From positions 62,001 through 126,000 of the forward strand of contig JACQFP010000033.1 in assembly GCA_016200005.1 (NCBI GenBank): 64,000 nucleotides of DNA, given 5' to 3'. Within the stretch, counting starts at the first letter, position 1. Each line of letters begins with the position of its first letter. Below, piece after piece: positions 1-64,000 of the stretch. Source of the DNA: Verrucomicrobiota bacterium. Its GTDB lineage: Bacteria > Verrucomicrobiota > Verrucomicrobiia > Limisphaerales > PALSA-1396. Both the position numbers and the translations under genes were made by a program. The notes beneath the pieces were generated by a model. It did not search any database, had not been told where the DNA came from, and saw nothing but the letters and a program-made list of their open reading frames with translations.

Positions 1-270
1 GGCTACGAAGGCTCCGTTGTTGTGCAGGAAGTCAGAAAGCGCAAGGGCAACGAAGGTTTCAACGTTAGCAGCGGTGAATACGAAGACCTCGTCAAGGCCG
101 GTGTGGTTGATCCCAAGAAGGTCACCCGCGCCGCGCTGCAAAACGCGGCTTCCATCGCTGGTCTGCTCCTGACCACCGAATGCCTCATCACCGAGGTGCC
201 GGAGAAGGAAAAACCGGCGCCCGCGGGTCATGGCGGCCACGGCGGCGGCATGGGCGGCATGGATTACTAA
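1..270 (+). CDS. groEL: 60 kDa chaperonin GroEL, C-terminal part
   Basis: This is the last 89 residues of the type I chaperonin, which folds cytoplasmic proteins inside a double-ring chamber with GroES. The frame is open from the first base, so the gene begins upstream of the window. The visible part has the family's final helix ([17 protein letters not shown], then ITEVPEKE) and ends in a Gly/His/Met-rich flexible tail ([14 protein letters not shown]), the usual GGM tail, here with His inserted. A strong hairpin terminator follows at 306. Identification is very secure; paralog number cannot be judged from this window. Confidence 0.97.
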
Positions 271-305
271 GCCGTTCGGCCTTTCGGAGGAACCGAAACA
301 ATGCA

Positions 306-340
306 AGCGAGGTTGGCGCACGCCAGCCTCGCTTTTTGCT
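306..340 (+). terminator. Rho-independent terminator of groEL
   Basis: AGCGAGGTTGGC pairs with GCCAGCCTCGCT across a four-base loop, giving a 12-bp stem with one G-T pair. It is followed by TTTTTGCTTTT. It lies 36 bases after the groEL stop and separates it from ssrA. Confidence 0.9.
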
Positions 341-378
341 TTTCGCACTTTCCCATCTTCACACTTGTATTGACGCGC

Positions 379-407
379 TTGACCGCCGCGAGGAATTGAA
401 GCATGAT
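379..407 (+). promoter_or_regulatory. Candidate sigma-70 promoter of ssrA
   Basis: TTGACC at 379 (5 of 6 to the -35 consensus) is followed after 17 bases by CATGAT at 402 (4 of 6 to the -10 consensus). This would start transcription a few bases before the mature tmRNA 5' end at 422. An overlapping TTGACG at 370 is an alternative -35. Confidence 0.45.
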
Positions 408-421
408 CTTCTTGCCGACAT

Positions 422-775
422 GGGGGCGTACTGGTTTCGACCTGGAAAATGCGCCAGAGGCGGCATGCCGAGGATGGTTCGTTGGCCTCGTTAATCATCG
501 AACCAAAAAATAAGTGCTAACGAAGAATTAGCTCTCGCGGCCTAAATTGCCGCGACGTTCGCCCTTGGACACCTGCTACGAGGGACGAACGCCACAGCAG
601 GCATGGTTGACGGCGGAGACTGCGCGCCGGCGGCCGAGAAAATCTCATGCGGACTAGGCAGTGTGACTCGGGTCAGAGCGTCATCACACCGCAGAAAACT
701 CTCTTCTGACTAAGCATGTAGTCGCGGCTGGTTTGTTAGCCAGGGACGCGGGTTCAATTCCCGCCGCCTCCACCA
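422..775 (+). ncRNA. ssrA: Transfer-messenger RNA (tmRNA)
   Basis: tmRNA rescues ribosomes stalled on broken mRNAs and tags the nascent protein for proteolysis, working with SmpB. The 5' end GGGGGCGTACTGGTTTCGAC has the conserved tmRNA start. It pairs over seven bases with CGCCTCC near the 3' end, which terminates in encoded CCA (773-775). GGTTCAATTCCC is the T-arm. The tag frame starts with the GCT resume codon at 516 and reads ANEELALAA followed by TAA at 543-545. The gene is in one piece (about 354 nt) and not permuted. It sits just downstream of the groEL terminator. Confidence 0.97.
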
Positions 776-840
776 TCGTTGTGCTTGTGTCTTTTGATGC
801 AAAAGATGTCATGTCTGAAGCGCAATAATTCTGCCCAGTT

Positions 841-2364
841 ATGAAAACACGCGACCCGGCCACACAAATTCACCGTCGGGATTTCATCAGAAGCAGTGCT
901 GGTTTGACGGCGCTGGCCGCGGCGGGTCCGCTGGGCCACCTCGCCACCGCGACGGCGGCGGAACCACTCCAGAGCCGCAAGAGCGTCGGCATTCAGGTGG
1001 GCGCGGTTTCATTTGTGGATGAAGGCACCGAGAACGTGCTCGACGTTTTGCAGGAACGTGGAGCCGTTGATGCCATCTATCTCACTACTTTTACGTACGG
1101 GCGTGGATTGGGCGGGCGACAGATTCCGGGCCACCCGTTCCCCGACCACGGCGTGCGGGTGTCGGACGAGAAGTTTTTCCACGGCGGGAATTATGCCACG
1201 CCGCACCCTGAGTTTTACCGCGATACTGTGCTGAAGCAAACCCGTGCGCCCGACCATGGTGACCTCGACATTGTCGCCACCGTGCTGCCCGCTGCCAAAA
1301 AGCGCGGGATGCGCCTGTTCTGCTCGATCGAAGACGTGTTTAGCGGTGAGGTGCCGGGTGTGAAGGAGGTTTCTGAAGTGGATCTCCAAGGGCGCCGAGC
1401 CGGCGGCCTTTGTCTCTACCATCCTGACGTGCGCGCGTTCTGGACTGGTCTCGCAACAGATCTATGCAAGTCGTACGACATCGATGGCATTCTCTTTTTC
1501 AACGAACGCAATGGCCCGTTGCTGAATGCGCTCGGCGCCAGCCACGCGCAGAGCATCGCCTCGTCGCGTGTCACCTGTTTCTGCGAACATCACCAGCGGG
1601 CGGCGAAAGAGCGCGGTATTCATTTTGAGCGCGCCCGGCAGGGTTACCTCAAGCTCGACCAGTTCATCCAGGCGGCGCTCAAAGACCAACGACCGACCGA
1701 CGGCTACTTCGTCGAGTTCTGGCGGTTGCTCGTCGAGTATCCGGAGATCATCGCGTGGGATGGGTTGTTTGACGCGGCGAAGCATCGGGTGCTCGCCGAG
1801 CTCAATGCCGCCGTGAAGCGCGTGCGGCCGGGGCTGCAAGTCGGTTTCCACATCGAGCACGTCAACTCCTTCAATCCCATTTTCCGCGCCACGCGCAGTT
1901 ACGCCGATCTGGCGACGAAGGCCGACTTCCTGAAGGTCGTCGTCTATAACAACTGCGGCGGCGAACGCTATGCCAACTTCATCCGCAACGTTGGCTCAAC
2001 AGTGTTCCGTGACGTGCCGAAGGACGAGTTGCTGCGATTCAACAATCACCTCCTCCACTACGGTGACGAGGCCAGGCTCGACGAACTCGCCACCGCTGGA
2101 CTTTCACCAGACTACATCTCGCGCGAAACGAAGCGCGCCCTCGGCGGCGTGCAGGGCAAGTGCAAGGTCCTGCCGGGAATAGACATCGGCATCCCGACCG
2201 GCAAGAACAGCCGCAAAGCTTCACCCGAGGACACTTACGCCGCTGTCACCGCCGCGCTTAAAGCTGGTGCGGATGGTGTGATTCTCTCGCGCAAGTACTC
2301 CGAAATGCAACTGGCCAATCTGGCGGCCGCAGGACGGGCTGTGCGGGAGGCATCGAAACAGTAG
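841..2364 (+). CDS. Tat-exported TIM-barrel hydrolase-like protein
   Basis: A 507-residue protein with a twin-arginine signal: HRRDFIRSSAGLTALAAAG at about residues 12-30, ending near ATATAAEP. The mature part alternates hydrophobic strands and helices as in a TIM barrel (for example LFCSIEDVF, DIDGILFFNERNG, VGFHIEHVNSFNP, PGIDIGIPTG and a final GADGVILSRKYSEM). This resembles the hypothetical glycosidase-like proteins that Verrucomicrobia and Planctomycetes export near carbohydrate genes. Candidate acidic residues lie in FFNERNG and FHIEH, but I cannot assign a glycoside hydrolase family or substrate. No clear Shine-Dalgarno precedes the ATG; the start is chosen because the Tat motif follows directly. 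A short inverted repeat CGCGAG/CTCGCG (366-383 after base 2000) lies just past the stop, facing the convergent next gene. Confidence 0.6.
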   Translation: MKTRDPATQIHRRDFIRSSAGLTALAAAGPLGHLATATAAEPLQSRKSVGIQVGAVSFVDEGTENVLDVLQERGAVDAIYLTTFTYGRGLGGRQIPGHPFPDHGVRVSDEKFFHGGNYATPHPEFYRDTVLKQTRAPDHGDLDIVATVLPAAKKRGMRLFCSIEDVFSGEVPGVKEVSEVDLQGRRAGGLCLYHPDVRAFWTGLATDLCKSYDIDGILFFNERNGPLLNALGASHAQSIASSRVTCFCEHHQRAAKERGIHFERARQGYLKLDQFIQAALKDQRPTDGYFVEFWRLLVEYPEIIAWDGLFDAAKHRVLAELNAAVKRVRPGLQVGFHIEHVNSFNPIFRATRSYADLATKADFLKVVVYNNCGGERYANFIRNVGSTVFRDVPKDELLRFNNHLLHYGDEARLDELATAGLSPDYISRETKRALGGVQGKCKVLPGIDIGIPTGKNSRKASPEDTYAAVTAALKAGADGVILSRKYSEMQLANLAAAGRAVREASKQ

Positions 2365-2386
2365 GCGCGAGATTCACCTCGCGAAC

Positions 2387-5371
2387 TCACCCGGCCACAA
2401 ACAGCAAGTGACGCTGGCCCCACGCCCCTTGCGCCTTGAAACGCAACCCGCCGTTCTCGCAAACGGACTCCACCGCCTCTCCCAGCGATCCGGGTCGCGC
2501 GCCGCGGAAGAAGAGCCGCCCTTTGGTGACGCCCGCCGACAACGGCACGGAAACTTCCGCGTCCCCCTTGACCCAAAGCTCCAGCACCGCTCCGCCCGGC
2601 ACGCGGCGCGCCGGCAACACCGGTGCCCACGCCATCAGCGCCATTGGCTGGCTCGCAAAGTTATGCTCGTGCCCGTCCACCACGATGCGCCGGCAGTTGT
2701 GCCCGGCAAAACCAATGAGCGCACCGCGGTCGTCGAGACGAAATGCCACCGTCAGCAAGCCGTCGTAATTCACGCGATGGCCGTTCACGGCAAAGTCGCG
2801 CAACTCCAGCCTGTCCGGCGGCAGCGGATTGCGCGCAAGAATTTCCGCGTCCTGCTTCGCATCGCGGTGGAAGCCGCCGGGCCAGCTTTCTTCGTGTGTG
2901 CGGTAGTGAACTGCAATGCTCGTCGTGCCGTTTGGAAAGCTGCACGCCAGATAAGGTGTCGTGCGTGAAACCACACTGGGATTGTCATTGGCTGGCGCGT
3001 TGGCCTGGGTTTTCGGATACGCGCCGAGCGCAAACAGAATCTCAAACCACGTCCGCACTTCCTCACCGAGCGACGCCGCTTGATCATCGCGCGGACGAAA
3101 GCCGAGGAACGTCGCCGAGCCGCCTTTTGCCGTCGCACGATGCACACCGACAATTTCTTTGTTCAGGTTGGCGACTATTTCGACGCCGGCGTCCGGCTCG
3201 ACCGGGTAAACCAGGTCCACGAGGAAATCCGTGAGCACGGTTTGCGGCAGCACAGACTTCAGCACGCCGGTGAAATGAATTTGTCGCCCTGGCATCTCTT
3301 GGCCTTCGACACCAAAGGCGACGTTTTTCACGCCGACAAGTGTTTGCCAGCGAGCAAGGATCGACTGGCCGGAAAGATCGAGCCGCGGCGGAGGCCCAGA
3401 CCAAACCAGCTTGCCGCCAACTTCGACGAATTTCTCCATGAATGGCAGAAGCTCCACTGGTGGCAGCGGCTCGAACAACACCGCGAGCGTTCCGAATTTG
3501 CGTCCGGCCATTTCAATTTTCCCATCCTCGTTGACGCGCCCGCGTTCGAGCAATTTGCGCGGCGTGACGTAATTCGCGTAACCGTATTGCACCATCCACG
3601 AGCCGAAGCGCTCCTCGCACGCGACGAGTGAGAGCGGATACAGCATGAGCACGTCGGTGTCGCGATGCTGTATATCCTGCACCGCCGCGAACCACTCGCT
3701 CGCGGACGCACCGTAAGCGTCGCAAAGCGCCTGGTGACGGCGGCCCACCTCGCCGGGCATGCCCCACGCCGCGGCGTAGGCTTGCGGCACGCGGTTGAGG
3801 ATGCCGGTCGAGCAGGCCAGCGCGATGCCGTAGTAGTCGCGGTCGGACCAGCCGCCCTCGGCGTGATCGTTGCCACCGCCAGTGAGAAATTCGTTCCACT
3901 CAAAGTAATCATCGCAGGCGCAGGCGGCTTGCTGCACGGTGTTCGACCAGAGGAAGTCCGGAGTGTATTCGTATTGGCGCGGCGCGCGGCGCAGATTGCC
4001 GGTGTTCCAGAAATCAATCGTCGGACTTTGCGCCCAGGTGGCGTGCGCGCGGGCTTCGAGTTCCTGGCCGTATTTCTTTTCGGCAAATTCCTTCGCCTTG
4101 ACGAACAACTCCACGACGCTGCGCTGGAGCAAATCGAAGTAACGGCGGCGGAGCAGGAAGGATTTTTGAACTTCCTCCGGGCTGTGGCCGAAGACGTGTT
4201 GTGCCGGCAGCCGCGCTTCCAGATCGGGCAGGAAACCGTGTTGGCCGTAGGCGAAATAGACGAGGAACTTCTCGAAGTCCGCGAACTCCGCGCCGTAGAG
4301 CTTCGCGAAAGTTTGTGCCATGTGCGGCGTGAGGTAGCGAAACGTGAGCTGGCCTTCATCGTGGTGGCTGGCGTAGTGCCAGTCCTGCTGGATGTGCATC
4401 TCGTCGGCGTAAAGACCGTTGAGCGGCACGCCCGCCGCGTGGTAGCGGTTCACGAGGTCTTCAAGGAACGGCAGCGCCTTGGGACTGAAATAATCCATCT
4501 CCGGCACAGTATAGCTCACGACAACGAGCACGCGGTTGAGCGTGCCGACCTGCGTCTCGCCGCTGCCGCGAACCATCATGCGGCGCGACTTCGCGTTCGT
4601 CACTGCGGATTCGTCCACGTCAATGTCCGGCGCGGATTTCAATTCGACGATGTCCGCCGGGCTCACGGCGTAGAAGCTCGTGCCGCCGACGCGCTGCTCG
4701 CGGAAGGCAAACACCCGCACGCCGGTGCGCTTGAGTTCGATGCTGCCTTTGTTGTTGGTCCAGCGGTGCTCTTCCCAAAGCGACACGGTGTACTTGCCGG
4801 TGGCCGGATCGCGGTAGCCTTCGCGGTATTGCACACAACGGCCGGATTCACCGGTCTTGCGTTGGTAACCACGGCCGATTTCCAGCGGGCTGAGCAGACT
4901 CAACTCGAAGCCCAGCCCGTAAGCCTTGAGCGTTTCACCGATACGGGCAAGGCGGCGGATGTAATCGTCTGTGTCCGGCATGAGTGCGCGCGGTTTGTTG
5001 CCCTGGCCGGCGCGGTATTGCGTCCAGAACTCGTCAAACGCAAGAATCACCGTGCGTCCGCCGGCGGCCTTGGTTTGCTCGCAAATCTTTCGGAGCGTGG
5101 TCGGGTTCGGCGTCTGGCTCAGGCTCAGGTCCACGACCTTGTCCGGGTCCTGCAAATCTTCGAGCTGCTGATCGCTGACGAGAATGATGCCGCCCCGATG
5201 CATTTGAAACTGCCACGGGCCGGGGAATTTTAGCGCGGGATCCGGCAACGCCGCTGTGTCGTCCGCCAAAACCCTGCCCGCGAGCAGCGGCGCCGCGGAA
5301 CAGGCGATGCCCAGGCTGCCGAGGCGTTGGATGAATTCGCGGCGGGTGTGGCAAGCTATGGAATCAAGCAT
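2387..5371 (-). CDS. Large exported hypothetical protein, glycosidase-like
   Basis: A protein of about 994 residues from the ATG at 5371. The frame is open upstream to 5524, but the internal start puts a Tat-like signal (TRREFIQRLGSLGIACSAAPLLAG) at the N-terminus. Early segments (GRTVILAFDEFW, GLGFELSLLSPLE) suggest a TIM barrel, and GLYADEMHIQQDW could carry a catalytic acid pair. The middle has LAVLFEPLPPVELLPFMEKF and GGKLVWSGPPPRL, reminiscent of the glutamine-amidotransferase-like fold of large beta-galactosidase-type enzymes. The C-terminus is beta-rich. Family and substrate are not recognised. It is convergent with the gene at 841 and divergent from the Uma2 gene. Confidence 0.55.
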   Translation of the reverse strand: MLDSIACHTRREFIQRLGSLGIACSAAPLLAGRVLADDTAALPDPALKFPGPWQFQMHRGGIILVSDQQLEDLQDPDKVVDLSLSQTPNPTTLRKICEQTKAAGGRTVILAFDEFWTQYRAGQGNKPRALMPDTDDYIRRLARIGETLKAYGLGFELSLLSPLEIGRGYQRKTGESGRCVQYREGYRDPATGKYTVSLWEEHRWTNNKGSIELKRTGVRVFAFREQRVGGTSFYAVSPADIVELKSAPDIDVDESAVTNAKSRRMMVRGSGETQVGTLNRVLVVVSYTVPEMDYFSPKALPFLEDLVNRYHAAGVPLNGLYADEMHIQQDWHYASHHDEGQLTFRYLTPHMAQTFAKLYGAEFADFEKFLVYFAYGQHGFLPDLEARLPAQHVFGHSPEEVQKSFLLRRRYFDLLQRSVVELFVKAKEFAEKKYGQELEARAHATWAQSPTIDFWNTGNLRRAPRQYEYTPDFLWSNTVQQAACACDDYFEWNEFLTGGGNDHAEGGWSDRDYYGIALACSTGILNRVPQAYAAAWGMPGEVGRRHQALCDAYGASASEWFAAVQDIQHRDTDVLMLYPLSLVACEERFGSWMVQYGYANYVTPRKLLERGRVNEDGKIEMAGRKFGTLAVLFEPLPPVELLPFMEKFVEVGGKLVWSGPPPRLDLSGQSILARWQTLVGVKNVAFGVEGQEMPGRQIHFTGVLKSVLPQTVLTDFLVDLVYPVEPDAGVEIVANLNKEIVGVHRATAKGGSATFLGFRPRDDQAASLGEEVRTWFEILFALGAYPKTQANAPANDNPSVVSRTTPYLACSFPNGTTSIAVHYRTHEESWPGGFHRDAKQDAEILARNPLPPDRLELRDFAVNGHRVNYDGLLTVAFRLDDRGALIGFAGHNCRRIVVDGHEHNFASQPMALMAWAPVLPARRVPGGAVLELWVKGDAEVSVPLSAGVTKGRLFFRGARPGSLGEAVESVCENGGLRFKAQGAWGQRHLLFVAG

Positions 5372-5639
5372 GACTGTCGCAGGGTTGGTTTTGCGATTTT
5401 CCGAACGTCGGCAGCTTGACGCCAACCGGCGCGGGAACGCAACTGCGAAATTCCGTTGCAAGACTGTGAGATACGACAGCAACACCTTCTCCTTCACGTC
5501 ACAGTTCAGAAACAAACAAAACAAGTTTTTCGGCCGGTCCGAACCTCGCTACGCGCCGAAACAGTTGTAGTGAATATTGACCCCTTCACGACCAGAAAAT
5601 GAACTTGGCGGCGATGCCACGAAGGACTATGTTTGCCCT

Positions 5640-6212
5640 ATGACGGGAATTGAAACACCGAAACCAGTAGTTGCTGGCCCGCAAGTCTGGCCTCTCGGCG
5701 TCAAAGCTTATCATGCGCTGGGCGAGCTGGGCCTCATCCCGGAGAAGACCGAACTGCTGTACGGTCAAATCTTCCACAAAATGCCAAAGTCTCCCTTCCA
5801 CCGCCTCCTCCTCATGCGGCTTTTGGAACTGCTTCAGCGCGTTCTGCCGCCCGGCCTGCACGTTCAACCGGAACAGCCAATCCTCTGCGGCAATTCCGAG
5901 CCGGAGCCGGACCTCTCGATCATCCGCGGTTCCATTGAAGACTACCAGAGCGAGCACCCCCGGACCGCCGAACTTGTGATCGAGATTTGTGTAAGCAGCC
6001 ACGAGTACGACCGCTCCAAACTCCGCGCCTACGCCGGGGCCGGCGTGAAGGAATGCTGGCTGGTGCTTGGACCGGAGAAACAGATCGAAGTCCACCGCCA
6101 GCCGCAGGGCGATCAGTTTGCCGAACACGCTCTCCACGGGCCGGGCGGATCCCTGACCTGTGCGGCGGCGCCGAGCTTCACGGTCGAGTTGGACCGCCTC
6201 TTTGCGGCCTGA
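5640..6212 (+). CDS. Uma2 family (DUF820) restriction-endonuclease-fold protein
   Basis: A 190-residue protein of the Uma2/DUF820 family, common in cyanobacteria, Planctomycetes and Verrucomicrobia and predicted to have a PD-(D/E)XK nuclease-like fold. Visible core: EPEPDLSIIRG (acidic strand), ELVIEICVSSHEYDRSKLRAYAGAG (the E-x-hydrophobic-S plus DR-K-L-Y signature), then KECWLVLGPEKQIEVHR. The likely catalytic set is Asp in PDLSI, Glu in VIEI and Lys in RSKLRAY. The ATG at 5640 is preferred over 5577 because the family core starts shortly after. Its stop is directly followed by the headless URO-D-like fragment, suggesting the gene was acquired by replacement of that gene's 5' half. The cellular role of the family is unknown. 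Confidence 0.8.
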   Translation: MTGIETPKPVVAGPQVWPLGVKAYHALGELGLIPEKTELLYGQIFHKMPKSPFHRLLLMRLLELLQRVLPPGLHVQPEQPILCGNSEPEPDLSIIRGSIEDYQSEHPRTAELVIEICVSSHEYDRSKLRAYAGAGVKECWLVLGPEKQIEVHRQPQGDQFAEHALHGPGGSLTCAAAPSFTVELDRLFAA

Positions 6213-6214
6213 CC

Positions 6215-6940
6215 ACATCCGATCCCACGAAGCAAGTACCCATCGGTTTCTGGATGCATCGCGGCTGCGTGCCGTTCATCAGCCCGAAACAATTTCAATC
6301 GCACTACTGGCCCACGCTCCGGCCGTGCATCGAGGAATTCTGGAAGCACGGCCACCAGACCTTGTTCTACGCCGAGGGCAAATGGGACCATCACCTCGAC
6401 GATTTCGCCACGCTGCCGGAGCGGAGCATTCTTTTCCACGTGGACCAGGGCGATATTTTTCTCGCGCAGAAAAAGCTGCATCACAAATTCGCGCTCAGCG
6501 GCGGCATCCCGAACGTCCTGCTCAGCTACGGCAAACCCGACGAAGTCCGCGCGCACTGCCGGAAGGTCATTGACGGCGTGGCCCGGGACGGGGGCTACAT
6601 CATGGATGCGGGCGCGATCATGCAGGACGACACCAGCATCGAGAACCTGCGCGCGCTGACGGACTTCACGCGCGAATACGGCGTCTATTCGGCGGGTTCA
6701 AGTCAGGCCTCAACCGGTCTCGCGCAATTGTGCCCCTGCCACGGAGCGGACGTGTCCACGCTCACGGGAATGGCGCATCGCGCCGCTCCCCGGATCAAAC
6801 CCGGCATCTGTCGTCCGTGGGAGGAAAAGGCCAAGGAACTTCCGCCGATCATCGGCGACCAGGATTTGGTTCGCCGGGTCTGGGAAAAAGTGGAAGCGTT
6901 GGGCAACACTTACATCTGGCAATTGCTGTTGAGCTTCTGA
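6215..6940 (+). pseudogene. 5'-truncated uroporphyrinogen decarboxylase-like (MtaA/URO-D) gene
   Basis: The frame encodes about 240 residues that match the C-terminal two thirds of the corrinoid-methyltransferase-like URO-D family. Features are a PIGFWMHRG.VPFISPKQF segment, YWPTLRPCIEEFWKHG, FYAEGKWDHHLDD, ILFHVDQGDIFLAQKKL, SGGIPNVLLSYGKPDEVRAHC and GGYIMDAGAIMQDDTSIENLRAL. Intact members run to about 340-400 residues with an N-terminal helical and first-strand region, which is absent. Upstream in this frame there is only the +2 shadow of the Uma2 gene. An internal ATG at 6254 could start translation, but the protein would lack part of the barrel. I read it as a remnant. The last part (WQLLLSF) reaches a normal stop. 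Confidence 0.7.
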
Positions 6941-6943
6941 CTT

Positions 6944-7990
6944 TCAGGGGCGGCCTTGCCCCAAAACGTTTGGATTACCCTGCGGAGTGGCGGGGCCGTC
7001 ACTCGGTGCGGCGCGCGGTTGTGCACGGTTAGGATTGTGCTCTTGGTTGGAGAACTTCTGCTTGAGCTGACTGATGACCGGTGCTTGCTCCTTCTGAAAC
7101 GTTTCCCAGCGATACCCCGTTGGGTCGAGAGATCCGTCCAAGCGTTTGAGCCCTATCACCGCCCAGTATCGAACGCGCTCCGATTCGGAATCCAACGCTT
7201 CCAATAGGAATGCAGCGGATCGGGGGTCCTTCAGGGATCCGAGGACTTGGAGCGCTTCGGCCTGTCTGGAACCGTTTTTGAGGTCAGACTGCAATGTTTC
7301 GGCCAGCCAGTCAAAAGGCTCCTTGTCCTTGTTTCGTATCCACCACTTGGTCCAAAAGTCGCGCTGCCACGCACCCCAATCAGTACCCGGCGGACCAAAA
7401 CAACACCAAGTGTGCTTGTAGCCGGAAACGTCGGCGAGAATCTCACCAATACTCCAATTTTTGCCCGTCATGGATTTGTCGGCGAGATCCATCGCGCTCA
7501 CCAAGTCGCCTGCTCTGCTCGGTTTCCTGGCGATCATTTTTCGCAGGCGCTCCTCGGCATCAAATGATAGCCGTGCAACGCGGAGCAAATCGACCAGAAT
7601 CATAGTGATCTGGTCTTCGTACTCCAATGGGAACCGGCGAATAACCTGAGACGACGCTCGTTGGTCTTCATGACTGCGAAGGATGCTTCTTAGAAGATCA
7701 AGCGATCCAACGGTGGGAAGCTGACACAGACAAGCGGCCAGCAGCCAACGTTGTTCCGGGTCACTTTGACCGTACCTTTCGATCAAGAGTGGGACGGCAT
7801 TCGTCCCGTGCTGGGCCACCCGCTCGATGCGCTCTTCAAGGTTAACTTTCCGACCGAGACCGGCAAGCAAGTGATCAATATCTGCTTGAACTTCCTTCGG
7901 CTCGAATCCTTGCACAGAAACGCAAAGGAGCAGCAAAGCGCCGAACGCAAGGCCGCTTTGGGGCCAATGACGATTGTTCTTCGGATTCAC
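6944..7990 (-). CDS. Exported HEAT-repeat-like protein
   Basis: A 348-residue protein with an N-terminal signal or anchor (SGLAFGALLLLCVSVQGFEP). Helical repeats follow: NAVPLLIERYGQSDPEQRWLLA, VGSLDLLRSILRSHEDQ, QAEALQVLGSLKDPRSAAFLLEAL and SERVRYWAVIGLKRL. The last two are clear HEAT units. The middle (CCFGPPGTDWGAWQRDFWTKWW) is aromatic-rich and unassigned. The C-terminal 40 residues are Pro/Asn/Gln-rich and probably disordered. HEAT arrays usually bind other proteins; no catalytic motif is seen. It ends four bases from the end of the URO-D fragment (convergent). Confidence 0.65.
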   Translation of the reverse strand: MNPKNNRHWPQSGLAFGALLLLCVSVQGFEPKEVQADIDHLLAGLGRKVNLEERIERVAQHGTNAVPLLIERYGQSDPEQRWLLAACLCQLPTVGSLDLLRSILRSHEDQRASSQVIRRFPLEYEDQITMILVDLLRVARLSFDAEERLRKMIARKPSRAGDLVSAMDLADKSMTGKNWSIGEILADVSGYKHTWCCFGPPGTDWGAWQRDFWTKWWIRNKDKEPFDWLAETLQSDLKNGSRQAEALQVLGSLKDPRSAAFLLEALDSESERVRYWAVIGLKRLDGSLDPTGYRWETFQKEQAPVISQLKQKFSNQEHNPNRAQPRAAPSDGPATPQGNPNVLGQGRP

Positions 7991-8130
7991 GTTTGACCTT
8001 CGCCTGATGCTTTATCGAACCACCCGTGAATGTATCCATTGGCCAGGACCGATCAAGCGGCTATTCACAAAACGCGGGCATTGATCCGGCACAGCCGCAA
8101 GCCATCGTCCCGGAGGAGCGTTCGCCGACG

Positions 8131-8185
8131 CGTATGAGCCGCCCACGCCTGATGCGGGTCGCCTGCCGTGTTTTCGAGCGCGAAC
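8131..8185 (+). repeat. 55-bp direct repeat, left copy, flanking the toxin-antitoxin island
   Basis: Starts CGTATGAGCCGCCCACGCCT and ends TTTTCGAGCGCGAAC. The copy at 9914-9968 matches at 52 of 55 positions in the same orientation. Neither copy belongs to a convincing gene. Confidence 0.8.
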
Positions 8186-8187
8186 AT

Positions 8188-8357
8188 GTAGCGGTGGGCG
8201 TCCCGCCTGCCGTAGAGGGCGTGTATCCTGCCGCCCGGACAAAACGTCCGAAGGTTCATTGACTCACAATACTTCCGACGGGCTTGGCTTGGCGAGCGGT
8301 TTTTTCCGCCGGGCGTGACGCACCGGCTCTACGGCAGGCGCGGACGCCCGCAGCTAC
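8188..8357. repeat. Palindromic dispersed-repeat-like element with 30-bp arms
   Basis: The left arm (8188-8217, GTAGCGGTGGGCGTCC then CGCCTGCCGTAGAG) is nearly the reverse complement of the right arm (8327-8357, CTCTACGGCAGGCGCGGACG then CCCGCAGCTAC). About 110 bp lie between. It ends ten bases beyond the 3' end of the vapC-like gene. The region from 7991 to 8366 holds no gene I can support. Confidence 0.7.
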
Positions 8358-8366
8358 CCGCCCACC

Positions 8367-8795
8367 TCAAATCGTCACCAGATTCAAGCCCATCGCGGTG
8401 GCCAGCTTCTTCTGCCGCGTGTCGGAACTGATGAATTCGGTCGCCGCCAGGACTTTTGCCGCTGCGCAGTGGAGAATGTCCAGCGAGCGGCAGCCGACCG
8501 TGCCGGTGTGTTGGTCCGCCAATTTCACCGCTTCGCGGAAGATGTTCGGCCAGTCGCCGCCCGCCGAGGCGAGCACGCCCGATTTCAAATCCGCTTCCAC
8601 CAAAGCCCGCGCGGCGGCCACTTGCTGCGGCGTCGCGTTCTGGAGGAAGACTTTGAGTTGAAGCGCGTTCACGAACTCCAGCTCGTGGAGCGGCGTGTGG
8701 CAGATGGACTTGCCTTGAATGAGCGCAATGACCTGGGCGCTGTCCGTTTCCGGGTAGTAGAGTTTGACGAAGCAACCCGTGTCCAGGTAGGTCAC
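8367..8795 (-). CDS. PIN-domain ribonuclease toxin, VapC-like
   Basis: A 142-residue PIN-domain protein, predicted to be the RNA-cleaving toxin of a type II module. The N-terminal strand MTYLDTGCFVKLYYPE carries the first metal-binding Asp (residue 5). LHELEFVNALQL supplies the conserved Glu. RSLDILHCAAA and FISSDTRQKKLA carry the later acidic residues, so the active site looks complete. The start is GTG at 8795, overlapping the antitoxin stop by four bases (GTGA), a typical translational coupling. Its 3' end abuts the palindromic repeat at 8188-8357. Confidence 0.85.
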   Translation of the reverse strand: MTYLDTGCFVKLYYPETDSAQVIALIQGKSICHTPLHELEFVNALQLKVFLQNATPQQVAAARALVEADLKSGVLASAGGDWPNIFREAVKLADQHTGTVGCRSLDILHCAAAKVLAATEFISSDTRQKKLATAMGLNLVTI

Positions 8796-9019
8796 GACTC
8801 GCCTCCGCGCGCCTCACCAACCAGTTCACTCAGCGGCTTGCCGGGCGGTTGTTCGCCCCAAACCTTTTTGGCTCGCGCCAGGAAATCAGGCTGGTTCGCA
8901 GGAACAACTTTGGCGATGACCTTTTCTTTCTCTGTGAGTTCCACTTCCTCACCGGCGGCGACCCATTCGAGGATTTGCGCCCATTGCTGCGGCGCTTGTT
9001 GAACGCTGGCGGTTTTCAT
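8792..9019 (-). CDS. Phd/YefM-like antitoxin
   Basis: A 75-residue protein from the ATG at 9019: MKTASVQQAPQQWAQILEWVAAGEEVELTEKEKVIAKVVP. This is the N-terminal DNA-binding fold of Phd/YefM-type antitoxins, with the 'GEEVELT...VIAKVVP' strand pair. The C-terminal part (LARAKKVWGEQPPGKPLSELVGEA) would wrap the toxin. It overlaps the downstream PIN toxin gene by four bases. The module probably autorepresses, but I did not identify an operator. Confidence 0.8.
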   Translation of the reverse strand: MKTASVQQAPQQWAQILEWVAAGEEVELTEKEKVIAKVVPANQPDFLARAKKVWGEQPPGKPLSELVGEARGGES

Positions 9020-9217
9020 GCCGTTAAGATGCAGTGTTTGTTTCGCCGGGGCAAGACGGCAGTTCACGGGGATTGCGTAATTCCCGCTGCGTCGGGACGT
9101 TTGACGTGGGTCGTGCATGGCTCGCACAGGAACGGGTAAGTCCCGCATTTTGCAAACTTCCCCGGACCGCGATTGCAGTTGTTACCTGCGCGGCTTTGCT
9201 GCTATCTTGTCGTGCGT

Positions 9218-9457
9218 ATGAGCGTCTTGGAATTGACCGATGAGCAGGTGATTTCTCTGGTGCGCCAACTGCCGTCGGCGCGCAAGCGCACCGCGCTGCT
9301 GGCCCTGGCGCAAGAGGGCCTTGCCCGTCGCGACGAGCGGCTGCGCTTCGGCGAGGCGCAGTTGCGACGCCTGTGCGCCGAACGCGGGCTGGACTGGGAC
9401 CGGCTGTCGGAAGACCAGCGCGAAGAGTTTGTGAACCGGCTCCTGCATGAGGCGTAG
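9218..9457 (+). CDS. Small putative antitoxin paired with a PIN toxin
   Basis: A 79-residue, charged, largely helical protein from the ATG at 9218 (MSVLELTDEQVISLVRQLPSARKRTALLALAQ). It ends three bases before the GTG start of the PIN-domain gene. That spacing, its size and its helical nature fit the small antitoxins found with COG1569-type PIN toxins. I see no recognisable DNA-binding motif, so the role rests on context. No Shine-Dalgarno stands out. Confidence 0.65.
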   Translation: MSVLELTDEQVISLVRQLPSARKRTALLALAQEGLARRDERLRFGEAQLRRLCAERGLDWDRLSEDQREEFVNRLLHEA

Positions 9458-9459
9458 CC

Positions 9460-9876
9460 GTGGCGCTTACCGTCGTCTTCGACACGAACATCCTGTTCTC
9501 GGCCACTGGCTGGCGCGGCAATCCGTTTCAGTGCGTGGAACAGGCGCGGGCCGGAAAAATTGAAGCAGTGACATGCGTCGAGTTGATGGAGGAGCTGGTC
9601 GAAAAACTGGAATTGAAGCTCGGCTTTTCTCCCCAGCAAAGTGCCGAAGCGCTCGCCGATTATCTGGGCTTCATCCGTGTAGTGAACATTGCGAAAACTT
9701 TGGATGCCGTTCCACGTGACCGGGAAGACAATGCGGTGCTCGAAAGTGCCCTTGAAGGCAAGGCCGAGTTCGTCGTCAGCGGCGACTTGGATTTGTTGGC
9801 GTTGAAAAAGTTTCGCGGCATCGAGATTGTCCGTGCCCGCGAGTTCCTTGACATCCTGGCGAAGCGAGCGAGTTGA
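9460..9876 (+). CDS. PIN-family toxin (COG1569 type)
   Basis: A 138-residue PIN protein of the 'putative toxin-antitoxin system toxin component' family. VVFDTNILFSATGW gives the first Asp. CVELMEELVEKLELKLGF gives the conserved Glu region. VPRDREDNAVLESALEGKAEFVVSGDLDLLAL carries the D-x-x-D and G-D-x-D-L-L signatures. All expected metal ligands are present, so it is probably an active RNase. It starts at GTG 9460, three bases after the preceding small gene, and lies opposite in strand to the first module. Confidence 0.85.
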   Translation: MALTVVFDTNILFSATGWRGNPFQCVEQARAGKIEAVTCVELMEELVEKLELKLGFSPQQSAEALADYLGFIRVVNIAKTLDAVPRDREDNAVLESALEGKAEFVVSGDLDLLALKKFRGIEIVRAREFLDILAKRAS

Positions 9877-9913
9877 CATTGAAGCATTTAACCCAAGTTC
9901 AACGGAGTCGATG

Positions 9914-9968
9914 CGTATGAGCCGCCTACGCCTGCTGCTGGTCGCCTGCCGTGTTTTCGAGCGCGAAC
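9914..9968 (+). repeat. 55-bp direct repeat, right copy, flanking the toxin-antitoxin island
   Basis: Matches the copy at 8131-8185 at 52 of 55 positions in the same orientation. The short frame it encodes (MSRLRLLLVACRVFERE) runs into the upstream part of the next open frame but is unlikely to be translated as a protein. Confidence 0.8.
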
Positions 9969-10106
9969 TCGAAGTCCTTCGCGCGTTCCGCTTTCCGATT
10001 CATCCCTGACCTCGGCCTATCCCGGATTCCGAAGCTGGCAGAAATGCATCGTCAACATGAATTGAGCATTGACGCCCGGGCGGTTCGCCAAAACATTATG
10101 TCAAAC

Positions 10107-11495
10107 ATGAAACCAACCAACACTTTGATCAACCGTCGCCGTTTCCTCCGCAGCAGCGCCACCGCCATCGGTACCGCTGTCGCCGCGCCGATGATTGTTC
10201 CATCTTCCGTCTTGGGCATGGGCGGAGCCACCGCACCCAGCGAACGGATCAGAATGGGTTTTATCGGACTGGGTGGCCAGGGCACCGGCCACTTGCTCGG
10301 CGGTGCCTGGACTTATGTTGCCGGCGGCTACATCGCCCGCCAGGATGTGCAGGTGCAGGCGGTTTGTGACGTGCGCAGGGAGCGCCGCGAATCAGCGCAT
10401 AAGCGATGCAACGAGTTTTATGCCGGGAAGCTCGGTCAGGCCGGCTACAACAGTGTCCGCGCCCATTCTGATTTCCGCGAAGTGCTGGCCAGGTCCGATA
10501 TTGATGCGGTGCTGCTGGCGTTGCCGTACCACTGGGCGGCGCCGATGGCCACGATGGCGGCACGGGCGGGCAAGGATGTTTATTGCGAGAAGCCCATTGC
10601 CATCACGTTGGAGCAAGGGCGCAACCTCGTCGAGACCTGCACGCGTTTCGGGCGCATCTATCAGGCCGGCACCCAGCAGCGCTCGGAATACGGCGGCAAA
10701 TTCCGTCAGGCCTGCGAACTGGTTCGCAATGGTCGCATTGGCCGGCTCAAAGAAGTCTATGCGTACCGACAGCCGGGAGCATTTTTCCCGAGCAACTGGA
10801 CTTCAGACAAGTCCGTGCCAGTGCCGTCCGGCTTTGACTGGAACCTCTGGCTCGGCCCGTTACCCTGGCGTCCCTACGGAGGCGAAGCCGGTCATACAAT
10901 TTCGGGAATCTTCATCGGCGACTTGAACTGGAGCCCGCACCACTACGACATCATCCAATGGACGGTGAACCCCGACCCCACCGCGCCCATTGAAGTGGAT
11001 TATGAGAAACCCAAGACCACGGCTTCCGGCAAAGCGGTTTATCCCGGTGGCGCTGTGGGTCGGCCTGAAGACGGGAACGTCCATTACCGTTACTCAAACG
11101 GCGTGGTGGTTCACTCCACCCCCTACCCAGGTGAACCGGTTGGAAACGAGGGCGGGGCCTGCTTCATCGGCACCGAAGGGCGCATTGCTGTGGACCGCGC
11201 AAACCTCGTTTCCTATCCGGAGCGTATTCTCAAGGAGCCGTTGCGGCCTACCGATGCCCGCGTCGAGCATAACCATGGACACTCCGACAACTTCCTCGAG
11301 TGCGTGCGCTCCCGTCGCCCGACAATCTGCAAACCGGAAACCGCCGTTTACAGCATGAGCGCCATCCTGATCGGTGGCATCGCGATGGCGTTGCAACGGA
11401 CGGTCAAATGGGATCCGGTCAAAGGTGAATTTCCCGGCGACGTCGAGGCCAATCGTCTTGTCGCCTACGCTCCGCGCGCACCCTGGCGGTTCTGA
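10107..11495 (+). CDS. Tat-exported Gfo/Idh/MocA family oxidoreductase
   Basis: A 462-residue NAD(P)-dependent sugar dehydrogenase-like protein. A Tat signal (INRRRFLRSSATAIGTAVAA) precedes the Rossmann nucleotide site RMGFIGLGGQGTGHLLGG. DAVLLALPYHWAAPMATMAARAGKDVYCEKP is the family signature, with Lys of CEKP in the substrate site. GDLNWSPHHYDIIQW supplies the substrate-side His region of this Tat subfamily, along with the WLGPLPWRPY motif. Starts at 10107 or 10098 (three residues longer) both keep the Tat motif; the open frame back to 9951 runs through repeat DNA and is discounted. The HEAT/FG-GAP gene follows 23 bases downstream. The substrate is unknown. Confidence 0.88.
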   Translation: MKPTNTLINRRRFLRSSATAIGTAVAAPMIVPSSVLGMGGATAPSERIRMGFIGLGGQGTGHLLGGAWTYVAGGYIARQDVQVQAVCDVRRERRESAHKRCNEFYAGKLGQAGYNSVRAHSDFREVLARSDIDAVLLALPYHWAAPMATMAARAGKDVYCEKPIAITLEQGRNLVETCTRFGRIYQAGTQQRSEYGGKFRQACELVRNGRIGRLKEVYAYRQPGAFFPSNWTSDKSVPVPSGFDWNLWLGPLPWRPYGGEAGHTISGIFIGDLNWSPHHYDIIQWTVNPDPTAPIEVDYEKPKTTASGKAVYPGGAVGRPEDGNVHYRYSNGVVVHSTPYPGEPVGNEGGACFIGTEGRIAVDRANLVSYPERILKEPLRPTDARVEHNHGHSDNFLECVRSRRPTICKPETAVYSMSAILIGGIAMALQRTVKWDPVKGEFPGDVEANRLVAYAPRAPWRF

Positions 11496-11518
11496 CTGAA
11501 GTAAGTTAGAAATATAAA

Positions 11519-14500
11519 ATGCAAAATGCAAAATTAAGAATGGTGATGGTGAGCCTGCTCGCCTGTCTTCTCGCATTCGTTTCCACAAAACTCCGTGCCG
11601 CGCAGGAACAGGAATTCATCACGATCCTTCAATCCGCTGCGGGCCCAACCGAGAAATGTGCCGCTTGCCAGCAGTTGAGAATCATCGGCACTGTCCAGTC
11701 GGTGTCAGCTCTGTCCGCACTCCTCGGTGAGGAACGGACCGCTCACGCGGCGCGCAACGCTTTGGAGGCGATCCCCGGGGCCGAAGCGGGCGCGGCCTTG
11801 CGGGATGCGCTGAACAGAACTTCGGGAGTCATCAGAGCCGGCTTGATTGATTCGCTCGGTCGGCGGCGCGAACCTGAATCGCTGCCTGTGCTCAAGCCGT
11901 TGCTTGACGATGCCGACGTTATGATTGCCTCTGCGGCAGCCGCAGCGTTGGGCAAGATTGGGGGCAAGGACGCGCTGGCGGCGCTTTCAGCAGCACGCGC
12001 GAAGTCACCCCCGGCAGTTCAACCCGTCGTACTCGAAGCGCTGATGCAATGTGCCGAGCGTCTCCAGGCCGGAGGCGACAACCGGGGTGCGGCAACTATT
12101 TACCGGAGTTTGTTCAATGTGGATTCTCCGCCGCCAATCCGCGCCGCTGCCTGGCGAGGACTTGTCTTATCGGACACCAGCAAGCGCGTTGATCGGATCA
12201 CAATTGCGCTTGCGGGCAAGGATCGTTTGACGCACCTCGCCGCACTCAAACTGCTGCGCGAGTTGGGTGACGCGAAAGTAATCAATGCCTGTCTTAAGCA
12301 ATGGGCAGCACTCCCGGCAGATTCACAGGTTGCAGTCCTGAATTCGAGCCTCAAGCTGGGAGCGAAGGCGCTGCCCACCGTTCGGGCCGCCGCCGGGAGC
12401 GCGCACCTTCCTGTCCGGGTTGCGGCGTGGCAGGTGCTGGCGGAACTGGAAGATTCCTCAATGCTCCCTGCGGTGGCCAAGGCCGCAGCGCATGGTGAAC
12501 CTGCCGAACGCGAGGCCGCCCGAGACACACTCACCCGATTGCGCGGCCCGGGCGTGGACAAAGCCATCCTCAAGCAGATCAGCGAAACCGAATCGCCTGT
12601 GAAAGCCGAGTTGTTGCGCGCCTTGGGTGATCGCGGCGATAAGGGCGCGGCGGATGTCCTTCTGAGATACGCCGACAATGAAAACGAGCCGGTTCGCCTC
12701 GCGGCATTGGAATCGTTGAGAAAACTTGCCGTGCCGAACACCCTCACCCCGTTGCTGAATCTTGCCGGCAAATCGAAGTCCGAGCGCGAGCGTGAGCCGG
12801 TGATCAGAACTCTGTCAGCAATCTGTCAGGCCAGCTCCGACAAGAACGACGCTACTCGCCGAGTGCTCGAAGCAATGGATCGTTTGCCTCTCACTGAGCG
12901 ACGCCATTTATTACAACTGCTCGGCGATCTCGCCACGCCTGCCGCTCTCACGGCCGCCCAGGCCGCCAGCAAGTCTGCAGATCCGTCGCTGGCAAGGGAG
13001 GGTGTCCGTGTCTTGACTCAATGGCCGAATGCCGCCGCCGCGCCGCCTCTGCTTGATCTCGCCCGAACTGGCGTGGACCCCACGTTGCAACTGCTCGCCC
13101 TGAGCGGGGGCATCTCCGTTGCTGAACAGGAAACGGATCTCGCAAAACGTTTCGATCTGCTGCAGCGGGCCATGGCAGTCGCAAAACGTCCCGATGAAAA
13201 GAAACAGGCGCTCGGCCAGCTCGGCCAGATTCCAACGCCCGCAGCCTTGCAGATCGCGCTTGATCAACTGGCCGATTCCAACCTTGTGACTGAAGCGGGC
13301 CTGGCGGCGGTGAGCATTGCTGAAAAACTCGCCGCTGCGAATCCACAACTCGCCGACGATGCTGCTGTCAAAGTGCTCGCTCATTGCAAGACCCAGAACA
13401 TCGTCAAGCGGGCCTGGGCGCTGCGCCGTCAGCCCAAGAGCGGCGGACCTTTCATTCAGGATTGGCTGGTCAGCGGCCCTTACCATCAGCAGGGAGCGAC
13501 TGGTGCTGAGGCCGTCTTCAACACCGTTTTTGCTCCGGAGAAACCGGGCGAAACCGTGAACTGGAAACCGATGCCGCGCGGGGACCACGCAAATCTTGGA
13601 GCGCTGTTTCCCGACCAGATGAATTGCGCCGCGTATCTCAAGGCGCAGATCATCTCGCCGCAGAATTGTAAAGCGGCGTTGTTGATCGGAAGCGATGACG
13701 GCGTGAAAGCCTGGCTCAATGGTGTCCTGGTTCACGGCAACAACGTTGACCGCGGTATGGTGCCGGACCAAGACATGGCGCCGATTGAACTCAAGAAAGG
13801 CGACAACCAACTCCTGCTCAAGATCACCCAGGGCGGTGGAGGATGGATCGCTTGCGCAAGAATCGTCGGGACGGATGGCCAGCCCATCGCGGGCTTGCGC
13901 ATCGAACCGCAAGGCGGGGTGGCAGCGACCGCGGCGGCGGCGGCTCCCGCACCGGCACCCCTGCCCGCGCCTGTGCCCGTGCCCTCCGTGCTGCCCAAGC
14001 GGGATTCATTCCGGAAGTTGAAACTGTCCGACCAGTTCTACGCGGAAGGCGCGTCGTTCGGTGACTTCAACAAGGACGGAAAGATGGATGTGGTGGCGGG
14101 GCCGTTCTGGTTTGAAGGACCGGATTTCAAAACGAAGCACGAGATACGTACCCCAACCGCTTTCAGTCCGAAAGATTACTCGGACTGTTTTCTGATGTTC
14201 ACCGGCGATTTCAATCGCGATGGCTGGCTCGACATTTTAGAGGTGCCCTTTCCCGGCAAGGAAGGTTACTGGTATGAAAATCCCGGCACCAAGGGCGGGC
14301 ACTGGTCACGGCACCTCGCGTATCCGATGTTGGGCAACGAATCGCCTACATTGGTTGATGTGACGGGTGACGGACAGCCGGACCTGGTCTTCAACAACGA
14401 AGGCTATATCGGCTACGCCACATTCGATACGGCCAGGCCGGACGAGGTCTGGAAGTTTCACGCCATCTCGCCGCAGGATAAACGCTATCAGCGCTTCACG

Positions 14501-15121
14501 CACGGCATCGGCGCGGGCGACATCAACGGGGATGGACGCGTGGACATCGTTGAAGCCGCCGGTTGGTGGGAGCAGCCTGCGGATGCGACCACATCTGCCC
14601 CTTGGAAATTTCATCCGCAGAAATTCGCCGAGGCCGCTTCGCAAATGCTCGTCACGGACGTGGATGGCGACGGGTTGGCAGACGTGATCAATTCCTGGCA
14701 CTGTCACCTCTACGGTTTGGTTTGGTATCGGCAGATGCGGACCGCCGGCGGAGAAATCACCTGGCAGCAAAACGTCCTCATGCCCCCGCACCCGGATGTC
14801 AGGACCACGGACCTCCGTTTCAGTCAGATGCACGCCCTGGCTTTAGCGGATATGAACGGCGACGGACTCAAGGACTTCGTCACCGGCAAACGCTTTTGGG
14901 CGCACGGCCCCACGGGCGACGCGGAAGCGGATGCGCCGGCGGTTTTGGTCTGGTTCGAGTTGCAGCGCCCCGGCAACGGCCAGGCTGTGTTTTTGCCGCA
15001 CCTCATTGACGACGATTCCGGCGTGGGCACGCAGGTCACCGTCGGCGATGTGAACGGGGACAAACGGCCCGACGTGATCGTCGGCAACAAGAAGGGTGTG
15101 TTCGTGCACCTGCGCGAGTAA
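11519..15121 (+). CDS. Exported HEAT-repeat / FG-GAP (VCBS) protein
   Basis: A 1200-residue secreted protein. The N-terminal signal (VSLLACLLAFVSTKLRAA) follows a short MQNAKLRM stretch that looks derived from a low-complexity A-rich repeat. HEAT-like helical repeats occupy about residues 60-610 (for example DALNRTSGVIRAGLIDSLGR, MIASAAAAALGKIGGKDALAAL). A beta-sandwich segment at about 640-800 contains FIQDWLVSGPYHQQ and LLIGSDDGVKAWLNGVLVH, typical of the carbohydrate-binding-like domain after HEAT arrays. An Ala/Pro linker at about 805-830 leads to FG-GAP repeats with calcium-loop motifs DFNKDGKMDV, DFNRDGWLDI, DINGDGRVDI, DVDGDGLADV, DMNGDGLKDF and DVNGDKRPDV. It probably acts as a surface or periplasmic scaffold with the upstream oxidoreductase. 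Confidence 0.85.
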   Translation: MQNAKLRMVMVSLLACLLAFVSTKLRAAQEQEFITILQSAAGPTEKCAACQQLRIIGTVQSVSALSALLGEERTAHAARNALEAIPGAEAGAALRDALNRTSGVIRAGLIDSLGRRREPESLPVLKPLLDDADVMIASAAAAALGKIGGKDALAALSAARAKSPPAVQPVVLEALMQCAERLQAGGDNRGAATIYRSLFNVDSPPPIRAAAWRGLVLSDTSKRVDRITIALAGKDRLTHLAALKLLRELGDAKVINACLKQWAALPADSQVAVLNSSLKLGAKALPTVRAAAGSAHLPVRVAAWQVLAELEDSSMLPAVAKAAAHGEPAEREAARDTLTRLRGPGVDKAILKQISETESPVKAELLRALGDRGDKGAADVLLRYADNENEPVRLAALESLRKLAVPNTLTPLLNLAGKSKSEREREPVIRTLSAICQASSDKNDATRRVLEAMDRLPLTERRHLLQLLGDLATPAALTAAQAASKSADPSLAREGVRVLTQWPNAAAAPPLLDLARTGVDPTLQLLALSGGISVAEQETDLAKRFDLLQRAMAVAKRPDEKKQALGQLGQIPTPAALQIALDQLADSNLVTEAGLAAVSIAEKLAAANPQLADDAAVKVLAHCKTQNIVKRAWALRRQPKSGGPFIQDWLVSGPYHQQGATGAEAVFNTVFAPEKPGETVNWKPMPRGDHANLGALFPDQMNCAAYLKAQIISPQNCKAALLIGSDDGVKAWLNGVLVHGNNVDRGMVPDQDMAPIELKKGDNQLLLKITQGGGGWIACARIVGTDGQPIAGLRIEPQGGVAATAAAAAPAPAPLPAPVPVPSVLPKRDSFRKLKLSDQFYAEGASFGDFNKDGKMDVVAGPFWFEGPDFKTKHEIRTPTAFSPKDYSDCFLMFTGDFNRDGWLDILEVPFPGKEGYWYENPGTKGGHWSRHLAYPMLGNESPTLVDVTGDGQPDLVFNNEGYIGYATFDTARPDEVWKFHAISPQDKRYQRFTHGIGAGDINGDGRVDIVEAAGWWEQPADATTSAPWKFHPQKFAEAASQMLVTDVDGDGLADVINSWHCHLYGLVWYRQMRTAGGEITWQQNVLMPPHPDVRTTDLRFSQMHALALADMNGDGLKDFVTGKRFWAHGPTGDAEADAPAVLVWFELQRPGNGQAVFLPHLIDDDSGVGTQVTVGDVNGDKRPDVIVGNKKGVFVHLRE

Positions 15122-15170
15122 CGGCTTGATGAACTCAAACGTGTGCAATTACTTCGACAAGTGGTTGTGA

Positions 15171-15196
15171 TCTGCCCTGATGGCAGACATTTTCAA
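15171..15196 (+). terminator. Weak hairpin between convergent genes
   Basis: TCTGCC-CTGAT-GGCAGA is followed by CATTTTC, between the ends of the HEAT/FG-GAP and GH97 genes. The stem is only six base pairs, so termination is uncertain. Confidence 0.3.
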
Positions 15197-15242
15197 AATG
15201 CCCCGCAGGAAAAAAATCTTCCATGCGCACTTTTCGGCATTC

Positions 15243-17303
15243 CTACTTTGGCGCAATGATGGCCGTAAAGCCGCCACCCGGAGCCATGGAAACTGGAAGG
15301 GATGAGTCACGCTTGACGGTTTTCGTCTCCACCCGGATTGCATTGGGTTCATCTTCGTTCATGGAACCATCGACATAAAGCCGGGCCTGGTATTTACCCG
15401 GTGCGAGAAAGTGAAGCGGAACGGACACCTTGCGCGAAGTCCAGTCCGTCATCCCGCCGACGTACCAGGTATCGCCGTGACGGCGGGCCATGACGATGTA
15501 GTCGCCCGGCACCCCGGTCACGAAACGCGACTCATCCCATGTCGTCGGCACCTTCACGATGAAGTCGAACCCTTTCTGGCCCTCGTAGGCTTCGGGCGTG
15601 TCGGTGACCATGGGCATCGGGTTCTCGTACACCACGTACATCGCCAGGTGATGGCACCGCGTGCCGAGCACGTAGGGATTCTCGTTGCGCGGGACAAACG
15701 CCTTTTCCGAAATCGCACGGAATCCGCCTAGGTGATAATCGAGCGGGCCGGCCAACTGCCGCACGTAGGCCGCCTCGACATTATGCGGCGGTGTGCAGCG
15801 CTTGCTCCACTTGAGGTACTCCAGATTCAACACGCCTTCGCGATTGAAAAGGTTCGGCCACGTGCGCTGTTCGCCGCTGGGCTTGTACGAGCCGTGAAAC
15901 TGGAGGTGGAGCTTGTGCCGGGCGGCGGACTCGAGCGCGCGTTCGCAGAAGTTGACCACTTCCTGATCGTCGCGGTCGAGGAAATCCACCATCAAACCGC
16001 TGATCCCCCAGTCCTCGTACTTTTGAAAAGCTTCCTCCAGCCGCGGGGTCAGCGCTTTCCAGTGCAACCAAAGACGAATACCAACCCCACGCTGCCGCGC
16101 GTACTGGATTATCTCGGGCAACTGCAACTCGGGACGCGGGGTGAGAATGTCGGTGTCCGCATGTGGTGAAAAACTTTCTTCCGACTGCACGTGCCACGGT
16201 CGCGTGTCCGACACAACAGCGTGATAGGCGATCCCGTTGCTGGCGCAGAAATCAATGTAGCGTTTGTGCGTTTCCAGATTCATGCCCGGGACGTGAGGCG
16301 GTTGGTGTTCCAGTGTGCCGTTCCACCAATGCCACGTGGTCTTGCCCGGTTTGGCCCAACTGAAATCACCGGCGGACGGGTCGTTGAGGCAGAGGAGCAG
16401 ATTGCTTTCGAGGAGCCGACCGGCCCTGTCGCCCAGCAACACGACGCGCCACGGACTGGCGTGGGGCGTTCGGCCAATGACACACGCGTTGGTTTTGCCG
16501 GGCGGAGACGATAAGCGCAGATGAAACACTTCCGAATCCGCATCGGCATCGCGAGCCAGGTAGAGGCTCGAAAAATCGCGGATGCGCGCCTCTGTCAAGC
16601 CCACGGCCAGCCCGTCCGGCCAGACGGCCAACAACGGCAAGTCCACCAGCGGTCCCCGGACACCCGTCAGTGGGTCCCGGTGGAACTCGGATTCGTGATC
16701 GTTCGTGAAGCGGTCCCAGGCGGTATAGTGCAACGTCGGCACGCCGGCAAACCGGACGTCCCCCAACTCACCGGTCAAAGTGAATTGTTTCCCTTGTTCC
16801 GGCAAGCGATAGCGGAAGGCGACGCCATCGTCGTACGCGGCCAGGTCTATGTCCCATTTGACGCCCGCGCGGTCAGTGAAGTGCGCCGTCGCGCGTTCGC
16901 ACCGGTTCGCCACCTCCTTCGTTTTTCCCCACTGCAGCGGGAATTTTTCATCCATCTTGCTACGCTCAATTTTCTCCAGCGTCGCTGCACCGGATAATTC
17001 GCCACCCTCCGCCAGACGAACCGCGAACGACGTAATGTCGATCACTGTGCGGCTGCCGCGGGAGATTCTAAACCCCAACCCGTTGGTTTGTGCGCCGGGG
17101 CCAGTCAGTTCAATCGAGTTCTTTCCATCCGGCGAGCGAACTTGGAGGGGTAATGTCGCGGCGTCCGACGACGCCTCCAGTATCGCCGTGCATACAGCCA
17201 GCAATAGACAAGGCTTTGTGAGATGGTTGCTCACGACTCTTGCCGACAGGCGCCTGGACAGTGCCGCTTGGTATCTTTTCGAGATTCCAACGCGTGGCGT
17301 CAT
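15243..17303 (-). CDS. Glycoside hydrolase family 97 alpha-glucosidase/galactosidase
   Basis: A 686-residue exported enzyme from the ATG at 17303, preceded by a GGGAG ribosome-binding site; the ATG at 17342 lacks one. A signal-like segment (KPCLLLAVCTAILEASSDA) leads to the GH97 N-terminal beta-super-sandwich (VRSPDGKNSIELT, AYDDGVAFRYRLP). The barrel has KTTWHWWNGTL, RYIDFCASNGIAYHAVV, GVGIRLWLHWKALTPRLEEAFQKYEDWGISGLMVDFLDRDDQ and LQFHGSYKPSGEQRTWPN. The C-terminal beta domain ends in GGGFTAIIAPK. GH97 contains both inverting and retaining exo-alpha-glycosidases. The VDFLDRDDQ segment carries candidate catalytic acids, but I cannot decide the mechanism. Confidence 0.9.
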   Translation of the reverse strand: MTPRVGISKRYQAALSRRLSARVVSNHLTKPCLLLAVCTAILEASSDAATLPLQVRSPDGKNSIELTGPGAQTNGLGFRISRGSRTVIDITSFAVRLAEGGELSGAATLEKIERSKMDEKFPLQWGKTKEVANRCERATAHFTDRAGVKWDIDLAAYDDGVAFRYRLPEQGKQFTLTGELGDVRFAGVPTLHYTAWDRFTNDHESEFHRDPLTGVRGPLVDLPLLAVWPDGLAVGLTEARIRDFSSLYLARDADADSEVFHLRLSSPPGKTNACVIGRTPHASPWRVVLLGDRAGRLLESNLLLCLNDPSAGDFSWAKPGKTTWHWWNGTLEHQPPHVPGMNLETHKRYIDFCASNGIAYHAVVSDTRPWHVQSEESFSPHADTDILTPRPELQLPEIIQYARQRGVGIRLWLHWKALTPRLEEAFQKYEDWGISGLMVDFLDRDDQEVVNFCERALESAARHKLHLQFHGSYKPSGEQRTWPNLFNREGVLNLEYLKWSKRCTPPHNVEAAYVRQLAGPLDYHLGGFRAISEKAFVPRNENPYVLGTRCHHLAMYVVYENPMPMVTDTPEAYEGQKGFDFIVKVPTTWDESRFVTGVPGDYIVMARRHGDTWYVGGMTDWTSRKVSVPLHFLAPGKYQARLYVDGSMNEDEPNAIRVETKTVKRDSSLPVSMAPGGGFTAIIAPK

Positions 17304-17397
17304 GGTGTTCGATCTCCCGTGAGTGCAGAACCGGCTAAACATTCGGGCACTCTACACTGCTCCAGAAGTTCCTCAAGCCGCCAATCCACCGGTCAAT

Positions 17398-17419
17398 ACG
17401 TCCCAATATCCGAATGCGA
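17398..17419. repeat. Short degenerate repeat downstream of the orphan gene at 17558
   Basis: ACGTCCCAATATCCGAATGC plus GA matches the copy at 18703-18724 at 20 of 22 positions, and similarity continues weakly beyond. The two copies flank the orphan gene in the same orientation. Confidence 0.5.
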
Positions 17420-17557
17420 AAGCACCATGACCGGCGGCACGCGATGTTGTTTTGAGTGCGGGATAATTGACGCACCGCTTTGGCCGCGATAAGTCGCTTG
17501 TGGGGCAAGGCACCAGGTGTGTTCGTGACAGCCCGCTCGGCGATCGGTATTCGCCAA

Positions 17558-18538
17558 TCACGCCACCTGATCCCGTTGTTCCTCTTTCGGAGGCGGAGTC
17601 CTGAAAGGCGGAACCGGCGCTGCCTCCCCTTTTAGCTCTGCTTCCTGTGTGCCGGTCACGCCCAGCCATTGTTCGCAGGCGGTCACGAGATCGGAATCGG
17701 TCGGATAGACGGTCGCCTTCTTGTTTTGCGAAGCGGCGGTGCGCCCTTCGACAATATCTTCGTGTCTGAGAATGTTGGCGGAACGCGGACGCAGCAAACG
17801 GGCGCGACGATTGGCGAGCCAGCGGATGATGATGACGCCGCTGTTCGCCCTGGTGTGTGCGCGCGGGACGTTCGGCCTGGCTCCCAATTCGGACGCCGCA
17901 ACATTGTGGATGACTTGCCACGGATCCTTTGCGCCAAACGCATTCTGGAGTTCCGCGTCGGAGAGCAACTCGATGGCTTGCGGAATTTCGGCCTTAAAAT
18001 CCTGGGCCGCAAACCACGCGAGGCCGTGACCGTGGGCGGAAAGATTGATGGCGAGGGTGCGTCCACTGACAAGCACTTCCTCTGCGCTGACGGAGCGTTC
18101 GCCGGGGGGCAACGACTGAAGCTCGGCTGAATACATGCCGACGATCGAAACAAAGCTCATCCACAGATCGTTGAATTCGCGATTGGGCATCACATCGGCA
18201 TCGCCGCCGGGCAGGCCGAACGCGCGGGCATACACATTGCGCCGCTGCGCCGTCGTCAGCCGGCTGTGATGGCCCTTCCAGTGGCGGTAGAGCATGGCTC
18301 CGGCCCGTCCGGGGCCGAGGGGCAACATTCCGCGGCTAAACATGGCAACCAATCGGTCCACCACCTCAAAGAGGCGGGCCTCCTCCAACATGGCGGTGAA
18401 GTAAATGGTTTCGAGCGCGCGGAGATTGGCTGAAACGATTTCTACATTCGTGTCTTCAGCCTGACGCGCCGGATCTGCGCTGACGGTTGACTGGCCGCTG
18501 CTGTCCTCTTGCACCGGAGATTTCTGCTTTGTGCCCAT
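17558..18538 (-). CDS. Protein of unknown function
   Basis: A 326-residue soluble, mostly helical protein that I do not recognise. Residues 1-35 are polar and probably disordered. The core includes ALETIYFTAMLEEARLFEVVDRLVAMFSRGMLPLGPGRAGAM, which reads as a helical bundle, and LWMSFVSIVGMYSAELQSLPPGERSVSAEEVLVSGRTLAINLSAHGHGLAWFAAQDF. Near the end, the Arg-rich RWLANRRARLLRPRSANIL and a Pro-rich tail follow. There is no signal peptide or membrane segment. It stands alone between the GH97 and flavoprotein genes, with degenerate repeats on both sides, which may point to a transferred gene. Confidence 0.6.
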   Translation of the reverse strand: MGTKQKSPVQEDSSGQSTVSADPARQAEDTNVEIVSANLRALETIYFTAMLEEARLFEVVDRLVAMFSRGMLPLGPGRAGAMLYRHWKGHHSRLTTAQRRNVYARAFGLPGGDADVMPNREFNDLWMSFVSIVGMYSAELQSLPPGERSVSAEEVLVSGRTLAINLSAHGHGLAWFAAQDFKAEIPQAIELLSDAELQNAFGAKDPWQVIHNVAASELGARPNVPRAHTRANSGVIIIRWLANRRARLLRPRSANILRHEDIVEGRTAASQNKKATVYPTDSDLVTACEQWLGVTGTQEAELKGEAAPVPPFRTPPPKEEQRDQVA

Positions 18539-18702
18539 GCCTGCGATACTAGCACGTCACATTCCCGGCGCAATCGCGTTAGAGGCCAGTCCTTTACGCG
18601 CAAAAATCCAGGCTGCATCTCCTGGCCACGGTCAAAAGAACCGCAACCTGGGGGGTTTTCGGTCAAAGACCACTGCACGGCGTGGGCTTGGGGTGCCTCA
18701 AA

Positions 18703-18724
18703 ACGTCGCAATATCCGATTGCGA
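18703..18724. repeat. Short degenerate repeat upstream of the orphan gene at 17558
   Basis: Copy of the sequence at 17398-17419 (20 of 22 identical). The whole 18539-18911 interval holds no gene I can support. Confidence 0.5.
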
Positions 18725-18911
18725 GCGTACAGTGGCCCGCGGCAGGCAATGACCCTTGAACTCGAGATAATGTTTTCCACTGCGTGAACAGCTCCTTGCC
18801 CGGCAGATACGGCAGATAATAGTCCGGCACGCCAGCTATGTTTTCCCTTGAACCACTCATTTCCTTCCGACACGCTGTGAGCAAACGCGGAAACAAGCTC
18901 CTCCAACTTCT

Positions 18912-19601
18912 ATGAAAAACATGAACCGCCGTCTTTTTCTCGGTGCTGCTGCGATGTCAGCGGCCACCCTCTCAACGTTGTCGAACGCCGCCGAGCCTGC
19001 GGCTGGATCAGTCAAAATCATCGGCCTGGTCGGCAGCCTGCGAAAGGGCAAGACCACCTTCAAGGCGATGGAACTCGCCCTCGAATCTGCCAGGACAGTC
19101 AGTCCGGCCATCACCACGGAACTCCTCGAGCTTTCCGGACTGAACCTCGACCCGTACATCGCCGTCGGCTCAAAGAGTTCCGACCGGCCGGATGATTTCC
19201 CCGTCGTGCGCGGGAAATTGGAGGCAGCGAACGTCCATGGCATTCTGATGTGCTCGCCGGTTTACATGGGGATCGTCTCGTCGCCGCTGAAACAGCTCTT
19301 CGAGCGAATGCTCGCCTTTCGTCAAGGCGGATTCCCGTTGCGCAACAAAGTGGGCGGCGCCATCGCCGTCGGGGCCGGGCGCAACACCGGGGTGGAGCTG
19401 ATCCTGCAACAACTGATCATGTTCATGCTTTCCCAAGGAATGATCCTCGTGGGCGATGGCAAACCGGGAGATCATTGGGGCGGCACCATTCAATCGCAGG
19501 GCGAGGAACTTTCGAAAGACGAAGGTAGTCTGAACACCGTCCGCGGCGTCGGCAAACGCGTTGCCGAGATCGCGTTGCGCATGGCAGCGTCAGCGAAATA
19601 G
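18912..19601 (+). CDS. Exported NADPH-dependent FMN reductase-like flavoprotein
   Basis: A 229-residue flavodoxin-fold protein with a short Tat-like signal (MNRRLFLGAAAMSAATLSTL, cleavage near SNAAEP). The core reads VKIIGLVGSLRKGKTTFKAMELAL (FMN phosphate loop S-x-R-x-G-x-T), then HGILMCSPVYMGIVSSPLKQLFERM, the SP-x-Y-x-G flavin loop with the usual 'SSPLKQLFER' helix. GGAIAVGAGRNTGVELILQQL and MILVGDGKPGDHWGGTI complete the fold. Cytoplasmic relatives reduce quinones, metals or iron-sulfur substrates; an exported version is less common. Electron donor and acceptor are unknown. No Shine-Dalgarno is obvious; ATG at 18921 is an alternative start. Confidence 0.82.
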   Translation: MKNMNRRLFLGAAAMSAATLSTLSNAAEPAAGSVKIIGLVGSLRKGKTTFKAMELALESARTVSPAITTELLELSGLNLDPYIAVGSKSSDRPDDFPVVRGKLEAANVHGILMCSPVYMGIVSSPLKQLFERMLAFRQGGFPLRNKVGGAIAVGAGRNTGVELILQQLIMFMLSQGMILVGDGKPGDHWGGTIQSQGEELSKDEGSLNTVRGVGKRVAEIALRMAASAK

Positions 19602-19766
19602 GAATCGACGAACTCCGCCAGGCCATGAGAATGATGCGCTTGGAAGCGCAGTGCTCATTTCCAAACCAAGTAATTACCTTCGTTCCGGTGTGAAACGCGC
19701 TGGCGTGGTTTCAGTCCAACAATCTCAAGTCGGCCCGCTTGCTTCACACCTTCGAGGCTGCATCTT

Positions 19767-20930
19767 ATGAAATCAGTTCTGCTCGTTCTCGGCGCCGGCC
19801 TCCTATTGTCCGTTCCGCATTCTCCGATCCTCGCCGCCGATGCGGCCGTTCCACTCGAGCCAATCCGCGGTGAAGTCATCATCAACCGCACTAACGCGGC
19901 GTGGGAGTCGCAGCAGGTGCAGGAGCCGTGCATACTGCCGAACCCGAAGGACCCGGCCCGCCTCGTGATGTTTTACTCCGGCGTGCCGGCAACGAACCGG
20001 AACTTGTGTTTCATCGGCAAGGCGTGGTCGCTCAAGTCCGACCCGTTCACGTGGCATCAGGACGAACACAACCCGGTGTTCAGTCCCGGGAAACAGGGTT
20101 GGGATTCCGGCAGCATCCGGCTCGACGCAGTCCTCTACCTCCCGGTGGAGAACGCCTACTACATTTATTATTCCGGCACGACGGCTTCAGTTCAGGATCG
20201 CATTGGCCTGGCGATCTGTCCGGCCGGGGCGGATGGATATTCCGGCATCACGCCCGCGGCCATCCGCCGCGTCGGCGCGCAGCCGGTGCTCGCGCCCGAG
20301 CCAGCCGCGCCGTATTTCGAGCAAATGGCTTCGCAGGCGGCGGTGTTGCGCGAGTGGGACGCGAAGGAGCGGCGATGGGACTGGTTCCTGTATTACTCCT
20401 ATCGCGGCAAGGACGGCACGCTGCCCGGACTGCGGCTGGCGACTTCGCGCGACGGAAAAATCTGGACGCGCCACTTCAACGAGAAAGATCCGCGCGGCAT
20501 GGGCCAGATTTTTCCGTCCACGCCGGGCGCGTATTACGAGTGGCATCAGGTTTTCAAAATCGGCGGCACCTATTTGCTCTCCATCGAAGTCGGCATCTCG
20601 GCGGGCAAACGCTGGCGGCCCGTCATTGCGGTGAGCAAAGACCCCGCCACCGGCTGGGCGCAGACCGACGTGGACGCGGTGCTTCAGACGAAATGGACGG
20701 GCCTGTACCGCGACGACACGATCTACCACGTCGCCACGCCCGCGCTGTATCAGATCGCGGGCAAATGGTATCTCTACGCTCAAGCCTGTCCGCTGCCCGA
20801 CAACGGCAACTACATTGACGGCCACTGGGACCTCTGGTGTTTCGCCTGCGACCGGCTGATCCCGACGCTGCCCGGCTATGAAAGCATTTACATCCCCGGC
20901 CAGCCAGCGTATGCGGGAGCCGCCCCTTGA
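19767..20930 (+). CDS. Exported five-bladed beta-propeller glycosidase-like protein (GH43/GH32 superfamily)
   Basis: A 387-residue protein with a clear signal peptide (MKSVLLVLGAGLLLSVPHSP, cleavage near ILAADA). Successive blades are visible: QVQEPCILPNPKDPARLVMFYSG, WDSGSIRLDAVLYLPVENAYYIYYSG, RWDWFLYYSYRGKDGTLPGLRLATSRDGKIW, YEWHQVFKIGGTYLLSIEV and IAGKWYLYAQACPL. The xYYIYYSG and RLATSRDGKxW patterns are typical of GH43/GH32/GH117-like propellers. Glu in VQEPC and Asp in SIRLDAV are candidate catalytic residues. I cannot name the family exactly. It lies upstream of the GH36 gene on the same strand, 70 bases apart, suggesting joint use on a galactose- or arabinose-containing glycan. Confidence 0.7.
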   Translation: MKSVLLVLGAGLLLSVPHSPILAADAAVPLEPIRGEVIINRTNAAWESQQVQEPCILPNPKDPARLVMFYSGVPATNRNLCFIGKAWSLKSDPFTWHQDEHNPVFSPGKQGWDSGSIRLDAVLYLPVENAYYIYYSGTTASVQDRIGLAICPAGADGYSGITPAAIRRVGAQPVLAPEPAAPYFEQMASQAAVLREWDAKERRWDWFLYYSYRGKDGTLPGLRLATSRDGKIWTRHFNEKDPRGMGQIFPSTPGAYYEWHQVFKIGGTYLLSIEVGISAGKRWRPVIAVSKDPATGWAQTDVDAVLQTKWTGLYRDDTIYHVATPALYQIAGKWYLYAQACPLPDNGNYIDGHWDLWCFACDRLIPTLPGYESIYIPGQPAYAGAAP

Positions 20931-21000
20931 GGGCGAGATCTATGGAGGACCCTTGCCGTTCTGCCCTTGAATGGCCTCTCCGTTCGGGTAGCGTCTCCAC

Positions 21001-23556
21001 GTGCTCGAGGATAATCGCTCTATTGGACAATTGGTTACGACCTGGGGAGTGGTGACGCGACTGATCGCGGTGGCGATGCTGGTCCAACTGGGTTGGGCGG
21101 CAGAAATCCCCGCAGTGGCCGTGAACTCCGCCGAAATGCGGGAACTGCACCGCTGGACGGCAGCGAAGTTTGACGACGAGAAGCAAGCAGCCCCACCCAG
21201 ATGGGGACTGGCCGTCCTGACCAACTTCGATGAGTTGTGCCTGAACACGCGAATGGGTCGGCCGCTCACGATCGGCAACACGGAGTACGCGCGTGGAGTA
21301 TTCTGCCACGCGACCAGCAAGGTGGCCGTGCGGTTGCCAGCTCCGGGCAAGGCTTTCTCGGCTTTCGTTGGCGTGGACAGCAACTCTCAGACGCGCGGTG
21401 GGCGCGGTAGCATCGTCTTCTCGGTGACGGTCGCGGGGAAGGAGGCGTTCCGTTCGAAGGTCATGCGCGAGGGGTTGCCAGCCGAGCGAGTCAACCTCGA
21501 CCTCAGTGGCGCGACGGAATTCTTGCTCGAAGTCGGTGACGACGGCGACGGCATCACCTGTGACCAGGCGGACTGGGCGGATGCGAAGATCGCGTTGGCC
21601 GACGGTCGCATTCTGTGGCTGGGTGATCTGCCGATCATTGAGGGGCAGGTGCAAACACCGCTACCCACGGATCTGCCTTTCTCTTTCAGCTACGATGGCC
21701 AGTCCTCGGCCGCACTTCTCAAAGACTGGCCGCTGGATCGTCAGGTTAAAAAGCTCGACGCTCAACGGACACAGCGAACCTGGACCTGGACCGACCCCAA
21801 GACCAAGTTGGCGCTCCGCTGGGCTGCGATTGAGTACCTCGATTTCCCGACAGTCGAATGGACGCTTTATTTCAAGAACGGTGGTGCGACGGACACGCCC
21901 ATCATCGCGGACGTTCAAGCCTTGGACGCTCGTTTCGAGCGGAAGAAGGACGAGGTCTATGCGCGATTCGCCGCGCCCGATGAGTTTGTCTTGAATCATC
22001 ACGTCGGGAGTCCGTGTGCAGCGAATGATTACCAACCGCTTCGGACCGCCTTGCCCCACAAGACGGCCAAGCGCATCGCCACGTCCGGCGGGCGCGGGTC
22101 GAACAGCGACTGGCCCTATTTCAACGTCGAGTGGCCGGGTGAAGGCGTCATCGCCGTGGTGGGTTGGCCCGGCCAGTGGGCGGCGAGCTTCACGCGTGAC
22201 GAGGCCAACGGGCTGCGGGTGCGTGCGGGACAGGAGCAGACTCACTTCAAACTGCTGCCCGGGGAGGAAGTGCGCACGCCGCTGGTCGTTCTGCAATTCT
22301 GGAAGGGCGACCGGATTCGCTCGCAGAACACTTTCCGCCGATGGATGCTCGCCCACAACGTGCCGAAGCCCGCCGGCAAACCGATCCAGCCGATGCTCTT
22401 CGGCTGCAGTTCACACTTCACCGGCGAGATGGTGGATGCGAACGAGGCGAATCAGTTGCAGTTCATCAATCGCTACCTCGAGGAGCGGTTGAAAATTGAC
22501 TATTGGTGGATGGACGCCGGGTGGTACTTCTGCGACGGCAACTGGGGCAAGACAGGCACATGGGAAGTGGATACCAAGCGGTTCCCTCGAGGCCTCCGGG
22601 CGATCAGCGACCATGCGCATTCCAACGGCATCAAGACCATCGTCTGGTTCGAGCCAGAACGGGTTGCCCCCGGCACGTGGCTTTCCGAAAAACACCCCGA
22701 ATGGATCCTGGGCGGAAAGAGCGGTGGCCTGTTGAATCTCGGCAATCCCGAGGCTCGCCAATGGCTGACCGACCACGTTAGCAAGTTGATCACCGCCCAG
22801 GGCATTGATCTGTACCGCCAGGACTTCAACATGGACCCGCTCGATTTGTGGCGGAAGAACGATGCTCAGGATCGTCAGGGCATCACCGAGAATCACCACA
22901 TCACCGGCTACCTGGCTTATTGGGACGAGCTGCTGCGCCGGCATCCGGGGTTGCTGATTGACTCATGCGCGAGCGGCGGTCGCCGAAACGACTTGGAGAC
23001 GATGCGCCGCTCGGTGCCGCTATGGCGAACCGATTTCCGGCTCGATCCGGTCGGCACGCAATGTCACAGCTACGGGATTTCTTTCTGGCTTCCGCTGAGC
23101 GGGACCGGCACGGGAACTTACGCGGCCTACGATTTTCGCAGCAACATGACTCCGCTGTTGAACTGCATCTGGGACGTGCGCATCAAGGACGCCGACTACG
23201 ACTTGATGCGACGGCTGTGCGAACAGTTCCGTCAGGTGGCTGACAACTATCTCGGCGATTATTACCCGCTAACACCGTACAGCCTCGAGAACACGTCCTG
23301 GTTGGGCTGGCAATTCGACCGACCGGACCTCGGCACGGGCATGCTGCAAGTCTTCCGGCGCAGCGAGAGCATCTACAAGGCGGCGGACCTGCGACTCCAC
23401 GGCCTGGACCCCGAAGCGCGCTACCGCGTGAGAAACCTGGACTCACCGGAGGCCGACGTCATCACGGGCCGACAGTTGATGGACGGCGGTGTCCCCGTCG
23501 TGTTGAACGACCGCCCCAGCGCGGTGGTGATCCGCTATGAAAAGGTTGGCCAGTAG
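21001..23556 (+). CDS. Alpha-galactosidase: NPCBM domain fused to GH36
   Basis: An 851-residue exported enzyme. After a signal region (VVTRLIAVAMLVQLGWAAE) an NPCBM carbohydrate-binding domain covers about residues 45-210 (TIGNTEYARGVFCHATSKV, FSAFVGVDSNSQTRGGRGSI). A GH36/melibiase module follows: DYWWMDAGWYFCDGNWG, GIKTIVWFEPERVAPGTWL, GIDLYRQDFNMDPL with nucleophile Asp608, and LIDSCASGGRRNDLETMRRSVPLWRTDF with acid/base Asp678. The C-terminal beta domain ends GVPVVLNDRPSAVVIRYE. It should release terminal alpha-galactose. GTG 21001 gives the longest frame; GTG 21049 or ATG 21088 would give a more compact signal peptide. Confidence 0.92.
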   Translation: MLEDNRSIGQLVTTWGVVTRLIAVAMLVQLGWAAEIPAVAVNSAEMRELHRWTAAKFDDEKQAAPPRWGLAVLTNFDELCLNTRMGRPLTIGNTEYARGVFCHATSKVAVRLPAPGKAFSAFVGVDSNSQTRGGRGSIVFSVTVAGKEAFRSKVMREGLPAERVNLDLSGATEFLLEVGDDGDGITCDQADWADAKIALADGRILWLGDLPIIEGQVQTPLPTDLPFSFSYDGQSSAALLKDWPLDRQVKKLDAQRTQRTWTWTDPKTKLALRWAAIEYLDFPTVEWTLYFKNGGATDTPIIADVQALDARFERKKDEVYARFAAPDEFVLNHHVGSPCAANDYQPLRTALPHKTAKRIATSGGRGSNSDWPYFNVEWPGEGVIAVVGWPGQWAASFTRDEANGLRVRAGQEQTHFKLLPGEEVRTPLVVLQFWKGDRIRSQNTFRRWMLAHNVPKPAGKPIQPMLFGCSSHFTGEMVDANEANQLQFINRYLEERLKIDYWWMDAGWYFCDGNWGKTGTWEVDTKRFPRGLRAISDHAHSNGIKTIVWFEPERVAPGTWLSEKHPEWILGGKSGGLLNLGNPEARQWLTDHVSKLITAQGIDLYRQDFNMDPLDLWRKNDAQDRQGITENHHITGYLAYWDELLRRHPGLLIDSCASGGRRNDLETMRRSVPLWRTDFRLDPVGTQCHSYGISFWLPLSGTGTGTYAAYDFRSNMTPLLNCIWDVRIKDADYDLMRRLCEQFRQVADNYLGDYYPLTPYSLENTSWLGWQFDRPDLGTGMLQVFRRSESIYKAADLRLHGLDPEARYRVRNLDSPEADVITGRQLMDGGVPVVLNDRPSAVVIRYEKVGQ

Positions 23557-23716
23557 GAGAAGAGGGGCTTGGGTGATGTCATAACGTCAGACCGAAGACC
23601 GAAAACCGGCTGACGATTTCCTGTGGCGGCCGTCGATTCTCGTTTCAAAGACAGGGTTGACTCCAACCTGCCAGGGAGCAGACTGCGGATTGGCGTCCGG
23701 TCCTGGAGCAACCCAG

Positions 23717-24436
23717 ATGAACTCCACCGCGGCCATTTTCGCCACCACCCACTGGAGTGTGGTGCTGGCGGCAGGCCAATGCACCGATGCGCAAGCGTCG
23801 GAAGCCTTGGAGCAGTTGTGCCGCACCTATTGGCATCCGCTCTACGCCTTCGTCCGGCGGCGCGGCTTTGACCTGGAGGAAGCCCAGGATCTCACCCAGG
23901 AGTTTTTTTTCCGTTTGCTGCAAAAGAACCGGCTTTCCTTCGCCGATCCACGCCGCGGGCGATTCCGCTCTTTCCTGTTGAGTTCCATCAACCACTTTCT
24001 GGCCAACGAATGGGACCGGGCGCACGCCGTGAAGCGAGGCGGTCGCGTGACTTTCCTGCCGCTGGGGGACGATTCCGTCGAACAACGATGTATGGAGGGG
24101 GGATTGTCACAATCTTCGCCGGAACAAGTCTATGAACATTGTTGGGCGCTCGCCCTGTTGGAAAAAGTGCTCGGGCGTTTGCGCGCGGAAGCGGTGGCCG
24201 CCGGGCGAGCAAAGCAGTTCGACGAACTGAAGGTCTTTTTGACCGGAGAGCAAGACTCAGGCTACGCGGAGCTGGCGCGGAAGCTGGACACAACTGAAGG
24301 GGCTTTGAAAATGGCGGTGAAAAGGTTGCGCACCCGCTATGGCCAACTGCTGCGGGAAGAGATTGCGCATACCGTTGCTGATCCCAAGGAAGCCGAGGAC
24401 GAGTTGCGTCACCTGTGCGCAGTTCTGAGTGGGTGA
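23717..24436 (+). CDS. ECF-type RNA polymerase sigma factor, kinase-associated group
   Basis: A 239-residue sigma-70 family protein. Region 2 is AFVRRRGFDLEEAQDLTQEFFFRLLQKNRLSFADPRRGRFRSFLLSSINHFLANEWDRA; region 4 is KQFDELKVFLTGEQDSGYAELARKLDTTEGALKMAVKRLRTRYGQLLREEI. The THWSVVLAAG opening, the PRRGRFRSFLL segment and the E-E-I-A-x-T-V tail are the hallmarks of the sigma factors that Planctomycetes and Verrucomicrobia encode next to Ser/Thr kinases. The ATG at 23717 is chosen because THWSVV follows at once. The kinase gene lies about 250 bases downstream, and a recurrent element starts three bases after the stop. No anti-sigma gene is adjacent, so the kinase may be the regulator (inference). 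Confidence 0.9.
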   Translation: MNSTAAIFATTHWSVVLAAGQCTDAQASEALEQLCRTYWHPLYAFVRRRGFDLEEAQDLTQEFFFRLLQKNRLSFADPRRGRFRSFLLSSINHFLANEWDRAHAVKRGGRVTFLPLGDDSVEQRCMEGGLSQSSPEQVYEHCWALALLEKVLGRLRAEAVAAGRAKQFDELKVFLTGEQDSGYAELARKLDTTEGALKMAVKRLRTRYGQLLREEIAHTVADPKEAEDELRHLCAVLSG

Positions 24437-24439
24437 AGC

Positions 24440-24470
24440 GTTACTTGTCGTCCCGGTTTGCTTTAGTAAC
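24440..24470 (+). promoter_or_regulatory. Recurrent element, copy 1, behind the ECF sigma gene
   Basis: GTTACTT, then 12 bases, then TGCTTTAGTAAC. The same halves with 11 bases between them occur at 29320-29349, upstream of the gene at 29444. GTTACT and AGTAAC are inverted repeats. Position upstream of the kinase operon suggests a promoter or operator. Confidence 0.55.
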
Positions 24471-24550
24471 GGTCGTGAGGGTCGTGTCAGGCCGCACCGC
24501 CGGGCCGAAGTGATTTGCGCTTTGAACCGCTGAACCGGACGGTCGGCGAC

Positions 24551-24665
24551 GTAGCGCAGACTGGAGTCTGCTGTGTCGCGGATTGGCAATCCGCGGACGC
24601 CGCCAGCGTGGGGACGGCCCGCCGACTGCCAGTCGGCGAAACAGCAGGTTGCCAACCTGCGCTAC
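24551..24665. repeat. Dispersed palindrome cluster (GTAGCGCAGA type), copy 1
   Basis: The ends GTAGCGCAG and CTGCGCTAC are inverted repeats. Inside are smaller palindromes such as CAGACTGGAGTCTG, CGCGGATTGGCAATCCGCG and CGCCGACTGCCAGTCGGCG. The related copy lies at 56656-56771. It ends 25 bases before the kinase start. Confidence 0.8.
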
Positions 24666-24689
24666 GGAGCGGAGTGACGGTCGGATCGC

Positions 24690-27600
24690 ATGATGAACAT
24701 GAACGCCACGCGTATTTGCAGCCGATGCAAAAGCGAGCTGCCCAGCCATGCGCCGGAGGGCCTCTGCCCCAGGTGCCTGCTGAAGGCTGGCGCGGCCGAG
24801 TGGGGCTTGGCGTTCGGCGGAGGCGGAGAACCGGGGGCCGGCTTCGGCGGACAGAGGTTTGGGAATTTCGAACTGTTGGAGAAGATCGGGGAAGGCGGAA
24901 TGGGGGTGGTTTACCGGGCGCGCCAAGTCAACCTGGACCGTATTGTGGCAGTGAAACTCCTGCCGTCGGGCCCGTTGAGCCGCGAGGACGCGGTCGGGCG
25001 GTTCCGGGCTGAAGCAAACGCGGTTGCCGCTTTGCAGCATCCGCATATTGTCGCCCTTCACGAGGTGGGGGAACACGAAGGTCGCCCCTATTTCTCGATG
25101 GACCTGATCGAGGGGCAGACGCTCGCTGAACTGGCACGCGATGCCCCGCTCCCGGCTCGACGCGCCGCCGGCTACCTGAAACCGGTGGCCGAAGCCATCC
25201 AATACGCCCACGACCACAACATCGTTCATCGCGACCTCAAGCCCTCGAACATCATTGTGGATGAACTGGACCAACCCCACATCACCGACTTTGGTCTGGC
25301 CAAACGCCTGACTTTGGACTCGTCACTCGCCACTGGTCACTCGTCACTCACCCTGACCGGCCAGGTGCTGGGGTCGCCCAGTTTCATTTCGCCCGAGCAG
25401 GCCGGGGGCCGCTCGCGCGACGTTGGTCCCGCCAGTGACATCTATTCTCTTGGCGCCCTGCTGTATCACCTGCTCACCCGGCAGCCGCCGTTCCAGGCGG
25501 ATACGCTCACCACGCTGTTGAAGCAGGTGGTTGAAGTCGAGCCGCTCATGCCGCGCTTGCTGAATCCCAGCATCCCGGAAGAATTGGAAACAATTTGTCT
25601 GAAGTGCCTCGAAAAAGAGCCCGGCCGTCGTTACCCGACCGCGCAGGCACTGGCGGACGACCTCGGCCGATTCCTGGCCGGCGAGCCGATCCTCGCCCGC
25701 CCGGTAAACTTGCTGGGCAAGACGTGGAAATGGTGCCGGCGCAGGCCGGCGTTCGCTAGCCTGGCGGCGGCCTTGGTTCTCACGTTTCTCCTGGGGGTGA
25801 CCGGAATCCTCTGGCAGTTGAAAAGAGCCAGAGCCGGCGAGATGCTGGCCTTGCGCCACGCGTATGCGGGGGACATGACCATTGCGCAACAAGCATTGAA
25901 GGAGGGGAGTCTGGGGCGCGCGATCGAGTTGCTGAACAAGTATCTGCCCGCGGGAAAAGCAGAAAGTAGAAAGCGGAAATCCGAAATGGATTTGCGCGGC
26001 TGGGAATGGCGATATTTGTGGGGCCTGTGCCGCGAGGATGCGCACTTCAAACTCACTCAGCATTCAAACGCTTTGGTCAATGTGGCTTTTTCACCCAACG
26101 GCAAGCTGCTGGCGGTGCGGCACAGGAGCGGCATCATTGATCTGTGGGATTGGACTGCGCGGCGGAAAACCGGCCAACTGTTCAACCAAGGTGCGAGGAA
26201 CGCGATGGCCTTTTCTCCACAGGGTGACTTCATTGTTTCAGGCGATAGCGATACCAACGGGAACCATTCGATCAACATTTGGGATGTTGCGAACCAACGA
26301 CTCGTTTCCTCGATTCCCCAGCCCCGTATGGTCACCGCGCTCGCCCTTTCCCCGGACGGCACTTTGCTGGCGGTGTATTACGCCGATCCCAAGTGTCGGA
26401 TTCTGCGCCTGCCCTCGGGCGACATTGTCAAGAACCTGCCAGCTTCAGAGTTTATAAACGGGGACACGCGCGTCCCGTTGTTCTCCCCGGACGGGGCCAC
26501 GCTCGTGCTTGGGGAGTGGGGCGGAACGATTCGACTAATGAACTGGCGAACCGGCCAGGAGCGGAAAATACCGCCTCCCTCTCCCGACAGCGAGTGCGTG
26601 ACGGCCCTGGCTTTTTCGCCCGACGGCCGGATTCTGGCTTCCGGCTACGGATATTCCGATGGCATTATTCGCCTTTGGGATGTCGCTTCCCTTGACCCTC
26701 TGGGCCGCCTGGAAGGTCATCGGGGCTGGGTTTCGAAACTGGTTTTTTCTCCCGATGGCCGGACGCTCTTCTCTGCCAGTGACGACGAAACGGTTCGGGC
26801 ATGGGCCATTCAACAGAAGCGCGAGACACGCCGCTTTCAAGGCCACACCTCGGGACTGCGAGGATTGGCTGCCTCTCCCGACGGCCGAACCCTGGTGAGT
26901 TGCGATTCAGATGGCTCGGTACGGGTTTGGGACGCATTTGGCAAACCGCGGCCACCGGCGCATCAGAAGCTGCCATTCCCTGTGGTGAATTGCGGCGTTC
27001 CCTTCACGGCGGACAGCCGCCGCCTTTTCACCGCTTCGCTCACGAACCCAGTCACCGTCTGGGATGTCGCCACCGCGTCTGAGGTCCAACGCATCTCCGC
27101 CCTGGGCACCAATAATTTCAGCCTGGCGCTCTCGCCAGATGAGCGCCTGCTGGTCATCGGGGGTTATGATGGAATGATTAAGGTTTGGGACCTCAAGAAC
27201 AAAAGACTGGTGAAGCAATTCCGACCGCATCAGATCCCCATCTATGGAGTCCTTTTCTTTGATCAAGGAAAGACGCTCGTGTCCTTTGCCATGCTCACGC
27301 ACCGTAAGGTGGAGGTGATACGTTGGGACGTGGCCTCGTGGCAGAGCGTTCCTTTTGGTCCGATTGATGTGGATTGGGCTTATGGTCTCGCCCAGTCTCC
27401 CGACCGGCGCCTGCTGGCCGTGAGCTACACTGGCAAGCCGCCGCTCAAATTGTGGGACTGGACCTCAGGCGAGTTGAAGAGGGTGCTGGTTTCAGACACC
27501 GGCGGATCGTTTGCACCCGTCTTCTCCACGAATGGTCGCCTCCTGGCCGCCCCGGTACGTGGCGAGGCGCGGGTCTGGGACGCGTCTTCCTGGCGCGAAG

Positions 27601-27926
27601 TGGCTACTTTGTCGGTTCACGCGAATAGCGTCGTCTCAGTGGCATTCTCCCCCGACGGCAAACGGTTGGTGACCGGAGGATCTATCGGAGGACAACTGCA
27701 GCCGGCCCTCCAGGTTTGGGATTATGTCGGTCAACGAGAGCTGATCGGCCTGGACGCCGTCGGGAACTGGACTATGTGGACGCGTTTTTCTCCCGACGGG
27801 AATACGCTGGCGGCGCTGAGCTGGGACGGTGTCGCCGACCTCTGGCACGCACCCTCCTGGGAGGAAATCGAGGCGGCCGAAAAGGATGGCAACCATCAAC
27901 GTGATTCCGGGGCTGAAGTGAAATGA
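24690..27926 (+). CDS. Transmembrane Ser/Thr protein kinase with WD40 beta-propeller
   Basis: A 1078-residue receptor kinase. A zinc-ribbon-like CSRC..CPRC (residues 10-29) precedes the kinase domain (about 58-340). Kinase motifs are glycine loop GEGGMGVVY (68-76), Lys89 in [14 protein letters not shown] (180-187), DFG (200-202) and SPEQA (234-238), all intact, so it should be active. The activation segment carries an unusual low-complexity stretch, [12 protein letters not shown]. One membrane helix, [21 protein letters not shown] (about 355-375), leads to a non-cytoplasmic region with [14 protein letters not shown] and at least ten WD40-type blades ([12 protein letters not shown]...[54 protein letters not shown]). 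The stop overlaps the pseudopilin start by four bases (ATGA). Confidence 0.92.
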
Positions 27927-29080
27927 AAACGAACCACAGATCCCTTGGCGTGGGCGAAGGAAGAACCCCGCAGTTGGTGGCTGGCCACTGCGGCCATGAA
28001 CTGCGTGGGTTGGTAGGGCGCGGCACTCCGTGCGCGCCGCCGGTCGGAGGGGGTCTTGCGAACGGCGCGCACGGAGTGACGCGCCCTACCTTGAGGTTCG
28101 TGAATAAGCTCACTCTGGATTCCGACCTCGAACGTCGGACCTCAGATTTGGAAGTCAGAGCCGATCCATGTCGCCGGAGCGCGGACAGCCATGTCCGCGA
28201 GTCCCCAACCACTGCGCCAGGATTACGCGGACATGGCTGTCCGCGCTCCGAGCGGCGTAGCCACCTCCTCGGTTTCACCCTCATCGAACTACTCGTCGTC
28301 ATTGCGATCATTGCCATTCTCGCCTCGCTCCTCTTGCCCGCGCTGGGAAAGGCGAAAGCCAAGGCGCAGGGGATCGCGTGCGTTAGCAACCTCAAGCAAC
28401 TCCAGCTTTGCTGGCAGATGTATTGCGGGGATTTCAATGACGCGCTGCCGCCCACCACACCGGACTTCGGCAGTATGAACGATCGCGCCGCCCTGTCGGC
28501 CACGCCAGACTCCTGGGTGTTCGGCAATGCCTGGACTGACACGACCTCGGACAACATCCAGCGCAGCGTGTTGTTCAGCTACAACCGGTCCCTGGGCATT
28601 TATCGCTGCCCGGCCGACAAGTCCACCGTGCGCGACCAGGGCACCATCCCACGAACCCGCAGCTATTCGCTGAGCTGGTCCATGGGCATGTGGCCGGACC
28701 GGGCCGACTGGCGTCATCCATACACCTGGCATCGGTTCAATCAGATTCGCAATCCGAGCCCGGCCCAGGCGCTGTTGTTCGTGGACGAGCACGAAAACGG
28801 CATCGCACAGGGCCTCTTCTGCTACAACAACCCAGACTTCTACGTATATCCTGGAACGACCGTGTGGACGTGGCTCAGTTTCCCGGCCACGCGCCACGGC
28901 AACGCCGGCACGGTGAGTTTTGCCGATGGACATGCCGAAGTGTGGCATTGGAAGGAACCGACGACGCTCAAACCGCCGCAGGCGAACCTCTGGCCGGATT
29001 TCAGGCCCGCCGTGCCCAACACCGATCGTGACCTGGGCCGTTTCTTCCGCGCCATTCCCGTAAAGGTGCCGATTCCCTGA
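27923..29080 (+). CDS. Pseudopilin-like protein with repeat-expanded leader
   Basis: A 385-residue type II secretion/type IV pilin-like protein. The N-methylation and cleavage motif [19 protein letters not shown] starts near residue 116, followed by a C-terminal domain with [36 protein letters not shown] and the end motif [15 protein letters not shown], as in the abundant 'H-X9-DG' pseudopilins of Planctomycetes and Verrucomicrobia. The ATG at 27923 overlaps the kinase stop (ATGA). The leader of about 115 residues is far longer than normal because two palindromic repeats (28012-28090 and 28176-28249) lie in frame within it. In-frame GTG codons near 28076 or 28103 could be alternative starts. 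Confidence 0.85.
28012..28090. repeat. Palindromic dispersed repeat family 1 (GGTAGGGCG), copy A
   Basis: The 28-bp arms begin GGTAGGGCGCGGCACTCCGT and end ACGGAGTGACGCGCCCTACC, separated by about 23 bp. Compared with copy C, the flanks (GCGGCCATGAACTGCGTGG on one side, CTTGAGGTTCGTGAA on the other) also match in inverted orientation, so the full element is longer, about 120 bp. It is read in frame in the pseudopilin leader. Confidence 0.9.
28176..28249. repeat. Palindromic dispersed repeat family 2 (GGAGCGCGGACAGCC)
   Basis: The arm GGAGCGCGGACAGCCATGTC plus CGCG is repeated exactly in reverse complement at the right end (24 bp), around a 26-bp centre. Read in frame in the pseudopilin leader. 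Confidence 0.9.
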
Positions 29081-29151
29081 ACCTCCTCGGCCGGCGTCAG
29101 CAGCGACGCCCGGCCAAAAACCTGGGCAACGGTTCAGCGGACGACAACGAA

Positions 29152-29235
29152 GGTAGGGCGCGTCACTTCACTCCGTGCGCGCCGCAACTGGCAACCCACC
29201 CTCCGAACGGCGCGCACGGAGTGACGCGCCCTACC
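29152..29235. repeat. Palindromic dispersed repeat family 1, copy B
   Basis: Arms as in copy A, left arm with a five-base duplication (CACTTCACTCCGT). It lies between the pseudopilin gene and the gene at 29444. TTATGGCCGCGATGC follows, as after copy C. Confidence 0.9.
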
Positions 29236-29319
29236 CTCTCAGCAGGCTTATGGCCGCGATGCGCCATTGTGGAATCTTGGACGCTTTACATGGCGGAATC
29301 CCACCGAACGGCTCGTTCC

Positions 29320-29349
29320 GTTACTTTTTCCGGGGACTGCTTTAGTAAC
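29320..29349 (+). promoter_or_regulatory. Recurrent element, copy 2, upstream of the gene at 29444
   Basis: GTTACTT, then 11 bases, then TGCTTTAGTAAC, as at 24440-24470. It sits 94 bases before the ATG of the small anchored protein, in the only clean intergenic stretch there. Confidence 0.55.
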
Positions 29350-29443
29350 CATTGAAAACTAGTACAAACAGGTTGAAGGCAGCCGCATCAAAACGACGCG
29401 CTGCGGATTCACCTGAACACCAAAACAAAGAAAGGTTAACATC

Positions 29444-30007
29444 ATGAAAACGTTGCTAAACAAACTGCCGAAAGGCAGGATCACGCGTTGGGGATTCCTC
29501 GCCGTGCTGCTGATCGCCGCTGGGGCGACGGTGGGCTGGATGAACCAAAGGCATTACCAACTGGGCGGGTCTTGGATCGGCAAAGGAGCTGGAAGCGTCT
29601 GGACCGCAGTGCATGCGCCTTTGGACCCGGAGGCCCAGACAATGGCCGGTCATGTCAACTTCCAGTCCTATGGCCCCGACACTGCCGGCCTAATCGCCGC
29701 TTTTGGCGGAGACAGGATGAGTGAGTTCGTCGGTGAAACGAAGATGATCAACCGTGACACGGCCAAATGGACCCTGGTGGGCTATGTACAGGCGGGTCAG
29801 AACCCGCCGCAGATCGTTGCCATCATCATTGGGCACGGCACCTGGAAATACACCGATCGTGACCACGCGGTGTTGAATTACACCATCGATACATATCCGG
29901 CGGCGGCGGACGCGGACGGCGACGGGATGCCCGACCCGGGCGCCATACCGGTGGTCACGACTCCCGGCGTGATAGACACCGCCCAGCGCGTGCCCATCCT
30001 ACCATAG
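29444..30007 (+). CDS. Small membrane-anchored or secreted protein of unknown function
   Basis: A 187-residue protein with a positively charged N-terminus and one hydrophobic helix (WGFLAVLLIAAGATVGWM), then a non-cytoplasmic domain of about 140 residues: YQLGGSWIGKGAGSVWTAVHAPLDPEAQTMAGHVNF and NRDTAKWTLVGYVQ, strands that suggest a beta-barrel or lipocalin-like fold (inference). The acidic ADADGDGMPDPG near the end looks like a calcium loop. An AAAGGTT ribosome site precedes the ATG. Family not recognised. It shares an upstream 30-bp element with the kinase operon. Confidence 0.7.
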   Translation: MKTLLNKLPKGRITRWGFLAVLLIAAGATVGWMNQRHYQLGGSWIGKGAGSVWTAVHAPLDPEAQTMAGHVNFQSYGPDTAGLIAAFGGDRMSEFVGETKMINRDTAKWTLVGYVQAGQNPPQIVAIIIGHGTWKYTDRDHAVLNYTIDTYPAAADADGDGMPDPGAIPVVTTPGVIDTAQRVPILP

Positions 30008-30053
30008 CGGATCGGTCGCAACTCAGCGAACGAGTTGCTGACGACGGAACGAT

Positions 30054-30088
30054 GGGGAGTCTGCACCACCAAGTGGGACAGACTCCCC
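30054..30088. repeat. Perfect 10-bp inverted repeat, possible dispersed repeat or attenuator
   Basis: GGGGAGTCTG and CAGACTCCCC flank a 15-base loop between the genes at 29444 and 30139. No T-run follows, so a terminator is unlikely. Confidence 0.55.
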
Positions 30089-30138
30089 GTCCGGACTGGA
30101 CTCAACGCTGCAAGAACAACCACCCAACTTTCGACCTC

Positions 30139-32910
30139 ATGAAAACGAAACCAAACCAATCCATGAACCTCAAGGTAGAGCGCGTCACGCCGTGCGCGCC
30201 GCAACTGGCAACCCACCCTCCGAACGGCGCGCACGGAATGACGCGCCTTACCAATCCACGCAGTTTATGGCCGCGTTGCCCGGGCGCCGACCGTAGTTTT
30301 CTCCTCGCGTCCGCGTTGTTTCTGGCCGCCGCCAGTATCTGCTTTGCCCAGCCCGTCATCACCAACCAGCCCCAAACGCAGGCCACGACTCCCGGCGCGA
30401 CTGCCACCTTCGACGTCGGCGCGAGGGGCACAGAGCCGCTCGCTTACCAGTGGCAGAAAAACCCGGGCAACGGTTTTTCCGACCTCGCGAACTGCACCAA
30501 TGCCGCGCTGGTCCTGACCAATGTGCAGCCGTGGGACGCGTGTGACTACCGCGTGGTCATTACCAATCTCACCGCTGGGAGAACCAGTGCCGTGGCCCGC
30601 CTTTATGTGATGCGGCCGGCACTGGTGACGACCAACGTGGTGGTCGACAATTTCGATGACAACAAGCTGACCGGGTGGAGCTTGATGAGCAATGCCGAGG
30701 GTGGACTCATCGAAACCAACCAGCAGTTCAAAGTGCGCGGCCTTTGGCGTGGTTATCCGACTCCAGAATTGGGCATCTGGACCAAGGGCTTGCGGACCAA
30801 GAACTGGAACCTCGCTATCGGTCAGACCCTGGAGTGGCGGGTTGACGTCGTCGGCATGAATGAGAACACGAGTGACGTAGTAATCGAGCCTGGCTATTTG
30901 GGCACCTACGAAGCCTACATGTTTATCAAGGGGCGCAACGCTATTTCCATCGTCAAACTTACGGGGGGAGATGGTGTCGTGGCTTTTTCCTGTGACCCGG
31001 TCGTGATCAAGAATACGAATGTCGTCCTGGCGCTGGCGATGTCGCGGATGGGCGCGGATGTGGTTCTTACGGCCCGCGTTTTGGACAAGGACAACCTCAA
31101 CGCCGTCCTCTATGAACGCCGCTTTGTAGATACGCCCGAGATTGATCGGTCACTCACCACGGCCGAAGTCCTAGCCTTGACCGGCAATTCAGTGCCGTTT
31201 GCGCCGGACGTAAGACGAGCGCCAGTGACCATGGGGGATGTTGTGGACCTCAAGATATTCCAATACAACTGGGGCACAAACTCAACGGCCGAGGTCACTT
31301 TCGACAACCTTGAACTGTGGACATCCATGATTCCTAGGGCGCGCTACGTGGACGTGAACAGCACGAACCCGACGCCGCCCTTCACCAACTGGCTCACTGC
31401 GGCGACGAACATCCAGGACGCCGTGGACGTGGCACAGGCGGGCGACGAAATCGTGGTGACCAACGGCATCTACGCCACCGGCGGGCGGGCGGTGGGAACA
31501 AACATTCTGGTCAACCGCGTGGCGGTGGAAAAGTCGCTCACGGTGCGCAGCGTCAACGGGCCAGCGGCGACCGTGATCGACGGGGCTGGAACCGTGCGTT
31601 GCGCCTACGTGGGCGAGAGCGCGCTCTTGAGTGGATTTACGCTGACCAATGGGAATACCTATACGTTGATCAATGGGAATGTATTGGTTGGTGATGGTGC
31701 TGGGGTGTTCTGTGAGCGGTTCGGAGTGGTAACCAACTGTACTTTGAGCGGCAATGCGACTGGTCTCGGGTTGGTGGGGTGGCTCGGGGCCGGCGGCGGG
31801 GCGTCTGGCGGCACGCTTTACAACTGCACATTGAGCGGGAATAGAGCTGCATACGGGGGTGGGGCTTCCGGGAGCCTGCTTTACAACTGCACCGTGACCG
31901 ACAACTCAGCACCCGGCACTGCATTCGGCTCTTTCGGCGGCGGGGTGGACGCGAGCACGCTGAACAACTGCACGCTGACGGGCAACTCGGCTGAGTACGG
32001 CGGCGGCGGGGCGTCTGACAGCACTTTGAACAACTGCACGCTGACCGGCAACTCGGCGGACGAGGGCGGTGGGGCGTTTGCGAGCACGCTTTACAACTGT
32101 ACGCTTACCGGCAACTCGGCAAGTCGGCAGGGTGGTGGGGGCGTGGCGCGCGGGAGTACCCTCTACAACTGCACGCTAACGGGCAACTCGGCAGCTGAGG
32201 AGGGGGTGGGGTCTGGAGGCGGAGCGAGCGGGAGCATGCTCTACAACTGCATCCTCTATTCTAACACCGCTCCGAGCGGTCCAAACTACGCGCCTGATCA
32301 TTGGAATTCAGTTTACTTGAACTACTGTTCCACGACGCCGATGCCAACGAACGGTTTCGGCAACATCACCAACGCGCCGCTCTTCGTGAATCACGCCGGC
32401 GGCAACCTGCGCCTGCAATCCAACTCCCCCTGCATCAACGCCGGCCGCAATGCCTACGCCCCCGGCCCCACAGACCTGGACGGCCTCCCGCGCATCGTCA
32501 GCGCCACTGTGGACATCGGCGCCTACGAGTTCCAAGGCCCCGGCTCGATGATTTCCTACGCCTGGCTCCAGCAATTCGGCCTGCCCACCGACGGCTCGGC
32601 AGATGCCACGGACCCGGACGCCGACGGTCACACCACCTGGCAGGAGTGGCGTTGCCAGACCGATCCCACCAACGCGCTCTCGGTGTTGCGCCTGCTGTCG
32701 GCTTCGCCCGCCGGCACCAACGTGACCGTGAGTTGGCAGAGCGTGGCCGGGGTAAACTATTTCCTGGAGCGCAGCACGAATCTGTGGGCCAGCCCGCCGT
32801 TCGCGCTGTTGTCCCCGAACCTCCCCGGCCAACCCGGCACGACGACTTTCACCGACACCAATGCCGCGCCCCTGGCTCCGCTGTTCTACCGCGTGGGGGT
32901 GGGGAACTGA
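30139..32910 (+). CDS. Secreted right-handed beta-helix protein with Ig-like domain
   Basis: A 923-residue protein from the ATG at 30139. The signal peptide SFLLASALFLAAASICFAQ is preceded by about 50 residues, of which about 26 are encoded by palindromic repeat copy C. An Ig-like domain (PVITNQPQTQATTPGATATFDVGARGTEPLAYQWQKN) is followed by a jelly-roll-like region from DNFDDNKLTGWSLM. A pectate-lyase-like beta-helix begins at RYVDVNSTNPTPPFTNWLTAATNIQDAVD. Eight coils with the NCTLTGNSA motif follow, then GAYEFQGPG and an acidic DATDPDADGHTTWQEW segment, and a C-terminal strand domain ending FYRVGVGN. It is probably a surface polysaccharide-binding or -degrading adhesin. Its paralog lies at 34001. 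Confidence 0.8.
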   Translation: MKTKPNQSMNLKVERVTPCAPQLATHPPNGAHGMTRLTNPRSLWPRCPGADRSFLLASALFLAAASICFAQPVITNQPQTQATTPGATATFDVGARGTEPLAYQWQKNPGNGFSDLANCTNAALVLTNVQPWDACDYRVVITNLTAGRTSAVARLYVMRPALVTTNVVVDNFDDNKLTGWSLMSNAEGGLIETNQQFKVRGLWRGYPTPELGIWTKGLRTKNWNLAIGQTLEWRVDVVGMNENTSDVVIEPGYLGTYEAYMFIKGRNAISIVKLTGGDGVVAFSCDPVVIKNTNVVLALAMSRMGADVVLTARVLDKDNLNAVLYERRFVDTPEIDRSLTTAEVLALTGNSVPFAPDVRRAPVTMGDVVDLKIFQYNWGTNSTAEVTFDNLELWTSMIPRARYVDVNSTNPTPPFTNWLTAATNIQDAVDVAQAGDEIVVTNGIYATGGRAVGTNILVNRVAVEKSLTVRSVNGPAATVIDGAGTVRCAYVGESALLSGFTLTNGNTYTLINGNVLVGDGAGVFCERFGVVTNCTLSGNATGLGLVGWLGAGGGASGGTLYNCTLSGNRAAYGGGASGSLLYNCTVTDNSAPGTAFGSFGGGVDASTLNNCTLTGNSAEYGGGGASDSTLNNCTLTGNSADEGGGAFASTLYNCTLTGNSASRQGGGGVARGSTLYNCTLTGNSAAEEGVGSGGGASGSMLYNCILYSNTAPSGPNYAPDHWNSVYLNYCSTTPMPTNGFGNITNAPLFVNHAGGNLRLQSNSPCINAGRNAYAPGPTDLDGLPRIVSATVDIGAYEFQGPGSMISYAWLQQFGLPTDGSADATDPDADGHTTWQEWRCQTDPTNALSVLRLLSASPAGTNVTVSWQSVAGVNYFLERSTNLWASPPFALLSPNLPGQPGTTTFTDTNAAPLAPLFYRVGVGN
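30174..30252. repeat. Palindromic dispersed repeat family 1, copy C
   Basis: Left arm GGTAGAGCGCGTCACGCCGT and right arm ending GAATGACGCGCCTTACC are slightly diverged. The flanks AACCTCAA and AATCCACGCAGTTTATGGCC match copy A inverted. It lies in frame between the start codon and the signal peptide of the beta-helix protein. Confidence 0.9.
31737..32260 (+). repeat. Coding tandem repeats, beta-helix coils of the first paralog
   Basis: Eight imperfect units of about 60-75 bp built on AACTGCACGCTGACCGGCAA, each encoding one coil with N-C-T-L-T-G-N-S-A. Confidence 0.85.
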
Positions 32911-33121
32911 ACGCAGAGGTGAAACGCAAAGACGCAAAGGCGCAAAGACGCAAGGAACAACGAAGAATCAATGCAGCAACGAACTGTCAGTTCTCAGAGT
33001 GTGTCTGAAGAATCGCGTTGGGTGTCCACCCTTCAGGGTGCCAGGCCGCCAGAACACGCTGAAGCGTGGACACCAAACCGCTGCGGCCTCCGCGTCTTTG
33101 CGTCTTTGCGTTGGACTCGAA
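32911..33121. repeat. Nested dispersed repeats (GCAAAGACGC type) after the beta-helix gene
   Basis: GCAAAGACGCAAAGGCGC at 32925 faces CGTCTTTGCGTCTTTGCG near 33093. Nested inside is a second inverted repeat, GGTGTCCACCCTTCAG (33021) with CTGAAGCGTGGACACC (ending 33074). No gene is supported between 32911 and 33216. Confidence 0.8.
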
Positions 33122-33216
33122 TCGTAGAAATCCGAAACCCGAAAGAAAACCGAAACACGATGGCAATCCAAACGCAGAATCCAAGGTTACGGCGGAGCCC
33201 GTCCGGCAGGCGTCCG

Positions 33217-33516
33217 TTAGGCCTTCCCGGCCTCGCCCCGCAGAATCTCGCCAAACAATTCGTACACGACCGGACGCTTTTCGGCGAAAACGCAACGAGC
33301 GACGCGCTGGCCACCCTGAGCGTAGAATCGAACCACCACCCGGTAGCTTCCTACTCGCAGACGGGCGTAGCCGGCGAGGTCCGCTTCGAGTTGTTTCAGG
33401 TCGCCTTTTTCCTGCTCCAGCCCGCGCAGCGCGCGGCGCAGGCGCAGGCGCGGCTCCGGCGCCAAGGCCCGAACGAAGCCGGCCACCTGCGGATCGAGTT
33501 CGACTCTAAGCTTCAT
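33217..33516 (-). CDS. RelE/ParE-superfamily toxin
   Basis: A 99-residue protein: MKLRVELDPQVAGFVRALAPEPRLRLRRALRGLEQEKGDLKQLEADLAGYARLRVGSYRVVVRFYAQGGQRVARCVFAEKRPVVYELFGEIL. The order of helices and strands, and YARLRVGSYRVVVRFY, is the RelE/ParE core (R-x-G-x-Y-R-v-v-f). Basic residues in the core (Arg in LRVGSYR, Lys/Arg in AEKRPVVYE) match RelE-type active or binding sites. It could be a ribosome-dependent mRNA interferase or a gyrase inhibitor; sequence alone does not decide. It overlaps the antitoxin gene by 11 bases. Confidence 0.85.
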   Translation of the reverse strand: MKLRVELDPQVAGFVRALAPEPRLRLRRALRGLEQEKGDLKQLEADLAGYARLRVGSYRVVVRFYAQGGQRVARCVFAEKRPVVYELFGEILRGEAGKA

Positions 33517-33748
33517 CGAGCGCCGACAAGGGGAGATAGCGGCCTTTGCCGGAGCGGTCGCGGCGGAGGGCGCGGAGGGCCTGTGGGTTGGCCAGGATTT
33601 CCATGGTCTCCAGCAGCGCCTCCATCCGCTCGCGCGGCACCAGAAACGCCACCGTTTCATTGGCCTGCCGCAGGGAAACGGTCTGTTTGGTGCGCACCAG
33701 CTTGGGCAACCGCGCCTGCGCCTCCGCAATGTCGAACGTCGTTTTCAC
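33506..33748 (-). CDS. Phd/YefM-type antitoxin
   Basis: An 80-residue protein: FDIAEAQARLPKLVRTKQTVSLRQANETVAFLVPRERMEALLETMEILANPQALRALR. This is the Phd/YefM fold (a-x-x-r-L-p-x-L followed by the strand 'VAFLVP-RERMEALLETMEIL' linker). It should repress its own operon and neutralise the RelE-like toxin encoded 11 bases into its 3' end. The pair is in opposite orientation to the beta-helix genes around it. Confidence 0.85.
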   Translation of the reverse strand: MKTTFDIAEAQARLPKLVRTKQTVSLRQANETVAFLVPRERMEALLETMEILANPQALRALRRDRSGKGRYLPLSALDEA

Positions 33749-34000
33749 GCTGTTGCTTTAACACGAAGCCGGACCGCGCGCAACAACGGCTTGTGGCCTG
33801 CCCAGCGCAACGCAGGCAACGAAAAGCGGCACCGGCAGGCTTCGTTCCCTGCGTTTGCTTCTGTGGGCCACAGGAATCCACGTCCCGGTGGCCTGGCTGG
33901 CTCGCGGTTGACCAAGCCCTCGCCAGGGGCAGGGCAAGAATTCCTGTGACAAATTCCCGGTTTTCCCTCTGTAACCAGTGAACCGACGACCGAAAGAACC

Positions 34001-35959
34001 ATGAAAACAAATCAAACAAATCCAAACCGCTGGCCAGAAACTTCAATCGCCGTCAGAGAACGCAAGGAACGCATGGAGCCAAGGCTCGTGCTCTCTGCTT
34101 TGCGCTCCTTGTGTTCTTTCGCGGCCATCCTTCTCCTCCTGCTTTCCACCGCCAGCGCCTCCGCCGCCACGCGCTACGTCTGGCAGGACAGCCCCAGCCC
34201 GGCGCCGCCCTATACCACCTGGACCACCGCCGCCCACGTCATCCAGGAGGCCGTGGACGCGGCGCAGACGGACGAGACCGTCCGGGTCGCCGGCGGGGTG
34301 TACGCCACGGGCGGACGCGCGGTGGGAACAAACGTGCTGGTGAATCGCGTGGCCATTGACCGGGCCGTTACGGTCGAAAGTTTGATGGGAGCGGAGGTGA
34401 CGATCATCCAAGGCTACCAGGTGCCCGGCACCACCAACGGCGACGGCGCGATTCGCTGCGTGTATCTCGCCAACGGCGCCAGCCTGTCCGGGTTTACCCT
34501 GACCAGCGGGGCCACGCTTACCAACGGGAATTGGCAATTGGAGAGATTGGTGATTCACGGCGGCGGGCTGTGGTGTGAATCCACGAACGCTTTTGTGACC
34601 AACTGCGTCATCACAGGCAACTCGGCTGCCGGGGCCGGCGGCGGCGCGTTTCAGGGCACTTTGAACAACTGTACACTGACCGGCAACTGGGCATCCGGCG
34701 GCGGCGGGGCATGTGAAGCCACGCTGAACAACTGTACCCTGACTGGCAACTCGGCTGGCTAGGGCGGTGCGGCGTGTGGCGGCGCGTTGAACAACTGCAC
34801 GCTCACCGGCAACTCGGCTGATCAAGGCGGCGGGGCAGGTGATGCCACGCTGAACAACTGCACGCTGACCGGCAACTCCGCTTACTACTCCGGCGGCGGG
34901 GCGACTTTTAGCACGCTGAACAACTGCACACTGACCGGCAACTCGGCCGGCGGCGGAGGCGGAGCGATGTACAGCACGCTTAACAACTGCACGGTGAGTA
35001 GTAATTCGGCCACATTGGGCGGCGGGGCCTCGCGCAGCACACTCAACAACTGCACTGTGGCTGAGAATTCGGCTTCTGGAGGTGGTGGTGGAGTTGAGAT
35101 TGGCACACTCAACAACTGTACGCTGACCGGGAATCGGGCCAGTGGGACCAGTGGGTTTTCTGGCGGCGGGGGGGCGGCAGGAGGGACGCTTAACAACTGC
35201 AGCTTAACCGGCAATTCGACCGCGACCTGGGGCGGAGGGGTCATTGGGGGCGACATGTTTTGGGGACCCCTCACCCTGAACAACTGCACGCTGACCGGCA
35301 ATTCTGCTTCTTTATCCGGCGGCGGGGCGTTGGGGGGCACACTGAACAACTGCATCGTCTATTTCAACACCGCCACGAATGGAGCGAACTACGCGACCAG
35401 TCCTCTTTTCACTACCCTGAACTACTGTTCCACAACGCCGATGTCCACCAGCGGTTTCGGCAACATCACCAACGCGCCGCTGTTCGTGGATTACGCTAAC
35501 GGCAATCTGCATCTGCAATCCAACTCCCCCTGCATCAATGCCGGCCTCAATGCCTATGCTCCCGGCTCAACGGACCTGGACGGCCTCCCGCGCATCGTCA
35601 GCGGCACGGTGGACATCGGCGCCTACGAGTTCCAAGGCCCCGGCTCAGTGATTTCCTACGCCTGGCTCCAGCAGTACGGCCTGCCCACCGACGGTTCGGC
35701 GGATGCCACGGACCCGGACGCCGACGGCCACACCACCTGGCAGGAGTGGCGTTGCCAGACCGATCCCACCAACGCGCTCTCGGTGTTACGCCTGCTGTCG
35801 GCGACGCCCAGCGGCACCAACGTGACCGTGAGTTGGCAGAGTGTGGCCGGGGTAAACTATTTCCTGGAGCGCAGCACGAACCTGGCGTCAATACCGCCGT
35901 TCACTCCGCTGGCCACCGGCATTCCCGGCCAGCCAACGGCCACGGGCGCCGGGCGCTAA
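34001..35959 (+). pseudogene. Secreted beta-helix protein, paralog of 30139, broken by an amber codon and C-terminally damaged
   Basis: One reading frame runs from the ATG at 34001 to 35959 except for TAG at 34760-34762, between two beta-helix coils (NCTLTGNSAG-stop-GGAACGGALNNCTLTGNSAD). The N-terminus has a signal (LRSLCSFAAILLLLLSTASASA) and the same beta-helix opening as the paralog (YATGGRAVGTNVLVNRVA). Twelve coils follow, then the shared GAYEFQGPG and DATDPDADGHTTWQEW tail. The final strand domain stops early at QPTATGAGR, where the paralog continues to FYRVGVGN; the following bases read NFF in another frame, suggesting a deletion plus frameshift. The upstream part could still make a truncated 253-residue secreted protein. 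Confidence 0.85.
34600..35370 (+). repeat. Coding tandem repeats, beta-helix coils of the second paralog
   Basis: Twelve units of about 60-80 bp around AACAACTGCACGCTGACCGG. More units than the eight of the first paralog, with several nearly identical neighbours, as expected of repeats that expand and contract. Confidence 0.85.
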
Positions 35960-35971
35960 CTTCTTCAACAA

Positions 35972-36024
35972 TTCCGGTCGGCGGAACGCCGCCCTTACTG
36001 GCAGGCAAGGATGTCTGCCGCTAC
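35972..36024. repeat. Small palindromes at the broken 3' end of the second beta-helix gene
   Basis: GGCGGAACGCCGCC and GGCAGGCAAGGATGTCTGCC lie next to each other directly after the premature end, and look like another dispersed repeat. Confidence 0.5.
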
Positions 36025-36041
36025 GAATTTCCGGACACGTT

Positions 36042-37406
36042 CTAAAGCACCACGGTTCTTCCTGGAACCGGAATCGGATAGCGGCCGTTTGCATCAGGTT
36101 GGACCGGCGCCGGTGCCGCCAGCGAACTGATTAGGTCCAGCCCCGGCGACTGTTCCAACTTCGATGCGAGGGCTTCGTCGTAACTGATCAACTTCCCGGA
36201 CTCGGCGGCCATGCGTCCCATGATGCTCACGAAGCAAGCACGAGCGCCACGTTCGGCTTCATTGTAAGGCTTGTCATTGCGGATGGCGTCGAAGAGCAGG
36301 TCGTGCTCGACTTGATACGGCTCGCAGGGTCCGCCGCTGTAGCGCCAGAATTCATTTTCACGGGTTTGGACCTGGTTCTTGTAGAGACGCGGTTTCGCGG
36401 CGGCGAGGCTTTCCATGATGAGCGCGGAACCTTTCGTGCCGTGCGCGAAGTCGGAGTAAATGTCCCAGCAACCGGTGTTGTGCCGGCCTTCGGCCAGCAG
36501 CTTCGCGCCGTCGGCGAAGGTGTACTCAATCATGTATTGGTCGAACATCTGGTCCGGGTCTTCGCGGGCGGCACGAGCGCCGTGGCCTTGCGCAGTGACG
36601 GGCCAGGCGTTCTTGGCCCAGCAGCAAACGTCGATGTTGTGGATGAGCCAATCGACAAAGAAACTCGCGTTGAGCCAGGTGAAGCAACTGTAGTTGAGAA
36701 TCTGGTGGCCAAGCTCCGTTTCATCTGGCCCCTTGGGTTTGAAGCCGACGGGACCGTGCATGCGATAAGTGCGCAGCAGGAGGAGGTCACCGATGGCACC
36801 GTCGTGGATGCGCTGGATGACTTCCTCGCGCGGCTTGTCGTGGCGCCACATCAGGCCGGTGGCAACCTTGAGGTTCTTCTGTTTCGCCAATTCAGCGGCG
36901 CGCAGGATGCGACGGATGCCCGGCGCGTCCGTGGCAAAGGATTTTTCCATGAACACGTTCACGCCTTTCTGCACGGCATATTCGAAGTGAATCGGGCGAA
37001 AGGCGGCGGGCGTGGCCAGCAAGACGAGATCGCCCTTGTCGAGCGCGTCGATGGCGCGCTTGAACGAGTCGAAGCCGAGGAAGCGGCGTTCGGGCGGGAC
37101 GTGAATCTGACTGGTGTATTTCGGCGAAAGGGCCTTGAAGCTGCCCTCGAGGCGATGCTCGAACACGTCGGCCATCGCCCAAAGTTGGGTGGGACCTTTA
37201 GTGGAAAGCGCGTTGGCGGCGGCACCGGTGCCGCGTCCGCCGCAACCGACGAGCGCGATTTTGATGGTGTTGTCTTCGGCGGTGTAGCCGGGGCGTGGCG
37301 CGGCCAGTGTGCCGGCCAATGCAGTGGCGGCGACGGCGGCGCCGGAAGTTTTGAGAAACTCACGACGAGTCGTGAGGGATTGAGTGGTTGCTTGTTCAGG
37401 GTTCAT
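36042..37406 (-). CDS. Tat-exported Gfo/Idh/MocA family oxidoreductase
   Basis: A 454-residue protein. The Tat signal TTRREFLKTSGAAVAATALAG is followed by the Rossmann motif IKIALVGCGGRGTGAAANAL. DLVLLATPAAFRPIHFEYAVQKGVNVFMEKSFATDAPGI gives the family's EK-x signature. NASFFVDWLIHNIDVCCWA carries the H-N-I-D substrate loop. The end (YDEALASKLEQSPGLDLISSL) is typical of the Planctomycete/Verrucomicrobial Tat subgroup. It probably oxidises or epimerises a sugar or inositol in the periplasm. It is the last gene of the minus-strand cluster that includes a second family member at 39201. Confidence 0.88.
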   Translation of the reverse strand: MNPEQATTQSLTTRREFLKTSGAAVAATALAGTLAAPRPGYTAEDNTIKIALVGCGGRGTGAAANALSTKGPTQLWAMADVFEHRLEGSFKALSPKYTSQIHVPPERRFLGFDSFKRAIDALDKGDLVLLATPAAFRPIHFEYAVQKGVNVFMEKSFATDAPGIRRILRAAELAKQKNLKVATGLMWRHDKPREEVIQRIHDGAIGDLLLLRTYRMHGPVGFKPKGPDETELGHQILNYSCFTWLNASFFVDWLIHNIDVCCWAKNAWPVTAQGHGARAAREDPDQMFDQYMIEYTFADGAKLLAEGRHNTGCWDIYSDFAHGTKGSALIMESLAAAKPRLYKNQVQTRENEFWRYSGGPCEPYQVEHDLLFDAIRNDKPYNEAERGARACFVSIMGRMAAESGKLISYDEALASKLEQSPGLDLISSLAAPAPVQPDANGRYPIPVPGRTVVL

Positions 37407-37519
37407 GGTCTTGCTCCGTTGGTTGATGATGGTCCATGTCTCAATTGTTCAGTTGAAGTTTGATGCGTTTTCCTGGTCATCGGTGTTTCTGTGTTTGCAA
37501 AAACGGTTTCCAACCGGCA

Positions 37520-38158
37520 TCAGGCAGTGGCGACGGGTTTCACTGCGGTTTTTTCCGTCGGAATGAGTTTCTGGCTGGGAAATCCGTTGACCTTTTGGCC
37601 GCGTGCCCGGAGCGACACGGCGATCGCGGGCTTGAAATCTTCGGGCGTGGAAGCCAACGCAGTCTTGAGCGCGGCGAGTGATTTGGCGCCGGGCATTCGT
37701 TGGAGAGCGCCGCGGACGTCTTCGCGCAGGTCTTGGTCGAGAAGAAGGGCGGCCAAGGGCGGCACGGTGTCGTCGCCGCCAATCTCGGAAAGCATCCAGA
37801 CGAATTCACGGCGGACATAGCTGCTGCCGTGCGCGAGCAACGGAACGAGTTCAGTCGCGACCTCGCTTCTTTCCTTGTCTGCACCCGGCCGTCCAGCGTG
37901 GCGCACGATTTTCCACAGTGCGCGTTGGGCGGCGCGAGCGATTTCAAAGTCGGGATGGGCCATGACCTCGGCCAGCGGCTTCACGGCTGGCGCTCCGAAC
38001 TCGGCGGCACTTTGCCACGCGGGACCGCGTACCCGGTCGTCCGCGCTCTTGATCCGACTGATGAACTCGTCCAGGGAAATTTTCCCGGCGGCGGTTGACA
38101 GGCTGGCGAGCGTGACGCCAGCGGTCAGTGGGGCATTGGTGAAGGGTTGGTTCGTCAT
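37520..38158 (-). CDS. HEAT-repeat protein
   Basis: A 212-residue protein from the ATG at 38158, two bases after the isomerase gene's stop, indicating co-transcription. Repeats: SADDRVRGPAWQSAAEFGAPAVKPLAEVMAHPDFEIARAAQRALWKIV, YVRREFVWMLSEIGGDDTVPPLAALLLDQDLREDVRGALQRMPGAKSLAALKTAL. These are HEAT/PBS-lyase-like units of about 30 residues. No signal peptide is visible, so it may act in the cytoplasm. Probable adaptor for the neighbouring enzymes. The upstream open frame to 38380 is a shadow of the isomerase gene. Confidence 0.75.
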   Translation of the reverse strand: MTNQPFTNAPLTAGVTLASLSTAAGKISLDEFISRIKSADDRVRGPAWQSAAEFGAPAVKPLAEVMAHPDFEIARAAQRALWKIVRHAGRPGADKERSEVATELVPLLAHGSSYVRREFVWMLSEIGGDDTVPPLAALLLDQDLREDVRGALQRMPGAKSLAALKTALASTPEDFKPAIAVSLRARGQKVNGFPSQKLIPTEKTAVKPVATA

Positions 38159-38160
38159 GG

Positions 38161-39204
38161 TCAAACTTGCTTCTTGAGATAATCCCGCGACTTGGCCAGC
38201 GCGGCGGTCATGGCGTCGGGCTCGACGTGGCCGTGCATGAAGGGGTTCACGAACCACTGGTAATTCACCTTGGCCAAAGCTCTGAGCCACGGTTTGAAAT
38301 CGGTCGGGCCGTGGCCGGGAAGTTGGCCCACGTCGGGTTGGTTTTGCCAGGCGTAAAAGAAAAACAATTGCGGGCCGCATACGGCGATGGTTTCTTCCAC
38401 CGGGGCTTTGATGGTTTGAAGATGATACGGCGCCAGCGCGAGGCCGAGCCGTGGATGCTTGTTCAACTCGACAAACGCCTTGAAGGAATCCAGCGAATCG
38501 AGCAGCGCGCTGCCGTGGTTTTCGATGGCGAGATAGGAATTGTGTTTCTCGGCCAGGTCGGCGAGCGGCTTTAGACTTTCGAGGAACGATTTCATTTTTG
38601 AAGTGAGTTCCTCCGGTTTGCAGGGCGCGGCGCTGCTCTGGATGGCCACGCCACCGCCGGCTTTGCCGAGCAATTCGGCGTACTTCGCGTAACCGCCGAC
38701 GTAGGTGGAGAAGGCGTAAAGCCTGAGTTTGTGTTTGGCGAGCAGTTCCCGGAGGCCGTCAGGGCCGAGACGCTTTTGCACGTCGTCGAGGTGGGGACAG
38801 TTGTCGTAAGCGCACCAGATGTCGATGGCGTCGAAGCCCAGCGCCGCGATGCGCTCGCAGGCTTGTTCGATCGGCAGGCCTTTGAAGTGAATGGAGGAGG
38901 TGGACAGACGGAGACGCCAGATGTCAGCAGCTCGGCCAATTGGAATCAGCGTGCTGGCAGCGGCGGCAGTTGCGACTGCAAGGAAATCACGGCGGCTGAG
39001 AAAACCCGAGTTCCGAAATTCCAAATCCGAATGAATTCCGAAATCCAAAGCTCGAAGAAAGGCCGGTTCCTTCGGGCGGTGCATTCGGGTTTTGGGCTTC
39101 GAGCTTCTGTTCCCCCGTGGAATAAACGCTTGGCTATTTCCGGCGATGACACTAGTGCTATTCCACGGGGTGAAGGCTTTCGGATTTTGGATTTCGGATT
39201 TCAT
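38161..39204 (-). CDS. Tat-exported sugar phosphate isomerase/epimerase-like TIM-barrel protein
   Basis: A 347-residue xylose-isomerase-like barrel. SRRDFLAVATAAAASTLIPIG is a Tat motif but lies about 70 residues in. The catalytic part shows ACERIAALGFDAIDIWCAY, LRLYAFSTYVGG, HNSYLAIENHGSALLDS (metal-binding Glu), PRLGLALAPYHLQT and FFFYAWQNQPD. The start at 39204 overlaps the upstream stop by four bases (ATGA), supporting the long N-terminus, although that region contains a palindromic repeat and low-complexity DNA. An alternative start is ATG 39084. With the oxidoreductase upstream it likely serves a sugar or cyclitol pathway. Confidence 0.82.
   Translation of the reverse strand: MKSEIQNPKAFTPWNSTSVIAGNSQAFIPRGNRSSKPKTRMHRPKEPAFLRALDFGIHSDLEFRNSGFLSRRDFLAVATAAAASTLIPIGRAADIWRLRLSTSSIHFKGLPIEQACERIAALGFDAIDIWCAYDNCPHLDDVQKRLGPDGLRELLAKHKLRLYAFSTYVGGYAKYAELLGKAGGGVAIQSSAAPCKPEELTSKMKSFLESLKPLADLAEKHNSYLAIENHGSALLDSLDSFKAFVELNKHPRLGLALAPYHLQTIKAPVEETIAVCGPQLFFFYAWQNQPDVGQLPGHGPTDFKPWLRALAKVNYQWFVNPFMHGHVEPDAMTAALAKSRDYLKKQV
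39113..39170. repeat. Palindromic element inside the isomerase leader
   Basis: CCCCGTGGAATA near the left end is the reverse complement of TATTCCACGGGG at the right end, with about 34 bp between. It is read in frame in the N-terminus upstream of the Tat motif. Confidence 0.7.
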
Positions 39205-40547
39205 AACACATACGGATAGCGCTGCGGCTTGCCCAACATGCGATTGGCCTGCTCATCTCCGATGACCTGTTGCTTTACTCCATCCCATTCCAGTTTTCGG
39301 CCGAGGATGTAGGAGAGGTTGCCAAGATTACAGAGCGTGGCGGTGCGATGGGCAATCGCGATATCGACGGCGGGCCGGTGGTGGCCTTCGCGAATGGACT
39401 TAAACCAATCCGCCTTGTGGTTCATGTTGAAGTCCTCGTATTCGTGGGTTCGTGCGACTTCGCCGCCGCCGGCCGGAAGCTTGAAGTTGATCGCGTCCGC
39501 GTGCGCTCCTTTGTAAGCGCCTTCCCACTCCAAAATCAAATGTCCGCGCTCGCCCCAGAACACCTGGCCAAACTCCGTCTGGCCAACCTTGTCGCCCGGC
39601 TGGCCCCACACGAGCGTCCAGTCCGGGTTCCTGAATTGGTAAATCACTTCCATGTCAATCGGGCAGTCCCACAGACCTTTGGTCGGCGCGGTGCCTTTGG
39701 CTTCGACGGTGAAAGAAGTTTGCTGGTCGGCGTTCATGCACCAGAAGATCGTGCTGAACTGATGCGCGCCGCGGTCGCGGATTTGGCCGCCCCCGGACTC
39801 GAGCAACCAGCGGAAATTGGCCGGGCAATAACGTTGATTGTACGGACGCCACGGCAACGGACCGAGCCACAAGTCCCAGTCCAATTCCGCTGGTGGCTCG
39901 CAGTCGGGCACCGGGTTGGCATCGACTGGATTGGCGTAATGCCAGCAAGTCACTTTGTTCACGCGGCCCACGATGCCGTTGCGGATGGCGCGGCAGGTGT
40001 ACCATGCGCCTTTGCCGGTGCGTCCTTGCGCGCCAACTTGCACGGCCACGTTCGCCGCGCGCGCCGCCGCGACCATCGCTTGGCCTTCCTCGACGGTGAC
40101 CGAGGCGGGCTTCTCGACATAAACATGCTTGCCCGATTCGCACGCATGGACAGTCTGAACCGCGTGCCAGTGATCGGGCGTGGCAATCACCACGGCATCG
40201 ATGTCCTTGCGCTGAATGATGTAGCGATAATCGCGATACGGCTCGACGCCAGGGCCGGCGAGTTTCACCGCCGCGGCAAGGCGCTTTTCGTCCGCGTCAC
40301 ACACGGCGGCGAGGTTGATCTTTCCGGCTTTCTGAAACTCCAACATGTTTTTCAAATGCACCGTGCCCATGCCGCCAACGCCGATGTGGGCGATGGTCAA
40401 GCGACTGTTCGCAGATGTCAGGCCCGGCGCTCCGAGGACGCGCGACGGGACGAACTGCGGAAAGCCGATGCCGGCTCCACCGAGCACGACCGCCCCAGTC
40501 GTTTTGAGAAAATCCCGGCGCGCGATTCTGTGGTCGTGCTTCGCCAT
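39201..40547 (-). CDS. Tat-exported Gfo/Idh/MocA family oxidoreductase
   Basis: A 448-residue protein. Tat signal IARRDFLKTTGAVVLGGAGIG; Rossmann motif LTIAHIGVGGMGTVHLKNML; DAVVIATPDHWHAVQTVHACESGKHVYVEKPASVTVEEGQAM with the EKP signature; WDLWLGPLPWRPYNQRYCPANFRWLLESGGGQIRDRGAHQFSTIFW, the substrate-binding region with the G-Q-I-x-D-x-G-x-H motif. It heads the minus-strand cluster and overlaps the isomerase gene. It is more similar in layout to the protein at 10107 (same WLGPLPWRPY motif) than to the one at 36042. Confidence 0.9.
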   Translation of the reverse strand: MAKHDHRIARRDFLKTTGAVVLGGAGIGFPQFVPSRVLGAPGLTSANSRLTIAHIGVGGMGTVHLKNMLEFQKAGKINLAAVCDADEKRLAAAVKLAGPGVEPYRDYRYIIQRKDIDAVVIATPDHWHAVQTVHACESGKHVYVEKPASVTVEEGQAMVAAARAANVAVQVGAQGRTGKGAWYTCRAIRNGIVGRVNKVTCWHYANPVDANPVPDCEPPAELDWDLWLGPLPWRPYNQRYCPANFRWLLESGGGQIRDRGAHQFSTIFWCMNADQQTSFTVEAKGTAPTKGLWDCPIDMEVIYQFRNPDWTLVWGQPGDKVGQTEFGQVFWGERGHLILEWEGAYKGAHADAINFKLPAGGGEVARTHEYEDFNMNHKADWFKSIREGHHRPAVDIAIAHRTATLCNLGNLSYILGRKLEWDGVKQQVIGDEQANRMLGKPQRYPYVL

Positions 40548-40796
40548 GTTGATCTTTTTTCCGCGAAATGCTTGAAATCAGAAATTCAGTTTGAAAATAA
40601 GAGCCGGCGATGAATTCACCATTGACCTGAATCAAGGAAATGTGTTCGCAGATCCAGTGAACAGTGGGCACAGACATGCTCTAAAACTGGAGGGCGAGCA
40701 GGCTGATCCCGACGCCCCTCCTGAGTAACGCGTTTTGTGCGATTCGTGTCTGAAAAAGACATTTGCCGCTGCCATTCTTTTCCGTAAGTTCGACGC

Positions 40797-41486
40797 ATGT
40801 TCAAACCGGGCGACCTTTTCGATCTCAGCCAGACGGAGCACGCCGCGCTGTTCGACGGTTGCGAATTTGCCTGGGACGTGCTGAAAAAACTCAAGGACTA
40901 CCTCGCGGCGAATTTGCGCCCGGCTCTGCACCATCGTTGCGAAGGACAGGCCTTCATCGGCGAACAAGTTTTTATTGGCGAAGGCACGGTGGTCGAGGAC
41001 GGCGTCATGATCAAAGGCCCGGCCATCATCGGGCGCAACTGTCACATCCGGCACAACGCCTATTTCCGCGAACATGTCATCCTTGGCGATAGTTGCGTCG
41101 TGGGCAACTCGACGGAAATCAAGAACTCCATCCTGTTCAACAACGCCGGCGCGCCGCACTTCAATTACATCGGCGATTCCATCCTCGGCCACCGGGCGCA
41201 TCTCGGCGCCGGCGTGGTGTTGTCCAACATCAAGTCCCTTCCTGGCAACGTGACTGTCGAAATCGATGGCCAACCATTCGACACCGGCCTGCGCAAGTTC
41301 GGCGCGCTGATCGGGGACGGTTGTGACATCGGCTGCAACAGCGTGCTGAATCCCGGCAGCATCATTGGTCGCGGCTCCGTGATTTATCCGAACATCAACT
41401 GGCGCGGCATTCTCCCCGCCAACATGATTGTGAAAAATAAGGCCGCGCAGGAAGTCGTTGTGCGCCGACCGAGAACCACCGACTGA
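40797..41486 (+). CDS. Left-handed beta-helix (hexapeptide) nucleotidyltransferase-like protein
   Basis: A 229-residue protein. After a short helical cap (FDGCEFAWDVLKKLKDYLAANL), hexapeptide repeats form a left-handed beta-helix: AFIGEQVFIGEGTVVEDGVMIKGPAIIGRNCHIRHNAYFREHVILGDSCVVGNSTEIKNSILF. HFNYIGDSILGHRAHLGAGVVLSN and ALIGDGCDIGCNSVLNPGSIIGRGSVIYP follow. This matches the C-terminal domain of GlmU-type UDP-N-acetylglucosamine or sugar-1-phosphate thymidylyltransferases; the nucleotidyltransferase half is absent. His in FNYIGDS and Asn in GNSTEIKNS are in the expected active-site places. Probably an acyltransferase acting on a nucleotide sugar or its precursor. Confidence 0.8.
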   Translation: MFKPGDLFDLSQTEHAALFDGCEFAWDVLKKLKDYLAANLRPALHHRCEGQAFIGEQVFIGEGTVVEDGVMIKGPAIIGRNCHIRHNAYFREHVILGDSCVVGNSTEIKNSILFNNAGAPHFNYIGDSILGHRAHLGAGVVLSNIKSLPGNVTVEIDGQPFDTGLRKFGALIGDGCDIGCNSVLNPGSIIGRGSVIYPNINWRGILPANMIVKNKAAQEVVVRRPRTTD

Positions 41487-41519
41487 CCGCAGTTTAACGG
41501 TAGGAGCCGACGTGAGGAG

Positions 41520-41725
41520 GCTCAGAACTTGTCGAACAGAAAGTGAGCCGGTGAGCAAGTGGGAAAGGGAGAGGGGGCGGGCGGGCGCGATTCTCACTTT
41601 TTCAGTTACCCACTTTCCCACCTGCCCGTTTTCAGTATGAGGCTCGTAACCTCGGCGGCTGCTTTTTGGATCTGTTGCCTGCCCATCTGTGTTCATCAGC
41701 GTGAATCTGCGGTTTAAATCTTCAT
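41520..41725. repeat. Degenerate dispersed repeats upstream of the ECF cassette
   Basis: GGTGAGCAAGTGGGAAAG (41550) faces CTTTTTCAGTTACCCACTTTCCC (41597), and further on CATCTGTGTTCATCAGCGTG plus AATCTGCGG (41690) resembles a known type of low-complexity repeat. No gene is seen between 41487 and 41776. Confidence 0.5.
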
Positions 41726-41776
41726 GCAGAGTTTCCTAGACAAATCCTCCCGCCGCGTGCGTCATTCAACAAAGAC

Positions 41777-42289
41777 ATGTCGTCGCCCTTCGATCTCGAA
41801 CGCCTGTACGATGATCATGCCCAGGCGTTGTTTGCTTTTCTTCTGAATCTCACCCGCAGCGAAGCCGACACCCACGATCTCCTTCAGGAACTCTTCATCA
41901 AGCTCGCCCGACGTCCGCAGTTGCTCGATGGCGTCCGCGAACCACGCGCCTTCCTGTTGCGGCTCGCGCACAACCTGGCCATCGACGCCATACGTCGTCG
42001 CGGCACGCGGCAGAAAATGCACGAACAGGCGGCTGCCTGCACGGCTTCCGTCTTTGCGCCAATTGCCGATCCGGATGAACAGGCTTTTCGCAACGCGCTG
42101 TCGGAAGCAGTGGGTAAATTGCCCGACGACCAACGGGCGGTTGTTCACCTGAAACTTTGGGAAGGCCTGACCTTTGACGCGATTGCCGGATTGCTCGACA
42201 TTCCGCCCAACACCGCCGCCAGCCGCTATCGCTACGGTTTAGACAAATTACGCGAGCGGCTGCGTCCCCTCTATGACGAGATTAAATGA
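41777..42289 (+). CDS. ECF-type RNA polymerase sigma factor
   Basis: A 170-residue sigma factor. Region 2: FDLERLYDDHAQALFAFLLNLTRSEADTHDLLQELFIKLARRPQLLDGVREPRAFLLRLAHNLAIDAIRRR. Region 4: LSEAVGKLPDDQRAVVHLKLWEGLTFDAIAGLLDIPPNTAASRYRYGLDKLRERL. It is of the classical RpoE-like group. The next gene, across a palindromic element, encodes a single-helix membrane protein that is the likely anti-sigma factor. A similar cassette is at 63055. Confidence 0.9.
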   Translation: MSSPFDLERLYDDHAQALFAFLLNLTRSEADTHDLLQELFIKLARRPQLLDGVREPRAFLLRLAHNLAIDAIRRRGTRQKMHEQAAACTASVFAPIADPDEQAFRNALSEAVGKLPDDQRAVVHLKLWEGLTFDAIAGLLDIPPNTAASRYRYGLDKLRERLRPLYDEIK

Positions 42290-42297
42290 ACTGCGTG

Positions 42298-42351
42298 GGA
42301 GACGAGGTAACGAGGTTCAAAATGAAGTCAGAGTCTCGTGACCTCGACTCC
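42298..42351. repeat. Palindromic element between sigma and anti-sigma genes
   Basis: GGAGACGAGGTAACGAG and CTCGTGACCTCGACTCC pair at 15 of 17 positions, with 20 bases between. It sits in the short gap before the putative anti-sigma gene. Confidence 0.65.
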
Positions 42352-42364
42352 TACCAAGAAAAAA

Positions 42365-42796
42365 ATGAACGACAACGATCTTGAACAACGACTCCAACGG
42401 CAAACACTGCGCCCGATCCCAACCGAATGGCGCGCGGAAATCTTGTCGCACGCGAACGATGCTCCTCACTCATCACGCATCACGCATCCTTCCCTTCTCT
42501 CAACTCTCAACCACCAACTCTCAACCATCCTCTGGCCTTGCCCAAAAGCTTGGGCCGGTCTGGCTGCCGTTTGGTTGATCATCCTCACGCTCAACTTTGC
42601 GACCGGCGAAAAACCAACGGCGATTGCAAAAAGACAACCACCGCCATCGCCGGAAATGCTGATGGTCTTGAAGGAACAGGAAAAAATATTGGCGGAACTC
42701 TTGACGGAACGATCCGAGCCGCGCGAATCAGAGCGGCCCAAGCCGGGAACACCGTCGCCGCGCAGCGAACGTCGCCATGAAATGATGATGGTATGA
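42365..42796 (+). CDS. Putative anti-sigma factor with one membrane helix
   Basis: A 143-residue protein from the ATG at 42365. Residues 1-30 (NDNDLEQRLQRQTLRPIPTEWRAEIL) are cytoplasmic and could bind sigma. A Ser/His/Thr-rich low-complexity stretch (HSSRITHPSLLSTLNHQLST) follows, then WPCPKAWAGLAAVWLIILTLNFA, a membrane helix. The outside part has a charged helix KEQEKILAELLTE and a Pro/Arg/Glu-rich tail. The WPC...WAGLAA.WL...NF pattern recurs in the partial protein at 63725, which also follows an ECF gene. No zinc-binding HxxxCxxC motif is seen. It overlaps the next gene (ATGA at 42793). Confidence 0.7.
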   Translation: MNDNDLEQRLQRQTLRPIPTEWRAEILSHANDAPHSSRITHPSLLSTLNHQLSTILWPCPKAWAGLAAVWLIILTLNFATGEKPTAIAKRQPPPSPEMLMVLKEQEKILAELLTERSEPRESERPKPGTPSPRSERRHEMMMV

Positions 42797-44628
42797 GCGA
42801 AGAACCCAAAAGCATCTGGAAAAAGCCATGGAGAGGGGCACGCGGTTTATTCCTTTGGTGCTTAGTTCTTACTTGCGCAACCTTTCTCATAATCTTCGCG
42901 ATCACGTTGCTGTCCGAACCCGGTTCAAGCGAAGACTTGCTGGCATTCGCTCTGATCAGTTCTATCAGCTTCGTGGCAGGGATGGTTTTGTTGATCTTCT
43001 TTGTCAGTTGGCTGTGTTGCTGGCGTAACTTGAAACGAATCTTGTTTGGTGTCGCCTGCCTCATAACATTGATTGCACTGTTCTACGCCGAAGAAAACTG
43101 GCGCGGCAAACACGCGTGGGACAAATACAAGCGCGAGTGGGAAGCGAAAGGAGAAAAGTTCGACCTCGTTTCGCTGGCATCCCAACTCGTCCCGGACGAT
43201 CAGAATTTCGCGATGACGACGCTTTGGGTCGAAGAAGTCAGCGGAATGATGGGGATGACAAATGCCATGAGGTGGTATGGAGATAAAGTGGCCGCGCTTG
43301 GCCATACGAATTTCGTTCGTTGGCTGCAAATGCCGGTCGAGTACTGGGGCAAAGGTTCGGAACACATAAAGCTAACGTCAGAGCGGTACGGCAACTGGCA
43401 AAAAGGTGAAAAGTTCGATTTGAGAGCGTGGCAAGAATATTATCACCGACTTGCTGCTGTCACCAATCTTTTTCCGGTTGCATCTCGACCGCAATCGCCT
43501 GCCGAAGATGTTTTGGTGGCGTTGAGCAAATACGATTCAACAATCGAAAGGTTGCGTGCCGCAAGCAAACTTCCTTACGCTCGTTTTCCGCTCGGTTATG
43601 GTGATGAAAACCCCTTCGGGATTTTGCTGCCACATCTGGCTTCGCTGAAAGGCTGCACGCTTACGTTGCGGTTGCGCGCCGTTGCCGAATTGCAAGCTGG
43701 CCAGACGGAAAAAGCCTTCAATGACATCCAGTTGATGTTGCGCCTGATTGAATCAATTCGCGCCGAACCGTTCTTAATTTCACATTTGGTTCGCATTGCG
43801 ATGCTGCAAATTGCACTGCAACCCATTTGGGAAGGATTGGCCGACCACAAATGGACGGACGCGCAACTCGCCGCGCTTGATGCGGAAGTTGGCAAACTCG
43901 ATTTCCTTGCTGACTACCAATTGTCCATACGTGGCGAGCGCGCCGGTGGTGTCGGGGAGATCGATTTCCTCCGCCACAATCGAAAATATATCGCAAATAT
44001 TGGCGACACGGGTGGCTATTCCGATGAGGATGGCAACGCGCATCATGCAGACGAGATGAATTTCCAAAAGACGATATTTCGTCTAGCTCCGGGTGGCTGG
44101 TTTGAGCAAAACAAAATCTCCACTTGCCGGATACAGACCGAATATTATTTGCCGATCATAAATCTAAGGGCGCGCGCCTTTTCATTCGATAAGGAAAAGC
44201 AGGCGGACGAAGCGATTGAAGCTCTCGTAACGAACCGAAACCTCAACGACTTGTTCGCGGGGTTAGTCGTGCCGGCTTTGAGCAAAGCCTCCAGAAAATT
44301 TGTTCAGGCACAATCCTACACGGACATGGTTCGCATCGCCTGCGCGCTGGAGCGTTATCGGCTCGCTCACGGAAATGTTCCTGAAACACTCGACGCGCTT
44401 GCGCCGCAGTTCATGGGAAAAATTCCGCATGACATCATCGGCGGCCAGCCGCTCAAATACCGCCGCACGGAAGATGGCCTATTCGTTTTATATTCCGTCG
44501 GCTGGAACGAAACGGATGATGGCGGCGTGGTGGTCAACCAGAAAAGTCGTGACCCCCGGAATGAAAGTAGTAGCAAGGTGGATATTTCCCAAGGCGACTG
44601 GGTCTGGCGTTATCCGGCCAAGGAATAA
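42793..44628 (+). CDS. Multi-pass membrane protein of unknown function
   Basis: A 611-residue protein. Three hydrophobic helices (GLFLWCLVLTCATFLIIFAI; ALISSISFVAGMVLLIFFVSW; ILFGVACLITLIALFYAEE) are followed by about 500 extracytoplasmic or cytoplasmic residues without clear motifs. Parts are SLASQLVPDDQNFAMTTLWVEEVSG, LRAVAELQAGQTEKAFNDIQLMLRLIESI (TPR-like) and MVRIACALERYRLAHGNVPETLDALAPQFMGKIPHDIIGGQPLKYRRTEDGLFVLYSVGWNETDDGG. That last segment is a known C-terminal pattern of Planctomycete/Verrucomicrobial proteins that process a queue of records. It overlaps the anti-sigma gene by four bases and is probably controlled by that sigma factor. AT content is higher than in its neighbours. 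Confidence 0.7.
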   Translation: MSEEPKSIWKKPWRGARGLFLWCLVLTCATFLIIFAITLLSEPGSSEDLLAFALISSISFVAGMVLLIFFVSWLCCWRNLKRILFGVACLITLIALFYAEENWRGKHAWDKYKREWEAKGEKFDLVSLASQLVPDDQNFAMTTLWVEEVSGMMGMTNAMRWYGDKVAALGHTNFVRWLQMPVEYWGKGSEHIKLTSERYGNWQKGEKFDLRAWQEYYHRLAAVTNLFPVASRPQSPAEDVLVALSKYDSTIERLRAASKLPYARFPLGYGDENPFGILLPHLASLKGCTLTLRLRAVAELQAGQTEKAFNDIQLMLRLIESIRAEPFLISHLVRIAMLQIALQPIWEGLADHKWTDAQLAALDAEVGKLDFLADYQLSIRGERAGGVGEIDFLRHNRKYIANIGDTGGYSDEDGNAHHADEMNFQKTIFRLAPGGWFEQNKISTCRIQTEYYLPIINLRARAFSFDKEKQADEAIEALVTNRNLNDLFAGLVVPALSKASRKFVQAQSYTDMVRIACALERYRLAHGNVPETLDALAPQFMGKIPHDIIGGQPLKYRRTEDGLFVLYSVGWNETDDGGVVVNQKSRDPRNESSSKVDISQGDWVWRYPAKE

Positions 44629-44650
44629 TTCTCTCGGCGAAGCGTCGGCG

Positions 44651-44731
44651 GTTGGAGTTCAAGCTTTAGCTTGTCGGGGTTGCGCCAAATCCAGCCCCGG
44701 CACCAGAACAAGCTGAAGCTTGAACTCCAAC
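44651..44731. repeat. Palindromic dispersed repeat family 3 (GTTGGAGTTCAAGCTT), copy 1
   Basis: Arms GTTGGAGTTCAAGCTTTAGC and GCTGAAGCTTGAACTCCAAC. It starts 22 bases after the stop of the gene at 42793 and ends 76 bases before the giant gene. Copies lie at 54286 and, as a half, at 55491. Confidence 0.9.
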
Positions 44732-44807
44732 TCAAGCGTGTCAGCTCCTCTTAAAAGCCAGATTGACTTCCCGAACCATCCTGCTATGCCTTCCGCGATC
44801 CAACTCT

Positions 44808-47800
44808 ATGAAGCTGCGCCACGCCTTTACATTTTTACTCCTAGCAACAATTGTTTCAAGCGCATCGGCGTCCACGTGCGTTCAACCCCCGCCCGGACTC
44901 GTTTCCTGGTGGCGCGCGGAAAGCAACGCGCTCGACCACGTCAGCACGAATCACGGCAACCTCGTCAACGGCGTCACGTTCGCCCCCGGCAAGGTTGGAC
45001 AGGCCTTCAATTTCAGCGGCACCAGTTTCGTGGACGTGCCGAATGACGCCAGCCTCAGCTTTTCGCGAACCTCGGCAATGACCGTCGCGCTCTGGGCCTA
45101 TCGCACCGGCGGGAGCGGAGGGCATCTGCTGGGCAAGCGTGTCAGTTGCGGCAGCGACATCAATTATCAACTGTTCGCGCCGCCCATCGGTTTTGGCGGC
45201 GAGCCGGGGACGGGTTTTGGCACCAGCGAAGACCTGCCCTTGAATCAATGGACGCATCTGGCCGTGACCTTCGACGGTACAAACTTCAGCCTGTACATCA
45301 ATGGCAGTTTGAGCGCGACGAACCAAAGCACGCTCGGCGCGCCGAACAACGCCTCGTTGCGCATCGGCACTTCCGGCGATTGCGTCGCCTACACCGGTTT
45401 GCTGGACGAAATCCAGATTTTCAACCGCGCTCTTTCGGCCGGCGAAGTTGCGGGCATTGTGACGGCGGACAACGCCGGCTTGTGCGTCGGTCAGCAGTTC
45501 AACCCCACCAGCGATTTCAGCGACACGAATGGCAATCCCAACGGCGTCTGGAGCTACGGTTGGATGCCGACGGACTTCAGCCAATTTAACCTGTTCACCA
45601 ATCATCTCGGGCTGCCCGGCAACAATCCAATTTGGTACGGCTGGGGCGGCGATCGCACTCCGGGCATCTGGCACAATCTTGGCGGGCCGGTTGTCGGCGT
45701 GCCCACCGGCTGGCTTGCGCAGCACCCGGGCAACGGCACTGAACCTTGCGTGCTCCGTTGGACGGCGCCGGTCTCGGGCGACGCACACGTCGCCGGCCGT
45801 TTTCTTCCCGGCGACGGCGGTTACATGCAGGTGGCCGTGCGCCGCAACAACCAGCCGTGGTGGAACGCGGGCGACGCGGGCGCGTTTTCGTTGAGCGCTT
45901 CGGTGGTGGGCGGTGACACGGTGGACTTCGCGGTCTATGGCGGTTACTTTTACGGCACTACGCCGATTGAAGCGGAGATCACGCTGCTGTCCTCCCAAAC
46001 CAACGGCCATCGCGACCTCCTGGTTGCAGGCATCTCCGCTCCCGCCAGCGCCGTGGTCGGCCAACCCACGCCGATCGTGTTCACTCTCACCAACGCGGGC
46101 GACGGCATTGCTTTCGGCGGATGGGCCGACGCCTTTCTACTGGCGACAAATCTTGCCGGCGCGCCCACGCAAACGCTCGCCGTCGTCAACTTCAACGGCG
46201 TGCTCTCCGGCCACGCTTCCGTCACCGTCACGCAAACGCTGATCTTCCCGGCGTCGGATCTGGGTCAACAATACCTCGGGATTAACGCCGACAGTGCGGA
46301 TCAAGTGTCAGAGGTCAACGAAGCCAACAACACATTGTTCAGCGCCACACCCATTCAAGTGACTGCGCCAGATTTGGCGGCGCTCTCTGTCGGCGCACCC
46401 GCCAGCGCGCAGTTCGGCCAGACGATCAACGTCACTTGGAATGTTCAGAACGCCGGGGATGCCGCTGCCAACGCCGTCTGGTCGGACAAACTTTACCTGA
46501 CAACCAATTCAAGTTCGCTCGGGGGCGCGATCCTTTTGTTCACGCGAAGCATGGCCGATGTTTCACCGCTGGTCGCGGGCGACAGTTACGTCCGCACTCA
46601 AGCTGTGACGCTGCCGCTGACAACTTCGCTCCTGCCGGGAAATTATTTTATCGTCGCCGTCGCAGACCAAACCGGCGTGCTCATCGAGGCGAACGAAACG
46701 AACAACACCGTGGCCAGTTCGGCCATCGTCCTGAGCAATCCGCCGTTGCCCGACCTGCGGATCAGCAGCGTGGTCGGGCCTGACTTTGCTTTTCCCGGCG
46801 AAGTCATTTCCGTTGTCTGCACGGTGACGAACTCCGGCTCGGGCACGGTGTCGGGAAATTTTTCCAACTCGATTGTGCTCTCGGCCGACCTGACGATTGG
46901 CGGCGATTTGTTGCTGGGCGGATTCGGTGTCGCCAACGCGCTCCCGCCGAACGCGTCCATTACCGCGACGCAAACCGTGAGCATCCCGCTGACCGGCATT
47001 TCCGGCGCGCTGCACCTGGCGGTGCTGGCGGATTCGGACAACTTGGTGTTTGAGCAGGACGAAGGCAACAATGCCGCCTTCGCCACGAACACCATTACGA
47101 TTCCCGCGGCGTTGAAATTGAGTTTGAGCGCGGACAGCCTTCCCGAAAGCCCGACGAACGCCTTCGTGCGCGCGAGTCTTTCCCGCAACGGTGTGACGGA
47201 TTCGAACCTCGTCGTGAACCTAAGCGCCAGCATTTCGAACGAACTTCAGTTTCCTCCTAGCGTCACCATCCCGGCCGGCCAGTCGGTGGTGCTGTTCGAT
47301 GTCCATCCGCGGGCTGATGGGATTCCCGACGGCGACAAGGTCGTGACGCTGCGCGCCAACGGCGGCACGAATATTTTTGAATCTTCGGCCAACCTCACCG
47401 TCATCGACGTGGACAAACCGGTGTTGACCCTGACTCTGCAAACGAACCTGATGATGGAAAGTGCCAGCCAACTGGCGACCGTCTCACGCGCGCCGACCAC
47501 GACCAACGACCTCCTGGTGTTGCTGATTCCGTCCAGTTCGAGCCGTCTCCTCGTGCCGCAAACCGTGACGATTCCCGCCAATCAAGCTTCGGTTCAGTTC
47601 ACAATCACCGCGGTGGACAACCCCGTTCTGGAGTTGCCGCAAACGGTCAGCGTCACCGCCAGCGCCGCGGGCTTCACCAACAGCGCGCAGATCTTCACCA
47701 TTTTCGACAACGACGCGCCCATGTTGTCGCTGCAACTCGGCAGCACGACGGTGAGCGAAGGCGCGGGCGGCGCGGCGACCATCGGCACAATCACCCGCAC

Positions 47801-50800
47801 CTTCGCCAGCGCGCAGCCGATGGTCATCGCCTTGTCGAGCAGCAACCTCAACGCCGCCATCGTGCCCGCGTCGGTGACCATTCCCGCCAACGTAACGTCC
47901 ACCACTTTTCCGGTCGGCGCCGTCAACAATTCGATTGTGGACGGCACGAAGACCTCGCTCATTGCCGCGAGCGCGGTGGACGCCATCAACGGCCAGCCGC
48001 TCGGCCCGGCGGCGCAAGCGCTCCTGCAGGTGACGGACGACGACGGCCCGACGCTTTCTGTGTCACTGGCACAAACCGTCGTGCGCGAAGGCTTGAATCC
48101 GGCGACGACGGCGACCATTTCCCGCAACACCGGGACGAACGCCGATCTGTTGATCTCGCTTGCATCGAGCGACACAACCGAGGCGACGGTGCAGAGTTCG
48201 GCGACAATTCCCGCCGGACAGAGTTCGGTGACGGTGAACATCGCGAGCGTCAACGACGGCGTCGCGGATGGAAATCAAAACGTGGACATCACGGCGAGTG
48301 CGGGCGGTTTCACCAGCGGTTCGGCGCGCCTGGTGGTTTCGGACACGGATCTGCCGGACCTGATCATTTCTCAAATCACGCTGCCGACCAATGGCTACAA
48401 CGGCAGCGTGGCGCAACTGACTTACACGCTGGCAAACTCGGGCGTCGCCGCCATGAATGGCACTTCGATTCAACAGGTGCTGCTTTCCAGCGATCCTTAC
48501 CTCGGCAACGACACGCTCATCGGCACGTTTGGATTCACCGGGACGCTCGCGGCAGGCGGACAAACGAATCGGACCATTCCGTTCACACTTCCATCCGCGC
48601 CGGGAACGTATTGGGTGATTGTGACCGCCGACAGCACGGGGTTGATCACGGAAGGCTCAGAGAACAACAACACGAGCATCACCGCGGTGCCGATTCAAGT
48701 CACCGCGGCTTACACGGCCGTGGTCGCAACCGCCGTCACGACTGCGCCGACGGGAACGGATGTGCCGTTGACCGGCTCGGCAACCAGTGCGCTCGGCGGT
48801 CCGGCTACAAACGTGCCGGTGAACATTTACGTAGATGTCCGCTCCACGCGTCGAACACTCGCGGTGACCACCGATGCCAGCGGACAATTCTCGACTGTCT
48901 TCCATCCGTTGCCGGGAGAGGCAGGACATTATGATCTCAGTGCCGCGAATCCGGGCGTCACCAACACCAGCCCGCAGGACAGTTTCACTTTGTTGGGGAT
49001 GCGGTTCGAGCCGCCGAATCCGTCGGTGACGATGGCGGCGTTGAGCACGGTTTCCAATCAGGTCGCCGTGGTGAACCTGAGCGACATGCCCATCACGGGG
49101 TTGAGCGCCAGTGCGATCGGGCTGCCGCCCAGCCTGTCGGCGACGATCGACGTGAGCAATGCGCTGCCCGGCTCGGCTTCGATTCCGTTGAGCTACACGA
49201 TTCAATCGCTCACGGATGGCGGACTTGTCGGGACGTTTTTGATCCGTGTCACCGGCGCGGGCGGCGTGGTGGCCGATTTGCCGGTGAACCTGAACGTGCG
49301 GGCTTTGCAGGCGCGCCTGGTCGTTTATCCGGGGCAACTTTCCGCCGGGATGTTGCGCGGCGCGCAGACGCTGATTGCTTTCGATGTGGTCAATGAAGGC
49401 GGCAAGACGAGCGGGCCGGTGCAGGTGCATTTGCCGGACGTGCCGTGGATGAGCGTGGCTTCGCCACAACCGCTGCCGTCGCTTGCGCCCGGTGAAACGA
49501 ATCGGGTGACGTTGCAACTGGCGCCCGCGGTTGATTTTCCGCTGGGCCAACAACAGGGCATCCTGCTGGTGTCCGGCGACGACACGCAGACGCCTGTTTC
49601 GTTTTCGTTTGTGGCGATCTCCAGCGCGAAGGGAATTCTAAACGTCGAGGCGGTGGATGAATTGACTTTTTACGGAGCCGGCGCGCCGAAGATTTCCGGC
49701 GCCGCCGTGACCTTGCGGGATGCGGTCACGACGCAAGTCATCACCAACGGCATCACCGACACGAACGGCCAATGGACATTGCCCGACTTGCAGGAGGCAT
49801 ATTACATCGTGGAGGTGAGCGCGGACAAACACACTCCGTTTCATCAGACCATGCTGGTGTCCGGCGGGTTGACGAACACGCTGCAGGCGTTTCTTTCGCG
49901 CCAGACGGTGCAGTATTTTTGGACCGTGGTGCCGACAGAGATTCAGGATCGCACGCGCATCCAGATCGAAACGGTGTTCGAGACGGTCGTGCCCATCCCG
50001 GTGATCACCGTCGAGCCGTCGTTGATTGATCTGGCCGACCTCCAGGGCGATACGATGCAGGTGGATTTGAAAATCTCCAACCACGGACTCATCGCGGCCA
50101 ATGGCGCGACGCTGCATTTCGGTTCGCATCCCGATTACGAAATCAAGCCGTTGACCGAGAATCTGGGCACCATCGCGGCCCAAAGCACGTTGACCGTGCC
50201 GTTGTTGATCCGGAATTTATCCGCCAGTCGTCCGGCCGGCGCCGCCAACAGACCCGGTTCGGGTTCGCCTTGCACATTCGGCGGTGGGGTCGGTTGGTCG
50301 CTGGTTTGCGGAAAACAGACCAATCAGTACAGCGCATCGGTGACGGCAATTAATGCCGGTGATTGCTCGGTCAGTTCCGGCGGTTCGCCGGTCACTTACG
50401 ACTCGGTGCCCTCACAACCGCTGCCGCCGAGTTATCAGGAAATCAAACCCGCCCCGCCTCCGCCCGGTGGCGGTGGCGGCGCCTACTCCGTCGGTCAGGT
50501 GAACATCGTCGCGCCGGTGAGTTGCGCGCCGTGCGGGACGAATTTCGAGGCTGAACCAGTCTTCTCCGTGGATCTCTCCACGTTTTTTCAGTTCTTGAAA
50601 CCGATCATCGAAAACGCGATCAAGGCGCAAGCCGGCGGGCTGGTCGATCCCACTGTGAAGATCAAGGCCGCCGGCGGACTGCAAACATGTTGCTCCCAGG
50701 GGAATCAAGGGTACGAAGGATTTGCATCAGCGAGCGCGACGTTGGAAATCGGCGTCGGCCCGCTCTTCGAGCAGGAGGCTTCGCTCACCATCACGCTCGA

Positions 50801-53800
50801 CAGCCAACCCCCGGCCTCGGCCTCCTTGCATGGCGGCGTCAAGGTCGGCGTTCAGGTGACCGGCAGCCTTTCGCTGTCCGGGACACTGACCACCGGCTGT
50901 CTGGATTCCGGTCCGGAAGTGACGGTGTCGGCCAGCGTGGGGCTGAGTTTCTTTGGCGGCGTTACCGGCGACCTTTCCGCGACCATTCAGGGCGGCAATC
51001 AATCCGGCGAAACCACCCCGGTCAGCGTCAACGGCAGCGTGCAGGGCGGCGCCACCCTCACGTTTACTTACAGTCACGGCACGTTGACTTCGCAAGTCTG
51101 TTCGGAAGGACTTTACTACACGGCGCTCGTGAACCTCCTGGGCCAACAATACAATCTCTTTGCCGCGGAAAAGAATTACATCATCCAGCCGTATTGTCCC
51201 GGCGCGGCCCGGTCGGAGTTCCTCGACTATCCGGAACGCAAGGCGATGCAGGAACTTGAAAAGCAAATCCTGCCCGTGTTGAAACAGCACGCAGACAAAC
51301 TCAAGGCGCAGAGTCACGCCGGCCATCCTCAGAGACATGCCCGGCGCGAAACACATCCCAAATCTGGGAAACATTCGAAGTCTGGTGCTGAGTCGCCAAC
51401 CGCCGCCGATGCCAATCGTCCCTCGGTCGCCAGTGCCGACATTTGCGCCCGCGTCCGTCTGCATCTCGATCAGGACCTGGTGATGACTCGCAGCGCCTTC
51501 AACGCCACGCTCGAACTGGTGAACAATGATCCTGCCTTGAGCCTCTCCAACATCGCCGTGCAGGTGAATGTGCTCGACGTGGCGGGCAACATCGCCAACG
51601 ACAAATTCGGTCTCGAACCGCCCCGGCTCACCGGTCTGAATGCGGTGGACGGCACGGGTGTTGTTCCGTCGGAGGCCACGGGCATCGCCTCGTGGATTCT
51701 GATTCCGAATTCCGACGCCGCGCCGGAAGGTCCAACGCAATATTCCGTCGGCGGTCTGCTGACTTACACGCAAGATGGCCGGCAGATCATGGTGCCGCTG
51801 CTGCCCGTGCCTATCACCGTCTTCCCCGACGCCAGGCTTAAGATCAAATATTTCCATCAACGCGATGTCTTCAGCGATGATCCGTTCACGCCGTTGATTG
51901 AACCCGCCGAGCCGTACTCGCTGGGCGTGCTCATCCAGAACGTCGGCAAGGGCGCGGCGAAGAACGTGACGATTTCCTCCAGCCAACCAACCATCGTGGA
52001 GAACGAAAAAGGGCTGTTGATCGACTTCAAGATCATCGCGACGCAGGTTGGTAGCAACGCGGCCCAGCCGTCGCTCACCGCGAATTTTGGCGACATCGCG
52101 CCGGGGAAAATCGGCCTCGCGCAATGGCTGTTTCAATCTTCACTGCAAGGCCAGTTCATTGATTACTCCGCCAGCTTCACGCACGTGGACAGTCTCGGTG
52201 ATCCGAAACTGTCGCTGGTCGATAGCGTCGAAATTCACGAAATGAATCACGTCGTGAGAGCCACGGGCGCGTTCGACGACGGTTTGCCCGACTTTCTCGT
52301 CAACGACGTCGCGAACGGCGGGAATTTGCCGGACACACTTTATCTGAGCGATGGCAGCATCATGCCGGTCAGCATGGCGACCGGGCCAGCGAGCGACGGC
52401 CCGCCGACGGTTTCCAACCTGCTGGTGCACGTGACGGCCGCGATGCCGGCGGGCTGGGCGTACCTGGAAATGCCTGATCCCGCGAACGGCCTGTTCAAAC
52501 TGGTGCGCGTGCGCCGCCCGGACAACAGCGAGGTGCCGCTCAACGACGACGCGTGGATCACGGACCGCACGTTCATTGAAAACAGCCATCGGCCCATCGA
52601 TGAGTTCAAATTCCATCTGCTCGACTACAACAGCACCGGCAGTTACACGCTGGAATACGCCGTCATTCCGGGCGGCCCTGACACCACGCCACCCACGAGC
52701 GCCGTGACACCGCTGAACGAATTCAACACTACCCAATTCGCGGTTAGCTGGTCGGGGCAAGATGAGGAAGGCGGCAGCGGCGTGGCGAGCTTTGACATTT
52801 TTGTTTCGGACGACGGTGGACCGTTTACGCCGTGGTTGCAGAACTCGCATGTCACCGCAGGAATCTATTCAGGCGTGGCGGGACATCATTATTCGTTTTA
52901 CAGCGTCGCCGTGGACGGCGCGGGCAATCGCGAGGCGGTGCCCGGCGCGCCGGACGCGCAAACCACTGTCACCGCCAACACGGCACCGGTGATAAGTCCC
53001 ATCAGCGACGTCACGATCAATGAAGGCCAGACTGTTGATCTTACCGTCAGCGCGACCGACAACGAGGGCAACGCGGTCACGTTCAGTGTCGCGCCCGGCG
53101 CGCCCCCGGGTATGACGATCAATCCGGTCTCCGGCGCGTTGCATTGGGAAACCAGCGAAGCGCACGGGCCGGGCGTTTATCCGGTTTCCGTCCACGCGAC
53201 CGACAACGGAATTCCGTCGCTCCTCGCCACGCGCTCGTTCAACGTGACGGTCAATGAAGTGAACTCACCGCCGGTGTTGCCGGCGCTGGCGGCCGCTTAT
53301 TTCGTGACGGAGAACGAGACGCTGGTCATCGATGCGCGCGCGACGGATGCGGACATCCCGGCCAATCCGCTCGAGTACACGTTGAATACCAACGCGCCGG
53401 CAGGCGCGGGAATTTCCGGCGGCTTCTTCTCGTGGACGCCGTCTGAAACGCAGGGCGGCACGACCAATGTCATCACCATCACCGTGAATGATCACGGCGC
53501 GCCGCCGTACTTGGACTCGCGCACGTTCACTGTCGTCGTCCTCGACACGAACACCCCACCGGTAATTGAGCCAATACCCGACGCGGTGATTTTTGAAGGC
53601 GATTCACTTTCCATCACCGCCGCGGTGAGTGACGCGGACATTCCGGCGGACGTGGTCACGCTTTCGATGCTGTCCGGCACGCCGACCAACGCCGTCCTCG
53701 ATAACGCGAGTCGGGTGTTGACCTGGACGCCGCTGCTCTCCCAGGTGCCGAGCACGAACTTGTTTTCTCTCCTCGCCACGGACAACGGCACTCCGAGCCT

Positions 53801-54266
53801 GAGCAGCACGTCGAGTTTCACCGTCATCGTCGTGGAGTTGAAGTACGGCCTCAACCTGATCCAATACAGCAACGGCCTCGTCTCCGCGACTTTCAAAGGC
53901 GTGCCGGGACGCGATTACGCCGTCATCGCGTCGAGCAATCTTTTCAACTGGCAGCAACTGTTCCCCTTCACCCCGACCAATCGCATCATGAAAATGATTT
54001 TGGAAACCAACGCCGTCCAGGACCTGCGGTTTTATGCCGCGCCGCAGTTGACGCCGGAGTTGTTTTCGTTGGCGCTCGGATCGAATGGGGAATTTCGTTT
54101 CGCTCTCACCGCCGATCCGGGCCGCCAATATCAACTCCAGACCTCCAGCAACCTGCTCTTCTGGGATTCGCTGCCTCTGTTCACCGCGACCAATTGGACC
54201 TTGTTCCTTTCCGACACGAACACCGCCGGGTTCAATCGCAAGTTCTACCGGGTGTTGAGGCCCTGA
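44808..54266 (+). CDS. Giant secreted multidomain protein (LamG, CARDB, Calx-beta, He-PIG)
   Basis: A 3152-residue protein from the ATG at 44808 with signal peptide MKLRHAFTFLLLATIVSSAS. Domains: LamG (about 25-220, GLVSWWRAESNALDH, FVDVPNDASLSFS); CARDB domains (about 520, PDLAALSVGAPASAQFGQTI; 645, PDLRISSVVGPDFAFPGEVI; 1183, PDLIISQITLPTNG); four Calx-beta domains (about 766-1180, each ending in 'VTIPAGQ/NQ...V...DG'); a carboxypeptidase-regulatory-like domain (about 1611-1700, GAAVTLRDAVTTQVITNGIT); a Cys-containing region (about 1820-2130); a Lys/His-rich linker (about 2165-2198); a bespoke region to 2620; an FN3-like domain (about 2640) and three He-PIG/cadherin-like domains (about 2724-3014, NTAPVISPISDVTINEGQTV, EVNSPPVLPAL, DTNTPPVIEPIPD). 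It ends in two copies of a short C-terminal strand module. Probable adhesin or matrix protein. It is flanked by family 3 repeats. Confidence 0.85.
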   Translation: MKLRHAFTFLLLATIVSSASASTCVQPPPGLVSWWRAESNALDHVSTNHGNLVNGVTFAPGKVGQAFNFSGTSFVDVPNDASLSFSRTSAMTVALWAYRTGGSGGHLLGKRVSCGSDINYQLFAPPIGFGGEPGTGFGTSEDLPLNQWTHLAVTFDGTNFSLYINGSLSATNQSTLGAPNNASLRIGTSGDCVAYTGLLDEIQIFNRALSAGEVAGIVTADNAGLCVGQQFNPTSDFSDTNGNPNGVWSYGWMPTDFSQFNLFTNHLGLPGNNPIWYGWGGDRTPGIWHNLGGPVVGVPTGWLAQHPGNGTEPCVLRWTAPVSGDAHVAGRFLPGDGGYMQVAVRRNNQPWWNAGDAGAFSLSASVVGGDTVDFAVYGGYFYGTTPIEAEITLLSSQTNGHRDLLVAGISAPASAVVGQPTPIVFTLTNAGDGIAFGGWADAFLLATNLAGAPTQTLAVVNFNGVLSGHASVTVTQTLIFPASDLGQQYLGINADSADQVSEVNEANNTLFSATPIQVTAPDLAALSVGAPASAQFGQTINVTWNVQNAGDAAANAVWSDKLYLTTNSSSLGGAILLFTRSMADVSPLVAGDSYVRTQAVTLPLTTSLLPGNYFIVAVADQTGVLIEANETNNTVASSAIVLSNPPLPDLRISSVVGPDFAFPGEVISVVCTVTNSGSGTVSGNFSNSIVLSADLTIGGDLLLGGFGVANALPPNASITATQTVSIPLTGISGALHLAVLADSDNLVFEQDEGNNAAFATNTITIPAALKLSLSADSLPESPTNAFVRASLSRNGVTDSNLVVNLSASISNELQFPPSVTIPAGQSVVLFDVHPRADGIPDGDKVVTLRANGGTNIFESSANLTVIDVDKPVLTLTLQTNLMMESASQLATVSRAPTTTNDLLVLLIPSSSSRLLVPQTVTIPANQASVQFTITAVDNPVLELPQTVSVTASAAGFTNSAQIFTIFDNDAPMLSLQLGSTTVSEGAGGAATIGTITRTFASAQPMVIALSSSNLNAAIVPASVTIPANVTSTTFPVGAVNNSIVDGTKTSLIAASAVDAINGQPLGPAAQALLQVTDDDGPTLSVSLAQTVVREGLNPATTATISRNTGTNADLLISLASSDTTEATVQSSATIPAGQSSVTVNIASVNDGVADGNQNVDITASAGGFTSGSARLVVSDTDLPDLIISQITLPTNGYNGSVAQLTYTLANSGVAAMNGTSIQQVLLSSDPYLGNDTLIGTFGFTGTLAAGGQTNRTIPFTLPSAPGTYWVIVTADSTGLITEGSENNNTSITAVPIQVTAAYTAVVATAVTTAPTGTDVPLTGSATSALGGPATNVPVNIYVDVRSTRRTLAVTTDASGQFSTVFHPLPGEAGHYDLSAANPGVTNTSPQDSFTLLGMRFEPPNPSVTMAALSTVSNQVAVVNLSDMPITGLSASAIGLPPSLSATIDVSNALPGSASIPLSYTIQSLTDGGLVGTFLIRVTGAGGVVADLPVNLNVRALQARLVVYPGQLSAGMLRGAQTLIAFDVVNEGGKTSGPVQVHLPDVPWMSVASPQPLPSLAPGETNRVTLQLAPAVDFPLGQQQGILLVSGDDTQTPVSFSFVAISSAKGILNVEAVDELTFYGAGAPKISGAAVTLRDAVTTQVITNGITDTNGQWTLPDLQEAYYIVEVSADKHTPFHQTMLVSGGLTNTLQAFLSRQTVQYFWTVVPTEIQDRTRIQIETVFETVVPIPVITVEPSLIDLADLQGDTMQVDLKISNHGLIAANGATLHFGSHPDYEIKPLTENLGTIAAQSTLTVPLLIRNLSASRPAGAANRPGSGSPCTFGGGVGWSLVCGKQTNQYSASVTAINAGDCSVSSGGSPVTYDSVPSQPLPPSYQEIKPAPPPPGGGGGAYSVGQVNIVAPVSCAPCGTNFEAEPVFSVDLSTFFQFLKPIIENAIKAQAGGLVDPTVKIKAAGGLQTCCSQGNQGYEGFASASATLEIGVGPLFEQEASLTITLDSQPPASASLHGGVKVGVQVTGSLSLSGTLTTGCLDSGPEVTVSASVGLSFFGGVTGDLSATIQGGNQSGETTPVSVNGSVQGGATLTFTYSHGTLTSQVCSEGLYYTALVNLLGQQYNLFAAEKNYIIQPYCPGAARSEFLDYPERKAMQELEKQILPVLKQHADKLKAQSHAGHPQRHARRETHPKSGKHSKSGAESPTAADANRPSVASADICARVRLHLDQDLVMTRSAFNATLELVNNDPALSLSNIAVQVNVLDVAGNIANDKFGLEPPRLTGLNAVDGTGVVPSEATGIASWILIPNSDAAPEGPTQYSVGGLLTYTQDGRQIMVPLLPVPITVFPDARLKIKYFHQRDVFSDDPFTPLIEPAEPYSLGVLIQNVGKGAAKNVTISSSQPTIVENEKGLLIDFKIIATQVGSNAAQPSLTANFGDIAPGKIGLAQWLFQSSLQGQFIDYSASFTHVDSLGDPKLSLVDSVEIHEMNHVVRATGAFDDGLPDFLVNDVANGGNLPDTLYLSDGSIMPVSMATGPASDGPPTVSNLLVHVTAAMPAGWAYLEMPDPANGLFKLVRVRRPDNSEVPLNDDAWITDRTFIENSHRPIDEFKFHLLDYNSTGSYTLEYAVIPGGPDTTPPTSAVTPLNEFNTTQFAVSWSGQDEEGGSGVASFDIFVSDDGGPFTPWLQNSHVTAGIYSGVAGHHYSFYSVAVDGAGNREAVPGAPDAQTTVTANTAPVISPISDVTINEGQTVDLTVSATDNEGNAVTFSVAPGAPPGMTINPVSGALHWETSEAHGPGVYPVSVHATDNGIPSLLATRSFNVTVNEVNSPPVLPALAAAYFVTENETLVIDARATDADIPANPLEYTLNTNAPAGAGISGGFFSWTPSETQGGTTNVITITVNDHGAPPYLDSRTFTVVVLDTNTPPVIEPIPDAVIFEGDSLSITAAVSDADIPADVVTLSMLSGTPTNAVLDNASRVLTWTPLLSQVPSTNLFSLLATDNGTPSLSSTSSFTVIVVELKYGLNLIQYSNGLVSATFKGVPGRDYAVIASSNLFNWQQLFPFTPTNRIMKMILETNAVQDLRFYAAPQLTPELFSLALGSNGEFRFALTADPGRQYQLQTSSNLLFWDSLPLFTATNWTLFLSDTNTAGFNRKFYRVLRP

Positions 54267-54285
54267 CCCGGTCGGCGCGGCAGTG

Positions 54286-54364
54286 GTTGGAGTTCAAGCT
54301 TTAGCTTGTCGGGTTGTGAAAAAGCCAGAGCGAGACCGGAGCAAGCTGAAGCTTGAACTCCAAC
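54286..54364. repeat. Palindromic dispersed repeat family 3, copy 2
   Basis: Same arms and orientation as copy 1. It starts 19 bases after the stop of the giant gene. Confidence 0.9.
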
Positions 54365-54437
54365 TCACTCGGGCTGATTCGGGCCATTCCCGGATAACTT
54401 TCTTGTCACATTTCCGCTGCGGCGATTGAATGAAGCC

Positions 54438-55490
54438 ATGAAGGCCGTTCAACTCGTCGCTCATGGCAAGCCCGGAAAATTCGAACTCCGCGAGTTGCCT
54501 GATCCACAGCCTGCTGCCGGTGAGGTCGTCGTTCAGGTGCAGGCGTGTGGTTTGAACCGGCTCGACCTGTGGGCGGAGGCAGGCGCTTTGCCGATCCCGT
54601 TGCAATTGCCGCGCACGACCGGATGTGAGATTGCGGGAAAGATCACCTCCGTGGGCGCGGACGCAACCCCGTGGCAAATCGGCGACCGCGTGGCTGTTCA
54701 GTCAAACCTCTTCTGCGGACAGTGTGAGTTCTGTCAGCGCGGAGACGAAGCGATGTGCCTGAACAGCCAGACGCTCGGCGTACAGCGCGACGGCGGTTTT
54801 GCCGAAATGGTGCTCGTGCATAAGCGTCAGCTCGTTCGACTGCCGGATAATGTGGAGTTTGAAACTTCGGCGGCGCTCACGTTGGCGGGCAGCACGGCGA
54901 TGCGCATGTTGACCAATCGCGCCAAAGTGAAGGGAGGCGATTGGGTACTCGTGATCGGTGCGGCGAGTGGCGTTGGTTCTGCCGCCATTCAAATCGCCAA
55001 ACATCTTGGAGCGCACGTCATCAGCACCGGCTCAACGGAAACCAAACGCATGTTGGGCCGGCAGCTCGGCGCGGAGTTCGTCGTCGATTCCACCAATCCG
55101 GATTGGCCGGCGGAGGTTCGCAAGCTCACTGGTAAACGGGGCGTGGATCTCGTGGTCGAGCATGTCGGTGGCGAAGTATTGCTAAAAGTTTTCGATTGTC
55201 TGGCGCGTGGCGGCACCGTCGTGACTTGTGGCGCAACTGCCGGCAGCGAAGTGCCTCTGAATGTTTGGTCGTTCTTTGTGAAGCAGCACCGGCTCATCGG
55301 CAGTTACAGTCGCGACCGCGCCGATCTGGTGGCCACCCTCGAATGGGCGGCGGCGGGAAAACTGAAGCCGGTTATTGACAGTGTATATCCTTTGACGGAA
55401 ACCGCCGAGGCCTATGCCCATTTGCGATCCCGCAACGTCTTGGGCAAGGTGCTGGTCGAACCTTACGAGCCAGTCTCCGAGTCGGACTAA
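54438..55490 (+). CDS. Zinc-type alcohol dehydrogenase/quinone oxidoreductase (MDR family)
   Basis: A 350-residue medium-chain dehydrogenase/reductase. GroES-like half: VVVQVQACGLNRLDLWAEAGALPIPLQLPRTTGCEIAGKI, GDRVAVQSNLFCGQCEFCQRGDEAMC (three Cys of the structural zinc lobe visible) and VQRDGGFAEMVLVHKRQLVRLPDN. Rossmann half: GGDWVLVIGAASGVGSAAIQIAKHLGAHVISTG, then VVEHVGGEVLLKVFDCLARGGTVVTCGATAG. The catalytic-zinc Cys position reads CGLNRLD, as in quinone-oxidoreductase-like members, so the catalytic zinc may be lacking. NAD(P)H-dependent; substrate unknown. Start at 54438 (MKAVQL), not 54426. A half copy of repeat family 3 begins right after the stop. Confidence 0.88.
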   Translation: MKAVQLVAHGKPGKFELRELPDPQPAAGEVVVQVQACGLNRLDLWAEAGALPIPLQLPRTTGCEIAGKITSVGADATPWQIGDRVAVQSNLFCGQCEFCQRGDEAMCLNSQTLGVQRDGGFAEMVLVHKRQLVRLPDNVEFETSAALTLAGSTAMRMLTNRAKVKGGDWVLVIGAASGVGSAAIQIAKHLGAHVISTGSTETKRMLGRQLGAEFVVDSTNPDWPAEVRKLTGKRGVDLVVEHVGGEVLLKVFDCLARGGTVVTCGATAGSEVPLNVWSFFVKQHRLIGSYSRDRADLVATLEWAAAGKLKPVIDSVYPLTETAEAYAHLRSRNVLGKVLVEPYEPVSESD

Positions 55491-55514
55491 GTTGGAGTTC
55501 AAGCTTCAGCTTGC
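55491..55514. repeat. Half copy of palindromic repeat family 3
   Basis: GTTGGAGTTCAAGCTTCAGC plus TTGC, without a visible right arm. It begins on the base after the TAA of the oxidoreductase gene. Confidence 0.8.
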
Positions 55515-55594
55515 TTCCCGGCCGCCCGATTCTCCTCCGAACTGACGACAGGTAGAAGCCTGGGGTTCGAATTGATTTCGAGCAAAATGCACAC

Positions 55595-55622
55595 TTGACA
55601 TTCTAACTTTGCAGCGCAAAGT
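55595..55622 (+). promoter_or_regulatory. Operator palindrome at the promoter of the membrane protein/regulator pair
   Basis: A perfect 17-bp palindrome ACTTTGC-AGC-GCAAAGT (55606-55622) lies directly after TTGACA (55595), a consensus -35 box, and seven bases before the ATG at 55629. The same site occurs at 56614-56630. It is well placed for repression by the winged-helix protein. Confidence 0.75.
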
Positions 55623-55628
55623 GACGGC

Positions 55629-56270
55629 ATGGAATCGAATTGGGCCGCCGAACATCTTCAAACCATCCGTACGTTGATGGAGCGCTCCGCGCTGTATCGC
55701 CGCGCGCTCGCACCGATCATGACGTTTGCCGGCACGGTGGGCACTTTGGCCGCAGTCAGCGGTTGGATTTTTCAAATCGGCGCACCGCGTGCGTTCATTG
55801 GTTACTGGATCGGCGTGGGACTGATCGCAGTTGCTGGTTCGCTGTTTCTGGTGCGTCGGCAGGCGCTGAAAGATGCAGAACCCTTCTGGTCGCCACCCAC
55901 GCGGCGGGTGACACAAGCGATGCTGCCGGCCTTGGCTGCTGGCTTCATCACGGGCGCCGTTCTGCTGATTCACGTCGGCACTGCAGACGCAGCGATTGCC
56001 AACGTCATGGGCATGCTTTGGCTGCCGCTCGGCTGGGTTGTGCTTTACGGTTGCGCTTTGCATGCTGCGGGGTTCTTCATGCCACGAGGGATAAGAATCT
56101 TCGGCTGGGCTTTTATTATTGGCGGTTGTGGGTTATTTGCGCTGGGGATTCCGGATTGGGCGCCGCGACCTTCTTACGCCCATGGGGTGATGGGTTTTTT
56201 CTTCGGCGTGCTCCATCTGGCCTATGGCATCTATCTTTATTTCACCGAGCAGCGCAGGAATGAAACGTGA
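55629..56270 (+). CDS. Integral membrane protein upstream of a winged-helix regulator
   Basis: A 213-residue protein with about six membrane helices: IMTFAGTVGTLAAVSGWIF, FIGYWIGVGLIAVAGSLFLV, AMLPALAAGFITGAVLLIHV, GMLWLPLGWVVLYGCALHAAGFF, GIRIFGWAFIIGGCGLFALGI and HGVMGFFFGVLHLAYGIYLYF. The family is often annotated only as hypothetical. The start is near an operator. It overlaps the regulator gene by four bases (GTGA), so the two proteins are made together; the membrane protein may sense the signal that relieves repression (inference). Confidence 0.75.
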   Translation: MESNWAAEHLQTIRTLMERSALYRRALAPIMTFAGTVGTLAAVSGWIFQIGAPRAFIGYWIGVGLIAVAGSLFLVRRQALKDAEPFWSPPTRRVTQAMLPALAAGFITGAVLLIHVGTADAAIANVMGMLWLPLGWVVLYGCALHAAGFFMPRGIRIFGWAFIIGGCGLFALGIPDWAPRPSYAHGVMGFFFGVLHLAYGIYLYFTEQRRNET

Positions 56271-56575
56271 ACCCAGAACCATTTCTTCAGCTCGATCGCG
56301 TGATTCACGAGAAAGGGCGGCTGGCCATCATGTCCATGCTCGCCGCGTCGCCGGAATTGTCGTTCACCGAACTGCGCGACACGCTCGAAATGACCGACGG
56401 CAATCTGACTTCGCACATGCGCACGCTGCAGGAGGCCGGCTACGTTTCCCTGGCCAAATCGTACCAGAACAACCGGCCGCTGACGACCTGCGCCCTGACC
56501 GCCGCCGGCAAGAAGGCCTTCAGCGCCTACATCAACCTGCTGGAGCAGATCGTCCAACAAACCCGACCTAAGTGA
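56267..56575 (+). CDS. Winged-helix DNA-binding regulator
   Basis: A 102-residue one-domain regulator, MarR/ArsR-like ('helix-turn-helix 34' type). LQLDRVIHEKGRLAIMSMLAASPELSFTELRDTLEMTDGNLTSHMRTLQEAGYVSLAKSYQNNRPLTTCALTAAGKKAFSAYINLLEQIV. The recognition helix is DGNLTSHMRTLQEAGYV and the wing is KSYQNNRPLTTCALT. It starts at GTG 56267 inside the stop of the membrane gene. The palindromes at 55606 and 56614, before and after its operon, are the likely binding sites. Relatives are frequently found with creD genes, and creD is indeed about 1.3 kb downstream. Confidence 0.88.
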   Translation: MNPEPFLQLDRVIHEKGRLAIMSMLAASPELSFTELRDTLEMTDGNLTSHMRTLQEAGYVSLAKSYQNNRPLTTCALTAAGKKAFSAYINLLEQIVQQTRPK

Positions 56576-56613
56576 AAAATCTTTTGAACGAACCTGAACC
56601 TGCATGGTCTTTA

Positions 56614-56630
56614 ACTTTGTATTGCAAAGT
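56614..56630 (+). promoter_or_regulatory. Second operator palindrome, upstream of ispH
   Basis: ACTTTGT-ATT-GCAAAGT differs from the perfect site at 55606 by one arm position and the centre. The flanking bases (TA before, GA after) are also shared. It lies 39 bases after the regulator stop and about 150 before ispH. Confidence 0.7.
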
Positions 56631-56655
56631 GAATACACCGAAGACAGACGAACCT

Positions 56656-56771
56656 GGCGCAGACTTCCAAGTCTGCTGTGTCGCGGGTTTCCCAACCTGT
56701 GAGCCTCGCGGCGTTCGAAGCCCTGCCGACTTGGAAGTCGGCGATACGGCAGGTTTGGAAACCTGCGCTAC
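56656..56771. repeat. Dispersed palindrome cluster (GTAGCGCAGA type), copy 2
   Basis: Contains CGCAGACTTCCAAGTCTGC, CGCCGACTTGGAAGTCGGCG-like and GCAGGTTTGGAAACCTGC palindromes, ending CTGCGCTAC, as at 24551-24665. It ends nine bases before the ispH start. Confidence 0.8.
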
Positions 56772-56780
56772 CACCGCACA

Positions 56781-57656
56781 ATGAAAATCATTCGAGCTGA
56801 ACATCTGGGCATGTGCTTTGGCGTGCGTGATGCCATCGCGCTGGCCCGGCAACAAGCGAAAGAGGAGCCGCTGACCATTCTGGGCGAGCTGGTGCATAAT
56901 GAAACCGTCCTCAATCAACTTCGCAATCAAGGAGTGAAGATCGAACACCAGGTCGCCGCTATCACCACACCGACAGTGATGATTACCGCGCATGGCGCTT
57001 CCGAACAGCGGCTGCGCGCCGTGCGCGAACGCGGTTTGACCGTGCTGGAAGCCACGTGTCCGCTCGTTACCTTTGCGCATCGCGCGGTGGCGAAGCTCGT
57101 GAGCCAAGGGTTTCATCCAGTCATCATCGGCAAACGTGACCATGTGGAAGTCCGCGGACTGACGGAAGACCATACGGAGTTCGACGTGGTGTTGAGCGAA
57201 GAGGATGTGCTGCGACTTGCGGAGCGTCCTCGGTTCGGCGTGGCCGCTCAGACTACCCAACCCGTCGAGCGAGTGCGCTATTTGGTCGGTTTGATCCGCC
57301 AGCGTTTCCCGAATTCCGAAGTCCGTTTTATTGACACCGTCTGCCAGCCGACCAAGCAGCGCCAGCACGCCGCCGTCGAACTCGCCCAGCAATCGGACGT
57401 CGTCATCGTCATCGGCGGCGCGCACAGCAACAACACGCGGGAACTTGTGGCGACCTGCGGCCAATTTTGTACGCGGGTTCACCACGTGCAAAGCGCCGAC
57501 GACTTACGGGCGGAATGGTTCAGCGGAGCGGACACTGTGGGAGTCACCGCCGGCACGTCCACACCCGACACCCTCATTGTGCAAGTGGAGGAATGGCTGG
57601 CGGCTTTCGCCGAACAACTCCGCACGGCTCCGCCTCCCCAACCCGTCTTTGCCTGA
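56781..57656 (+). CDS. ispH: 4-hydroxy-3-methylbut-2-enyl diphosphate reductase
   Basis: IspH/LytB makes isopentenyl and dimethylallyl diphosphate from HMBPP in the last step of the MEP pathway, using a [4Fe-4S] cluster. The three cluster Cys are present at residues 12 (GMCFGVRDA), 93 (EATCPLV) and 188 (DTVCQPTKQRQ). GELVHNETV (His), MITAHGAS (His), GGAHSNNTREL and TAGTSTPDTLI are substrate-site motifs. 291 residues is normal for short IspH forms. It is separated from its upstream operator-like site by a repeat cluster, so its promoter is unclear. Confidence 0.95.
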   Translation: MKIIRAEHLGMCFGVRDAIALARQQAKEEPLTILGELVHNETVLNQLRNQGVKIEHQVAAITTPTVMITAHGASEQRLRAVRERGLTVLEATCPLVTFAHRAVAKLVSQGFHPVIIGKRDHVEVRGLTEDHTEFDVVLSEEDVLRLAERPRFGVAAQTTQPVERVRYLVGLIRQRFPNSEVRFIDTVCQPTKQRQHAAVELAQQSDVVIVIGGAHSNNTRELVATCGQFCTRVHHVQSADDLRAEWFSGADTVGVTAGTSTPDTLIVQVEEWLAAFAEQLRTAPPPQPVFA

Positions 57657-57880
57657 GAAGCAACTGCCGCCATGCAACCAACATGTCTTCCCTTCAGCAG
57701 AAGTCGCACTCTTTCGTCCGCCATTTCCACGCATCTAAGTAACCAGCCAGAACACTCATTGTGCTGTTCACGTTCGCCATCGAGTACTCGGCACCTGCAT
57801 CGTGTAACTGAGTTCTATCCGAGACCTCCGGCTTCGCGCCGAACAACCGCACCAACACACAACTCAAAAGAGGCAAAACT

Positions 57881-59272
57881 ATGAATGACTGGAAAATCCC
57901 CGGAATCCCGGAGGCGTTGGCGTTCCTGAAACGCTGCGCGACGGTTTTCAAATTGGCGGGCGTGGCAGTGCTGATCCTGCTGCTGCTGATCCCGCTTAGC
58001 ATGGTGCGCTCCGTGTTGCACGAACGGCTCGGGCGGCGCAACGAAGCGGTGGCCGACATCACGTCGAGTTGGGGGCGCGACCAGAAGCTCGTTGGTCCGG
58101 TCCTCATTGTCCCCTACCGGCATCCGGTCAAGTCGTGGAAGGAACAGCCAACCGGGGCGGGCAAGATCGAGCGGCTCGAAGTCGTGGACATGGTTGTGGC
58201 CAACGCCTACTTCCTGCCGACCAACCTTACGATCACCGGCGACATTGCGCCAAAGCAATTGCATCGCGGGATTTACCAGGCGGTGGTCTATAACGGGAAG
58301 CTGAAGTTCGACGGGCAATTCGCGCGGCCCGATTTCAGCAGCCTGCGGCTCGAGGAGAAAAACGTGATGTGGGATGACGCGCTCGTCGCCTTTGCCATCC
58401 CCGACCTGCGCGGGGTGAAAGAGACGCTGAACCTGAAGTGGGGCGCGAGCACGTATCCGCTGTTGCCGGGCAGCAAACTTAGAGGGTTTCCATCGGGCGT
58501 GTTCGCCAGCGTTGGCGGTTTGCGCGGGAGCGACGCCGTGATTCCGTTCCAGTTGGAGTTGGCGTTGAACGGCAGCGGCGGGCTGAGATTTGCGCCCGTG
58601 GGCGCGCAAAATACCGTGACGCTCACGTCGCCGTGGCCAGATCCGAGCTTCGACGGCTCGTTCCTGCCGACCGAGCGCAAAGTCACGCGCAATGGCTTCG
58701 ACGCCACCTGGCAAGTCTCCTACTACGGGCGCAGTTACTCACAACAATGGACCGATCAAGATGCCACGGCGGGCTTGAACTCCGATGCCGCCGAGGCCTC
58801 GTTTTTCGGCGTGAACTTCCTATCCGGCATTGACGCTTATCGCAACACGGAGCGCGCGATCAAATACGGCGTGCTCTTCATCGTGCTCATCTTCGCGGCC
58901 TTCTTCCTGTTCGAGATGCTGGCGGCGCTCAAGATTCACCCGTTCCAATACGCCGTGGTGGGCGCGGCACTTTGCCTGTTTTATCTCGGCCTGCTCTCCC
59001 TCTCGGAGTTCATCCCGTTTGGTCTTTCCTACCTGGCGGCGGCGGGGGTGACGACGCTGCTGATTTGCTTCCACAGCGCGAAGATGCTGAAAAGCGGCGC
59101 AAGGACGTTCATCGTCGCGGGTCTGCTGGCCGGCATCTACGGATTTCTTTACGTCGCGCTTCAGTTGCAGGATTACGCGTTGCTGCTTGGCACCGCCGGG
59201 CTGTTCGCCGTCCTGGCCGTAATCATCTGGTTGACGCGGAACATTGATTGGTACGCGCGCGACCGGAGCTAG
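57881..59272 (+). CDS. creD: Inner membrane protein CreD
   Basis: A 463-residue CreD-family protein. One N-terminal helix (FKLAGVAVLILLLLIPLSMV) is followed by a long periplasmic domain (NEAVADITSSWGRDQKLVGPVLIVPYRH; DVRGV-like strands; SYYGRSYSQQW; FFGVNFLSGIDAYRNTERAIKYGVLFIVLIF) and five C-terminal helices (AAFFLFEMLAALKIHPFQYAVVGAAL, SYLAAAGVTTLLICFH, LLAGIYGFLYVALQLQDYALLLGTAGLFAVLAVIIW). Length and layout are typical. CreD affects envelope integrity; the biochemical role is not known. An AGAGG site precedes the ATG. Family members are often controlled by the winged-helix type of regulator found at 56267. Confidence 0.93.
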   Translation: MNDWKIPGIPEALAFLKRCATVFKLAGVAVLILLLLIPLSMVRSVLHERLGRRNEAVADITSSWGRDQKLVGPVLIVPYRHPVKSWKEQPTGAGKIERLEVVDMVVANAYFLPTNLTITGDIAPKQLHRGIYQAVVYNGKLKFDGQFARPDFSSLRLEEKNVMWDDALVAFAIPDLRGVKETLNLKWGASTYPLLPGSKLRGFPSGVFASVGGLRGSDAVIPFQLELALNGSGGLRFAPVGAQNTVTLTSPWPDPSFDGSFLPTERKVTRNGFDATWQVSYYGRSYSQQWTDQDATAGLNSDAAEASFFGVNFLSGIDAYRNTERAIKYGVLFIVLIFAAFFLFEMLAALKIHPFQYAVVGAALCLFYLGLLSLSEFIPFGLSYLAAAGVTTLLICFHSAKMLKSGARTFIVAGLLAGIYGFLYVALQLQDYALLLGTAGLFAVLAVIIWLTRNIDWYARDRS

Positions 59273-59303
59273 TGCTGTGACAATTATGTTCTGCAACATG
59301 ATT

Positions 59304-59382
59304 GGTAGGGCGCGTCACTCCGTGCGCGCCGAAAACTGGAAACGATCCGCCAAACGGCGCGCACGGAGTGACGCGCCCTACC
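59304..59382. repeat. Palindromic dispersed repeat family 1, copy D
   Basis: Same 28-bp arms as copies A-C (GGTAGGGCGCGTCACTCCGT, ACGGAGTGACGCGCCCTACC). It ends two bases before the ATG of the radical SAM gene, occupying the place of its ribosome-binding site. 59273-59303 holds nothing else. Confidence 0.92.
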
Positions 59383-59384
59383 AC

Positions 59385-60968
59385 ATGAAACTGCTTTCCA
59401 CGTTGCTCGAGAGCGTGCCTGAGGATCCGTTTTACGCGCCGCGCACGCCGCTGTGGCTGCCGCGCGAGATGTCGAGTCCACCGCCGCTGCCATCAGCACA
59501 ACCGAGCCGCACGCCGCAGCCACGAACGGCTTTGCTCATCAATCCGTTCTATGCGAAGTCGCCGCACGGCAGCTTCGGCAAGCACGTCCTCACGCCGACG
59601 CTCGCGCTGACCTCGTTGGCGGGAGCGACGCCGGCGCATTGGCAGGTGCGTTACTGGGACGAGAACCTTCTGCAAGGCCCACCGCCGTCCGAGCCGCTGC
59701 CGGAAGTCGTCGGCATCACGGTGCATCTAACTTTCGCGAAACGCGCCTATGCCCTCGCCAAGTGGTATCGCGCACACGGCAGCAAAGTCATTCTCGGCGG
59801 GCTGCACACACTTTCGTGTCCAGAGGAAGTTGCGCCACATGCCGACGCCATGGCCATTGGCGACGGCGTGCAGCTTTGGCCGATGATCCTGCGCGACATC
59901 GAGCGCGGCGAATTGAAACCGCGTTACGAAGCCACCTATGAAAGCGCTTACGGTTTCGATCCCCCGCCACGCCGTGAATTGGCGCCGCGGGCCAGTTTCC
60001 TGACGACCACGAGCCTCATCGCCACCCGAGGCTGCCACAATCGCTGCGGCTTTTGTTACCTCGCCACCGACGGGCTGCGCATGCCCTATCGCGTGCGCGA
60101 ACCGGAGGACATCCGCCGCCAGTTCGATGCCGACGGCCAACCCTACGCCGTGTTTACCGACAACAACCTGGGCTCGAGGCGTGATTATTTGCGCGCGCTG
60201 TGCCGCGCACTGCGTCCGCTGGAGAGAATCTGGAGCGCCGCCGTGACGCTCGACGTGACGGACGAGCCGGCACTGGTGCGCGAGATGGCGTTGGCCGGTT
60301 GCACAGGCGTGTTCATCGGCTTCGAGACGCTGACAGATCAGAACCTTGTCGAGGCTCGCAAACGCACGCCGCGCGCGGACGACTACGCACGGCGCGTGCG
60401 CATCTTCCACGAGCACGGCATCCAGGTGAACGGCAGTTTCGTCGTCGGGTTTGACGGCGACCGCAAGGACACGTTCACAACGCTCGTGCAATGGATCGAG
60501 GCGAACCGGATGGAGTGCGCCACGTTTCACATTCTCACCCCGTATCCGGGCACGCCGTTGTTCCGGAAGATGGCGGCCGAGGGCCGGCTGCTGCATCATG
60601 ACTGGGAGAAGTACGACACCGCGCACGTGGTGTTTCGCCCGAAGCACCTCACGCCGGAGGAACTGCTGCTCGGTTACGACTGGCTGTATCGCCGGTTGTT
60701 CTCCCACGCTTCGATCTGGCGACGGCGACCCGCCGCGACGGCAGCCCTGCCCGCCTACTTTGCCGGGTGTTATCTCTACAAACGCTCGAACCGGCTGTGG
60801 CGCTTCCTGATCCAGCATCAGCTCGTTCACGCCATCTGGCGGCCGCTCGTCGAGGTGACGCGGCTGCGGCATCTCGCCTTCCGCCGCCGTCTGGCCGCGA
60901 CGAAATCTTTTGCGGCAAATCAAAGTGGTGCGTCCGCTTGTTCAATTCCGTTCCCCGCCAGCGTATGA
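59385..60968 (+). CDS. B12-binding-domain radical SAM protein
   Basis: A 527-residue protein. The N-terminal half (RTALLINPFYAKSPHGSFGKHVLTPTLALTSLAG, RYWDENLL, VVGITVHLTFAKRAYALAKWYRAHGSKVILGGLHTLSCPEE) is the cobalamin-binding-like Rossmann domain. IATRGCHNRCGFCYLATDG holds the CxxxCxxC cluster site. FTDNNLGSRRDYLRALCRAL, CTGVFIGFETLTDQNL, FVVGFDGDRKDTFTTLVQWIEAN and ATFHILTPYPGTPLFRKM complete the barrel, and a C-terminal helical part ends near LAFRRRLAATK. Function unknown; relatives modify lipids, hopanoids or peptides. The start is ATG 59385 or upstream codons that would read through the repeat. The stop overlaps the next gene (ATGA). Confidence 0.88.
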   Translation: MKLLSTLLESVPEDPFYAPRTPLWLPREMSSPPPLPSAQPSRTPQPRTALLINPFYAKSPHGSFGKHVLTPTLALTSLAGATPAHWQVRYWDENLLQGPPPSEPLPEVVGITVHLTFAKRAYALAKWYRAHGSKVILGGLHTLSCPEEVAPHADAMAIGDGVQLWPMILRDIERGELKPRYEATYESAYGFDPPPRRELAPRASFLTTTSLIATRGCHNRCGFCYLATDGLRMPYRVREPEDIRRQFDADGQPYAVFTDNNLGSRRDYLRALCRALRPLERIWSAAVTLDVTDEPALVREMALAGCTGVFIGFETLTDQNLVEARKRTPRADDYARRVRIFHEHGIQVNGSFVVGFDGDRKDTFTTLVQWIEANRMECATFHILTPYPGTPLFRKMAAEGRLLHHDWEKYDTAHVVFRPKHLTPEELLLGYDWLYRRLFSHASIWRRRPAATAALPAYFAGCYLYKRSNRLWRFLIQHQLVHAIWRPLVEVTRLRHLAFRRRLAATKSFAANQSGASACSIPFPASV

Positions 60969-61675
60969 AAGCAAATCAAACCAACTTTTCGCGGTGGTGG
61001 ATCGTGGTCGTCTTTGCCGTCGCCATGGCGTGGGTTGAATCGTCCGTCGTGTTTTACTTGCGTACGATGATTGATCGCGTGGAGCCGTTGCAGGTTGATC
61101 CGTTGCCGATTGTCGGGTCGCTCGGCCAGGTAGAATTGGCGCGCGAAGTGGCCACGATGGTCATGCACTTCACGGTGGGCATGCTGGCGGGCCGGACGTG
61201 GCGGGCGCGGGTCGGTTACATGGCCGTGTCTTTCGGCGTGTGGGACGTGTTCTATTACGTGTTCCTGAAGATCATGTGCGACTGGCCGAACTCACTGCTG
61301 GACTGGGACATTTTATTCTTGCTGCCATTACCGTGGTGGGGGCCAGTGCTCGCTCCTGTTTCGATTGCCCTGCTGATGATTCTGTGGGGCACGCTGGCCA
61401 GCCAATTTGAACGAACACCCACCCACTGGCTGTCCAATTGGCGCGTGTGGGTTTTGAATTTCATGGGCGTCACGCTGGCACTCTATGTCTTCATGGCGGA
61501 CACGCTGCATGTCGCCAACCAGGGCGTGGACGCAATTCGCAACGTGCTTCCCTCCCGATTCAACTGGCCTTTGTTCGGAGTCGCGCTCGTGCTGATGGCT
61601 GCACCGGTGTTACGATTGGCGCGCGAACTTTGGGCACGGCGCGCGCCGCATTTGGAAACTGTCAACGCGAATTAA
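60965..61675 (+). CDS. Multi-pass membrane protein
   Basis: A 236-residue protein with about six helices: RWWIVVVFAVAMAWVESSVVFYL, ATMVMHFTVGMLAGRTW, VGYMAVSFGVWDVFYYVFLKIM, DILFLLPLPWWGPVLAPVSIALLMILWG, WVLNFMGVTLALYVFMADTL and LFGVALVLMAAPVLRLA. It starts inside the radical SAM stop (ATGA) and is followed four bases later by the DUF1361 gene, so all are co-transcribed. Family not recognised. Confidence 0.72.
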   Translation: MKANQTNFSRWWIVVVFAVAMAWVESSVVFYLRTMIDRVEPLQVDPLPIVGSLGQVELAREVATMVMHFTVGMLAGRTWRARVGYMAVSFGVWDVFYYVFLKIMCDWPNSLLDWDILFLLPLPWWGPVLAPVSIALLMILWGTLASQFERTPTHWLSNWRVWVLNFMGVTLALYVFMADTLHVANQGVDAIRNVLPSRFNWPLFGVALVLMAAPVLRLARELWARRAPHLETVNAN

Positions 61676-61679
61676 ATTT

Positions 61680-62498
61680 ATGAAACTCTTGAAACTTCTC
61701 TACCAACGCGAGACCGTCGCGCCAATGCTGGCGATGACGTTCGCCTCCGCGGTGAGCGTGGCGCTCGTGCTGGCGCGCATTGCCTGGACCGGCCAGTTCT
61801 ATTACGCATTCTTAATTGGCAATCTGTTCCTGGCGTGGCTGCCACTGATCTTTGCGGTGCTGGCTTGCGAACAATACGAGCGACCGACCAAATCGAATGA
61901 ACCCACCCCTTGCCCCTCCCGGGAGGGGAACTTTTGCGATCGTGCGTCTGTCGCTGCTCCCCTCTTGGGAGGGGTCAGGGGTGGGTTCGTCGGAAAACAA
62001 AACTGGCGTTTCGCCGGACTGGCCGGCGCGTGGTTGCTGTTCTTTCCGAACGCGCCGTACATTTTCACGGACGTGATTCACCTGTTGTCTGGCCGCTTCC
62101 AGCATTTTTGGGTGGATCTAACGTTGATTTTACTGTGCGCGTTCACGGGATTGGTGCTGGGATTCGTGTCGCTTTATCTGATGCAATCGGTCGTGAGACG
62201 GATTTACGGGTGGGCGGCGGGCTGGTTTTTCGTGGCGGGGGTTGCGGGCCTGAGCAGTTTCGGAATTTATCTCGGTCGCTTTCTGCGCTTCAACAGTTGG
62301 GACGTGCTGATCCAACCGGTGAAGCTCTATCACGGTATCAATCATTGGGCGGCAGATCCGCTGGCAAACGCAAACACGTTTGCCTTCCCGGTGTTGTTCG
62401 CCACGTTTCTTTTTATCGCTTACGTGTTGCTGTATGCGTTGACACATTTGCCGCGCCCGCAGGTGATTTCCCCATCATTCCAAAAGGCGGGAACGTGA
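61680..62498 (+). CDS. DUF1361 membrane protein with repeat-derived insert
   Basis: A 272-residue protein of the DUF1361 family, recognised by LLFFPNAPYIFTDVIHL and FGIYLGRFLRFNSWDVL. Helices: MLAMTFASAVSVALVLARI, AFLIGNLFLAWLPLIFAVLA, GLAGAWLLFFPNAPYIFTDVI, WVDLTLILLCAFTGLVLGFVSLYLM, AAGWFFVAGVAGLSSFGIYLGRF and FPVLFATFLFIAYVLLYAL. A palindromic repeat of exactly 90 bp (61899-61988) adds about 30 residues (NEPTPCPSREGN...PLLGGVRGGFV) to the loop after helix 2 without breaking the frame. The function of the family is unknown. The stop overlaps the next gene (GTGA). Confidence 0.85.
   Translation: MKLLKLLYQRETVAPMLAMTFASAVSVALVLARIAWTGQFYYAFLIGNLFLAWLPLIFAVLACEQYERPTKSNEPTPCPSREGNFCDRASVAAPLLGGVRGGFVGKQNWRFAGLAGAWLLFFPNAPYIFTDVIHLLSGRFQHFWVDLTLILLCAFTGLVLGFVSLYLMQSVVRRIYGWAAGWFFVAGVAGLSSFGIYLGRFLRFNSWDVLIQPVKLYHGINHWAADPLANANTFAFPVLFATFLFIAYVLLYALTHLPRPQVISPSFQKAGT
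61899..61988. repeat. Palindromic repeat within the DUF1361 coding sequence
   Basis: GAACCCACCCCTTGCCCCTC and GAGGGGTCAGGGGTGGGTTC are inverted ends; GGGAGGGG and CCCCTC recur inside. 90 bp, so it keeps the frame. It is a widely known kind of bacterial intergenic palindrome, unusual here in being coding. Confidence 0.9.
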
Positions 62499-63019
62499 AC
62501 CGCGAAGCGCAACTCCGCAGCCGAATCAAGGCACTAACATGGTTCTTCATCATCGGCCTCGTCTTGAGCGGCGCGACGGCGATTCCGCTGAACTGGGAAC
62601 TTGATCTTCTCACGAAGTGGTTTGGAATCACTGGGCAAACCAGTGCAACGGCAAACTCCGAACTTGCGCGCTGGTTGCTCACGGCGGGCGAAGCGTTGCA
62701 AGATATAAGTGCGAAGCATCCACTTCTTTTCTATGGCACGGACTGGCTGGCGTTTGGGCACTTCGTCATCGCTCTAGCGTTTGTGGGTGCGCTGCGCGAT
62801 CCGGTCCGGAATCGCTGGCTGTTCGATTTCGGATTGATCGCGTGCGTGTTGGTTGTTCCGTATGCGCTGATCTTTGGCGCGGTGCGCGGCATTCCATTCT
62901 GGTGGCGGCTGATTGACTGCTCGTTCGGCGTGTTGGGATTCGTGCCGCTGTGGCTTTGCCGGAGGTGGGCGCGCGAACTTGAAATCCAAGCCGCTGGAAA
63001 TTTTTTTCCCGCCCATTGA
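62495..63019 (+). CDS. Small multi-pass membrane protein
   Basis: A 174-residue protein with about four helices: TWFFIIGLVLSGATAIPL, DWLAFGHFVIALAFVGAL, WLFDFGLIACVLVVPYALIFGAV and IDCSFGVLGFVPLWLCRRWA. It starts at GTG 62495 in the DUF1361 stop (GTGA). The next gene begins 35 bases after. Family not recognised; the conserved IPFWWRLIDCSFG and DWLAFGHF segments could identify it by search. Confidence 0.72.
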   Translation: MNREAQLRSRIKALTWFFIIGLVLSGATAIPLNWELDLLTKWFGITGQTSATANSELARWLLTAGEALQDISAKHPLLFYGTDWLAFGHFVIALAFVGALRDPVRNRWLFDFGLIACVLVVPYALIFGAVRGIPFWWRLIDCSFGVLGFVPLWLCRRWARELEIQAAGNFFPAH

Positions 63020-63054
63020 ACCTTTTCTCGCCTTCGGCATTCCACTGATTGTAA

Positions 63055-63609
63055 ATGCTGGGAGTGGCTGAACGCGAACAACTGCCCGTCCCTCAAGCCC
63101 GCGCCGGAGACCCGGCAGCTTGGGACACGCTCTTCCGCCGCTACCAACTGCCGCTTTACGTTTATGTTTTTGAATTGGTTCACAATGAACAGACGAGCCT
63201 CGACCTCGTGCAGGAAACGTTCATCGCCGCAGCGCGCCACATCGCCGGCCTGCGCGACGACGCCAGATTCGGCAGTTGGCTCTTCGGCATCGCGCATCAG
63301 AAGTGTGTTCAACGCTGGCGAAAAGAAGACCGCGAAACCGAGTTGCGAAACGAACTCGCCGCCGCGCCCGTTGAATTTGAAAACAGCCCGGACGATTTGC
63401 TCATCCGCCGCGAACAGGAGGCCGAATTCATGAACCTGCTCAACCAACTCCCGCCGTCGCAACGCTCGGTGTTGCTGCTGCGTTTCATCGAGGATTTTTC
63501 GCTCGAAGAAATCGCGGGCATCACCGACGTGAGCCTCGGAACGGTGAAGTCACGCTTGCATTACGCGAAGCGAGCGCTCAAACAACTGATCCAACAAACC
63601 CGGCCATGA
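63055..63609 (+). CDS. ECF-type RNA polymerase sigma factor
   Basis: A 184-residue sigma factor. Region 2: WDTLFRRYQLPLYVYVFELVHNEQTSLDLVQETFIAAARHIAGLRDDARFGSWLFGIAHQKCVQRWRKE. Region 4: MNLLNQLPPSQRSVLLLRFIEDFSLEEIAGITDVSLGTVKSRLHYAKRALKQLI. Complete and RpoE-like. It is followed, across a palindromic repeat, by a membrane-anchored protein that resembles the anti-sigma candidate at 42365. Confidence 0.92.
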   Translation: MLGVAEREQLPVPQARAGDPAAWDTLFRRYQLPLYVYVFELVHNEQTSLDLVQETFIAAARHIAGLRDDARFGSWLFGIAHQKCVQRWRKEDRETELRNELAAAPVEFENSPDDLLIRREQEAEFMNLLNQLPPSQRSVLLLRFIEDFSLEEIAGITDVSLGTVKSRLHYAKRALKQLIQQTRP

Positions 63610-63620
63610 ACGAAAAGGAA

Positions 63621-63712
63621 TTAACGCAAAGACGCAACGGCGCGAAGACGCAGAGAATAGTATTTGTCGCTGTTCTCCTTGGCGACTCTGCAGCTTGGCG
63701 TCTTTGCGTTAA
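63621..63712. repeat. Palindromic repeat (GCAAAGACGC type) between sigma and anti-sigma genes
   Basis: TTAACGCAAAGACGC and GCGTCTTTGCGTTAA form exact 15-bp ends around about 62 bp. Related to the nested repeat at 32911-33121. It ends just before a GGGAGG ribosome site. Confidence 0.85.
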
Positions 63713-63724
63713 AAGGGAGGCATT

Positions 63725-64000
63725 ATGAAAACGCCACGCGAAATTCTGCTGCAACGTCACCAAGCGGTTACGCCCAAGCTCGACGAAATCCGCCGAGCTG
63801 TAGTGGCCAACTTGAAGGAGTGTCCGGCGGCGCACGAACAAAGTTTGCCCGTCGCCGTCGCGCTCAAACTCTGGCGCGAATTGGTCTGGCCATGTCGCCG
63901 GACTTGGGCGGGACTCGCCGCGACTTGGTTGGTATTGGTCGTATTCAACTTCACGCACGCCGAACGCACCAAAGACGTCGCCACCAAATCCACGACTCCA
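63725..64000 (+). CDS. Putative anti-sigma factor, 5' part
   Basis: The first 92 residues of a protein that continues past the window. It has a strong GGGAGG ribosome-binding site. MKTPREILLQRHQAVTPKLDEIRRAVVANL is a helical cytoplasmic part, LKLWRELVWPCRRTWAGLAATWLVLVVFNF a membrane helix, and the outside part begins HAERTKDVATKSTTP. The WPC..WAGLAA.WL...NF signature matches the protein at 42365, which also follows an ECF gene. Confidence 0.7.
   Translation, partial: MKTPREILLQRHQAVTPKLDEIRRAVVANLKECPAAHEQSLPVAVALKLWRELVWPCRRTWAGLAATWLVLVVFNFTHAERTKDVATKSTTP

What the first reader, a model, noticed from the sequence alone, without database searches (positions are those of the whole stretch)
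30139..35959. Tandem beta-helix paralogs with variable coil number and a near-identical 3' third
The genes at 30139 and 34001 share opening motifs and an almost identical tail at DNA level (long exact blocks around CACCTGGCAGGAGTGGCGTT). Yet they have eight and twelve coils. Coil units such as AACAACTGCACGCTGACCGG are almost identical within genes. This suggests gene conversion and unit expansion, which could diversify a surface protein.
Basis: partly seen in the sequence, partly recalled or inferred. Interest (0 to 1): 0.6.

Follow-up and report, generated by a model that had tools for sequence, protein, structure and literature searches.

The report
Mosaic beta-helix paralogs, one broken
Two neighbouring genes for spiral-shaped (beta-helix) secreted proteins belong to a large verrucomicrobial family whose front and back parts have been exchanged between genes and between distant species; one of the two carries a stop codon, so the pair is not a simple tandem duplication with local gene conversion.

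Summary
The observation largely holds: two beta-helix genes with 8 and 12 coil motifs share a 3' block (32318-32800 / 35418-35900; 92% nt over its 130 best-aligned codons, longest exact run 59 nt). A candidate toxin-antitoxin pair lies between the two.

The shared tail is not special to this pair: gene 1's tail is equally close to a paralog on another contig (dS 0.21) and to genes of distant genomes of the order (dS 0.20-0.33), where rpoB is near synonymous saturation. The 5' caps of the pair are unrelated (dS 0.68, AU p=0.002), and gene 2's cap is closest to a third lineage (dS 0.18). The genes are therefore mosaics in a horizontally exchanged family. Sister MAGs differ by presence or absence of one member.

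Unit expansion is not supported for gene 1: its coils share synonymous codons no more than coils from unrelated genes (50% vs 45%, p=0.18). It is weak for gene 2 (58%, p=0.01) and clear in some relatives. One same-genus orthologue pair keeps its coil number.

The parts
30139..32910 (+). Gene 1: N-terminal segment, Ig-like domain, jelly-roll-like segment, helix cap, 8 coil motifs, choice-of-anchor Q domain, C-terminal tail; open throughout
   Evidence: ORF; Ig_3 PF13927 33.6 bits; NF041518 43.0 bits, cut-off 25; the jelly-roll label is inference from sequence pattern and homologues
30174..30253 (+). Copy of a palindromic interspersed element (further copies on many contigs) inside the N-terminal coding region of gene 1, in frame
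   Evidence: DNA search of own genome, 36 matches counted on both strands; the C22 copy carries it at the same place
31345..31600 (+). Helix N-cap of gene 1 (YVDVNSTNPTPPFTNW...), nearest to C22, L141 and L083
   Evidence: cap alignment and tree
31725..32280 (+). Gene 1 coil array, 8 motifs
   Evidence: predicted right-handed beta-helix, coil blocks mostly pLDDT 83-97
32318..32800 (+). Tail block of gene 1 shared with gene 2, C22 and genes of other genomes (choice-of-anchor Q, DPDADGHTTWQEW segment, start of C-terminal beta domain)
33217..33748 (-). Candidate Phd/YefM-like antitoxin (33506-33748) and small toxin-like ORF (33217-33516) between the two genes
   Evidence: PF02604 E=0.007, below gathering score; no Pfam match for the second ORF
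34001..34762 (+). Gene 2, 5' part: signal-peptide-like start, helix cap of the YVWQDSPSP type, first 3 coils, ended by TAG 34760-34762
   Evidence: cap closest to L116 (87% nt, dS 0.18)
34763..35959 (+). Gene 2, 3' part in the same frame: 9 further coil motifs, choice-of-anchor Q, shortened tail without FYRVGV
   Evidence: NF041518 42.5 bits
35418..35900 (+). Tail block of gene 2 shared with gene 1

Best explanation
Genes 1 and 2 are two members of a large, multi-copy family of secreted right-handed beta-helix (choice-of-anchor Q) proteins in Limisphaerales-type Verrucomicrobiota. Shown here: the family is spread through the order with very different coil numbers, and its genes are mosaics. 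The helix cap with its upstream part and the 3' tail have different histories, and tails and caps are shared between genes and between distant lineages far more closely than the genomes are, so neighbouring paralogs can share a tail while carrying unrelated caps. Gene 2 carries a nonsense codon and a degraded 3' end. Inferred: the protein is exported by its signal peptide, the coil stack forms an elongated rod, and the conserved tail works as an anchoring or secretion module; exchange happens by homologous recombination after horizontal transfer, with the strongly conserved tail as landing point; gene 2 is decaying, as is the C22 copy of gene 1 (frameshift), which points to birth-and-death turnover rather than an active switch.
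For: Family and copies: at least 7 related genes in this genome and 320 related stretches in the scan of species genomes, with 2 to 47 coil motifs per reading frame. Fold: AlphaFold2 model with confident coils; best PDB matches include PL6 lyases, tailspikes and rhombotarget A. Mosaicism: g1-g2 cap dS 0.68, tail dS 0.21; Fisher p=1e-4; AU rejects g1+g2 on caps (p=0.002) and g1+g2+C22 (p=0.0008), but not on tails (p=0.18 and 0.46). Gene 2's cap is closest to L116 (dS 0.18), whose genome's rpoB dS from this genome is 1.40. Horizontal sharing: tail dS 0.20-0.33 and 4-fold identity 75-80% to L087, L083, L092, L123 and L086, against rpoB 4-fold identity 35-51% for the same genomes. Vertical control: same-genus orthologue tails C22b/G001a have dS 0.74, and rpoB of that pair of genomes 1.05. 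Gain/loss: L123's beta-helix gene is missing at the syntenic place of sister MAG G040, whose flanks match at 90-93% nt. Decay: TAG in gene 2, frameshift in C22.
Against: Nearly all genomes used are MAGs, so binning and consensus errors cannot be excluded; only the L123 contig was checked against a sister genome. The order of branches inside the tail clade is unresolved, so donors and direction are unknown. Tail GC3 is high (0.81-0.88), which raises chance identity at 4-fold sites, although old paralogs in the same genome still show only 34-61% to gene 1. Gene 2's tail dN/dS against relatives (0.13-0.29) shows no relaxed selection, so its loss of function would be recent or the stop could be an error. 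Surface display and anchoring by the tail are not tested.
Confidence: 0.72

Rival explanations
1. One reading: gene 2 and gene 1 arose by tandem duplication, coil units expand and contract, and gene conversion between the two keeps the 3' third alike, diversifying a surface protein.
For: Gene 1's tail is closest to gene 2's by raw identity (92% over the best 130 codons). Gene 2's coils share codons slightly more than random coils (58% vs 45%, p=0.01), and several relatives do so strongly.
Against: At synonymous sites the tail is equally close to C22 and L087 (dS 0.20-0.21). The caps are not sister sequences. Gene 1's coils show no excess within-gene codon sharing (p=0.18). The only orthologue pair found keeps its coil number. 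Gene 2 has a stop codon.
Confidence: 0.15
2. No recombination: the tail is simply under much stronger constraint, at protein and codon level, than the cap, so it looks young everywhere.
For: The tail is more conserved in protein than the cap in several pairs; GC3 is high.
Against: Tails of old paralogs and of a vertical same-genus orthologue pair have high dS (0.74-1.46). Gene pairs that are not mosaic have similar 4-fold identity in cap and tail (g1-L083 77/78%, g1-C42 57/52%). Gene 2's cap is young relative to L116.
Confidence: 0.08
3. Gene 2 is functional: the TAG is a consensus error of the MAG in a repetitive stretch, or is read through, and the short C-terminus is a natural variant. (This concerns gene 2 only and can hold together with the best explanation.)
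For: The frame is otherwise open for 1.9 kb, tail dN/dS against relatives stays 0.13-0.29, and the array is repetitive.
Against: A second lesion (lost FYRVGV end) exists. TAG serves as the stop of the ORF ending at 30007, and no recoding signal is known here.
Confidence: 0.3

Closest known systems
Choice-of-anchor Q domain proteins / right-handed beta-helix proteins of PVC bacteria (NF041518)
   Same: Both genes score above the curated cut-off (43.0 and 42.5 bits) with the coil, anchor Q and tail order seen in relatives
   Different: Nothing that sets these two apart as a family; the new points are the mosaic history and the broken copy
Chlamydial polymorphic membrane proteins (Pmp; PMC11166332)
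   Same: Multi-copy beta-helix proteins of the PVC group; coils with a GGA motif and a hydrophobic-x-x-N motif (GGGA...LTGN here, GGA(I,L,V)/FxxN in Pmps)
   Different: No autotransporter barrel found; Pmp repeat model below cut-off in gene 2 (20.1 vs 20.6 bits) and not reported for gene 1
PL6 polysaccharide lyases and phage tailspikes (Foldseek hits 7o78, 6f7k)
   Same: Right-handed parallel beta-helix fold
   Different: Low TM-scores (about 0.3), 10-15% identity; catalytic residues not examined

Membership tests
Choice-of-anchor Q domain proteins (NF041518) | Domain score over the curated cut-off of 25 bits | tested here: met
   43.0 bits (gene 1) and 42.5 bits (gene 2, 3' part)
Right-handed parallel beta-helix proteins | Stacked coils of short parallel strands | tested here: met
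   AlphaFold2 model of gene 1 from the cap on, coil blocks mostly pLDDT 83-97, regular short strands; beta-helix proteins dominate the top Foldseek hits
Chlamydial Pmp autotransporters | GGA / FxxN coil repeats (PF02415) | tested here: inconclusive
   gene 2 20.1 bits against cut-off 20.6; not reported for gene 1
Chlamydial Pmp autotransporters | C-terminal outer-membrane beta-barrel | tested here: not met
   no autotransporter family reported for gene 1 or gene 2 in Pfam at E up to 1
Tandem paralogs homogenised by gene conversion | Paralogs of one genome more alike than to other genomes in the converted tract | tested here: not met
   tail dS g1-g2 0.21, g1-C22 0.21, g1-L087 (distant genome) 0.20; tail clade mixes genomes
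Repeat-number-variable surface proteins | Recently duplicated units within the gene | tested here: inconclusive
   gene 1 p=0.18, gene 2 p=0.01; L141, L087, L083, L058, L062 p<=0.001
Repeat-number-variable surface proteins | Unit number differs between strains | not testable with these tools
   no second strain of this species held; the same-genus orthologue pair C22b/G001a has equal coil number

The most novel reading that the evidence does not exclude
Limisphaerales-type Verrucomicrobiota share a horizontally circulating pool of beta-helix genes whose cap and tail are swapped between distant lineages by recombination at conserved ends, so that coil arrays of any length are shuffled between a set of standard ends: a natural cassette-like exchange of cell-surface rods.
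Probability: 0.3. Interest if true: 0.62.

Novelty: new member of a known kind. Interest (0 to 1): 0.36.

Why it matters
If the exchange between distant lineages is confirmed, the beta-helix proteins abundant in this poorly studied order are accessory, shuffled genes rather than fixed structural ones, which would change how their copy numbers and coil numbers are read in metagenomes. It also shows that a shared tail between neighbours is not by itself evidence of local gene conversion.

Tried and rejected
A simple tandem duplication was rejected by the cap tree. Local conversion as the sole cause of the tail similarity was rejected by equal synonymous similarity to C22 and L087. General codon constraint on the tail was rejected by old paralogs and a vertical orthologue pair. 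A conserved sigma-kinase-prepilin-helix cassette was examined: related kinase or prepilin DNA lies near the helix gene in L073, L077, L082 and L085, but motif counts over 46 long loci found few (the prepilin pattern used there was too strict), so no claim is made. Finding L083's gene at a syntenic place in G041 failed: flanks not collinear. Literature searches for this family in Verrucomicrobia found nothing specific. A first quick tail tree gave an incomplete search and was replaced by a careful one.

Full report
What is there. The window lies in a Verrucomicrobiota genome of 6.5 Mb in 87 contigs (G000, contig C33). Gene 1 (30139-32910) is open throughout and encodes an Ig-like domain (PF13927), a further beta-rich segment, a helix cap, eight coil motifs of the type STLNNCTLTGNSAxxGGGA, a choice-of-anchor Q domain (NF041518, 43.0 bits) and a C-terminal tail ending FYRVGV. 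Gene 2 starts at 34001 with a different N-terminus and cap. It stops at an in-frame TAG (34760-34762) in the third coil, and the same frame then runs on to 35959 with nine more coil motifs, the anchor Q domain (42.5 bits) and a shortened tail. A weak Phd/YefM-like ORF and a small partner lie on the minus strand between the genes.

The shared 3' third. The two genes align without gaps at an offset of 3100 from about 32331 to 32770, 82-98% in 40-nt windows, and identity collapses on both sides. The longest exact run is 59 nt. Over 158 codons identity is 87%.

Is the tail special to this pair? No. A paralog on contig C22 (L073) has tail dS 0.21 from gene 1, as gene 2 has, and L087, from another genome, has 0.20; L123 has 0.26, L092 0.30, L086 0.31 and L083 0.33. 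In the search by family only one other genome (G001) was held for the window's family, and rpoB 4-fold identity to the genomes of L087, L083, L092 and L086 is 51, 35, 36 and 49%. NG86 dS of rpoB is 2.9 (L092's genome) and 1.5 (L086's), undefined by saturation for L083's, and could not be computed for L087's because of an ambiguous base. Even the same-genus genome G001 has rpoB dS 1.05. A control inside the family, the same-genus orthologues C22b and G001a, has tail dS 0.74, and gene 1 against old paralogs in the same genome (C42, C22b) has 0.78-1.46. So low tail divergence is not a general property of the tail. Together this points to horizontal sharing of this tail type.

Caps tell a different story. 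Gene 1 and gene 2 caps are 65% identical with dS 0.68, and the data reject them as a clade (AU p=0.002). Gene 1 is nearest to C22, L141 and L083, although g1+C22 itself is not strongly supported (59/88). Gene 2 groups with L116 (100/100) and then L086 (99/99). L116's cap has dS 0.18 from gene 2's while its genome's rpoB dS is 1.40. 4-fold identity of the g1-g2 pair is 16/32 in the cap and 70/81 in the tail (Fisher p=1e-4). Gene 2 is thus a mosaic. L086 has the same cap type with the same tail type, so the joining need not have happened in this genome.

Contig check. Because the relatives are almost all MAGs, one was tested for contamination. The 5.2 kb downstream of the L123 helix gene match sister genome G040 at 90-92%, and a 283-nt piece upstream matches at 93%. 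In G040 the 3.1 kb carrying the helix gene is replaced by 1.3 kb without similarity to it. The gene therefore sits in a genuine contig of its lineage and is present in one sister and absent in the other. Other relatives were not checked in this way.

Coil units. At synonymous codons, coils inside gene 1 agree in 50% and coils drawn from unrelated genes in 45% (p=0.18); gene 2 gives 58% (p=0.01). Several relatives (L141 81%, L062 79%, L058 76%, L087 71%, L083 66%) show clear recent unit multiplication. About a third of genes with four or more coils exceed the null at p<0.05 (26 of 72). Coil number varies greatly across the family. The orthologues C22b and G001a, at 75-81% protein identity, keep six coils one to one, although G001a is itself frameshifted in the MAG.

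Decay. Gene 2 has the nonsense codon and a degraded end. The C22 copy of gene 1, which lies in a second copy of the prepilin, small gene and gene 1 block (80-92% nt), is frameshifted upstream of its cap. These may be real or MAG errors. Gene 2's tail shows no relaxed selection against relatives (dN/dS 0.13-0.29), so any loss is recent.

How it probably works. Export by a signal peptide, a beta-helix rod, and a conserved C-terminal module. The tail segment alone matches many otherwise different large reading frames across the order, which fits an anchoring or secretion function, but this is inference. The coil motifs resemble the GGA(I,L,V)/FxxN coils of chlamydial Pmps, whose motifs are thought to be structural (PMC11166332); no autotransporter barrel was found here, so it is Pmp-like in shape and not a member. 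The AlphaFold2 model is confident only for the coil stack (mean pLDDT 68 overall), and fold matches are generic beta-helix proteins.

Verdict. The most useful result is the evidence for mosaic, horizontally exchanged beta-helix genes, which needs read-level and genome-wide confirmation.

Noticed in passing
window 27990-28102, 29150-29262, 30174-30253, about 59304-59383: Palindromic interspersed element of about 80 nt present at many places in the genome; two inverted copies flank or overlap the prepilin-like ORF 27923-29080, and one lies in frame in gene 1's N-terminal region.
   Followed up: partly
L073 (G000 C22:186000-197500): Second copy of the prepilin, small gene and gene 1 block at 80-92% nt, with its gene 1 copy frameshifted.
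   Followed up: partly
L123:4548-7693 against L188 (G040 C44): A beta-helix gene is present in one MAG and absent at the syntenic place of its sister, replaced by 1.3 kb without similarity to it.
   Followed up: yes
L083:6260-7904: 1.6 kb is 99% identical to G041 C207 although the two genomes are about 91-92% identical in rpoB and fusA; possibly a recently moved piece.
   Followed up: no
G000 genome: 134 matches to the prepilin-like protein at 27923-29080, a very large family of [13 protein letters not shown]-type proteins.
   Followed up: no
window 23657-27926: Sigma-70 region 2 (ECF-like) protein next to a large Ser/Thr kinase with WD40 repeats upstream of the prepilin and helix genes; related DNA occurs near helix genes in L073, L082, L084, L085, L099 and L130.
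   Followed up: partly
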